The notes beneath the pieces are model-generated. The model did no database searches and was not told the DNA's origin. It was given only the letters and a program-made list of their open reading frames with translations. Both the position numbers and the translations under genes were made by a program. From Nitrospirota bacterium (lineage in GTDB: Bacteria; Nitrospirota; Leptospirillia; Leptospirillales; Leptospirillaceae), in NCBI GenBank assembly GCA_021801345.1, contig JAJYYA010000040.1, positions 1 to 35,498 on the forward strand: DNA of 35,498 bases, in the 5' to 3' direction. Shown here piece after piece: positions 1 through 35,498 of this stretch. Numbering within the stretch: position 1 is the first letter of the stretch; the number at the start of each line of letters is the position of its first letter.

Positions 1-217
1 GCCCAGGGATTCCCGCTTTCGGAGAAGGAGTCTCTTCGAGCCTCTCCCGGAAAAGGGCTTCGAGCTCCTTGATGCGGCGGGGCTCGAGATCGAGCCGCCC
101 CAGCGAAAAGAGAATGTGGGTACGGGGCCCCTTCTCCGTCTGAAGGGTCTCGACGAGCTGGTGGGAGTGGTAGACCTTGCCGTTCTTCTTCTTGTTCTTG
201 CAGGTGCGGATGAACAT
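1..217 (-). CDS. IS1634-family transposase, N-terminal part (cut by window edge)
   Basis: This is the first 72 codons of a transposase that continues beyond base 1. The start ATG lies at 215-217 with GGAGG about 5 bases upstream. The protein begins MFIRTCKNKKNGKVYHSHQL and continues LVETLQTEKGPRTHILFSLG, the N-terminal pattern I know from IS1634-type DDE transposases: a basic lead, a short strand with K-G-K-x-Y, then LVE-x-x-x-TEKGPR and a LG-x-L-D-L motif. The catalytic DDE residues lie outside the window, so intactness cannot be judged. IS1634 elements are cut-and-paste insertion sequences; the element end should lie between about 218 and 350. Family assignment is by recognition of these motifs, not by a search. 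Confidence 0.75.
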   Translation of the reverse strand, partial: MFIRTCKNKKKNGKVYHSHQLVETLQTEKGPRTHILFSLGRLDLEPRRIKELEALFRERLEETPSPKAGIPG

Positions 218-472
218 TGTTCCTCCGGGAGGAGTGTAAGAGGCCGACACGCAAGGATAAAAACAAACAAGGAGTCTTTATTCCTGTAAGTGATTGTATA
301 TGAAAGAAATTACATTGTCAAGTACTATTTAAAAATAGTATGTACTTTTTGGGGTTTTTCAGAAAATCTGAGAAGGGCTATTCGGGAATATCAGCGACTT
401 AGAATTTTGGGGGAGTGGGATTTTGGGGCAAAACTATCATTTTTTCCGAAAGTTGGGCTAGCCGATCCCTGA
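218..472. other. AT-rich spacer with an inverted repeat, probable IS end region
   Basis: This stretch is clearly more AT-rich than the rest of the window. I see no convincing gene: a 60-codon open frame at 290-472 lacks a Shine-Dalgarno site and resembles nothing I recognise. At 323-340 there is a perfect 8-base inverted repeat with a 2-base centre (TACTATTT/AAATAGTA). It sits inside an outer pair AAGTAC (320-325)/GTACTT (342-347). The repeat could be an operator, a weak terminator or part of the insertion-sequence end. The matching terminal repeat would lie outside the window. Confidence 0.4.
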
Positions 473-515
473 AAAAGGCACGAAAAACACACGCGTGCGT
501 TTATTCGTGCCTTTT
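473..515 (-). terminator. Long hairpin terminator containing the stop codon of the AlbA-type gene
   Basis: AAAAGGCACGAA at 473-484 is the exact complement of TTCGTGCCTTTT at 504-515. The bases between (485-502) continue the pairing with one mismatch, and A503 is a bulge, so the whole segment can fold into a stem of about 21 base pairs with almost no loop. Read on the minus strand it ends in a T-run (CCTTTTTC), as in an intrinsic terminator. The TAA stop of the upstream gene (501-503) lies inside the hairpin, as do its last three sense codons. It could also serve transcription from the other side, since the right flank is T-rich on the plus strand. Confidence 0.7.
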
Positions 516-2204
516 CGTCTTAAATTCATACTGCACAGCGCGTCCTACTTCTCCAATCTTTCTTAATTTTCCTTCTTTTATAAGCTGTTGAAGAAGCCGA
601 TAAGCCTGATGGCTCTTGATCTGACAAAGGCCCACCGCTTCCGCCCGAGAAATCGATCCCTTCTTTTCTGCAAAGGCAAGAAGTTTCTCTTCGAGATCCT
701 TCCTCGTCTCATGGGTAATACGAGAAGGAGTCCGAACAGTGATGGATGCCTTATCCTGTAGCTTCAAATTATCGTTGGCGGACAATTCAACCCGTTTCAC
801 CTGAAGATTCCGGTGCATGAGGTCGTCCATTTTTCCCTGAACCTCCCCGGGAGATTTCTGCACGATGCGGGCCGCTTCTTCCGGGGCAAGAGTTCCCCTC
901 TCCCACCAGGCACGAAGGATGAGGAGATCGTCGAGGTCCAGCGGTCGGTCGGCAAGGCCTTCCTCAGTCACCATTCGGACAAAAGGAAGATCAGGAACTC
1001 CACTGGAAAGAACAAGGACCACATCGCTCGACGTTGTTCGCTCATAGGAGGGAACAGGTCTCCCATTGCGAAGCTGTTCGAAAAAGATCGTATCGATCCC
1101 CCGGGCAGTTCGTTCTACATAGCCCGCCCGCTTGAAAGCATCAGCCAACTTCGGATTCCTCGGGTGAGGAGCCGTCACAAGGAGGGTATCCATCGAAACG
1201 CCCTCAGGAAGTCCTCCGGGACTACTGATCTCGAGACGATCCTTATGCCATTGGATATACACGGCATTGAGACGAGTGTAGTCCCGGTGAATCAGGGCAT
1301 TCGCGACCGCTTCCCGAAAAGCCTTCTCCGAATAATCCGGGATTCCGACCCGCTTGAATCCAACCTGGATCTCGGTCTCCCGATAGCGAGCACGAAACCG
1401 CCCCAGCAACTCGTCCATCACCCGTAAAAGAGGCCACCGGAAAAAATCGTTGACGACGACCTGAGTATCCGACAACTCCTGAAAAGCCACTTCATGGGAG
1501 GGCAGAAAACGACGCAGACTCTCTTCCTTCCCAAACAGGAGTAGCGCCAGAAGACGTATCTCCGGATGATCCATTGAGCCGTCCACAGCTCCCAGGGCTC
1601 TCGCCAATTCCCGGTCGGGCAGGGAAATCAGGGTCTGGTCCCCCATTCCATGACTTTCCCGAATCGCTCGCCGAAATCTCTCGAACTCGAGAATATCAAG
1701 ATCGTCCCATGTGGCATCCGGAACAGGAAGTGCGAGATACTCTGATCCGCCACGGCCGGAGATCTGTGACTGCATTTCATGGTAGTGGAATGGGACACAC
1801 TCCGGCTTCCCTTTTCCATCAAGTCTCCGTCGCAAATACTTGCCATCGGAAGTTCCGACCGGAGATCCGGCCCTGGGAATCTGAAAAACCAGAACAGATT
1901 TTCCGAGAATCGTTACCTCTTCCACTCGACAGATAATTGCAGGATGTGTTTTGCTCCCGATCATTGCCACCACGCGGGAGAGGTTGGTTTTCGAATGTTC
2001 GTGACGAGGACGGGCTCCCGTGACCAATCCGTCATCCTCGACCCCAACAAGCAGATATCCCCATTCCTGATCATGCCGATTGGCCAGGCAAACCACTGTT
2101 TCAACCAAATCCCTGTCGTTCAAGGACCCGGAACGTTCCCCCTTGAATTCGACATTGAGCGTTTCGCCCTGCTCGATCAGAGACCGAACTTCTTCAGGAG
2201 TCAC
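501..2204 (-). CDS. AlbA/Schlafen-like (AlbA_2) ATP-binding protein with HATPase_c_4 domain
   Basis: The 567-aa protein has the layout of the large family of putative transcriptional regulators annotated as RNA-binding or RecG-related ATP-binding proteins. Residues about 14-140 form an AlbA_2 domain, with the early ETLNVEFKGE motif, LANRHDQEWGYLLVGVED and a KYLRRRLDGK stretch. Residues about 290-380 form a GHKL-like HATPase_c_4 domain, with EAVANALIHRDY (N-box-like E and N), the glycine-rich SPGGLPEGV, and NPKLADAF...RTARGID. The last 130 residues look like winged helices. The start is GTG at 2202-2204 with GGGGGA eight bases upstream. The exact role is unknown. AlbA_2 is related to the Schlafen core and is frequent in accessory DNA, which fits the tRNA-flanking location. 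It follows the 251-aa gene after 64 bases on the same strand and may be cotranscribed. Confidence 0.8.
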   Translation of the reverse strand: MTPEEVRSLIEQGETLNVEFKGERSGSLNDRDLVETVVCLANRHDQEWGYLLVGVEDDGLVTGARPRHEHSKTNLSRVVAMIGSKTHPAIICRVEEVTILGKSVLVFQIPRAGSPVGTSDGKYLRRRLDGKGKPECVPFHYHEMQSQISGRGGSEYLALPVPDATWDDLDILEFERFRRAIRESHGMGDQTLISLPDRELARALGAVDGSMDHPEIRLLALLLFGKEESLRRFLPSHEVAFQELSDTQVVVNDFFRWPLLRVMDELLGRFRARYRETEIQVGFKRVGIPDYSEKAFREAVANALIHRDYTRLNAVYIQWHKDRLEISSPGGLPEGVSMDTLLVTAPHPRNPKLADAFKRAGYVERTARGIDTIFFEQLRNGRPVPSYERTTSSDVVLVLSSGVPDLPFVRMVTEEGLADRPLDLDDLLILRAWWERGTLAPEEAARIVQKSPGEVQGKMDDLMHRNLQVKRVELSANDNLKLQDKASITVRTPSRITHETRKDLEEKLLAFAEKKGSISRAEAVGLCQIKSHQAYRLLQQLIKEGKLRKIGEVGRAVQYEFKTKRHE

Positions 2205-2268
2205 ATCAATATCCCCCGGAATAAACAGAAAATCTCATTCGCGTACCCAACCTTCAAGCGGAATCGTT

Positions 2269-3024
2269 TTACTTTTCTTCAGAAGGATTTTCAATTTCCG
2301 GGAACCTCTCAAGAATGTCTCGCTGAAAAACTCCCCTCTGTTCAACCATCCTGCCAAAGGGCTCCCATGCCATCAGTGTTCTGGAGTCCTCGAACTCCTT
2401 CTTCTCCTGCGATTTCCACAGGATCCGGTCATAATCCTCAACGGTAACGACCCCCTTCTCCCATTCATCAAAGATCTTGTCTTCGATCTGGAGCGCCTCC
2501 ATATGACCCGAAGGGTGGACTGCCTGATACCTGGAACGAGGACGCCAGTGAATTTTTCCGGGAAGCATCATCCCGGGATCAAAAAGCGGCAGATCCTGCG
2601 CCGGAATCAGCGGGGAAATCGTCATCATAAGAAAGATCCTGAGCGGAAGTTTCCGGTCATAGATCGCTAGTGGAAGCGGAAAATTCCATTCCGTGATGTT
2701 TCGTCCGATCGGGGCAACAAAAATCATTTCATAGGCCCCACCCGCCCACGTCAGGGTACGAACGAGAGGCCCGATATCCGCCTCCTTCAGCTTCCAGTTC
2801 CAAACATGGACCCAATCTTTTCTCAGCGTCCCTCCCGACACTCCCAAAGCCTCCAGAAGCCGGTACTGCTTGTCTACCCCGATCGTCGTTTTTCCGTGCT
2901 TCAGCCAGCTTGACAGGTGCGACGGAAAAACCAGGGCACTTTTCGCAAGTTGCAGATTTGTCACGCCAGACAAGACAAAAAGATCCTTAACGAGGGTATG
3001 GATAGATTCCGACATGCGTCCCAT
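2269..3024 (-). CDS. Unrecognised 251-aa protein with XRE/Cro-like helix-turn-helix N-terminus
   Basis: I do not recognise the whole protein. Residues about 5-65 look like a Cro/CI-type helix-turn-helix: a helix, then GVTNLQLAKSALVFPSHLSS (recognition helix region), then a helix ending in YRLLEALGVSGGTL. The remainder (residues about 70-251) has the run WVHVWNWKL, several proline-rich hydrophobic strands, and an acidic, lysine-rich C-terminus with no family signature I can name. The start ATG at 3022-3024 has only a weak GGA upstream; a second ATG at 3013-3015 is possible. The gene is divergent from the AlpA-like reading frame across a spacer full of TTACA elements and lies 64 bases upstream of the AlbA-type gene. 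A regulator of the same small locus is a reasonable inference, not a demonstrated function. Confidence 0.6.
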   Translation of the reverse strand: MGRMSESIHTLVKDLFVLSGVTNLQLAKSALVFPSHLSSWLKHGKTTIGVDKQYRLLEALGVSGGTLRKDWVHVWNWKLKEADIGPLVRTLTWAGGAYEMIFVAPIGRNITEWNFPLPLAIYDRKLPLRIFLMMTISPLIPAQDLPLFDPGMMLPGKIHWRPRSRYQAVHPSGHMEALQIEDKIFDEWEKGVVTVEDYDRILWKSQEKKEFEDSRTLMAWEPFGRMVEQRGVFQRDILERFPEIENPSEEK

Positions 3025-3085
3025 TTACATTCCATTTGTTACTATGATTACATTTATTACATTACAGATAGTGTAATTCGTGTAA
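3025..3085. promoter_or_regulatory. Divergent control region with six TTACA/TGTAA elements
   Basis: Between the 251-aa gene (minus) and the AlpA-like frame (plus) the pentamer TTACA occurs at 3025-3029, 3048-3052, 3057-3061 and 3062-3066. Its complement TGTAA occurs at 3072-3076 and 3081-3085. The TTACA copy at 3062-3066 faces the TGTAA copy at 3072-3076 as an inverted pair with 5 bases between, and the last two copies are spaced 9 bases apart. This arrangement in a divergent promoter suggests operator half-sites for a DNA-binding protein, possibly one encoded on either side. No clean -35/-10 pair was picked out. Confidence 0.5.
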
Positions 3086-3118
3086 TTAAGATTGTCGATG
3101 AAAATCGGAGGGGAGTCA

Positions 3119-3384
3119 ATGGAGATGCAAATGGACAACGTCACAGGAAACCATCGTATTGCCGTCACAATCCGGGAGTTTTCACGAATGGTCGGGCTTT
3201 CTGAGCCCTCGATCCGTGGATATCTTATGCGAGATCCCTCAAAGTCCCGCCCACATTCCGGGTCGGAATACGGATCCTGTTCCGGATCGATGACATCGAA
3301 CGTTGGCTGAAAAGCGGTCCTGCAGAGACTCCCCGGAGCACTCGCGGTCCAGGACGACCGAGAAAAACACCGAAGCAGGGCTAA
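3119..3384 (+). pseudogene. AlpA/excisionase-like helix-turn-helix gene, frameshifted
   Basis: The reading frame starts at ATG 3119-3121, which has a very good Shine-Dalgarno GGAGGGGAG at 3107-3115. It encodes a helix-turn-helix of the AlpA/MerR-like type (IREFSRMVGLSEPSIRGYL). The frame then runs to a premature stop at 3308-3310. From about 3268 another frame continues the family pattern: RVGIRILFRIDDIERWL, then a basic tail GPGRPRKTPKQG ending at TAA 3382-3384. Proteins of this kind normally have the helix-turn-helix followed by a R-V-G-x-R-x-x-x-x-x-x-D-x-E-x-W-L segment, so one base appears to be missing near 3259-3268. It may be a real pseudogene, a sequencing error or, less likely, a programmed shift. 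The restored product would be about 88 residues. Such proteins act as phage or island excision and transcription regulators. Confidence 0.7.
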
Positions 3385-3480
3385 CGGAATGAACACCCGA
3401 ACCCTTCCATTCCGCAAAAGGATCGACGAAAATTTCGGAGATTTATTTTTTGGAGGATATTCGGAGAATGGCTTCAAATA

Positions 3481-3555
3481 TGGTAGGCACGGGCGGTTTC
3501 GAACCGCCGACCTCTACCGTGTCAAGGTAGCGCTCCACCCCTGAGCTACGTGCCT
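3481..3555 (-). tRNA. tRNA-Val (anticodon GAC)
   Basis: Read on the minus strand the sequence folds into a full cloverleaf. The acceptor stem AGGCACG (3549-3555) pairs with CGTGCCT; the D arm is GCTC/GAGC; the anticodon stem CTACC/GGTAG carries the loop TTGACAC; and the T arm is GGCGG-TTCGAAA-CCGCC. The anticodon GAC reads valine codons GUC and GUU. The discriminator is A at 3484 and the CCA end is encoded (3481-3483). The accessory block lies directly beyond its 3' end, the usual place for integration of islands, although no duplicate of the tRNA 3' end was found inside the window. Confidence 0.95.
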
Positions 3556-3579
3556 ATAGTGATCAGATAACGAAGAAGA

Positions 3580-3608
3580 TTGCGGAGCCTGAGAACGAGG
3601 CCCCGCAA
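3580..3608 (-). terminator. Hairpin terminator after the HU gene
   Basis: Eleven-base arms at 3580-3590 and 3598-3608 pair with a single G-U wobble around a 7-base loop. The hairpin lies 12 bases after the HU stop codon. On the minus strand it is followed by a pyrimidine-rich stretch (TCTTCTTCG) rather than a pure T-run. It separates HU from tRNA-Val on the same strand. Confidence 0.65.
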
Positions 3609-3620
3609 CATTGCAGAAGT

Positions 3621-3896
3621 CTACTTGACGGCGGCCTTCAAGGCTTTTCCGGCAGAAAACTTGGGAACGCGCATTGCGGGAATCTTGATCGCCTGGCCAG
3701 TGCGAGGATTCCGGCCTGTGCGGGCCTTTCTCTTGGTCGTAGAAAAGGTCCCGAAGCCGGGGAGGGTCACGCGCTCGCCGTCCTTCTTGAGGCTCTTTTT
3801 GATGGCCTCAACGGCGGCATTGAGAGCGTCGTTTGCCTGGGTCTTGTTGATCTTGGCTGCCTGGGAGATCTTTTCCACGAGTTCCGACTTTTTCAT
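3621..3896 (-). CDS. hup: HU-family histone-like DNA-binding protein
   Basis: The 91-aa protein begins MKKSELVEKISQAAKINKTQ and has all HU/IHF signatures: an N-terminal helical dimerisation part, the LPGFGTF strand-turn (residues about 45-51), the positively charged beta-arm with GRNPRTGQAIKIPA, and the C-terminal FSAGKALK helix. Length equals that of typical HU. Such proteins bind and bend DNA without strong sequence preference and organise the nucleoid. The ATG at 3894-3896 was preferred over an upstream in-frame start near 3971 because it matches the family N-terminus and has a G-rich Shine-Dalgarno stretch upstream. The gene stands alone, between its own promoter (3950-3978) and hairpin terminator (3580-3608). 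Whether it is HU or an IHF subunit cannot be settled fully; the PGFGTF and GRNPRTG motifs are more HU-like. Confidence 0.93.
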   Translation of the reverse strand: MKKSELVEKISQAAKINKTQANDALNAAVEAIKKSLKKDGERVTLPGFGTFSTTKRKARTGRNPRTGQAIKIPAMRVPKFSAGKALKAAVK

Positions 3897-3949
3897 CGCC
3901 TGGTACCCCCCTTTCGCGTTTGGATTAAAAAATACTACGTCCATCGGGG

Positions 3950-3978
3950 AAATTACACTGAAAAGAGTCATCTGTCAA
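3950..3978 (-). promoter_or_regulatory. Sigma70-type promoter for the HU gene
   Basis: On the minus strand TTGACA (3973-3978) is followed after 17 bases by TAATTT (3950-3955). The -35 box is a consensus match and the -10 box a partial one. Transcription would start about 45-50 bases before the HU start codon. Confidence 0.7.
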
Positions 3979-4060
3979 GAATGCGGCAAGACTTTTTCGA
4001 AAAAAATCCCTCTCCCCGCAGAGCAATTATCTCCCAATTATTTGCAAACAAAGACGAAAC

Positions 4061-4609
4061 TCATTTATCGATCCGGGTTGCGCCCCCGGCATCAAGCATC
4101 TTCATCTTGTTCCGGAAGGTGTTCCGGCTGATGCCCAGGATACGGGAGGCCCGCTGCTGGTTGCCCTGTGCCACCTCAAGGGCTCCAGGCAAGAGAAGCC
4201 TGTCGAGAAGCGAGACAAAAAAAGAGTAGGCCGATCCCGCCTCCCGGAGAGAGCTGACCGCCGTCAAATACTGGCGGCATTTGACATGGAGGAGATGCTC
4301 GATGCCCACGGCAACGGAAAAGGGCTCCCGCAGGAACAAAAACGATTCGAGCGCCTCGACAAGCTCCTCTCCCGAACCGGAGAGAACGAGTCGCAAGGAG
4401 GTGTCCGAAAGCTCGACGGGTCCCATGGTCGAGCGATCGAAAAGGATGAGACGACAGTCTTCGGGGACCTCCCCCCAGCCTGTCCAGCGGTCCCGGACCG
4501 TAATCTCGAGCGGCCAGTGGACGACGGTGCGCCTGATACGCTCGGAAAGCATCCTGTCTTCCGTGAAGAGCAACCCTTCCCTGATCGTCGGTCTTCCGTC
4601 TCCGCTCAT
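4061..4609 (-). CDS. Fis-type helix-turn-helix protein with a degenerate receiver-like N-terminus
   Basis: The 182-aa protein ends in a Fis/NtrC-type DNA-binding helix-turn-helix at residues about 148-176 ([20 protein letters not shown], then [10 protein letters not shown]). The first 75 residues have the alternating pattern of a response-regulator receiver ([15 protein letters not shown], then [10 protein letters not shown]) but lack the usual acidic pair and a clear phosphoacceptor context. It may therefore be a pseudo-receiver, or not a receiver at all. No sigma54-interacting AAA+ domain is present. The start ATG (4607-4609) overlaps the clpB stop as ATGA, so translation is probably coupled, making it the last gene of the chaperone operon. 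A regulator of the operon or of stress genes is an inference from position. Confidence 0.65.
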
Positions 4610-7209
4610 GAGGAGCCTGCCTCCCCGGATCCATCGAAGAGGAAGGCCTGGCCGTCCCAGTCCACAGTGATCTTCTCGCCCTTCTGGAGAGTCCGTCCCA
4701 GAATCTTCTGGGCCAGAGGATTGAGGATGGCCTGCTGTATGGCCCTCTTGAGGGGCCTCGCCCCGTAGATCGGGTCGAATCCCACCTGGGCCAGTTCTTC
4801 CCGCGCCCGGTCCGAGAGCTCAAGGGAGAGGTTCTGGTCCTTGAGACGGCGGTTGACCGACTCCATCTGGATCTCCACGATGCGGAGAATTTCGCTCATG
4901 GAGAGCGGATGGAAAAGGATGATCTCGTCGATGCGGTTTAAAAACTCCGGGCGCAGGGATCGGCCGAGAAGCTCCATCACCCGGGGCCGGACCTCAGACT
5001 CCGGCATTCCCGCCGAGTCGCGGATGATCTCGGAGGCAATATTCGAGGTCATGATGATGACGGTGTTCTTGAAGTCGACGATCCGGCCCTGTCCGTCCGT
5101 GAGTCGGCCATCGTCGAGAACCTGGAGCAGGACGTTGAAGACATCGGGATGAGCCTTTTCCATCTCGTCGAGAAGGATGACCGCATAGGGCCTCCGCCGG
5201 ATCGCCTCGGTGAGCTGCCCCCCCTCCTCGTACCCCACATATCCGGGAGGCGCTCCAATCAGCCGGGAGACGGAGTGCTTTTCCATGTATTCCGACATGT
5301 CGATCCGGATCATCGCCTGATCGTCGTCGAAGAGGAACTCGGCAAGGCTCTTGGCCAGCTCGGTCTTCCCCACCCCCGTCGGTCCCAGAAAGAAGAAGGA
5401 GCCCAGCGGCCTGTTGGGGTCCTGGATTCCCGCCCGGGCACGCCTGATGGCGTTGGAGACGGCGGCGACCGCCTCCTTCTGCCCCACCACCCGTTTCGAA
5501 AGCCGCTCCTCCATTTTGAGGAGCTTCTGGATCTCCCCTTCCATCATGCGGCTCACGGGGATCCCCGTCCACCGGGAGACGACCTGGGCGATATCCTCCT
5601 CCGAGACCTCCTCTTTTAAAAGGCGTCCGCCGGACTCGCCTTCCTTTTCGATGGCCGCCTGGGCGGATTCAAGCGTTTTCTGGAGGCCCGGCACCGTTCC
5701 ATAAGTGATCTTCGAGGCCTTTTCGTACTGTCCTTCCCGGAGAGCTGTCTCGGCCTCTTTCTTGGCATCCTCGATCTTCGCCTTGAGGGACTGGACCTCC
5801 TGTATACGAGACTTCTCGGCATCCCACTGGGTCTTGAGAGCAGAAAAGCGTCCCTTCAGTTCCTCGAGCTCGTTTTCCACACCGGCCTTCTTTTCCTGGC
5901 TCTCCCTGTCCTCTTCCCGGGAGAGCGCCATCTTCTCGATCTCGAGCTGGCGGATCTTCCGGTCGACCTCGTCGAGCTCGAGGGGCATGCTGTCGATCGC
6001 CACGCGCAGACGGGCGGCCGACTCGTCGATCAGGTCGATGGCCTTGTCGGGAAGAAAGCGTCCGGAGATATAGCGATGCGAGAGGACGGCCGCCGCCACG
6101 ATCGCCGAATCCTTGATCCGGACACCGTGGTGGATCTCGTACTTGTCCTTGAGCCCCCGAAGGATCGCGATGGTGTCCTCGACGCTCGGCTCTCCCACAT
6201 AGACCGGCTGAAAACGCCGCTCGAGGGCCGCATCCTTTTCGATGTACTGGCGAAATTCGTCGAGCGTCGTCGCTCCGATCGCCCGGAGCTCGCCCCGAGC
6301 CAGGGCCGGCTTCAGAAGATTCGAGGCATCCATGGCCCCTTCGGTCGCGCCCGCGCGGACGATGGTGTGGAGCTCGTCGATAAAGAGGATGATCGTGCCC
6401 GCGGCTCCGGTGATCTCCTTCAGGACGGCCTTGAGACGCTCCTCGAAGTCCCCCCGGTACTTGGCCCCGGCCAGAAGCGCGCCGAGATCGAGGGAGAAGA
6501 TCGTCTTGTCCTTGAGGCCTTCGGGGACATCCCCTGCCACGATTCTCTGGGCAAGCCCCTCGACGATCGCCGTCTTGCCCACCCCCGGATCCCCGATCAG
6601 GACGGGGTTGTTCTTCGTCCGGCGGGAGAGGACCTGCACCACCCGACGAATCTCCTCGTCGCGACCGATAACGGGGTCGAGCTTGCCCTGTCTGGCCAGA
6701 GCGGTCAGGTCCTTCCCGAACTTCTCCAGCGCCTGATAGCGCTCCTCCGGATTCTGGTCGGTCACCCGCTGGTTTCCCCGAACCTCGGCCAGGGCCGAAA
6801 GGGTTCCCTCCTTCGTGATCTTGAAGGACTTGAAGAGCTTGCCTTCGGGACCCGCCGATTGCGTCATGGCCAGGAAGATGTGTTCGGTGCTGACGAAATC
6901 GTCCTTGAAGGGCTTCGTCTCCTCCATCGCCCGGTCGAGAAGGGTCGACAGGGCCCGGGAGAGATAGGGCCCCCCCGACCCCCCTTCCACCCGGGGGAGG
7001 AGGGCCAGCTGTTCGTCCGCCCGGGCGGACAGGGCGCTCGGATCGACATTCATTTTCTTCAAAATTGCTGGGACGATGCCCGCCTCCTGGCCGATCAGGG
7101 AGCGGAGGAGGTGAAGCGGCTCCACCTCCGTATTGCCCGCCCGCCTGGCCATATCCACCGCCTGTTGAAGGGCCTCCTGAGACTTCTGGGTCAGCTTGCT
7201 CGCATCCAT
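4606..7209 (-). CDS. clpB: ClpB protein disaggregase (Hsp100)
   Basis: This 867-aa AAA+ chaperone works with DnaK/DnaJ-type proteins to pull polypeptides out of aggregates. Order of domains: Clp N-terminal repeats (residues 1-145); first ATPase with Walker A GDPGVGKT (206-213), pore loop 1 AKYRGD (249-254) and IDEL Walker B (277-280); the ClpB/Hsp104 coiled-coil middle domain (about 400-525); second ATPase with GPTGVGKT (609-616) and the GYVGYEEGG pore loop; and the C-terminal D2-small domain. Length is normal for ClpB. The ATG at 7207-7209 has GAGGGA upstream and gives the family N-terminus [17 protein letters not shown]. Residue 285 in pore loop 2 of the first ring is Arg (HTIVRAG), where the usual sequence is HT-x-V-GAG. 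The gene lies 64 bases after the cbpM-like gene and overlaps the Fis-like gene. Confidence 0.96.
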
Positions 7210-7273
7210 AGTGATCCCTCTCTGCTTCTCCGGTCGCCTGTTCCGGTATTGCCCCGACCGGTGCGTTAACGTC

Positions 7274-7588
7274 CTATTCCGACACGTCGATCCACGCTTC
7301 GCCATAAACGTGGGGTTTCTGGGAGCGGGCCCAGAGAAGCTGATGCCTGAGCCTCAGGATAATTTCGACGCCCGCCATGTTCACCCCCAGATCCCTCCTG
7401 AGGGAGACGATCAGACGCACCCGTTCGACCATCTCCGGGCGAAGGGAGGCACAGGGCTCGTTCTCGATCTCGAGGAGGCCCTCCCTGACCAGATAGGAGA
7501 GTGTCTGCCGGGGGATCCGATAAAGTTCGACCACCCGGTCGAGGGGGAGCGAAGCCCCCTCATCCCGTCGTCTTTTTCCTTCCTTCAC
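7274..7588 (-). CDS. cbpM: CbpM-like / MerR-type chaperone modulator or regulator
   Basis: The 104-aa protein has a MerR-like winged helix near the N-terminus ([20 protein letters not shown], then [12 protein letters not shown]) and a helical second half ([20 protein letters not shown]). This layout fits the MerR_2 family that includes CbpM, the inhibitor of the J-domain protein CbpA, and the related HspR repressors. I chose GTG 7586-7588 as the start because GGGAGG lies 7 bases upstream; a longer frame to 7699 has no support. It follows cbpA by 43 bases and precedes clpB by 64 bases. It could repress this operon (HspR role) or bind the J domain (CbpM role); sequence alone does not decide. 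Confidence 0.8.
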
Positions 7589-7631
7589 CCTCTGTCCCTC
7601 CCTTTTCGGGCCGCACCGTTCCGCCGTTCCA

Positions 7632-8491
<860 letters not shown>

Positions 8492-8492
<1 letters not shown>

Positions 8493-10081
8493 CAGACTGT
8501 CTTCTCCTTTGATCCGGCATGGGCACTGTCCGGAGAGCTCCCTCCCCAAGAATTCCGGCTCTCGACAAAGTAGTTCGCCCCGACCCGGGGGGCGGTTTTG
8601 AGATCCTCGAAGAGAAGACGCGAGAGGGTCAGGGCATTATGAAGCAACGCCTCTTTTGGAGTGGTCTCTCCCGTCTTTTCCGAGGCCAGGGCGGCAAGGA
8701 CCTCCTCCTCCCCCATCGCGACCTGCTCCTCCGTCCTGACGATTCCTGCCTTCTCCCAGAGGAGGATACGCAGATCCTCAAGAGAGAGGGCTCCTGGCTC
8801 ATGTGTCGCCCCCGGCGAAGGCTCGCCTTCCTCGAGGGCCTCCGGCGGAAGGAGGTCCCCTTCCGCGCGCAGGGAGGCGATCGTACGGCCCACGCGGTTG
8901 CCCATCACCAGGGCCTCGAGAAGGGAGTTCGAGGCCAGTCGATTCGCGCCGTGGACCCTCGTCGACGCGACCTCTCCCACGGCATAGAGTCCGGAAAGAG
9001 TGGTTCGGCCGTCCATGTCCGTCCGGATACCGCCCATCTGGAAATGGGCCGCCGGCCGGATCGGAGCCGGTTCCCGGGAGAGGTCGATTCCCGCCTCGAG
9101 ACAGTGGAAATAGACCTGGGGAAACCGCTGCCGAAGATAGTTTTCCGAAAGGTGGACGACGGAGAGAAAGAGCTTCACTCCCGGCCGGTTCCGGGCCTCA
9201 AGCCAGAGGGCCCGGGAGACCACGTCCCTCGGGGCGAGCTCTCCGTCCGGGTGGTACCGGAAAAGAATCCGGTGTCCCTTTTGGTCCACGATGTGCCCCC
9301 CCTCCCCGCGCAAAGCCTCCGTCAGAAGAAAGGGCACCTGGCCGGGAAGGTCGAGGACCGTGGGATGAAACTGGGTGAAGGCGAGGCGCTCGAGCTGGGC
9401 GCCCGCCGCCGCCGCCACCGCAGTGGCATCCCCCACCTGGGAGGGGGGGTTGGTCGTTCGGGCAAAGAGGGCGCTGAACCCCCCGGTGGCAAGGATGGTG
9501 GCTCCGGACCGGACACTGACCCATTCCTGACCGTCTTCGCTCATGAAAAGCCCTCCGGCCACCCGGCCGGAATCCTCCTTGAGGAGCCGGTGGAGACGGA
9601 AGGGGGTCAGAAATGTGAAGCGTTCGTGCCCATGAACATTTTGAGCGAGCGTCTTCACGATCAGGGAGCCCGTCTTGTCTCCCCCGGCATGGATAATCCG
9701 GGGACGGGAGTGAGCGGCCTCCCGCGTCAGGAGGAGCTCACCGGCGCTATCGCGGTCGAACGGAACCCCAAGAGAGACCAGTGTCGCATAGGCCTCCTCC
9801 GCCTCTTCGACAAGAACCCTCACATTTGCGGGATCGCAAAGCCCGGCCCCCGCCCGGATCGTGTCGGCCACGTGGGACTCCACCGCATCGTAGCCGAAGC
9901 CCCACGGGAGCGCCAACCCCCCTTGGGCATAGTAGGAACTTCCCGAAACGATCGACCCCCGGGAGACGAGCGTCACGCTCCCCAAGGGAAGGAGATTGAT
10001 CGCCGTCTGATAGCCGGCGATCCCTCCCCCGACAATCAGGAAGTCCGTCGACAGGCTCCTCGGAGGGTTCCGCTGTGTCAT
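8492..10081 (-). CDS. nadB: L-aspartate oxidase NadB
   Basis: The enzyme uses FAD to oxidise L-aspartate to iminoaspartate, which quinolinate synthase NadA then turns into the NAD precursor quinolinate. The 529-aa protein shows the FAD dinucleotide fold [16 protein letters not shown] (from residue 13), [11 protein letters not shown], the active-site region [12 protein letters not shown] and [11 protein letters not shown], and the NadB hallmark [20 protein letters not shown]. These distinguish it from succinate dehydrogenase and fumarate reductase flavoproteins. The ATG at 10079-10081 overlaps the stop of the upstream lipoprotein gene as ATGA. A longer frame to 10186 would invade that gene and is not needed. 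Neither nadA nor nadC is in the window; finding nadB inside a chaperone operon is unusual. Confidence 0.94.
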
Positions 10082-10638
10082 CCCGGGGACTTTGCTGTGG
10101 CCGGCGCCCTGAGGAAGGTATCCCCGGAGAGGGACAGGAGACGGGAAGGCTTCGGGGCCTTTTCGATCGAGACGACGAGACGGCATTCTCCGGTCTGGAA
10201 GTACCTGACCCCGGCCTTCGGGCTCTTCGAGACCCCGGCCATCGTCCAGTGGGCGCGAAAGACCACATCGTGACCGGTCTGGTCGATCGTTCCGCCATCC
10301 ATCACGATTCGCAGGTCGATCTTGTCGAGAAGGGCAAAAAGCCGGGTCAGTCCGATATGCGTTTTGGGATCCTGGGACAGGGGGGGGCCGAGAAGGTTTT
10401 CCACCGCCTCGGGAGATCCCTTTTCAAAGGCTTTCCCCATCTCCTTTCCGATCTTCCACGCCGACATGTAGGACTTCTGCTCCGGAGTCAGCGGCTTGAC
10501 CTCCCCGCATCCCGGGAGCGACCCAAGGGCCGTTAGAGCCAGAAGAGCCCAAAGCCCCCCCACCCAGCCGATTCTCTGTGAGAAAGTGCCTGTTCTCTTC
10601 GTTCTTTTCTCCTCTTGCCAACTCGGATTCTGCGCCAT
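10078..10638 (-). CDS. Predicted lipoprotein of unknown function
   Basis: The 186-aa product has a basic N-terminus, a hydrophobic stretch (WVGGLWALLALTALG) and a lipobox LPGC with the modified cysteine at residue 44, so it should be anchored in the envelope. The mature part contains LTPEQKSYMSAWKIGKEMGK, a mixed alpha/beta region and a basic C-terminus; I recognise no family. The ATG at 10636-10638 is used here. A GTG at 10657-10659, in frame, with AGGA upstream, is an alternative that adds seven residues. It is the first gene after a strong promoter (10702-10731), and its stop overlaps the nadB start, so it is cotranscribed with nadB, cbpA and probably clpB. Confidence 0.75.
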   Translation of the reverse strand: MAQNPSWQEEKRTKRTGTFSQRIGWVGGLWALLALTALGSLPGCGEVKPLTPEQKSYMSAWKIGKEMGKAFEKGSPEAVENLLGPPLSQDPKTHIGLTRLFALLDKIDLRIVMDGGTIDQTGHDVVFRAHWTMAGVSKSPKAGVRYFQTGECRLVVSIEKAPKPSRLLSLSGDTFLRAPATAKSPG

Positions 10639-10701
10639 CGTCCCCCCGTTCGCCCCCACCCCCGCATTCCTGCGATCCGGTCGGCCGGGAGCCCGGAAGA
10701 A

Positions 10702-10731
10702 ATTATAGACCTGTCACTGACAAGAGGTCAA
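10702..10731 (-). promoter_or_regulatory. Strong promoter of the lipoprotein-nadB-cbpA-clpB operon, with palindrome in the spacer
   Basis: On the minus strand TTGACC (10726-10731) and TATAAT (10702-10707) are separated by 18 bases. The spacer contains the perfect 11-base palindrome TGTCACTGACA (10712-10722), and an outer pair GACCT/AGGTC (10708-10712 and 10725-10729) partly surrounds it. A dyad between the -35 and -10 boxes is a classic position for a repressor or MerR-type activator. An 18-base spacer is slightly long, as is common (though usually 19) for MerR-controlled promoters. Confidence 0.7.
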
Positions 10732-10847
10732 AGACTCTTCGTTTTAAGGAAAGTCCTCATCACGGCTTTCCTTTTTTCTTCAAAGTATGATACTCTTTAC
10801 AGGAGACATCTCCTATCGGAGGACTTCTCCTCCCCCCTTTCAGGATC

Positions 10848-12317
10848 ATGCCCTTGACCTCTCGACCCAAACAACCTGTTCGCGTCCGTTTCGCCCCGAG
10901 CCCGACAGGCAATCTTCATCTCGGGGGCGCCCGCACGGCTCTCTTCAACTTCCTCTTTGCCCGCCACCACGGGGGAGTCATGCTTCTCCGGATTGAGGAT
11001 ACCGACCGCGAACGCTCGACAGAGGCCGCGATCGCCGCGATCCTCGACGGGATGCGCTGGCTCGACCTGAGCTGGGACGAGGGCCCGATCTTCCAGACTT
11101 CCCGTCTCGACCGCTATCGCGAACTTGCCGAGGACCTCGTCGCCCGCGGTCACGCCTACCGGTGCGTCTGCACGCCGCTTGAACTCGAAGAGCAGCGCAA
11201 AAAATCCCAGGCCAAAGGGCTTCCTCCCCGCTACGACGGACGCTGCCGCGACAGGAAGATCTCCGCCGACCTCCCTCATGTCGTCCGGTTTCGGAACATA
11301 CCGGACCAGATCGTGGCCTTTGACGATCTGATCCGCGGCCCCCTCTCCTTCGACAGCGGCCTTCTTGACGATCTTGTCATATTACGGACCGACGGGATGC
11401 CCACCTACAACTTCGCCGTTGTCGTCGACGACGCCGACATGAAGATTAGCCACGTTATCCGCGGGGACGACCACATCAACAACACTCCCCGTCAGATCCC
11501 GATCTTTCACGCTCTCGGAGCCGACATTCCGGCCTTTGCCCACCTCCCGATGATCTATGGCTCGGACCGGACAAAGCTTTCCAAACGCCATGGGGCCACT
11601 TCGGTCATGGCCTACCGGGAAATGGGATACCTTCCCCATGCCCTGGCCAACTACCTTGTCCGCCTCGGGTGGTCCCACAAGGACCAGGAGATCTTTACCC
11701 GGGAGGAACTCATCGCCCACTTCGACCTCGACCACGTCGGCTCCTCGCCCAGCGTCTTCAACCCGGAAAAGCTTCTCTGGCTCAACGCCCACTATATCAA
11801 GAACGCTCCCGACACTGTCCTCTCTCCTCTTGTTTCCGAGCTTCTCCCCCCTCTTGTCGAACCGCTGCCCCAGTCCTTCGATCCCGATCACCGCCTCCGG
11901 ATCGTTTCCCTTCTCAAGGGCCGGGCCAAAACGCTTCTCGAGCTGGCAGAGTTTTCTCTTCCCTATCTCGACCGGACCCTTGCAATCGATCCCCACGCCC
12001 GGGAAAAAGCCCTTGGACCTGAAAGCGCCTCCATTCTTGAACCTCTTCTTGTTTCCCTTTCCTCGCTTCCCGACTGGTCGGCCGATCCCATAAAGAATGT
12101 CTTCACCCAGATCGGGGAGGCCTTGAACAAGAAGCTCGGCGAACTTGCCCAGCCCGTTCGGGTCGCACTGACCGGCAAAACGGTCAGTCCCGGAATCTTC
12201 GACGTCCTCCTGCTTGCCGGCCGCGAGATCTCCCTTATTCGTATCGAGGCTGCCCTGGCCCTCGCCAGAACTCCGTTTTCCGCCTCCCCGTCTCCAACAG
12301 GAAAGGATCTCTCGTGA
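10848..12317 (+). CDS. gltX: Glutamyl-tRNA synthetase
   Basis: This class I synthetase charges tRNA-Glu (some bacterial forms also charge tRNA-Gln) in the cytoplasm. The 489-aa length is normal. The start of the Rossmann fold reads VRVRFAPSPTGNLHLGGART with the HIGH-type motif HLGG at residues 24-27. LLRIEDTDRERS (46-57) follows, and the KMSKS-type motif is KLSKRHGA (243-250). The C-terminal anticodon-binding helical domain follows (LLKGRAKTLLELAEF). Whether it is discriminating cannot be told from motifs; no gatCAB is in the window. AGGA lies just before the ATG. The stop overlaps the next gene by four bases (GTGA). The upstream leader (10801-10814) has a short inverted repeat, AGGAGA/TCTCCT. 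Confidence 0.96.
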   Translation: MPLTSRPKQPVRVRFAPSPTGNLHLGGARTALFNFLFARHHGGVMLLRIEDTDRERSTEAAIAAILDGMRWLDLSWDEGPIFQTSRLDRYRELAEDLVARGHAYRCVCTPLELEEQRKKSQAKGLPPRYDGRCRDRKISADLPHVVRFRNIPDQIVAFDDLIRGPLSFDSGLLDDLVILRTDGMPTYNFAVVVDDADMKISHVIRGDDHINNTPRQIPIFHALGADIPAFAHLPMIYGSDRTKLSKRHGATSVMAYREMGYLPHALANYLVRLGWSHKDQEIFTREELIAHFDLDHVGSSPSVFNPEKLLWLNAHYIKNAPDTVLSPLVSELLPPLVEPLPQSFDPDHRLRIVSLLKGRAKTLLELAEFSLPYLDRTLAIDPHAREKALGPESASILEPLLVSLSSLPDWSADPIKNVFTQIGEALNKKLGELAQPVRVALTGKTVSPGIFDVLLLAGREISLIRIEAALALARTPFSASPSPTGKDLS

Positions 12318-12829
12318 CAAATCTTCCGAATCCCCCGACAGAAAGACCGGTGGTTCGCCACGACTCCCATCTTGAATTTGTCCAGAAGCTCCGCAAGGTC
12401 CTCCTGCGCATCGACGACTTTATCCATCTCATTGTCGCCATATTCCTCATGTCCGGAGCCATCATCGTTCTTGTCCACTCCGCGCTGAATCTGACCTCGC
12501 TTACCACAGAAGCCGTTCTTCAGCTTATCAACGACATGCTTTTCGTCGTCATCATCCTCGAACTTCTTTGGATCATGCTGAGCTATCTCGGTCGCCGGCG
12601 GTTTCCCATCGCCTCCTTTATCTTGATCGGGATCATCTCCACAATCCGAAGGATTCTCCTCGTCGAGGCACAGTCCTCCTACAAGGAGAGCGAACGGTTC
12701 GGCATGTTCTCCTACCACTCTCTTCAACTCGTCCTCTATGTCGTCATCGTCCTGATGCTGGTTTACGCCTACAGCATTCTCGTCAAGATCTCCTTTGCCA
12801 ACGAGGCGGAGAACCGGCAGCATGACTAA
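12314..12829 (+). CDS. PsiE-like inner-membrane protein
   Basis: The 171-aa protein has about four hydrophobic segments: residues about 38-58 (LIVAIFLMSGAIIVLVHSAL), 72-94 (MLFVVIILELLWIMLSYL), 97-112 (FPIASFILIGIISTI) and 138-162 (LVLYVVIVLMLVYAYSILV). The pattern of the second and third segments, ILELLWIMLSYL and then a basic loop followed by RRILLVEA, matches the phosphate-starvation-inducible PsiE family. The function of that family is not established. The GTG start (12314-12316) overlaps the gltX stop as GTGA, so expression is probably coupled to gltX. The next gene starts 8 bases before its stop. No phosphate-regulon site was recognised. Confidence 0.75.
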   Translation: MTNLPNPPTERPVVRHDSHLEFVQKLRKVLLRIDDFIHLIVAIFLMSGAIIVLVHSALNLTSLTTEAVLQLINDMLFVVIILELLWIMLSYLGRRRFPIASFILIGIISTIRRILLVEAQSSYKESERFGMFSYHSLQLVLYVVIVLMLVYAYSILVKISFANEAENRQHD

Positions 12830-13604
12830 GGAGAGGCGGCAGGTCCGCCTGTTCAGAGGAACGGTCCTTTTGACCCTTTTCTCATTTTTCCTCGCCTCCT
12901 GTACCTCTTTTTACCACTTCCGTCCGCTTTCCAACCCGGATCCCTCGGCGCTGCCGGTTGCAAAGACCCTTCCCGGGACCGGGGTCACGCTGGGACTTCG
13001 CTCCTACCATCTTGCCCAGGACACCCACAACCTTTTCGGAAGCCATGGTCTCTGGCGCGAACATGTTCTCCCCGTTCTTCTCGTCGTCGCCTCGGAAAAC
13101 GAGGGACAGACCGTCCATGTCGACCCCTCCACCCTCCTTTTGAACTATATTGGCAAATCCTACCGGAGCATCTCTCCTTCCGAAGCCTTTGACATTGCCT
13201 GGCAGGCAAACGTCCCCTACGAAAACATCAAAAAGACCTTCTACTACACCGGTCTTATTCTCTTTACGGTGGTCACCCTCGGTCTCGGCTCCATGATCTG
13301 GGTCCTTCCCACACCCTTTTCCCAACCCTCCCCCCAGAGGACAGCCTTCGGGCGAGACCTCTCCTACAAGGCCTTCCCGACAAAGGCCATCGTTCTTCCC
13401 CACGGAAAAATCGGCGGCCTTCTCTACTTTAACGTGCCCTTCAACGAAGCCCTCGCCAACAGAACCTCTCTCTCACTTCAGGTCACGGTCGTTCCCGACA
13501 ACTCGAAGCTTTCGAAAAAAACCTATACCGTCTCCCTTCCTCTCTCCTCCTTGGGAAAGTCTCAGGTCAACCCAGTCATGCAGATGCTTAAGGGATTTTT
13601 CTGA
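12822..13604 (+). CDS. Predicted lipoprotein of unknown function with one internal hydrophobic segment
   Basis: The 260-aa product starts with a basic stretch, a hydrophobic helix (LFRGTVLLTLFSFFLASC) and a lipobox LASC with cysteine 27. A second hydrophobic segment (LILFTVVTLGLGSMIWVLP) lies near residues 141-160. The C-terminal third is beta-rich (GGLLYFNVPFNEALANRTSL, then YTVSLPLSSL). I do not recognise the family. The ATG at 12822-12824 was chosen over an in-frame start at 12795 because it gives a standard lipoprotein signal; the start lies within the last codons of the psiE-like gene, an 8-base overlap. It is the last gene of the gltX operon and faces the opposite-strand gene at 13754. 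Confidence 0.7.
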   Translation: MTKERRQVRLFRGTVLLTLFSFFLASCTSFYHFRPLSNPDPSALPVAKTLPGTGVTLGLRSYHLAQDTHNLFGSHGLWREHVLPVLLVVASENEGQTVHVDPSTLLLNYIGKSYRSISPSEAFDIAWQANVPYENIKKTFYYTGLILFTVVTLGLGSMIWVLPTPFSQPSPQRTAFGRDLSYKAFPTKAIVLPHGKIGGLLYFNVPFNEALANRTSLSLQVTVVPDNSKLSKKTYTVSLPLSSLGKSQVNPVMQMLKGFF

Positions 13605-13753
13605 CGGGTCCTTTGGTTTTTACGAGAGATTTGCCGTTCAGACGCGCTGTGGAAGAATTGGGTTTTTTGCAGGATTTCAGGAGCCATTAGGAGCGGTGGG
13701 AAGACTCCCTCTGCCCGATACGGACCCAAGGATGCGGGAAGGAGAGTGAGAGC

Positions 13754-14035
13754 CTAAACCAGATCGTCTTCGTCGAATTCCTGGGCATGGGGATTGGGGA
13801 GATCGTAGAGTCGGCTCAAATAATGCCAGCCCCAGTCAAGATAGATAGTGGCGCTATCGCGCAAGGCCTGAGTCGCCACCAAACGCGCCTTCCTGTCCTC
13901 AGGGGACAAATTCTTAGCAGCCTCCGGACCGTTCGCCGCATCGAGCTCTGCATGGAACTCCTTGATGGCCCGCTCCACTTGCAAAAAAAATTCGGAGAGA
14001 TCCTTCTCTCCTCCCTTCGGTCCCGTCGGACTCAT
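13754..14035 (-). CDS. Small protein of unknown function
   Basis: The 93-aa product (MSPTGPKGGEKDLSEFFLQV onward) is soluble, charged and mostly helical. It contains EFHAELDAANGPEAAKNLSP and a conserved-looking aromatic stretch IYLDWGWHYLSRLYDLPNPH, and ends in an acidic tail EFDEDDLV. No family is recognised. The ATG at 14033-14035 has GGAG ten bases upstream; an upstream in-frame start at 14086 has less support. It lies downstream of the por operon, beyond a probable terminator hairpin at 14077-14095, on the same strand. It could be read through from por or have its own promoter. Confidence 0.6.
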   Translation of the reverse strand: MSPTGPKGGEKDLSEFFLQVERAIKEFHAELDAANGPEAAKNLSPEDRKARLVATQALRDSATIYLDWGWHYLSRLYDLPNPHAQEFDEDDLV

Positions 14036-14076
14036 CGTCCGATGCTCCGGGAAGATCTCGAAGGGGAAGGAAGGAA

Positions 14077-14095
14077 CGGGAGGCAAGCCCTCCCG
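14077..14095 (-). terminator. Hairpin after the por operon
   Basis: Seven-base arms CGGGAGG (14077-14083) and CCTCCCG (14089-14095) enclose a 5-base loop. On the minus strand the stem is followed by TTCCTTCC. It lies 37 bases beyond the stop of the last por gene and before the next gene of the same strand. The pyrimidine tail is weak, so it may be partial. Confidence 0.5.
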
Positions 14096-14131
14096 CCTTT
14101 AGGACTTTTCACGAGATCTGCCCGGGGGACA

Positions 14132-14344
14132 CTATCGGGCAACCATCTTGATCGCATTATGCTTGGCCGCGTCACAGACCACGACACAGAGCTCGCACCC
14201 CTTGCAGCGGGCCTCGACGATAACGGCCTTCATATTCTTCATGTCCATCTGGATGCAGTTGGCCTCCGGACAATACATGATACAAAGCCTGCACCCTTTC
14301 TGGGCGACGCATGCTTCGGCATTCACCTCTGCCACATTGTACAT
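14132..14344 (-). CDS. porD: Pyruvate:ferredoxin oxidoreductase delta subunit (2[4Fe-4S] ferredoxin type)
   Basis: The 70-aa protein carries two iron-sulfur cluster motifs. The second is canonical, C47-x2-C50-x2-C53-x3-C57, but followed by Asp instead of Pro. The first is C18-x2-C21-x3-C25-Pro with a preceding C12 five residues before C18, so the first spacing is longer than the usual x2; C30 follows. In the family this subunit passes electrons from the catalytic core to soluble ferredoxin. The start ATG (14342-14344) has AGGAAGGG upstream. The gene follows the gamma subunit by 27 bases and is last in the operon. Confidence 0.88.
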   Translation of the reverse strand: MYNVAEVNAEACVAQKGCRLCIMYCPEANCIQMDMKNMKAVIVEARCKGCELCVVVCDAAKHNAIKMVAR

Positions 14345-14371
14345 CGTTACCCTTCCTGACTCGTTTTGAGG

Positions 14372-15061
14372 TTAGCTCACGTTGACCGCAAAGGTGGGGT
14401 TCCTTTTGGCGAAGGCTTCGGCTTCGTCGAAGGTCCTGCGGATGGTCTCGAGATTCTTCTGGAGAAGCATTTCTTTCTTGGCAAATTTTTTCTTGATGGC
14501 CTCGTCGAGGGTGGCCGTGCCGCCCGAAGCGACATACTTCTTTCCGAACCGGTCCTGGAGGGCCTTGTCGAGGCCATCCATCGTCACGGCATGGGTCAGA
14601 CCGGCCAGAGCCCCGAGCATGCCCATGTTCGTCGCAAGTTCGGTCCCGGCGATCTCGAGCGCGATCTTTGTGGCGGGAACATAATAGACCGTCACATTCT
14701 TTTTGGCGAGGTCGCTTCTCTCCTCTTCGGTCAGAAGCTCGATGTCGTCATTGATAATGACGAGACCCCCATCCTTGATGCCGGAATAGAAGGGCATCGT
14801 GTAGCTCTTTCCCATGGTGATGACCTGCGGATGATAGACCATGACCACATGCGGAAAGACCAGCTCGCCCCGGTCGAAGATCTTCTCCTCCCCGATCCGC
14901 ACATAGGACTCGGCGGGAGCCATGCGCTTTTCAGCGCCGAAAAAGGGGTTGGAGATGGAAAACTTTCCCTCGTGGGAGGCGGCCATCGCCATGAGGTGGG
15001 CGGAGGTGACAACCCCTTGGCCGCCCAGCCCCGACATACGGATATTGATACGTTTTTTCAT
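14372..15061 (-). CDS. porG: Pyruvate:ferredoxin oxidoreductase gamma subunit
   Basis: The 229-aa protein begins MKKRINIRMSGLGGQGVVTS, the glycine-rich opening of the gamma domain of 2-oxoacid:ferredoxin oxidoreductases, and continues with the typical FFGAEKRMAPAESYVRIGEE. In this enzyme class the gamma subunit supports coenzyme A binding. The C-terminal lysine-rich helices (AIKKKFAKKEMLLQKN) complete the normal length. It starts 15 bases after the beta-subunit stop. The substrate could also be another 2-oxoacid; the four-subunit set with a separate small ferredoxin favours pyruvate or 2-oxobutyrate over indolepyruvate. Confidence 0.9.
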   Translation of the reverse strand: MKKRINIRMSGLGGQGVVTSAHLMAMAASHEGKFSISNPFFGAEKRMAPAESYVRIGEEKIFDRGELVFPHVVMVYHPQVITMGKSYTMPFYSGIKDGGLVIINDDIELLTEEERSDLAKKNVTVYYVPATKIALEIAGTELATNMGMLGALAGLTHAVTMDGLDKALQDRFGKKYVASGGTATLDEAIKKKFAKKEMLLQKNLETIRRTFDEAEAFAKRNPTFAVNVS

Positions 15062-15076
15062 CGGATCTCCCGCTCG

Positions 15077-15961
15077 TTAGGTTGTGGTCGCAATCTTTTC
15101 GGCCTTCTTCTTTTCGGCCAAGCCGTCGAGGAAGGACTGCGCCTCGGGAGAGATGAACTCCCGGAACTTGAAGCGTTCTCCGGGCGCCTCCGAGGTACGC
15201 ATCTCCTGGAGACCCTCCATGCTCTGCTTGCCGATTTCGAGAATGCAGGGGGTGTAGATCTGGATGTAGGTGGGGCCCACCTCGCGGGCGATCAGAACCG
15301 CCTGCTTGATGACCTTTTCCACGAGGCTCGGCTTGCTGGCCGTCATGATGGCGACATAGTCGCACCCGGACTCCCGGGCAATCTCAGGCAGACGCACCTT
15401 TTCGAATCGCTTTCCGACCGGGGCCATCTTCGCGAGGAAGCCTTTCTGCATGAGGCCGGACTCCTGTCCTCCGGTATTGGCATACAGCTCGTTATCGAAG
15501 CAAATGGTGGTAAACCGTTCCTTCCTGAACCAGGACTGGAGGGTCATGTCGAGACCGATGTCGACGGTCGCCCCGTCCCCGGCGAGGACGATGACGTCCT
15601 TGACCCGGTCGGGGAAACGGACGGCCAGCGCCCTCTTGAGACCGGTCGCGATCGCGTTCTGGTTTCCGAAAAGAGAGTGGATGTTGTGGACCGCGATCAT
15701 CGGAAAGACAAGGCTCGTGCAGCCCGTCGAGCCGACCATGACCGTATCTTCCGGATTGGGGATAGAGGCCATGATATGGCGAAAGGCGATGGACTCCGGA
15801 CATCCCGCGCAGAGAGAGTGCTCGGCGATAAGCTCTGTCGCTGTTCCAAAGTCTTTCCAGCCGCGGTTGGGGGTTTCATAGGTTCCGCTCTCCACAAGAT
15901 CGAGATAGTCTTGCGGCATGATATCGACAAATTCCTTGTTGATCTGGATTCGGTTAGCCAT
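15077..15961 (-). CDS. porB: Pyruvate:ferredoxin oxidoreductase beta subunit (TPP-binding)
   Basis: The 294-aa subunit binds thiamine diphosphate and the proximal [4Fe-4S] cluster. It shows the CAGCPES motif (C-x2-C) near residue 52, the TPP/Mg motif VLAGDGATVDIGLDMTLQ followed by FDNELYANTGGQESGL, and a late cysteine in YTPCILEIG, as expected for the four cluster ligands together with STGC. The ATG (15959-15961) lies within the end of the alpha gene (8-base overlap), indicating translational coupling. An upstream in-frame start at 16015 would deepen the overlap without family support. The reaction is pyruvate + CoA + oxidised ferredoxin to acetyl-CoA + CO2, reversible in autotrophs using the reductive TCA cycle. 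Confidence 0.94.
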   Translation of the reverse strand: MANRIQINKEFVDIMPQDYLDLVESGTYETPNRGWKDFGTATELIAEHSLCAGCPESIAFRHIMASIPNPEDTVMVGSTGCTSLVFPMIAVHNIHSLFGNQNAIATGLKRALAVRFPDRVKDVIVLAGDGATVDIGLDMTLQSWFRKERFTTICFDNELYANTGGQESGLMQKGFLAKMAPVGKRFEKVRLPEIARESGCDYVAIMTASKPSLVEKVIKQAVLIAREVGPTYIQIYTPCILEIGKQSMEGLQEMRTSEAPGERFKFREFISPEAQSFLDGLAEKKKAEKIATTT

Positions 15962-17174
15962 GGACGAGCTCCTTGTTCCGGCGATGTGCCATATGTTTTT
16001 CGACTTCCTCGACAATGATCTCCGGAGGCATGGTCATTCCTCCGGCCACGTGGGGACCCGCCACCACCCTGTGGTTGCGGTCAATGGTGGATTTGATTTC
16101 CCGGGCGAGCCATCCCGCCACGTTGAACTCCGGAACGAAGATATGCTTGGCATGTTCGGTCGCTCTGCGGATTTCCTCCGTCGGGAAGGGACGGAGCGTT
16201 TTGATCTTGACAAGGCCGACACGCTCTCCCTTGTCCCGGAAAAGGCGGATGGCTTCACGGGCCTGGGAGACGGCCGTTCCCGAGGCGACAAGCATGATCT
16301 CCGCATCGCCGTTCTCCACCTCGATCAGTCCGTCAAGGAGGGGAATGGTATGTTTCCGGGAGCGCTCGATGGCGGCCCGGATTTCGAGCTGCCAGCTGGC
16401 ATGGGTCATATAGCTGATGTAGTTCGACTTCATGACGAAGGGATCGCGCATCATCCGGACCGGGGGAACCTCCATGTCCATACAGACCACCGGGCTCCGG
16501 TAGGGGTCGTAGTGGGGCAGAGCCTGATCTTCCGGCGTCATCATGACCATGTCCTTGGTGTGGGTGACGAAGAAGCCGTCGCAGATGACGCCGATCGGAA
16601 GGTGCACCTCTGGCTGTTCGGCCACATAATAACCCTTGAGCATGAAATCGAAGAGGTCCTGCGCTGACTCTGCATGCCAGAGAAGCATGCCGGTCTCGAG
16701 CATGAAGGCGATCTCAAGCGTGTCGGGCTGAATGGTCAGGGGAGAGTTGATGCCCCGGACAGTAAAGACGACCTGGATGGGAAGACGACTCCCCGCCCAC
16801 ATGGGAAAGTTCTCGAAGGCACGGAGCGTTCCCGGACCTGCCGTCGTCGTGAAGACCCGGGCTCCTCCGAAGGCTGCGCCGGCACACTGTCCCATGACGG
16901 CAAACTCGGACTCGCCGCGCATGTAATCCCCGACATATCCCTCGGCGTAAAGCTCGCCGACAAGGGACGAGGCCTCCGACTGCGGCGTAATGGGGTAGGC
17001 CACAGAAAAGTCGACGCTTGAACGTCTGACGGCCTCGCGGATAACCTCGGAGCCGGTCAGGAAGTAAGGGGTGCGTGTTGAATTCAGAAAAAGTTCTTGC
17101 GGGTCCGTAATGAGCTGGCCCTTCTTGTTGCGCTGGCCAATCTGGGGAACCCTGGAATCCGTTTGCGTCGCCAT
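15954..17174 (-). CDS. porA: Pyruvate:ferredoxin oxidoreductase alpha subunit
   Basis: The 406-aa protein has the pyrimidine-binding domain of the family (AYPITPQSEASSLVGELYAE, then YMRGESEFAVMGQCAGAAF and FTTTAGPGTLRAFE), followed by the transketolase C-terminal-like domain (LLDGLIEVENGDAEIMLVAS, VGLVKIKTLRPFP). It is first in the operon alpha-beta-gamma-delta. The ATG at 17172-17174 was chosen because GAGGAG lies 7 bases upstream; the frame could extend to 17246 but that part runs through a tandem repeat in the leader. In Leptospirillum-type bacteria this enzyme is central to CO2 fixation. Duplicate por/oor operons are known in such genomes, so its exact substrate should be treated as probable pyruvate. 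Confidence 0.93.
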   Translation of the reverse strand: MATQTDSRVPQIGQRNKKGQLITDPQELFLNSTRTPYFLTGSEVIREAVRRSSVDFSVAYPITPQSEASSLVGELYAEGYVGDYMRGESEFAVMGQCAGAAFGGARVFTTTAGPGTLRAFENFPMWAGSRLPIQVVFTVRGINSPLTIQPDTLEIAFMLETGMLLWHAESAQDLFDFMLKGYYVAEQPEVHLPIGVICDGFFVTHTKDMVMMTPEDQALPHYDPYRSPVVCMDMEVPPVRMMRDPFVMKSNYISYMTHASWQLEIRAAIERSRKHTIPLLDGLIEVENGDAEIMLVASGTAVSQAREAIRLFRDKGERVGLVKIKTLRPFPTEEIRRATEHAKHIFVPEFNVAGWLAREIKSTIDRNHRVVAGPHVAGGMTMPPEIIVEEVEKHMAHRRNKELVHG

Positions 17175-17473
17175 GACTACACTCCTCGATTTAGATACGG
17201 TCAGACCTTGAACGTCCGAAGTCGCCGGTATGTCATTTGCCGGCATGTCATTTGAAGGATAGCCTGACCGAAAAGTGTCTTCTTCCGAACGTTCCGGTCA
17301 GAAGGGACGGCTTTCGGCGGCCGTCTATCCGAACAGACCCGACCCGAAAACAGGGGCAAGATCCGACTTTCCGATAGCCACTCACACGAGGGAAATTGAA
17401 AAAATGGAATTCACCATTTTTCAGGCAGGGCACCGAAGGCTCAGCCGTCAGAGTTTTATGATGAGGTCCGTCA
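17175..17473 (-). promoter_or_regulatory. Long structured leader of the por operon
   Basis: No gene is visible between 17175 and 17567. From the promoter at 17474-17503 the por mRNA would carry about 290 untranslated bases. Visible structure: an AT-rich hairpin with 8-base arms (17400-17407 and 17414-17421), which on the minus strand ends in TTTTTT; a GACGGC/GCCGTC stem (17306-17311 and 17320-17325); and a CTGACCG/CGGTCAG pair (17264-17270 and 17295-17301). Two tandem 15-base copies, gccggtatgtcattt and gccggcatgtcattt, occur at 17224-17238 and 17239-17253, about 50 bases before the start codon. I do not recognise a known riboswitch class. An attenuator or protein-binding leader is an inference. 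The part 17504-17567 holds a CCGGTC/GACCGG pair (17528-17533 and 17553-17558), possibly the end of the DUF1841 transcript. Confidence 0.5.
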
Positions 17474-17503
17474 ATTTTAAATTCCGAAGGCCGGTCAAGT
17501 CAA
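17474..17503 (-). promoter_or_regulatory. Sigma70-type promoter of the por operon
   Basis: On the minus strand TTGACT (17498-17503) is followed after 18 bases by TAAAAT (17474-17479). Both boxes differ from consensus at one position. Start of transcription would be near 17467. Confidence 0.6.
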
Positions 17504-17567
17504 GGACGACCGCCTTCTGATTTCCGTCCGGTCCTCGAACGGAGTCTCTTCCGACCGGAGGGCGGGA

Positions 17568-17972
17568 CTACAGGAGGGAGAGGCTCCTAGCATAGAGAGA
17601 CTCGTCGAAGGAGTCATTCTTCCGAACCGATTCGAAGTAGAGACTTCCGTAGCATCCCATCATCCGGTGAAGGGCCTCATGCGGCTCCTCTCCCCTCTCG
17701 ACAAGATGGAGGTAGGCCTTCTTTGCCTGGGCCGGGACTCCCTGCCGGATCTGGCGGCCGACGACGAGGTGAAGCGCCACGTGAACGAGGGGGTTGACCT
17801 TCGTCTCGCCAACTTCAAGCGGACGGGACGGATCGACAGACGGATCATTCCACAGGGAGTCGAACTCCGGGTGCATCGCAAGGATCTCGACCAACTCCCG
17901 ATCCTCTCCGGAGCGATCTCCTTCCCGGGCGACGAGACGCACATGTTCGAGAATATCTTCGTCAAACAGCAT
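17568..17972 (-). CDS. DUF1841 family protein
   Basis: The 134-aa protein matches the DUF1841 pattern that I know from proteobacterial genomes: a helical N-terminus, an ILAMHPEFDSLWNDP stretch, NPLVHVALHLVVGRQIRQG in the middle, and EEPHEALHRMMGCYGSLYFE near the end with its conserved His and Glu. No function is established for the family. The ATG at 17970-17972 has GAGGAG about 9 bases upstream. It follows the 94-aa unknown gene by 57 bases and is probably the last gene of a three-gene unit with the J-domain protein. Confidence 0.75.
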   Translation of the reverse strand: MLFDEDILEHVRLVAREGDRSGEDRELVEILAMHPEFDSLWNDPSVDPSRPLEVGETKVNPLVHVALHLVVGRQIRQGVPAQAKKAYLHLVERGEEPHEALHRMMGCYGSLYFESVRKNDSFDESLYARSLSLL

Positions 17973-18029
17973 TTTTGAATACTCCTCACTTGTCTTCGTT
18001 ATTCCGTCCGGACCCGGCCCGAGAGAGAT

Positions 18030-18314
18030 TCACGGCGTCTCTGTCACATGAATCCGACGTCCCCGGGACCCCATCCCGTAAACATTCACCACCTTTTTTC
18101 CCTGGCGAAGGTGATAGGTCTCCCAGGCGGGAGTACGGCCGTTATAGGAAGCCGTGGGGTCCTCTCCTCCCGCCTTGAAGTAGTCGGGATAGGTAAGACC
18201 GGCATCCCAGACATCCTCAAGAAGGCATGCGGTCACGAATCCCGAGCCTGTCAGGACGATTCCCCTCAACATTTCCTGTATCTTTTCCGGATCGTTGATC
18301 TCGACCGGCTCCAT
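18030..18314 (-). CDS. Small protein of unknown function
   Basis: The 94-aa product (MEPVEINDPEKIQEMLRGIV onward) is not recognised. It has an acidic helical start, a central hydrophobic-aromatic part GSGFVTACLLEDVWDAGLTY with one Cys, and a basic C-terminal strand region KKVVNVYGMGSRGRRIHV. There is no signal peptide or membrane segment. The ATG at 18312-18314 has a good GGGAGGAG site about 6 bases upstream, which supports it as a real gene. It lies 23 bases after the J-domain gene and 57 bases before the DUF1841 gene, all on the same strand. Confidence 0.6.
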   Translation of the reverse strand: MEPVEINDPEKIQEMLRGIVLTGSGFVTACLLEDVWDAGLTYPDYFKAGGEDPTASYNGRTPAWETYHLRQGKKVVNVYGMGSRGRRIHVTETP

Positions 18315-18337
18315 GCTTTGCTCCTCCCTGTTTGCCG

Positions 18338-18916
18338 TCAAAGCTTCTCCCCGAACGCTCTCTTGAGAAAGGCGTAGGACTCGAGGATCTCCCTCATCCG
18401 TCCTTCTCCGCTCCGGTCCCCGGCGCGCATATCGGGGTGGTGCTCCTTGAGAAGGGTCCGCACCTTCCTGCGGATCTCGTCCAAAGACGCCGTTTCGGGA
18501 ACTCCGAGCGTCCGGCAGTGCTTTCCGAGAAGCTCCCGACCCGTTCGCCCATTGAAATCCCCTCCCTCGGTCGCCCCCCGGAAAAACTTTTCCCAGGGAA
18601 GCGCTGCCCGCTTTCGACGCGGACGATTCCGGAGAAGGCTGTCGAGCTCCTCGAAGCGGTCCTCTAGAAACTCCGACTTCCGGGCCACCCTCGCCAGCGA
18701 AGGGCGCGAGCCGTCCCGGGTGATCTCTTCGAGAAGTCCGGAAAAAAGCCGGTCGAGATCGGAAAACTTCTCCTCCATCTCGCCTCCGCCCCCACCTCCC
18801 CAGTCCAGCTCAAGCGACCGCTCGAGACAGAGCCAGGACGAGTCGCGGCAGAGGCAGACCATCTTCCCGATATGCGCGGCAAGCTCTTTTTTGATCTCCT
18901 CGGGCGACTTCCCCAA
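18338..18916 (-). CDS. J-domain protein with C-terminal J domain
   Basis: The 192-aa protein carries its J domain at the C-terminus, residues about 134-190: the opening HCRTLGVPETASLDEIRRKV, the loop LLKEHHPDMRAGD with HPD, and the last helix MREILESYAFLKRAF. The first 130 residues are helical and charged with a glycine run (residues about 40-45) and a basic stretch NRPRRKRAALPW. A J domain stimulates a DnaK-type Hsp70; the N-terminal part probably selects the client. The start is TTG at 18914-18916 with GGAGGG about 8 bases upstream; the next ATG (residue 19) is a weaker option. It is the first gene of a unit with the 94-aa and DUF1841 proteins, divergent from yceI. Confidence 0.78.
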   Translation of the reverse strand: MGKSPEEIKKELAAHIGKMVCLCRDSSWLCLERSLELDWGGGGGGEMEEKFSDLDRLFSGLLEEITRDGSRPSLARVARKSEFLEDRFEELDSLLRNRPRRKRAALPWEKFFRGATEGGDFNGRTGRELLGKHCRTLGVPETASLDEIRRKVRTLLKEHHPDMRAGDRSGEGRMREILESYAFLKRAFGEKL

Positions 18917-19002
18917 TGCGAACCCTCCCCTTTCGGCGATAGTCCAGCCGGTTTACTTCATTCTATTCTCCGGTTCTCCGTTCTTCAACGAATAAATAAT
19001 GT

Positions 19003-19031
19003 TTGCATTAAAACTATAATTGGGGTACACT
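19003..19031 (+). promoter_or_regulatory. Possible promoter of yceI
   Basis: TTGCAT (19003-19008) and TACACT (19026-19031) are separated by 17 bases in an AT-rich stretch of the yceI/J-domain divergent spacer (18917-19118). Each box has two mismatches to the sigma70 consensus. A TATAAT at 19015-19020 lacks a matching -35 box. Confidence 0.4.
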
Positions 19032-19118
19032 CATCTCGAGTCATTCCTGAAATGCGTGAGAAGGGGCCGGAACCCCCTCTCCAAACGTCAGACCCAAACA
19101 CCATAAAGGAGATTCGAA

Positions 19119-19772
19119 ATGAAGCCCACCATCTCGCGGCGCTCCTGGCTCAGCCATTTTGCCCCGGCTTTCGCATTTTCCCTGATCTCTGTTCTCCCCC
19201 TTTCCCCCTCTCTCGCACAGGCGGCCTCCTACAAGAATGCCTCCGGCGACCCCTCCGGCCTTTACAGGATCGACCCCGACCACACCTCCGTCACATTCAC
19301 CGTAGGCCACGCGGGGGTCGCCACGGCGGTCGGCCGTTTCGACAAAATCTCGGGACACTACCGGCTCGACACGGGCAAGACCGACGTCGTCATCAAGATC
19401 GCCGCATCTAGCATCGATACGAATCACGCCATGCGCGACAAGGACCTGAGAGGCCCTGACTTCCTCGATGCCAGAACCTTCCCGACAATCCGCTTCGAAG
19501 CCCATACCTTCAAAAAAACCGGAAAGAATGCAGGCGTGCTGACCGGAAAGCTGACCCTCCACGGCCAGACCCGGACGGTCAGACTCAAGATTCACGAAGT
19601 TGGCGCCGGCGATGTCTCGGCCCTTCCGAAACCCTGGGGGGGATATCTTTCTGGCTATGATGCCGAGGCCTCCATCAAGAGAAGCGATTTCGGCATCACC
19701 ACCTATCCGGGCATGATCGGAGACACGATCCACCTCTATATCAGCGTCGAAGGAATCCGCACCCAAAAGTAA
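19119..19772 (+). CDS. YceI-family periplasmic protein
   Basis: The 217-aa protein begins with a twin-basic signal peptide (hydrophobic FAPAFAFSLISVLPL, likely cleavage after AQA at residue 35). The mature part is the YceI beta-barrel: YRIDPDHTSVTFTVGHAGVA, GRFDKISGHYRLDTGKTDVV, then FLDARTFPTIRFEAHTFKKT and LTGKLTLHGQTRTVRLKI, and SIKRSDFGITTYPGMIGDTI. Relatives bind long isoprenoid or lipid-like molecules in the barrel and are often induced by stress or high pH; the ligand here is unknown. The ATG at 19119 has AAGGAG seven bases upstream. A strong hairpin follows the stop (19780-19804). Confidence 0.93.
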   Translation: MKPTISRRSWLSHFAPAFAFSLISVLPLSPSLAQAASYKNASGDPSGLYRIDPDHTSVTFTVGHAGVATAVGRFDKISGHYRLDTGKTDVVIKIAASSIDTNHAMRDKDLRGPDFLDARTFPTIRFEAHTFKKTGKNAGVLTGKLTLHGQTRTVRLKIHEVGAGDVSALPKPWGGYLSGYDAEASIKRSDFGITTYPGMIGDTIHLYISVEGIRTQK

Positions 19773-19779
19773 CCTGTCC

Positions 19780-19804
19780 GGCAGGGACGGTCTCCGTCCC
19801 TGCC
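19780..19804 (+). terminator. Strong hairpin after yceI
   Basis: The arms GGCAGGGACGG (19780-19790) and CCGTCCCTGCC (19794-19804) are perfect 11-base complements with a TCT loop. The stem is very GC-rich, but only CCTTCATC follows, so it may terminate partially or protect the yceI mRNA 3' end. The next gene starts 20 bases later. Confidence 0.6.
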
Positions 19805-19823
19805 CCTTCATCTAGGAACCCTG

Positions 19824-20681
19824 ATGGACACTCTCTCGGTCATTCCGGCGATAGACCTCATGAAGCCCGCGCTGATTCCCTTCGCCTTAACGGCCGGGCT
19901 CCTTTTCCTTCTCGGACGACAGGCAAAGGGTCTGGAGAAACCTTTTCTCCCCGACCTCTCCGCTCTCGCAGGAGTCCTTCTCGTTTTCTTCCTCTTCGAC
20001 AGACAGGCGATCCTGCACTTTTTCGATCCGGCACGGCCGATGGACTGGCTCCCGGCGCTCCTCCTTTTCGCCTTTGTCTTCCGGGCCTTTTCCGGAAGGA
20101 CTCGTCCGTGGATTGTCGAGAGTTTGGCCGTCGGGGTCTCCTCATTCATCCTTCTCTTTCCTCTTTTGCACCGGGCCTCAGGGAGAGACCTTCTTCTCCT
20201 CCCGGAAGTCCTTCTCCTCTGGCTTCTCGCAACTTATGCGGCCCGGCGGGACGAGCCCTCCGGCATAGGGAGACCGGCGCTTCTCTCTCTGTTTTTGTCG
20301 ACCGCGACCCTTGGCGCCCTCTCGCCTCTTTCGGGAAGTCTTCTTCTCGGGCAACTCTCCGGAGGACTGGCCTCAATCTGGCTCGCCATGATTTTAGTCC
20401 GACCCGGACGTCTTCCCCTTTCGGGAGTCGAGCCGGGGATCGCCTTGGGAGGACTTCTCCTCATTGCCCTGGAGTATGTCGAGATCCCTTTCGTCGTTGT
20501 CGGATCTCTCTACGGGGCGATCCTTCTGGGCCTGCTCTCCGACCGTCTTCTGGCGCGCCAGAGCCGACTTCCCGCCAAAGTGCGGCTTTTTCTTCCCTCC
20601 CTGATCTCTCTTGTCTTTATCGGAGGGGCGGTCATGGCAACCTATCGTCTCCTTCAAAGCGCAGGCAGTACCGGGTATTGA
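19824..20681 (+). CDS. Polytopic membrane protein of unknown function
   Basis: The 285-aa protein has about eight to nine hydrophobic segments, among them ALIPFALTAGLLFLLG, LSALAGVLLVFFLF, LPALLLFAFVFRAF, ESLAVGVSSFILLFPLL, LLLPEVLLLWLLATYAA, LLSLFLSTATLGALSPLSGS, GIALGGLLLIALEYVEI, FVVVGSLYGAILLGLL and LFLPSLISLVFIGGAVMATY. Short basic loops such as RRDEPSG and RQSRLPAK lie between them. There is no signature that I recognise. The ATG at 19824 has AGGA seven bases upstream. It lies 51 bases after yceI, separated by the hairpin. The 252 bases that follow (20682-20933) hold no gene. Confidence 0.7.
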   Translation: MDTLSVIPAIDLMKPALIPFALTAGLLFLLGRQAKGLEKPFLPDLSALAGVLLVFFLFDRQAILHFFDPARPMDWLPALLLFAFVFRAFSGRTRPWIVESLAVGVSSFILLFPLLHRASGRDLLLLPEVLLLWLLATYAARRDEPSGIGRPALLSLFLSTATLGALSPLSGSLLLGQLSGGLASIWLAMILVRPGRLPLSGVEPGIALGGLLLIALEYVEIPFVVVGSLYGAILLGLLSDRLLARQSRLPAKVRLFLPSLISLVFIGGAVMATYRLLQSAGSTGY

Positions 20682-20933
20682 GGACGCGTTGCGAACCCCC
20701 GTCCCTCTTGCGCAAAACCCTTCCGGCGAGCCCCCTCGCAAGACGCCCCTTCCCCCCCACAGATCTCTCCCGAAGGGCTTCCGGTCCCCCCCCCGACAGG
20801 GGGCGACCTCTTTCCCCGTTCAATCCCCTTTTCGATCCCCTCAGAATCTGTTACAATAAGAAATTCGCTTATATTGGGAGAACTTTCCCTCTTCTTCCAT
20901 CGGCAAGCCGTCCCAACACGACAGGAGCGTCAT
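20682..20933 (+). other. Intergenic region upstream of hemL
   Basis: No coding frame is convincing in this C-rich stretch. Its last part is AT-richer (20840-20875), with TACAAT and TATATT that resemble -10 boxes, but I find no good -35 box at the right distance. A Shine-Dalgarno AGGAG lies just before the hemL TTG start. The hemL promoter is most likely here. Confidence 0.35.
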
Positions 20934-22220
20934 TTGAACTCTGAAGAAGGCTACAAAAAGGCGTGCGGACTTTTTCCCGGCGGAGTGAGCAGTCCGGTCA
21001 GGGCCTACAAGGCTGTGGGCGGTCACCCCATCGTCATCCGCGAGGGCAAGGGCGCCTATGTCACCGATGTCGACGGCCGGGAGTACATCGATTTTGTTCT
21101 CTCCTTCGGGCCTCTTATTCTTGGCCACGCCGATCCGGACGTTTTGGCCGCGATTTCGGACACGGCCTCCCGAGGACTTTCCTTCGGCGCGTTGTCCGAG
21201 CCTGAGATCCATCTCGGCGAGGTCTTGACCCGCGCAGTCCCCGGACTCGAGCGCATCCGGTTCGTCAACTCCGGCACAGAGGCGGCCATGAGCGCTCTCC
21301 GGCTGGCGCGAGCCTTTACCGGACGGACCCGGATCGTCAAATTTGCCGGAGGCTACCACGGCCACTCCGATGCCCTTCTCGTCAAGGCCGGCTCGGGGGG
21401 AGCCACCTTCGGCATTCCGACCTCGGCCGGCGTCCCCGAGGCTGTCGTACACGACACCATCGTTCTTCCTTACAACGATACCGCCGCGCTCAAGAGCTTT
21501 TTCGCGCGGGAGGGAAAGACGGTCGCGGCCCTCATCCTCGAACCCGTCGCAGGGAATATGGGGGTCGTTCCGCCGGACGAGGAGTTCCTTATCGCCGCCC
21601 GCGACGTAACGGCGGACAACGGAGCCCTTCTCATTGCCGACGAGGTGATCACCGGGTTCCGGCTGACTTACGGCGGAGCCCAGGTCCTCTTCGGCATGGA
21701 ACCGGATCTGACCCTTCTCGGAAAGATCATCGGCGGGGGGATGCCGGTGGGAGCCTACGGAGGCCGCGAGGACATCATGCGCATGGTCGCCCCGGAAGGT
21801 CCGGTTTACCAGGCGGGAACCCTCTCCGGGAACCCGGTCGCCATGGCGGCCGGAGTTGCCACCATGACAAAGCTCCGCACCCCGGCCCTCTTCTCCCTCC
21901 TTGAGGAAAAGGCCAGGATCCTCGCCGACGGCATCGCCTCTGCGGCCAGAGAGGTTGGGATCCCCCTCCAGATCAACCGGATGGGGTCGATGATGACTCT
22001 CTTCTTCACCGACAAGAAGGTAACCGACCTGGCGTCGGCTGAGCATTCCGACGTTCGCCTCTTCTCCATTTTTCACCAGGAGGCCAGAAACGAGGGACTT
22101 CTTCTTCCCCCCTCCCAGTTCGAAGCCCTCTTCCTTTCGACTTGCCACGACGACCGCGTCGTCCGGGAGGCGACCGAACGCTTCCGGCGGGCTTTCGAGA
22201 AGACTCGCCAGCAGGCCTGA
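20934..22220 (+). CDS. hemL: Glutamate-1-semialdehyde 2,1-aminomutase
   Basis: This PLP enzyme turns glutamate-1-semialdehyde into 5-aminolevulinate, the precursor of haem, in the C5 pathway. The 428-aa protein matches throughout: LFPGGVSSPVRAYKAVGG, FVNSGTEAAMSALRLARA, KFAGGYHGHSD, LIADEVITGFR, and the PLP lysine at residue 264 in TLLGKIIGGGMPVGAYGG. The start is TTG at 20934-20936 with AGGAG six bases upstream, which gives the normal family length; an earlier TTG at 20874 adds 20 residues of non-family sequence. GltX upstream supplies Glu-tRNA for the same pathway; hemA is not in the window. gmhA follows after 37 bases. Confidence 0.95.
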   Translation: MNSEEGYKKACGLFPGGVSSPVRAYKAVGGHPIVIREGKGAYVTDVDGREYIDFVLSFGPLILGHADPDVLAAISDTASRGLSFGALSEPEIHLGEVLTRAVPGLERIRFVNSGTEAAMSALRLARAFTGRTRIVKFAGGYHGHSDALLVKAGSGGATFGIPTSAGVPEAVVHDTIVLPYNDTAALKSFFAREGKTVAALILEPVAGNMGVVPPDEEFLIAARDVTADNGALLIADEVITGFRLTYGGAQVLFGMEPDLTLLGKIIGGGMPVGAYGGREDIMRMVAPEGPVYQAGTLSGNPVAMAAGVATMTKLRTPALFSLLEEKARILADGIASAAREVGIPLQINRMGSMMTLFFTDKKVTDLASAEHSDVRLFSIFHQEARNEGLLLPPSQFEALFLSTCHDDRVVREATERFRRAFEKTRQQA

Positions 22221-22257
22221 CACCACTTCCTCATTTTTTAAGGAGGCAACCCTTTCC

Positions 22258-22857
22258 ATGTCCATGGACTCAAAGACCCTCTCGGAAAGACTTGAAGCCG
22301 TTTTTCGCGACAGCATCCGGACGAAGGAGGAGTTTTTGCGCACCTCCCTGCCCCTGATGGAGAAGGCGACCCGCCTGATCGTCGAAACCTTCGAGAAGGG
22401 GGGCAAGCTCCTGATCTTCGGCAACGGAGGATCCTCCTCCGACGCCGCCCACATCGCGGGAGAACTCGTAAGCCGCTTCTACAAGAACAGAAAGGCCCTC
22501 CCCGCCATCGCGCTCGGGACCGGCATGCCCACGCTCACCAGCATCGGCAACGACTACGGATACGAGTTCGTCTTTGCCCGGGAGATGGAGGCTTACGGAC
22601 GGCCGGGAGATCTCGCCATCGGTCTCAGCACCAGCGGAAACTCCAAAAACGTTCTTCTGGCCCTCGAGAAGGCTCGCGAGATCGGGATCCGGACGATCGG
22701 ATTCGGAGGAGGCTCCGGGGGGCGGATGAAGGATCTCGTCGAGATCCCCTTCATCGTTCCCTCCCCGCTCACTCCCCGGATCCAGGAGACCCATATCACT
22801 TTGGGCCATGCCCTGTGCGAGATGGTCGAAGACATTCTCTTCTCCACGCCAGCCTGA
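22258..22857 (+). CDS. gmhA: Phosphoheptose isomerase
   Basis: This SIS-domain enzyme converts sedoheptulose 7-phosphate to D-glycero-D-manno-heptose 7-phosphate, the first step of ADP-heptose synthesis for LPS inner core. The 199-aa protein has FGNGGSSSDAAHIAGELVSR (residues 54-73) with the metal-site His65 and Glu69, the sugar-phosphate loop STSGNS (124-129), and the QETHITLGHALCEMVED end with Gln176 and His184. The ATG at 22258 lies eleven bases after AAGGAGG; ATG 22264 is an alternative. The next gene belongs to the same pathway and starts 13 bases after the stop. Confidence 0.94.
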   Translation: MSMDSKTLSERLEAVFRDSIRTKEEFLRTSLPLMEKATRLIVETFEKGGKLLIFGNGGSSSDAAHIAGELVSRFYKNRKALPAIALGTGMPTLTSIGNDYGYEFVFAREMEAYGRPGDLAIGLSTSGNSKNVLLALEKAREIGIRTIGFGGGSGGRMKDLVEIPFIVPSPLTPRIQETHITLGHALCEMVEDILFSTPA

Positions 22858-22870
22858 GGAATCCGCTTTC

Positions 22871-23401
22871 ATGACCCAATCCCCCCGCCTGGAGAGACCT
22901 TTTACGGGGACCCGGGAGAAGATACTGACCCCTTCGGCTCTTTTTTCGGCGCTGGCTCCCCGTCGGGCAGCCGGAGAAAAAGTCGTCTTTACCAACGGAT
23001 GCTTCGACCTGCTCCACGCGGGCCATATCGAGGTCCTCGAAAAGGCCCGGGAGCTTGGCGATATTCTCGTGGTGGCGCTCAACACCGATCTCTCCGTCTC
23101 CACCCTCAAGGGCCCCCTCCGCCCGATCGTTCCCCAGGACAATCGGGCGCGGGTGATGGCGGCGCTCGCCTGCGTCTCCTACGTCACCTTCTTCGGGGAG
23201 GAGACCCCGCTCCAGTTGATCGAGATGCTTCTGCCAGACATTCTGGTCAAGGGGGGCGACTGGCCGGTGGAACGCATCGTCGGAAGCTCCCTCGTCCTTG
23301 CCCGGAAGGGTCAGGTACGCTCGATCCCGCTCCTTCCCGACTCCTCGACCACCGGTCTCATCGAGCGGATCCTCGACCGCTACACCTCGCCCGAGAGCTG
23401 A
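22871..23401 (+). CDS. hldE: D-glycero-beta-D-manno-heptose 1-phosphate adenylyltransferase (stand-alone HldE C-terminal type)
   Basis: The 176-aa protein is a nucleotidyltransferase of the cytidylyltransferase-like fold: VVFTNGCFDLLHAGHIEVLE (residues 38-57) with the HxGH-type motif, then LVVALNTDLSV, ILVKGGDWPVERIVGS and the closing SSTTGLIERIL. It corresponds to the second half of E. coli HldE (RfaE); the sugar-kinase half must be encoded elsewhere as a separate gene. It activates heptose 1-phosphate with ATP to ADP-heptose. The ATG at 22871 has GAGGAA about ten bases upstream; an in-frame extension from 22808 would lie within gmhA. A GTG start of mfd follows after 7 bases. Confidence 0.93.
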   Translation: MTQSPRLERPFTGTREKILTPSALFSALAPRRAAGEKVVFTNGCFDLLHAGHIEVLEKARELGDILVVALNTDLSVSTLKGPLRPIVPQDNRARVMAALACVSYVTFFGEETPLQLIEMLLPDILVKGGDWPVERIVGSSLVLARKGQVRSIPLLPDSSTTGLIERILDRYTSPES

Positions 23402-23408
23402 TTTTCGC

Positions 23409-26400
23409 GTGACACCGACCCCCCTGACCCGCACCCTCGAAGCCCTGTCTTTAACGATTCCCCCGGCCGGAGCGCCGATGCTCTCCCAGGAGATCCAGGG
23501 GCTGTCCCGAGAAGCCTTTGCCCTTCTCCCCTCTCTTCTCAGGAAGGCGCAGCGTTCTGAAATCCTCTGGGTCCTCACCTCCACGCCGGACCGGGCCCTC
23601 CGTCTTGTCGAGGAGATCCGCTCGGGCGCCGTGCTCTTCGACTTGGAGCTCGACGTCCTCCTGCTTCCGGAGGAAGAGGTTTTGCCCTACGAACGGGAGA
23701 GTCCGGCAGACTTCATCCGGGCCGAGAGAATCCACGCACTCGATCGCCTCGCCTCCGCCTCCCCCCCCGACGTCGTCGTCTCCCCGGTGGCGGCCGTGCT
23801 TCGAAAAACCCTCTCGCCCGCTCTTGTCGCCTCCGTCCGGCGTTCCCTCCGAACGGGCATGGAGGAAGACCCGCAATCGGTGGTGGAGACACTTCTCTCC
23901 CAAGGCTATGTTCGCGTCCCGCAGGTAACGGCTCCGGGAGAGTTTTCCGTTCGCGGGGCGCTGATCGACCTTTACTCGACCGACCGGAGACGTCCGGTCC
24001 GCCTCGAATGGGACGACCTCGAGATCCGCTCCATCCGGGCCTTCGACCCCAATACCCAGCGCTCGGTCGGCAACGTCGACTCCGTCGACCTCCTCCCGAG
24101 CCACGAATGGATCCTCCCCGAGACTCCTCCGGCGGATTCCGCCAGGAGACTCTGGCTTGATCGCCATGCCTCCAATCCCTTTCCCCCGGGGGTAGAGCGC
24201 TTTCTTCCCTCTTTTTTCGAGGGTGCGGTCGCTCCGATTCTCTCCCGACCGGAGATCCTTCCCCTTGTCGACGATTGGGACGCTCTCCTCGCGCGCACCT
24301 CCGACTGGATCGGAAGAGTCGAGGAAGGCTGGAACTCCCTTCCGGAAGAGGAGCGGCTCCTTCTTCCCGCGCCCTCAGAGGCCTTCCTCATGCCGCGCTC
24401 CCGCTCGGACTGGGAGCGCCTTCGGCCTTGCCTCTCCCTGGGGAAGGAGTCCGTGCCCTCCTCCGGCGTCCTTTTAAGGTCCGTCCCTGACGACCGCATC
24501 GACCGGAGCAGCTCCTTCATCGCGGAGATCGAACGCCTGCCTCCCGACACCCGCACAGTCATATTCTGCCGGACTCGCGGACAGCTCTGCCGGATCGGAG
24601 ACATGCTCGAGGCGGCCCAGGTTCCCCACATCACCTCCTTCGACCTTCTCGACCCGCGTCAGGGCCGACTGCCCGTGACACTTCTTTCGGGGGACATCGA
24701 GGAGGCTTTCGAGGCGCCTCTCGACTCCCTTCTCGTCCTCTCAGACACCTGGCTCTTCAAAAAACCCGTCTCTCGTCCCCCTTTCCGCTCCTTTTCCACC
24801 AGCACCCAAGTCTACCGCCGGGATCGACCGACCTTCACCGAGGGGGACTACGTCGTCCATCTTCACCAGGGAATCGGACGTTACCGGGGGCTTCACGAGG
24901 TCGCAGTCGGCGCGACCCGGGGAGAGTTCGCCGTCATCGAATACCAGGGGGGAGATCGATTCTATCTCGCCGTCGAGCAAATGGACCAGCTTCTTCCCTA
25001 CCAGGGACCGGAAGGCGCCACGCCCCGTCTCGACCGGCTCGGAGGGAAGTCCTGGAGCCAGACCAAGTCCCGGGTCAAAAAGCAGATCGAAAAGATCTCG
25101 GCCGAACTGGTCATGCTCTACGCCCGAAGAAAGACGGCAGAGGGCTTCTCCTTTTCTCCGGAGTCGATCCTGACCCGAGAGTTCGATCAATCCTTTCCCT
25201 ACGACCTCACCCCCGACCAGGAGGAGGCCATCCGGGCGGTCTTCTCCGACATGGAGAGCGAAACCCCCATGGATCGCCTCATTCTTGGGGACGTGGGCTT
25301 CGGGAAGACAGAGGTGGCGATGCGGGCAGCCGTTCGGGCGATCGCCGACGGAAAGCAGGTCGCCGTCCTCGTTCCCACGACTCTTCTGGCACTGCAGCAC
25401 CATGAAACCTTTAAAAATCGCTTCGCCGGCTTTCCCGTGAAGGTCGAGAGCCTCTCGCGGATGGTCTCGCCCGCCGAACAGAAAAAGGTCAGGGAACGCC
25501 TCCGGCGTGGAGAGACAGACATCGTCGTCGGAACCACCGCCCTTTTGTCGTCTGCAGTCGAGTTCCGGGACCTGGGCCTTCTCGTCGTCGACGAAGAGCA
25601 GCGCTTCGGCGTCCGCCAAAAGGAGACCCTGACCGCGCGCTTTCCCCATGTCGACCGCCTGACGCTTTCCGCCACCCCCATTCCCAGAACCCTCCAGATG
25701 GCCATGTCCGGACTCAAGGGCATCAGCTTCATCATGACCCCCCCGCAGGGACGAAAGTCGATCAAGACGGTCATCGTCCGCTTCGACCGGGAGCGCATCC
25801 GGGAAGCGATCGACCGGGAACTGGCCCGGGAAGGACAGATCTTCTTCATCCACAACCGGGTCTCCTCCATCGCACGGTGGGCCCGCTACCTGGCCGCCCT
25901 TTTTCCGACGGCGGGCGTGGCCTATGCCCACGGCCAGATGGGCGAGGAGGAGATCGAGGAGGTCATGGGGCGCTTTTTGCGCCGCGAATGCCGGATCCTG
26001 GTCTCCACGACCATTGTCGAATCCGGCCTCGACATCCCCTGGGCCAACACCATCCTGATCAATCGGGCCGACATGTTCGGAATCGCAGAGCTCTACCAGC
26101 TCCGGGGCCGGGTCGGCCGGGGCGGACAGCAGGCTTACGCCTACTTCATCACCCCCGCGGAGGAGTCGCTGGGAGAGGTCGCCCGAAAACGTCTCCAAAC
26201 GCTTGCCACCCATTCGGGACTCGGCGCAGGCTACCAGATCGCCATGCGGGATCTGGAGATCCGCGGGGCCGGAAGCCTTCTGGGCCATCAGCAGACAGGA
26301 CAGGTCGCCATGGTGGGTCTCGACCTCTACCTCGAGATGGTGGAGGAGGCGATCGGCGCCATCGCTTCGGAAGCCACCCGCCCCCCGGAGACGGAGCCGG

Positions 26401-26870
26401 CCCGGGTCGAATGGAAGACGGAGGCCCGGATCCCCGAAGATTATATCGAGCATCCCTCTGAGCGAATTGACTTTTACAGGCGTCTCGCTCATGCTCAGGG
26501 GATGGACGAAGTCGCCCGGATCGAAGACGAGATCACAGACCGCTTTGGCCCCCTGCCCCGGGAGGCCAGAAGCCTGTTTACGGGCGCCCGGATCCGGGTT
26601 CTCGCTACAAAGGCGGGCTTCTCCGAGGTTGTCGTCAAAGAGCGCGACATCGTGATGAAGCACCGCTCGGAAAGGCTTCCCCGGGAGACCGTCGGACCTG
26701 CCCTCGATATCTTCGGAGACCGCCTCTCCTTTCTCTCCGACGGCTCCTGGAAGGTTCTCGGAACCCTTCCGCTCGCTCTCCTCGAAGACCTGAAAAGACT
26801 TCTTCCGCTTTTGACGGAAGGGGCGAACCCTCTGGGAACCGGCTCCCCGGACCGTCCTCTTACCGCATGA
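23409..26870 (+). CDS. mfd: Transcription-repair coupling factor Mfd
   Basis: The 1153-aa protein removes RNA polymerase stalled at DNA lesions and recruits UvrA. Order: UvrB-like N-terminal part (residues 1-350, with VLLLPEEEVLPYERESP and AVLRKTLSPA), the CarD-like RNA-polymerase-binding domain (about 475-560: FTEGDYVVHLHQGIGRYRGL), then the RecG-like translocase with Walker A GDVGFGKT (about 627), VVDEEQRFG (about 725), SATPIPRTLQMAMSG, ESGLDIPWANTILINRADMF and the QLRGRVGRGGQQAY motif, and the C-terminal TRCF domain (from about 990). Length is as in E. coli. The GTG at 23409-23411 was chosen because it starts right after the hldE stop; the upstream in-frame region lies within hldE. ATG at residue 23 is an alternative. 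All motor motifs look intact. Confidence 0.96.
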   Translation: MTPTPLTRTLEALSLTIPPAGAPMLSQEIQGLSREAFALLPSLLRKAQRSEILWVLTSTPDRALRLVEEIRSGAVLFDLELDVLLLPEEEVLPYERESPADFIRAERIHALDRLASASPPDVVVSPVAAVLRKTLSPALVASVRRSLRTGMEEDPQSVVETLLSQGYVRVPQVTAPGEFSVRGALIDLYSTDRRRPVRLEWDDLEIRSIRAFDPNTQRSVGNVDSVDLLPSHEWILPETPPADSARRLWLDRHASNPFPPGVERFLPSFFEGAVAPILSRPEILPLVDDWDALLARTSDWIGRVEEGWNSLPEEERLLLPAPSEAFLMPRSRSDWERLRPCLSLGKESVPSSGVLLRSVPDDRIDRSSSFIAEIERLPPDTRTVIFCRTRGQLCRIGDMLEAAQVPHITSFDLLDPRQGRLPVTLLSGDIEEAFEAPLDSLLVLSDTWLFKKPVSRPPFRSFSTSTQVYRRDRPTFTEGDYVVHLHQGIGRYRGLHEVAVGATRGEFAVIEYQGGDRFYLAVEQMDQLLPYQGPEGATPRLDRLGGKSWSQTKSRVKKQIEKISAELVMLYARRKTAEGFSFSPESILTREFDQSFPYDLTPDQEEAIRAVFSDMESETPMDRLILGDVGFGKTEVAMRAAVRAIADGKQVAVLVPTTLLALQHHETFKNRFAGFPVKVESLSRMVSPAEQKKVRERLRRGETDIVVGTTALLSSAVEFRDLGLLVVDEEQRFGVRQKETLTARFPHVDRLTLSATPIPRTLQMAMSGLKGISFIMTPPQGRKSIKTVIVRFDRERIREAIDRELAREGQIFFIHNRVSSIARWARYLAALFPTAGVAYAHGQMGEEEIEEVMGRFLRRECRILVSTTIVESGLDIPWANTILINRADMFGIAELYQLRGRVGRGGQQAYAYFITPAEESLGEVARKRLQTLATHSGLGAGYQIAMRDLEIRGAGSLLGHQQTGQVAMVGLDLYLEMVEEAIGAIASEATRPPETEPARVEWKTEARIPEDYIEHPSERIDFYRRLAHAQGMDEVARIEDEITDRFGPLPREARSLFTGARIRVLATKAGFSEVVVKERDIVMKHRSERLPRETVGPALDIFGDRLSFLSDGSWKVLGTLPLALLEDLKRLLPLLTEGANPLGTGSPDRPLTA

Positions 26871-26925
26871 GGCGACAAACCACGCACAGGAAAAACCCGA
26901 CATCCATCCCTATAAGGAGGCTCCA

Positions 26926-27813
26926 TTGAATTTCTCCAGTTCCCCTGTCCGATCCCCTCTGTCATCCTCCTCCCGTCCCCTTGGAGGCAAGGCCGTGGCC
27001 GTTTTGGTTGCCGCGACATTCGCCCTCACGGCCGGCTGCCACCAGACGCTTCCGAGCAATGTCGTGGCAAAGGTGGGACCCCGGGAGATCAGCAAGGAGA
27101 GCCTCCAGAAGGCCATAACGGAGATGCACCTTCCTTCTTCCGCCCCGGCGTCTGTTCCGAGCGACGTGCTCAACCGTATAATCGACAGCACCCTCATATC
27201 CCAGGAGGCAGAGAGGGAAGGTCTCGCCAGCGAGCCTGCCCTCCGGAAAAAAATCGAGGACGACCGGGACCGGATTCTTCGGCGGGCCCTTATCAAGAAG
27301 GAGGTCGACGACAAGGTCAAGGTGACCGATGCCGACATCAAGGACTACTTCGACAAGCATCGTCAGGAAATCAAGCAGCCAGGATACGTCAAGGTCCGCC
27401 AGCTTATCCTCCCCGACCAGAAGACGGCCAACCGGATTCTTTCCTCCCTTCACAGGAAAAAGGGATTCTCCCGGGCCATCGCCAAGTTCAAGGGCGGACC
27501 CGTCGGCAAGATCTTCGAGGGAACGGTCCCCCCTCAGTTTACGAAGTTCTTTTTCGGCGTTCCCGCCGGGACGGTGACCGGCCCCATCTCCCTCAAGGAC
27601 GGCATCCACTACTTCAAGGTCGACACCTCCGAGCCGGGCAAGCTCCTCTCCTTCGACGAGGCCAAGGCCGGGATTTCGCAGTTTTTGACCTCGCGGAAGA
27701 AACAGGATCTCTACCAGAAGTTTCTTAACTCCCTCCGGGCAAAGACGAAGATCTCGATCAACCAGAAGAGCCTCGCCGAGCTGATGGGAGCCGCACCCCC
27801 CGCGAAAAAATGA
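26926..27813 (+). CDS. SurA_N/PpiC-type lipoprotein (periplasmic foldase 1)
   Basis: The 295-aa protein has a long signal peptide with a lipobox LTAGC (Cys38), so it is predicted to be membrane-anchored in the periplasm. The mature part begins VVAKVGPREISKESLQKAIT, a SurA N-like helical domain (to about residue 150), followed by a parvulin-like region (VKVRQLILPDQKTANRILSS, VPAGTVTGPISLKDGIHYFK) that is shorter and less conserved than an active PPIase. Relatives (PrsA, SurA, PpiD) help secreted and outer-membrane proteins fold. Start is TTG at 26926 with a perfect AAGGAGG five bases upstream. The end overlaps the next gene as ATGA. Catalytic parvulin activity is doubtful. Confidence 0.82.
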   Translation: MNFSSSPVRSPLSSSSRPLGGKAVAVLVAATFALTAGCHQTLPSNVVAKVGPREISKESLQKAITEMHLPSSAPASVPSDVLNRIIDSTLISQEAEREGLASEPALRKKIEDDRDRILRRALIKKEVDDKVKVTDADIKDYFDKHRQEIKQPGYVKVRQLILPDQKTANRILSSLHRKKGFSRAIAKFKGGPVGKIFEGTVPPQFTKFFFGVPAGTVTGPISLKDGIHYFKVDTSEPGKLLSFDEAKAGISQFLTSRKKQDLYQKFLNSLRAKTKISINQKSLAELMGAAPPAKK

Positions 27814-28733
27814 GAAAAAAGAGACTCCTGCCCCTTCTTCTCCTCCTTTTTCTCGCCTCCTGCCACCCGGGGAATTCGCCTGAGGGGGCGGTCGCCACAC
27901 TGGCAGGGAAACCCGTCACCGTCTCCGACCTCCGGGAGACGGCCCGGTTCATGGGAATGGGGAAGATCGCCTCCCGACCTTTCGACGAGTGGTCTCCTTC
28001 TCTCGAAAAGACGGTCTTTACAGAGACTCTCTACGACCGGCTCCTTTTGGAGACGGCCCAAAAACAGGGACTCTCTGTCACCGACGAAGAGATCCGGACC
28101 GAAGCGGACCGTATCGCCTCCCTCTCTTCGCCGGACGCCGGGGCAGCGGTCCGACCTTCCGACGACCTCGTAAGACGCGAGCTCCTTCTCGCAAAGGCCG
28201 TCGCCTTTCTTGCCCCCCTTCCCGAGGTCTCTTCCAAGGACATTCGCGCGGCGTACACCCGGGACAAGGACCACTACGCCTTCCCCGAGAGGGCGGTCGT
28301 CCGGGACATCGTCGTGCGCTCCGAGGACGAAGGGAAGGCCATCCTCTCCGCCCTGGCCTCGGGAAGCTCCTTCTCCGCCCTGGCCAAGGCCAAGTCCCTC
28401 TCCCCCGAAAGCGCGAACGGGGGTCTTCTCGCCCCCTTTGCACTCGGAGAGATGCCGGCCTTTTTCTCCTCGGCCTTCACGATGAAACCGGGAAGCGTGA
28501 GCCCCCTCCTTTCTTCGCCCTACGGGTACCACATCCTGAAGCTTTTGAAGATTCTGCCGGCAGGCATCCGCCCCTTCAAAAAGGTGAAGGGCAGGATCGA
28601 GCGCCACCTTCAGGAACAAGCCCGAAAAGACTTTCTGGCTCACTGGTTTTCCGACACGCTCAATTCGGAACATCTCGAGATTGCCCCAAAGTATGCCCCG
28701 ACTCTTTCGATCGGGCCTCCGACAACACGGTAG
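27810..28733 (+). CDS. PpiC/parvulin-type lipoprotein (periplasmic foldase 2)
   Basis: The 307-aa protein starts MRKKRLLPLLLLLFLASC, a lipoprotein signal with Cys18. It has a SurA_N-like helical part (VTVSDLRETARFMG, then YDRLLLETAQKQGLSVTDEE) and a better preserved parvulin domain (residues about 165-260: VVRDIVVRSEDEGKAILSAL, FSALAKAKSLSPESANGG, PGSVSPLLSSPYGYHILKLL). The ATG overlaps the previous stop as ATGA, so the two foldases are translated together. It is probably a periplasmic peptidyl-prolyl isomerase or chaperone for envelope proteins, inferred from family and lipid anchor. Confidence 0.84.
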   Translation: MRKKRLLPLLLLLFLASCHPGNSPEGAVATLAGKPVTVSDLRETARFMGMGKIASRPFDEWSPSLEKTVFTETLYDRLLLETAQKQGLSVTDEEIRTEADRIASLSSPDAGAAVRPSDDLVRRELLLAKAVAFLAPLPEVSSKDIRAAYTRDKDHYAFPERAVVRDIVVRSEDEGKAILSALASGSSFSALAKAKSLSPESANGGLLAPFALGEMPAFFSSAFTMKPGSVSPLLSSPYGYHILKLLKILPAGIRPFKKVKGRIERHLQEQARKDFLAHWFSDTLNSEHLEIAPKYAPTLSIGPPTTR

Positions 28734-28777
28734 AGCGACATCTTCGCCCCCGTTTCCCGATGCCGGAGAAGCTGGTG

Positions 28778-28783
28778 TATAAT
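28778..28783 (+). promoter_or_regulatory. Consensus -10 box before surA
   Basis: A perfect TATAAT lies 49 bases upstream of the surA GTG start. No good -35 match is present at 16-18 bases, so only the -10 element is claimed. It supports GTG 28832 over the in-frame ATG at 28760, which would lie upstream of the transcript start. Confidence 0.45.
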
Positions 28784-28831
28784 CCTTGCAACGGCATTTT
28801 TCAACACATTCAACCTTTGACAGAGGCTCCC

Positions 28832-29950
28832 GTGACCTATCGCACCTTCATTTCCCCCCCGTCCTCCTCCCGCCTTCCCCGAAAAGGGACCAAGCGTGCG
28901 TCAGGCTTGCGGCCCGAGAGATTTTCTTTCCGAACGCTCCTGGGGATCGTGGCATCGGTGGCGCTTTTCATGCCTCAGGCGGCCCGGGCAGACGACGGGG
29001 TGCTCCTCGACAGCGTCATGGCGGTGGTGAACCACCATTCGATTACGAAAAGCGAGGTCGACAGGGAGCTCAAGCCGACCTTTGAGAAAATCCATGCCAC
29101 CTACCAGGGCCAGGCCTACCTCCAGCTGGTCGCCTCCCTCGAGTACAACGTCATGATGAAGAAGATCAACGAACGACTCGAGCTCGAAGAGGCCGACAGG
29201 CTTGGGCTTTCCGTCACAGACGACGAAGTGGACCATGCCATCGACGACATCATGCAGAAAAATAACATTCAGGCGCGGTGGCAGCTCAAGAACGCCCTGG
29301 CCTCCCAAGGGCTGACCTTCCGCCAGTACCGAAAAAAGCTGAAAAAACAGCTGACGGTGATGAAGCTCGTCAATCAGGAGGTCCGCTCCACCGTCGTGAT
29401 CAGCCCCGACGAGGTCCGCGACTACTTCCTCAAGCACCGGGACGACTACCGCCTTCCCGGCCACGTCTCCCTTGCCGACATCTTTCTCTCCCTTCCCGAG
29501 GGGGCGACCCCTGCCCAGATTGCCGAGGCCCGGAAAAAAGGGGAGCACGTCCTCCGGCAGATCGGTCGGGGCGACGACTTCGAGATGTTGGCAGGCTCGG
29601 AGTCTCAGGGCCCAAACGCCGAATCGGGAGGCCATCTTGGCAACCTGACGAAGGATCAGCTTCTCCCCGAGCTGATCGGACCGGCCTTTTCCGTTCCGGT
29701 GGGGAAGACGAGCGGCCTCATTCAGACGCGACGAGGGTTCTACATCATCAAGGTCTTGGCTCGCGAGGCACAGCCCTATCAGAAGTTCGACGACATCAAG
29801 CAATCCATCCTGAACACCCTGACAAAAAAAACGACGGAGAAGCGGATCCGCCTCTGGCTTGAAAAGCTCCGGGCCCACTCCTACGTCGCCATATACGCCC
29901 GCCGTGAGAACGGAACGGGAAGCGGAACCGGAGAGATCATCCCGCAGTAG
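28832..29950 (+). CDS. surA: SurA-like periplasmic peptidyl-prolyl isomerase/chaperone
   Basis: The 372-aa protein has a cleavable signal (hydrophobic TLLGIVASVALFMPQ, ARA before D54) and the SurA N-terminal chaperone domain (VLLDSVMAVVNHHSITKSEV, LELEEADRLGLSVTDDEVDH). A parvulin domain follows (residues about 220-320: VSLADIFLSLPEGATPAQIA, GDDFEMLAGSESQGPNAESG, VGKTSGLIQTRRGFYIIKVL). E. coli SurA has two parvulin domains; only one is evident here. It helps outer-membrane proteins reach the Bam complex. GTG at 28832-28834 has GAGG nearby and a TATAAT upstream. It is the third consecutive foldase gene, and its 3' end overlaps engB on the other strand by 14 bases. Confidence 0.88.
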   Translation: MTYRTFISPPSSSRLPRKGTKRASGLRPERFSFRTLLGIVASVALFMPQAARADDGVLLDSVMAVVNHHSITKSEVDRELKPTFEKIHATYQGQAYLQLVASLEYNVMMKKINERLELEEADRLGLSVTDDEVDHAIDDIMQKNNIQARWQLKNALASQGLTFRQYRKKLKKQLTVMKLVNQEVRSTVVISPDEVRDYFLKHRDDYRLPGHVSLADIFLSLPEGATPAQIAEARKKGEHVLRQIGRGDDFEMLAGSESQGPNAESGGHLGNLTKDQLLPELIGPAFSVPVGKTSGLIQTRRGFYIIKVLAREAQPYQKFDDIKQSILNTLTKKTTEKRIRLWLEKLRAHSYVAIYARRENGTGSGTGEIIPQ

Positions 29951-30599
29951 GACCGTCCCCTTCGGGCCCGGATCCGCCCCGAAGGATCTCCCAGACGTGA
30001 CGGGAGAGCTCCGGAAGCCCCTCTCCCGTCCGGGCGCTCACAGGAAGCGGCCCGAAGAGTCCCTCGTCTTCCTCCTCTTCGATCCATCGGCTCCAGCCGA
30101 GGACGGGAAGGTGCCGACCATTGCGGGAAAGGGTGTCGGTCTTCGTGACGACGATCGTGACGGGAATATTCATCAGGCGAAACCACCGGGCCGCCTCCTG
30201 GTCCACCGGGAGGAGCTCCCGGCGGGCGTCGACTAGCATGAGGACGCTTCGGATGTCCGGGCGGGCGAGGACAATCGCCGTAGAGGCGTCCTGGGAGCTC
30301 GCTTTCGTGGCGTGACCCCGGTTCATGTATCCATATCCGGGAAAGTCGAGAAAGTAGCCTCCGGTTTTGATCCGGTAGAGATTGGGAAGGGTGGTGGCCC
30401 CGGGCCTCTTGCCGGTCCGGGCCAACCCCTGGCTTCCCGCCAGCCGGTTGATGAGAGAGGACTTCCCCACATTCGAGCGACCCGCAAGCCCGACGATCCC
30501 TCCTTCACCGGGAGGGGGCATCTGATGCGGGTCGGCGACTGAAAGGACAAAATTGGCGCGCAGGTCGAAGGACTCTCCCCTGGTTGCAATGGGTTTCAT
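29937..30599 (-). CDS. engB: Ribosome-biogenesis GTPase EngB (YihA/YsxC)
   Basis: The 220-aa TrmE-Era-type GTPase is needed in many bacteria for large-subunit assembly. The motifs are intact: G1 GRSNVGKSS (residues 40-48) preceded by the family hallmark FVLSVADPHQMPPPG, G2 region GATTLPNLYRIK, G3 DFPGYGYMNR, G4 VVTKTDTLSR, and SARTGEGLPEL (G5). The ATG at 30597-30599 has GGAGG upstream. Its first 47 bases overlap the start of anmK on the plus strand, and its last 14 bases overlap surA. The C-terminus is extended by an acidic-glycine tail (GSGPEGDGPTAG). Confidence 0.94.
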   Translation of the reverse strand: MKPIATRGESFDLRANFVLSVADPHQMPPPGEGGIVGLAGRSNVGKSSLINRLAGSQGLARTGKRPGATTLPNLYRIKTGGYFLDFPGYGYMNRGHATKASSQDASTAIVLARPDIRSVLMLVDARRELLPVDQEAARWFRLMNIPVTIVVTKTDTLSRNGRHLPVLGWSRWIEEEEDEGLFGPLPVSARTGEGLPELSRHVWEILRGGSGPEGDGPTAG

Positions 30600-31866
30600 G
30601 TGCGGGACCTCCCTCGATGGTGTGGACGGATCGCTCGTCGTCGTTGAGAACGGGACTGTCCGTCTTGCCGCCTTCCGTGAATCTCCCTTCCCGGAGGCAC
30701 TCCGGAAGGACCTCAAAAGATGGATCTCCGGGGAGCTCTCCACAGGATCGCCCTCGCGTCACATCCCCGACATTGCCGACCTTCTGGCCGGCTTCGAAGA
30801 GGAGCTGGGCCAGAGGCTTCTGGCAGAGGCCGGGATCAAGTGTCGGGACCTCGACTGTGCCGGAACCCACGGCATCACAGTCCGCCACCATCCCTTTCCC
30901 CACCGATTGGACTTCTTCGCCTCTTCCCCCGACATCCGGGGGGTCTCCTACCAGGCGGCCAATCCCTTTGCCCTCGCCCGCGCCTTCCGGACCCCTGTCG
31001 TCAGCCAGTTCCGAGGGGCCGACGTGGCCTTGGGAGGCCACGGGGCCCCTCTCGCTCCGATCCTCCATCGGGCTCTTTTTACCGGAGAGATCCCCCGCGC
31101 CTTCTTGAATCTCGGAGGGATCGCCAACCTCACCGGCCTTCCCCCCGAAGGCTCAGGCCGTGCGGTCACGGCCTTCGACACCGGACCCGGAAACATGCTC
31201 CTCGACCTTGCCATCTCGCAATCGACCCAGGGAAAAGAGCCTTTCGACAAGGACGGGGCCCATGCCCGCCGGGGAAGGCCGGACCCCGCACTTCTCGACT
31301 GGCTTCTCGCAGACCCCTTCTTCTCGCTTGCCCCCCCGAAGTCCACCGGCCGGGAGGAGTGGGGAGAGGAGAGGCTCCGGAAGATCCTCGCCTTCCGGGA
31401 GGACCTTCACAAAACCTCCGGAGCCGCGTTCTCTTCGCGCCCTTCCCCCCCGGAAAGGGTCGACGATCTCTTGGCGACCCTCTCGGAGCTTACGGCCGAA
31501 GGGGTCTTTCGGGGGCTCAAGTGGCTTCCTGTCCCCCCCCGGGAGATTATCGCCGGGGGAGGCGGGGTCAAGAACCGCGACCTCGTCGAAAGGATCGCCC
31601 GCAGGACCGGACTTCCCGTTGTCGCCTCCGATGAGAGGGGCTTCCCCTCCCAGGCGATCGAATCGATCGCCTTTGCCTATCTGGCACTTCTCTCCCTCTC
31701 CGGTCGCCCCGGCAACATTCCCGAGGTCACCGGAGCCTCCGGACCGGCCGTTTTGGGACAGATCACCCCTCCTCCGAAGGGGTTGGATCCTCTCCGCCTT
31801 CAAGATATCGCTGCCCGCGCCGATATCCATCTTCCGTCCCCAGATCGACCCAGAAGGCGTCGGTAA
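30553..31866 (+). CDS. anmK: Anhydro-N-acetylmuramic acid kinase
   Basis: The 437-aa cytosolic enzyme opens the 1,6-anhydro ring of anhydroMurNAc recovered from cell-wall turnover and makes MurNAc 6-phosphate. Motifs: PLVAMGFMCGTSLDGVDG (ATP/sugar site; usually MSGTSLDG), AGTHGITVRHHP, GVSYQAANPFALARAFRTPV, SQFRGADVALGGHGAPL, FLNLGGIANLTGL, FDTGPGNMLLD and the late IIAGGGGVKNRDL. Start is TTG 30553 with AAGGA six bases upstream; a later ATG (30589) would cut into the first strand of the fold. About 30 residues after the family's conserved end (VLGQITPP) are encoded antisense to murU, a 104-base overlap. Confidence 0.93.
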   Translation: MARRSKDSPLVAMGFMCGTSLDGVDGSLVVVENGTVRLAAFRESPFPEALRKDLKRWISGELSTGSPSRHIPDIADLLAGFEEELGQRLLAEAGIKCRDLDCAGTHGITVRHHPFPHRLDFFASSPDIRGVSYQAANPFALARAFRTPVVSQFRGADVALGGHGAPLAPILHRALFTGEIPRAFLNLGGIANLTGLPPEGSGRAVTAFDTGPGNMLLDLAISQSTQGKEPFDKDGAHARRGRPDPALLDWLLADPFFSLAPPKSTGREEWGEERLRKILAFREDLHKTSGAAFSSRPSPPERVDDLLATLSELTAEGVFRGLKWLPVPPREIIAGGGGVKNRDLVERIARRTGLPVVASDERGFPSQAIESIAFAYLALLSLSGRPGNIPEVTGASGPAVLGQITPPPKGLDPLRLQDIAARADIHLPSPDRPRRRR

Positions 31867-32524
31867 AGCTCGCTCGCACCCTTCCTCCCTCCGCAATCCT
31901 GGCCCGATAGATGTCGATGACCGACGGGGCTCTTGCCGGATCGACCCCCCGGAAGATCTCCGGACGGACGATCTGAACTCCGATGAACACACCCGGCCGG
32001 ACACCGTGAGGGATCTCCGGGGGAGAGCTCCCGGCCCCCCCCCGGGGGGGGGCGAGCCAGAGCCCTCCCGAGGGAGCGCGACCGATCCGTCCTTGCTCGC
32101 TCTTTGGACCTTGGGGAGAGAGGATGAGATGCGCCTCCGACTTCTCTCTTTCGGCTCGACGCCACAGTGGGCGCAATGAGACCGCGGTCAGGATGTCGGC
32201 GTTGACGACCATGAGCCAGTCGAAACCCGAGAAAAGCTCAAGGGCATGGGCGATTCCCCCCCCCGTCCCGAGAAGCGTCTCCTCCTCGGAGATCAGGAGC
32301 TCGACTCCGGGAGGGGCCAGCCCCGGAAGAGCCTCCCGCATCATCTCTCGCCGGTGGTGAACGTTGACGACGATGCGGGAGACCCCAGCCGATGCCAGAA
32401 GATCTATCGACCAGGCAATTGCCGGACGCCCTCCGACCGGCACAAGGGGCTTCGGAAGGTCCGGGAATAGGGGCCGGATCCTGGTTCCGAGTCCCGCCGC
32501 CAGCACAAAACCGCAGATCTTCAT
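31763..32524 (-). CDS. murU: MurNAc 1-phosphate uridylyltransferase MurU-like nucleotidyltransferase
   Basis: The 253-aa protein is a sugar-nucleotidyltransferase: LAAGLGTRIRPLFPDLPKPL with the G-x-G-x-R-x-x-P loop and PKPLVPVGGRP, VNVHHRRE, LISEEETLLGTGGGIAHALE, and WLMVVNADI, ending in DAFWVDLGTEDGY. Pairing with an AmgK-like kinase, by ATGA overlap at 32521-32524, indicates the cell-wall recycling role: MurNAc 1-phosphate + UTP to UDP-MurNAc, bypassing de novo MurA/B. Without that context it could be another NDP-sugar transferase. The stop lies inside anmK on the opposite strand (104 bases). Confidence 0.88.
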   Translation of the reverse strand: MKICGFVLAAGLGTRIRPLFPDLPKPLVPVGGRPAIAWSIDLLASAGVSRIVVNVHHRREMMREALPGLAPPGVELLISEEETLLGTGGGIAHALELFSGFDWLMVVNADILTAVSLRPLWRRAEREKSEAHLILSPQGPKSEQGRIGRAPSGGLWLAPPRGGAGSSPPEIPHGVRPGVFIGVQIVRPEIFRGVDPARAPSVIDIYRARIAEGGRVRASFTDAFWVDLGTEDGYRRGQRYLEGGEDPTPSEEG

Positions 32525-33588
32525 CCCCGGGGACGCCGGTCCGGAAAACGGAGGTAACCGGAAAAGGTCCGGTACAGAGGGAGCAGAGAGGGCACCCGCC
32601 TTACGAGTCGAATCATGTTGGCGTGCGTTCCGGCCACCGAGCCAAGATAAGCGGGATTTTTCTTGACGTCTGCAATGTAAAAGAATCGTCCGCATGCCTT
32701 GAGGTTGCGCTGGAAGGCATGGCGGCAGAGCCTCTCCATCGCCTCCTCAAAGCCTGTCTCCGGGAGGATCCGCGCCTTTTTCCCGAGTTCGAGATAGCGG
32801 GCCAGCGCCTCCTCGATCTTGTCGAGGGGGACGGTCCGGTAGGCGTCGAAGAGCAGGGAGGCCAGGTCATAGAAGGGAGAGCCCACCAGAAGATCCTGGA
32901 AGTCGATGAGAGCGAGGGATCCGTCCTGCCGAACCATGATGTTCCGGGAGTGATAGTCCCGGTGGACGAGAACCTGGACCTTCTCTCCGGCAAGGGCGGC
33001 GGCCTCGCGATCGAAGACCTCGCGAATTTCTGAGAGGGCCGTCTCGGGAGCCTCCGTCAGTCCGTACTCCACAAAATGTTCGAACTCCCAACGGACAAGC
33101 TCCCGGGAGTAGGGACGGGCGCAGACCCAGGAGAGATCGCCTTCGGGCCTTTCGGACTGAAGGGCCACGAGAAGGGCCAGGGATTTTTCCGTCAGCGACT
33201 GTGCCTCCCCCGGACAGGATGTCATCCGGGAAAGAATGGTCTCGTCGCCCAAGTCCTCCTGAAGGGTTTTCGATCCGTCCGGTCGACGATGGTAGATTGC
33301 CGGGACGGGAAGCCCCCGCCGTCCGAAGGCCTCCGCCACCAACAAGAAGGGATCTCCCGGAGGTTCCGGAGAGGTTTTGGAGACCGCCTCCTCCGACTTT
33401 TTGAAGCCGAGCGTCCCTTCCCGCTCCATGAGGATCGCCGAGTGGGGAATTTTTGTCCCCCTTAAAAAGACCCGAAAGTACCTGCGGTTGGAGGCATCTC
33501 CCGTCAGAGGGGTCCGCCCCGAGATCTCCCGTCCCTCTCTCTTGCTCCACTCCTCCACGAAAATCCGCCAGTCCTCTTCTTCCGCCAT
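32521..33588 (-). CDS. amgK: AmgK-like N-acetylmuramate kinase (aminoglycoside phosphotransferase family)
   Basis: The 355-aa protein has the aminoglycoside-phosphotransferase kinase fold: LTGDASNRRYFRVFL, the catalytic loop VLVHRDYHSRNIMV, and the metal motif LALIDFQDLLVGSPFYDLAS. In Pseudomonas the same family member AmgK phosphorylates MurNAc or GlcNAc at C1, and MurU then adds UMP. The gene order amgK-murU with ATGA overlap is the same here, which is the main support for the role. The ATG at 33586-33588 has AGGA seven bases upstream. The first codons face the YeiH gene across 129 bases that hold no other gene. Confidence 0.87.
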   Translation of the reverse strand: MAEEEDWRIFVEEWSKREGREISGRTPLTGDASNRRYFRVFLRGTKIPHSAILMEREGTLGFKKSEEAVSKTSPEPPGDPFLLVAEAFGRRGLPVPAIYHRRPDGSKTLQEDLGDETILSRMTSCPGEAQSLTEKSLALLVALQSERPEGDLSWVCARPYSRELVRWEFEHFVEYGLTEAPETALSEIREVFDREAAALAGEKVQVLVHRDYHSRNIMVRQDGSLALIDFQDLLVGSPFYDLASLLFDAYRTVPLDKIEEALARYLELGKKARILPETGFEEAMERLCRHAFQRNLKACGRFFYIADVKKNPAYLGSVAGTHANMIRLVRRVPSLLPLYRTFSGYLRFPDRRPRG

Positions 33589-33717
33589 TCGCAATCCTTT
33601 GTTTTCCGATTAAAAAAGACTATGGCACAACCCCGCGCCTTCCCGATAGAATCGAACAAGGCTATGGTACATGGACTTGCGACAGGATGCCAACGGTTTC
33701 TCCAAAGAGGCCCCTCG

Positions 33718-34758
33718 ATGAATAGACTTCGTTTTGATGTGCGCCCTTTTCTTCCGGGAGTTCTCCTCTCCATTCTTCTTGCGATCCTTGCGACGGTCGG
33801 AAGCCGCCTGATTGCCCGTGTCGCCGGCACTCCCGTTGCCGGCCCCATTCTCCTTGCCATCCTCCTGGGGATCCTCGTCCGCAATCTTCGCCCCCTCCCC
33901 TCTTCCTTCGAACTCGGCATCTCCTTCGCCTTCCGGAGACTTCTCAGGCTTGGGATCGTCGGACTGGGATTCGCCTTTTCGGCCCGATCTCTTCTGGGAA
34001 TCGGCCTCCGGGGTCTTGTCCTCGACCTCTCGGTCATCGGCGCGGTCTATGCCGCAGCTCTCTGGTTCGGACGAAAAAAAGGCCTTCCCGACAATCTCTC
34101 TCTCCTTCTTGGAACAGGAACCGCCATCTGCGGGGCCTCTGCAATCGTCGCCGCCAATGCCGTCGTCCGGGGCAAGGACGAGGAGGTGGCCTTTTCGGTG
34201 GCCACCGTCACCCTCTTCGGGACTCTCTCCATGTTCCTCTTTCCCGTGGCCGACCGTTTTCTCCATCTTTCCGCCGCCGTCTATGGCGCCTGGTCCGGAT
34301 CTTCCATCCACGAAATCGGACAGGTCATCGGCGCCACCCTCCCCTACTCCCGGGAGTCGCTGGAGCTCGGCACCCTGCTGAAGCTGACCCGCGTCGCACT
34401 CCTCCTCCCGGTCGTCCTTCTCCTCGAGGCCTTTGTCGTCGCCAGAACCTCCTCCGGAGGGCTCCGGAGCTCGGAGAAGCGTTCCTTCCCCTGGTTTGTC
34501 GTAGCCTTTGCCGGTGTCGTTGCGCTCAACTTTCTTCTTCCCCTCCCTCCGCCTCTCCTCCATCTTCTTCAGACGGCGGACAGTGCCGTTCTTGCCGTTG
34601 CCATGGCGGCCATGGGTCTCGAGACCCATCTCTCGCGCCTTTTCAGTTTCGGGATGCGCCCGATGGCCTCGGGGCTCTTTCTCTGGCTCTTCGTCTCCGT
34701 CACAGGACTTTTCCTCTCCTGGCTCCTCTATGGTCATGGCTCTCTCCCGGCGCTATGA
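33718..34758 (+). CDS. YeiH-family (UPF0324) putative sulfate exporter
   Basis: The 346-aa membrane protein has about ten hydrophobic segments and the family signatures LLRLGIVGLGFAFSARSLLG, LLLGTGTAICGASAIVAANA, FSVATVTLFGTLSMFLFPVA, and GAWSGSSIHEIGQVIGATLP. YeiH proteins are predicted transporters; the substrate (sulfate or another small anion) is uncertain. The ATG at 33718-33720 has AGAGG eight bases upstream; the frame can extend to 33622 but that part is not conserved. It is divergent from amgK. The spacer (33589-33717) holds two direct 10-base repeats (ctatggcaca 33620-33629, ctatggtaca 33662-33671). Confidence 0.85.
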   Translation: MNRLRFDVRPFLPGVLLSILLAILATVGSRLIARVAGTPVAGPILLAILLGILVRNLRPLPSSFELGISFAFRRLLRLGIVGLGFAFSARSLLGIGLRGLVLDLSVIGAVYAAALWFGRKKGLPDNLSLLLGTGTAICGASAIVAANAVVRGKDEEVAFSVATVTLFGTLSMFLFPVADRFLHLSAAVYGAWSGSSIHEIGQVIGATLPYSRESLELGTLLKLTRVALLLPVVLLLEAFVVARTSSGGLRSSEKRSFPWFVVAFAGVVALNFLLPLPPPLLHLLQTADSAVLAVAMAAMGLETHLSRLFSFGMRPMASGLFLWLFVSVTGLFLSWLLYGHGSLPAL

Positions 34759-34791
34759 TGGATCAAAGACCCCGCAGACCAGGAGAGCCCC

Positions 34792-35498
34792 GTGCCGGAA
34801 CTTCCAGAAGTCGAAAACTCCCGCCTTTCCCTTCTTCCCCTTTTCACAGGGAAGAGAATCCTCTCCCTCACCCCTCTTCGCCACGATCTCTGGAGGGGTC
34901 CCCTTCGCCCCCCCGCCGGCCCTTTCGAGGGAGGGCCCCTTCTCCGTCATGGCAAGACCCTGATCCTCTCCTTCCTGCCGGGAATGGACAGCGGACCCTC
35001 CTCCCGCCCCTTCTTTCTTCTCTCCCGCTTCGGCATGTCGGGTCGCTGGGAGCGTCTCTCCCCGGACGCCCCCCGACCTCCCCACACGCATCTCGAAGTT
35101 AAAATGGAAGACGGGGGGCGCCTGGCTTGGATCGATCCCCGGCGCTTCGGCCGGCTCGAGGCCACACCCTCCCCCGACAGATCCTTCCTTCTTTCGGGAA
35201 CAGGACCCGACGCCCTCGCAATTGACGGAACAACGCTTTACGACCGGCTCAAACGACACGCCTTACCGCTTCGGACCGCCCTGATGGATCAGAGCCTCCT
35301 CTCCGGAATCGGCAACATCTACATGGCCGAAATCCTCTTCGACGCCGGCCTTTCCCCGTTTCTTCCCTCCCATTTGCTCTCTCGAGCCGAGACCGTGCGT
35401 CTGGAGGTTTCCATGAAAAGTCTCCTCACGGCGGCAATCGCCGCCGGGGGCTCCACCATCCACTCCTACCGCAAGGAAGACGGAACGCCGGGGGGCTA
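34792..35498 (+). CDS. mutM: Formamidopyrimidine-DNA glycosylase, C-terminus beyond window
   Basis: The frame reads (M)PELPEVENSRLSLLPLFTGK from GTG 34792-34794 (AGGAG about six bases upstream). Pro2 and Glu3 of PELPEVE are the catalytic residues of Fpg, and the rest fits: Lys in LLRHGKTLILSF, SRFGMSGRWE, DPRRFGRLE, SLLSGIGNIYMAEILFDAGL, and GGSTIHSYRKEDGTPGG, just before the zinc finger, which lies outside the window. The enzyme removes 8-oxoguanine and ring-opened purines and cuts the abasic site. About 235 codons are present of the usual ~270. Because it starts with GTG, an ATG-only search misses it. It follows the YeiH gene by 33 bases. Confidence 0.95.
   Translation, partial: MPELPEVENSRLSLLPLFTGKRILSLTPLRHDLWRGPLRPPAGPFEGGPLLRHGKTLILSFLPGMDSGPSSRPFFLLSRFGMSGRWERLSPDAPRPPHTHLEVKMEDGGRLAWIDPRRFGRLEATPSPDRSFLLSGTGPDALAIDGTTLYDRLKRHALPLRTALMDQSLLSGIGNIYMAEILFDAGLSPFLPSHLLSRAETVRLEVSMKSLLTAAIAAGGSTIHSYRKEDGTPGG

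Follow-up and report, generated by a model that had tools for sequence, protein, structure and literature searches.

The por operon and its setting

A genome of the Nitrospirota contains an operon for a 2-oxoacid:ferredoxin oxidoreductase that is preceded by an untranslated leader of about 290 nucleotides, and the question is what this leader is for. To our knowledge, hardly anything has been established about the control of this oxygen-sensitive, probably carbon-fixing enzyme in acidophilic iron oxidisers. A leader this constrained marks a likely site of por control, and its coordinates allow exact deletions to be defined. The reading that we prefer, to which we would assign a probability of about one half, is that it is a lineage-specific cis-regulatory leader of porABG, which probably acts after transcription has started by attenuation or by translation control.

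The window, i.e., the whole stretch of DNA that was analysed (35,498 bases), is contig C22 of a 2.6-Mb genome, G000. Three genes on its minus strand encode the alpha, beta and gamma subunits: porA (15954-17174), porB (15077-15949) and porC/G (14372-15061). PorA has the Pfam domains POR_N and PFOR_II. The top NCBIfam matches of the subunits are of the pyruvate type, that of the alpha subunit being PorA, under the equivalog cut-off. Only the gamma subunit passes its curated cut-off (TIGR02175, a subfamily model). A pyruvate-type enzyme is therefore likely from these matches, although not proven, since both PorA and PorB fall under their cut-offs. A second alpha-subunit homologue (50% identity) is encoded on contig C46 of the same genome.

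A codirectional DUF1841 gene (17568-17972, minus strand) lies upstream of porA, an arrangement present in all 20 of the family loci compared, the window included. Upstream of the DUF1841 gene is a gene (18338-18916, minus strand) whose 192-residue product carries a DnaJ domain at its C-terminus.

The collection holds 14 genomes of the genus, the window's own included, and they form two clades: the window's clade with six species (clade 1) and a sister clade with the other eight (clade 2). The named relatives are uncultured Nitrospirae known from metagenome-assembled genomes, and the other genera of the family include a Leptospirillum sp. Leptospirillum is an iron-oxidiser. The PorA of the sister species, L061, is 98% identical to that of the window.

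A conserved promoter about 290 nucleotides upstream of porA

The first-pass annotation had placed a good promoter about 300 bases ahead of porA, and both a consensus scan and the relatives bear this out. The site is of the sigma-70 type, TTGACT-18-TAAAAT (17474-17503, minus strand; 10 of 12 consensus matches), and it is the sole sigma-70-like site that the scan found between 16500 and 18000, where shuffled sequences give 0.3. The promoter and the initial transcribed bases, GACGGACC (17472-17465), are conserved together. The two in combination (TTGACTT..TAAAATTGACGGACC) occur exactly once in 12 of the 14 genus genomes; the pattern searched was TTGACTTN{13,19}TWRAATTKACRGACC, and a control pattern gave 0 matches. 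The remaining two genomes have the same promoter with small differences (TAAACT in L061 and TTAAAATCAACAGACC in L071). Three genomes from other genera of the family have a related promoter, TTGACTTGA..TTATATTT followed by TAGACC, nearer to porA (-193 to -220). In the 13 uninterrupted leaders of the genus, the distance from the start of the -35 element to the ATG ranges from 305 to about 451 nucleotides.

There is thus good support for transcription of the por operon from this conserved sigma-70-type site, which lies about 290 nucleotides upstream of porA. Transcription would start near 17467, as judged from the promoter, and the untranslated leader would then extend over 17175-17467 (minus strand).

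The paralogous 2-oxoacid:ferredoxin oxidoreductase operon (L048; contig C46 of G000, 20507 onward) has a conserved promoter of its own, TTGACTTG, located 192-323 nucleotides before the start codon in the 10 genus genomes examined.

The leader does not appear to be coding

The porA start at 17174 is common to the relatives, together with a Shine-Dalgarno sequence, GAGGAG (17182-17187, minus strand), that lies 7 nucleotides before the ATG and is conserved in clade 1. An upstream in-frame ATG at 17246 was considered as the start of an N-terminally extended PorA and was rejected because the sister L061 has in-frame stops there.

We consider it very improbable that a small peptide or an independent small RNA is encoded in the leader. 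Every frame of the 16 leaders does contain open stretches (19-119 codons), a finding of little weight in GC-rich DNA, and the best-conserved block of the clade-2 leaders opens with a start-codon-like triplet. However, that block, on reading, ends at differing stops in different species, and in-frame stops and frame-breaking indels among the relatives leave no conserved reading frame, as would be expected of a non-coding leader.

A 13-mer (12 of 13 positions identical) is present both inside porA (17017-17029) and in the leader beside the ribosome site (17207-17219); this may be chance.

The leader is under purifying selection

Constraint was evaluated in seven species pairs by comparing the leader, minus the promoter and ribosome site, with fourfold sites of porA and the DUF1841 gene and with the spacer that precedes the promoter. 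Between the window and L061 the leader is identical at 228 of 254 positions (0.90), as against 169 of 212 fourfold sites in porA (0.80), 49 of 68 in the DUF1841 gene (0.72) and 30 of 59 spacer positions (0.51). The leader exceeds the fourfold sites in all seven pairs (p from 1e-7 to 0.05), which share species and so are not independent. In the weakest pair, L063-L064, the values are 0.67 for the leader versus 0.64 and 0.49; in the pair L069-L070 the difference between leader and spacer is not significant (p 0.17). At the deeper distance between the window and L062, leader identity is 0.51, so the leader turns over fast.

That the leader is simply a long 5' untranslated region, maintained only because it stabilises the transcript and helps ribosomes to load, with no condition-dependent regulation, is an unlikely explanation, and the paralogous operon bears on it from both sides. 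Its leader is also long, and in three of five species pairs it evolves like fourfold sites, while two of the five are constrained (p 3e-4 and 5e-3). For the same window-L061 pair, however, the paralog leader has an identity of 0.71, equal to its own fourfold sites (0.69), and is thus clearly less conserved than the por leader. Because por leader identity is above that of fourfold sites, the upstream spacer and the paralog leader, we conclude from these comparisons that the por leader is under purifying selection, and evolution has probably kept it for the control of gene expression.

The conservation comes in blocks, with peaks right after the promoter and close to the start codon. Such a distribution would also be expected if the conserved bases were DNA sites to which at least one transcription factor binds downstream of the promoter, with any RNA fold being incidental. 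Short words point the same way, although they were not taken as proof: TTTCGG, for example, is present in 11 of 12 leaders, compared to at most seven in shuffles that ignore kinship. However, we saw no operator-like inverted repeat common to the clades, and the constraint covers most of about 290 nucleotides, which is long for an operator. We regard DNA sites as a possible explanation, though a doubtful one.

Structure in the window's clade

The T-run hairpin of the first-pass annotation is present in the window at 17400-17421 (minus strand), about +47 to +68 of the transcript, with perfect arms of 8 bp (-7.2 kcal/mol); no inverted repeat of 8 bp with five T at its end arose in 5000 shuffles. 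All six clade-1 leaders have an attenuator-like hairpin at the matching place (-7.2, -9.3, -7.4, -7.4, -12.5 and -10.0 kcal/mol), and U-rich sequence follows its 3' arm or lies inside it; the alignment of the window with L061 has a compensatory change, U-A to G-C. The other eight species have no such hairpin at the matching place, and so one mechanism cannot serve the whole genus. A custom terminator-like scan called the hairpin in four of the six leaders and missed those of the window and L063; a standard terminator scan also left the window's hairpin uncalled. The hairpin would therefore be weak as a terminator in the window. No mutually exclusive antiterminator was recognised by eye in the predicted folds. 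In the window's clade, the hairpin could cause pausing or partial premature termination about 50-70 nucleotides into the transcript, and local hairpins between it and the Shine-Dalgarno sequence could tune translation or RNA stability.

The leader had also been described as structured; strong structure was not borne out for the fold as a whole. The 302-nucleotide window leader folds at -100.8, whereas shuffled versions give -91.9 +/- 5.2 (z -1.7) and 8 of 100 of them fold as well, i.e., it is ordinary for its composition, a result that an ordinary untranslated region would also give. The clade-1 alignment as a whole has a consensus energy of -16 with an unfavourable covariation term, and in windowed shuffles one window is strong (z -4.2, four sequences) while the others range from z +0.7 to -1.6. 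When the window fold was imposed on L061, 14 pairs were changed, of which five were kept and nine broken, compared to 11.8 expected (p 0.15). Most comparisons gave no significant avoidance of pair-breaking substitutions, and substitutions that do not preserve pairing are what binding sites in DNA would predict.

Two tandem 15-base copies near the start codon are indeed present (17224-17253, minus strand; 14 of 15 positions identical), and none of 5000 mononucleotide shuffles yields such a tandem. However, the pair is private to the window species: L061 has a single copy, and the tandem is absent from all 15 other leaders tested. The tandem as a conserved operator was accordingly rejected. Each copy supplies a 3' arm (17226-17229 or 17241-17244) that, as read from the sequence, could pair with CGGU at 17267-17270, so that the window has two alternative 3' arms for this stem. 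A local stem of CGGY and a partner near the 15-mer region could, by reading, form in all six clade-1 leaders, and in the clade-1 consensus fold a U-A pair of this stem is replaced by C-G in two rows.

Structure in the sister clade

The clade-2 set consists of seven full leaders (L066-L070, L111 and L071) and the uninterrupted part of the L065 leader. A closing helix (P1) and two hairpins (P3 and P4) can be drawn. P1 and P3 were examined together in seven sequences, without L071: 93.7% of cells are paired and 12 of 21 pairs are invariant; covariation is no better than in shuffles (273 of 500), because these helices hardly vary. For P4 (eight sequences), 84.6% of cells are paired, a value reached by 12 of 500 shuffles, and the covariation score is 0.264 (21 of 500 shuffles); four pairs have double changes, which is not significant (206 of 500). 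With six to eight sequences per clade, which are species representatives from assemblies that are in many cases incomplete, the power of these covariation tests is low.

The clade-2 consensus fold (six sequences, without L071 and L065) gave z values from -1.3 to -2.9 against column shuffles in five 150-column windows, next to controls of -3.1 and -3.6 in two antisense windows and -2.8 in a porA coding window. Together these results give modest support to an RNA structure in the clade-2 leader. Among relatives, then, structure is conserved to some degree within clades, and clades 1 and 2 have no recognisable leader structure in common.

Known RNAs and comparable systems

A known RNA family was rejected. 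Rfam gave no family in the window at gathering score except a distant tRNA, and nothing credible at relaxed thresholds, in agreement with the earlier statement that no known riboswitch class is present. Among the papers listed, titles and abstract openings gave nothing on a por leader, and searches of plasmids and viral contigs gave no match and no relative, respectively. A covariance model built from six training sequences of the clade-2 hairpin P4 and its conserved tail was confident only at por leaders of clade 2, namely those of the six training species and a weak one in the genome of L065 (26 bits), and nothing at the clade-1 por leaders. A multi-copy element was also rejected, as the promoter is unique in each genome and the model is confident only in por leaders. 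The next match of the model, in G000 (contig C30, 90832-90904), lies outside any por locus and is weak (24 bits, with a rough E value of 6e-4).

Comparison with known systems gives partial likenesses. Like transcription-attenuation leaders, the por leader is long and, in the six clade-1 species, has a U-tract hairpin early in the transcript; it differs in having no identified antiterminator, leader peptide or ligand domain, and its hairpin is AT-rich in the window and absent in clade 2. Like riboswitches and other cis-regulatory RNAs in Rfam, it is a single structured-looking leader ahead of a metabolic operon, but it has no Rfam match, is found with confidence before no other genes, and its structure is modestly supported. 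Finally, the window genome has csrA and the por leader contains GGA words, as in CsrA-controlled leaders, but in the alignments, as read, the GGA positions are conserved neither between clades nor across the genus.

The first-pass annotation had suggested a new cis-acting RNA or a protein-binding region. A cis-acting region is a fair reading because the promoter and the selected leader are well supported by the relatives; a new RNA is only a candidate, given the private repeat, the ordinary fold, the p value of 0.15 and the lack of structure common to the clades. We think it improbable that the leader is an undescribed regulatory RNA, which would sense a metabolite, the redox state or an RNA-binding protein to set the level of pyruvate:ferredoxin oxidoreductase, with an architecture specific to each clade (an attenuator hairpin in one, a closed multi-helix domain plus P4 in the other). 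By its sequence and that of its relatives, the leader is a real, selected and lineage-specific regulatory leader, for which the promoter and the constraint are established and RNA-class status is that of a candidate. As such a lineage-restricted cis-regulatory region, it would act post-initiation, through attenuation or translational control, perhaps in response to some signal.

A natural disruption of the leader

In one clade-2 genome (G008, contig C47), the por leader is split by a repeat-type insertion of about 320 nucleotides (L065:2591-2900), which explains why the -35 element begins about 657 nucleotides from the ATG there. A 98% copy of the insertion is present elsewhere in the genome and its end pieces recur often (20 matching places); from the look of its end, it may be an IS605-type remnant. 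Both porA and the promoter are intact despite the insertion, and this would imply that the distal part of the leader is either dispensable or has been adapted in this species.
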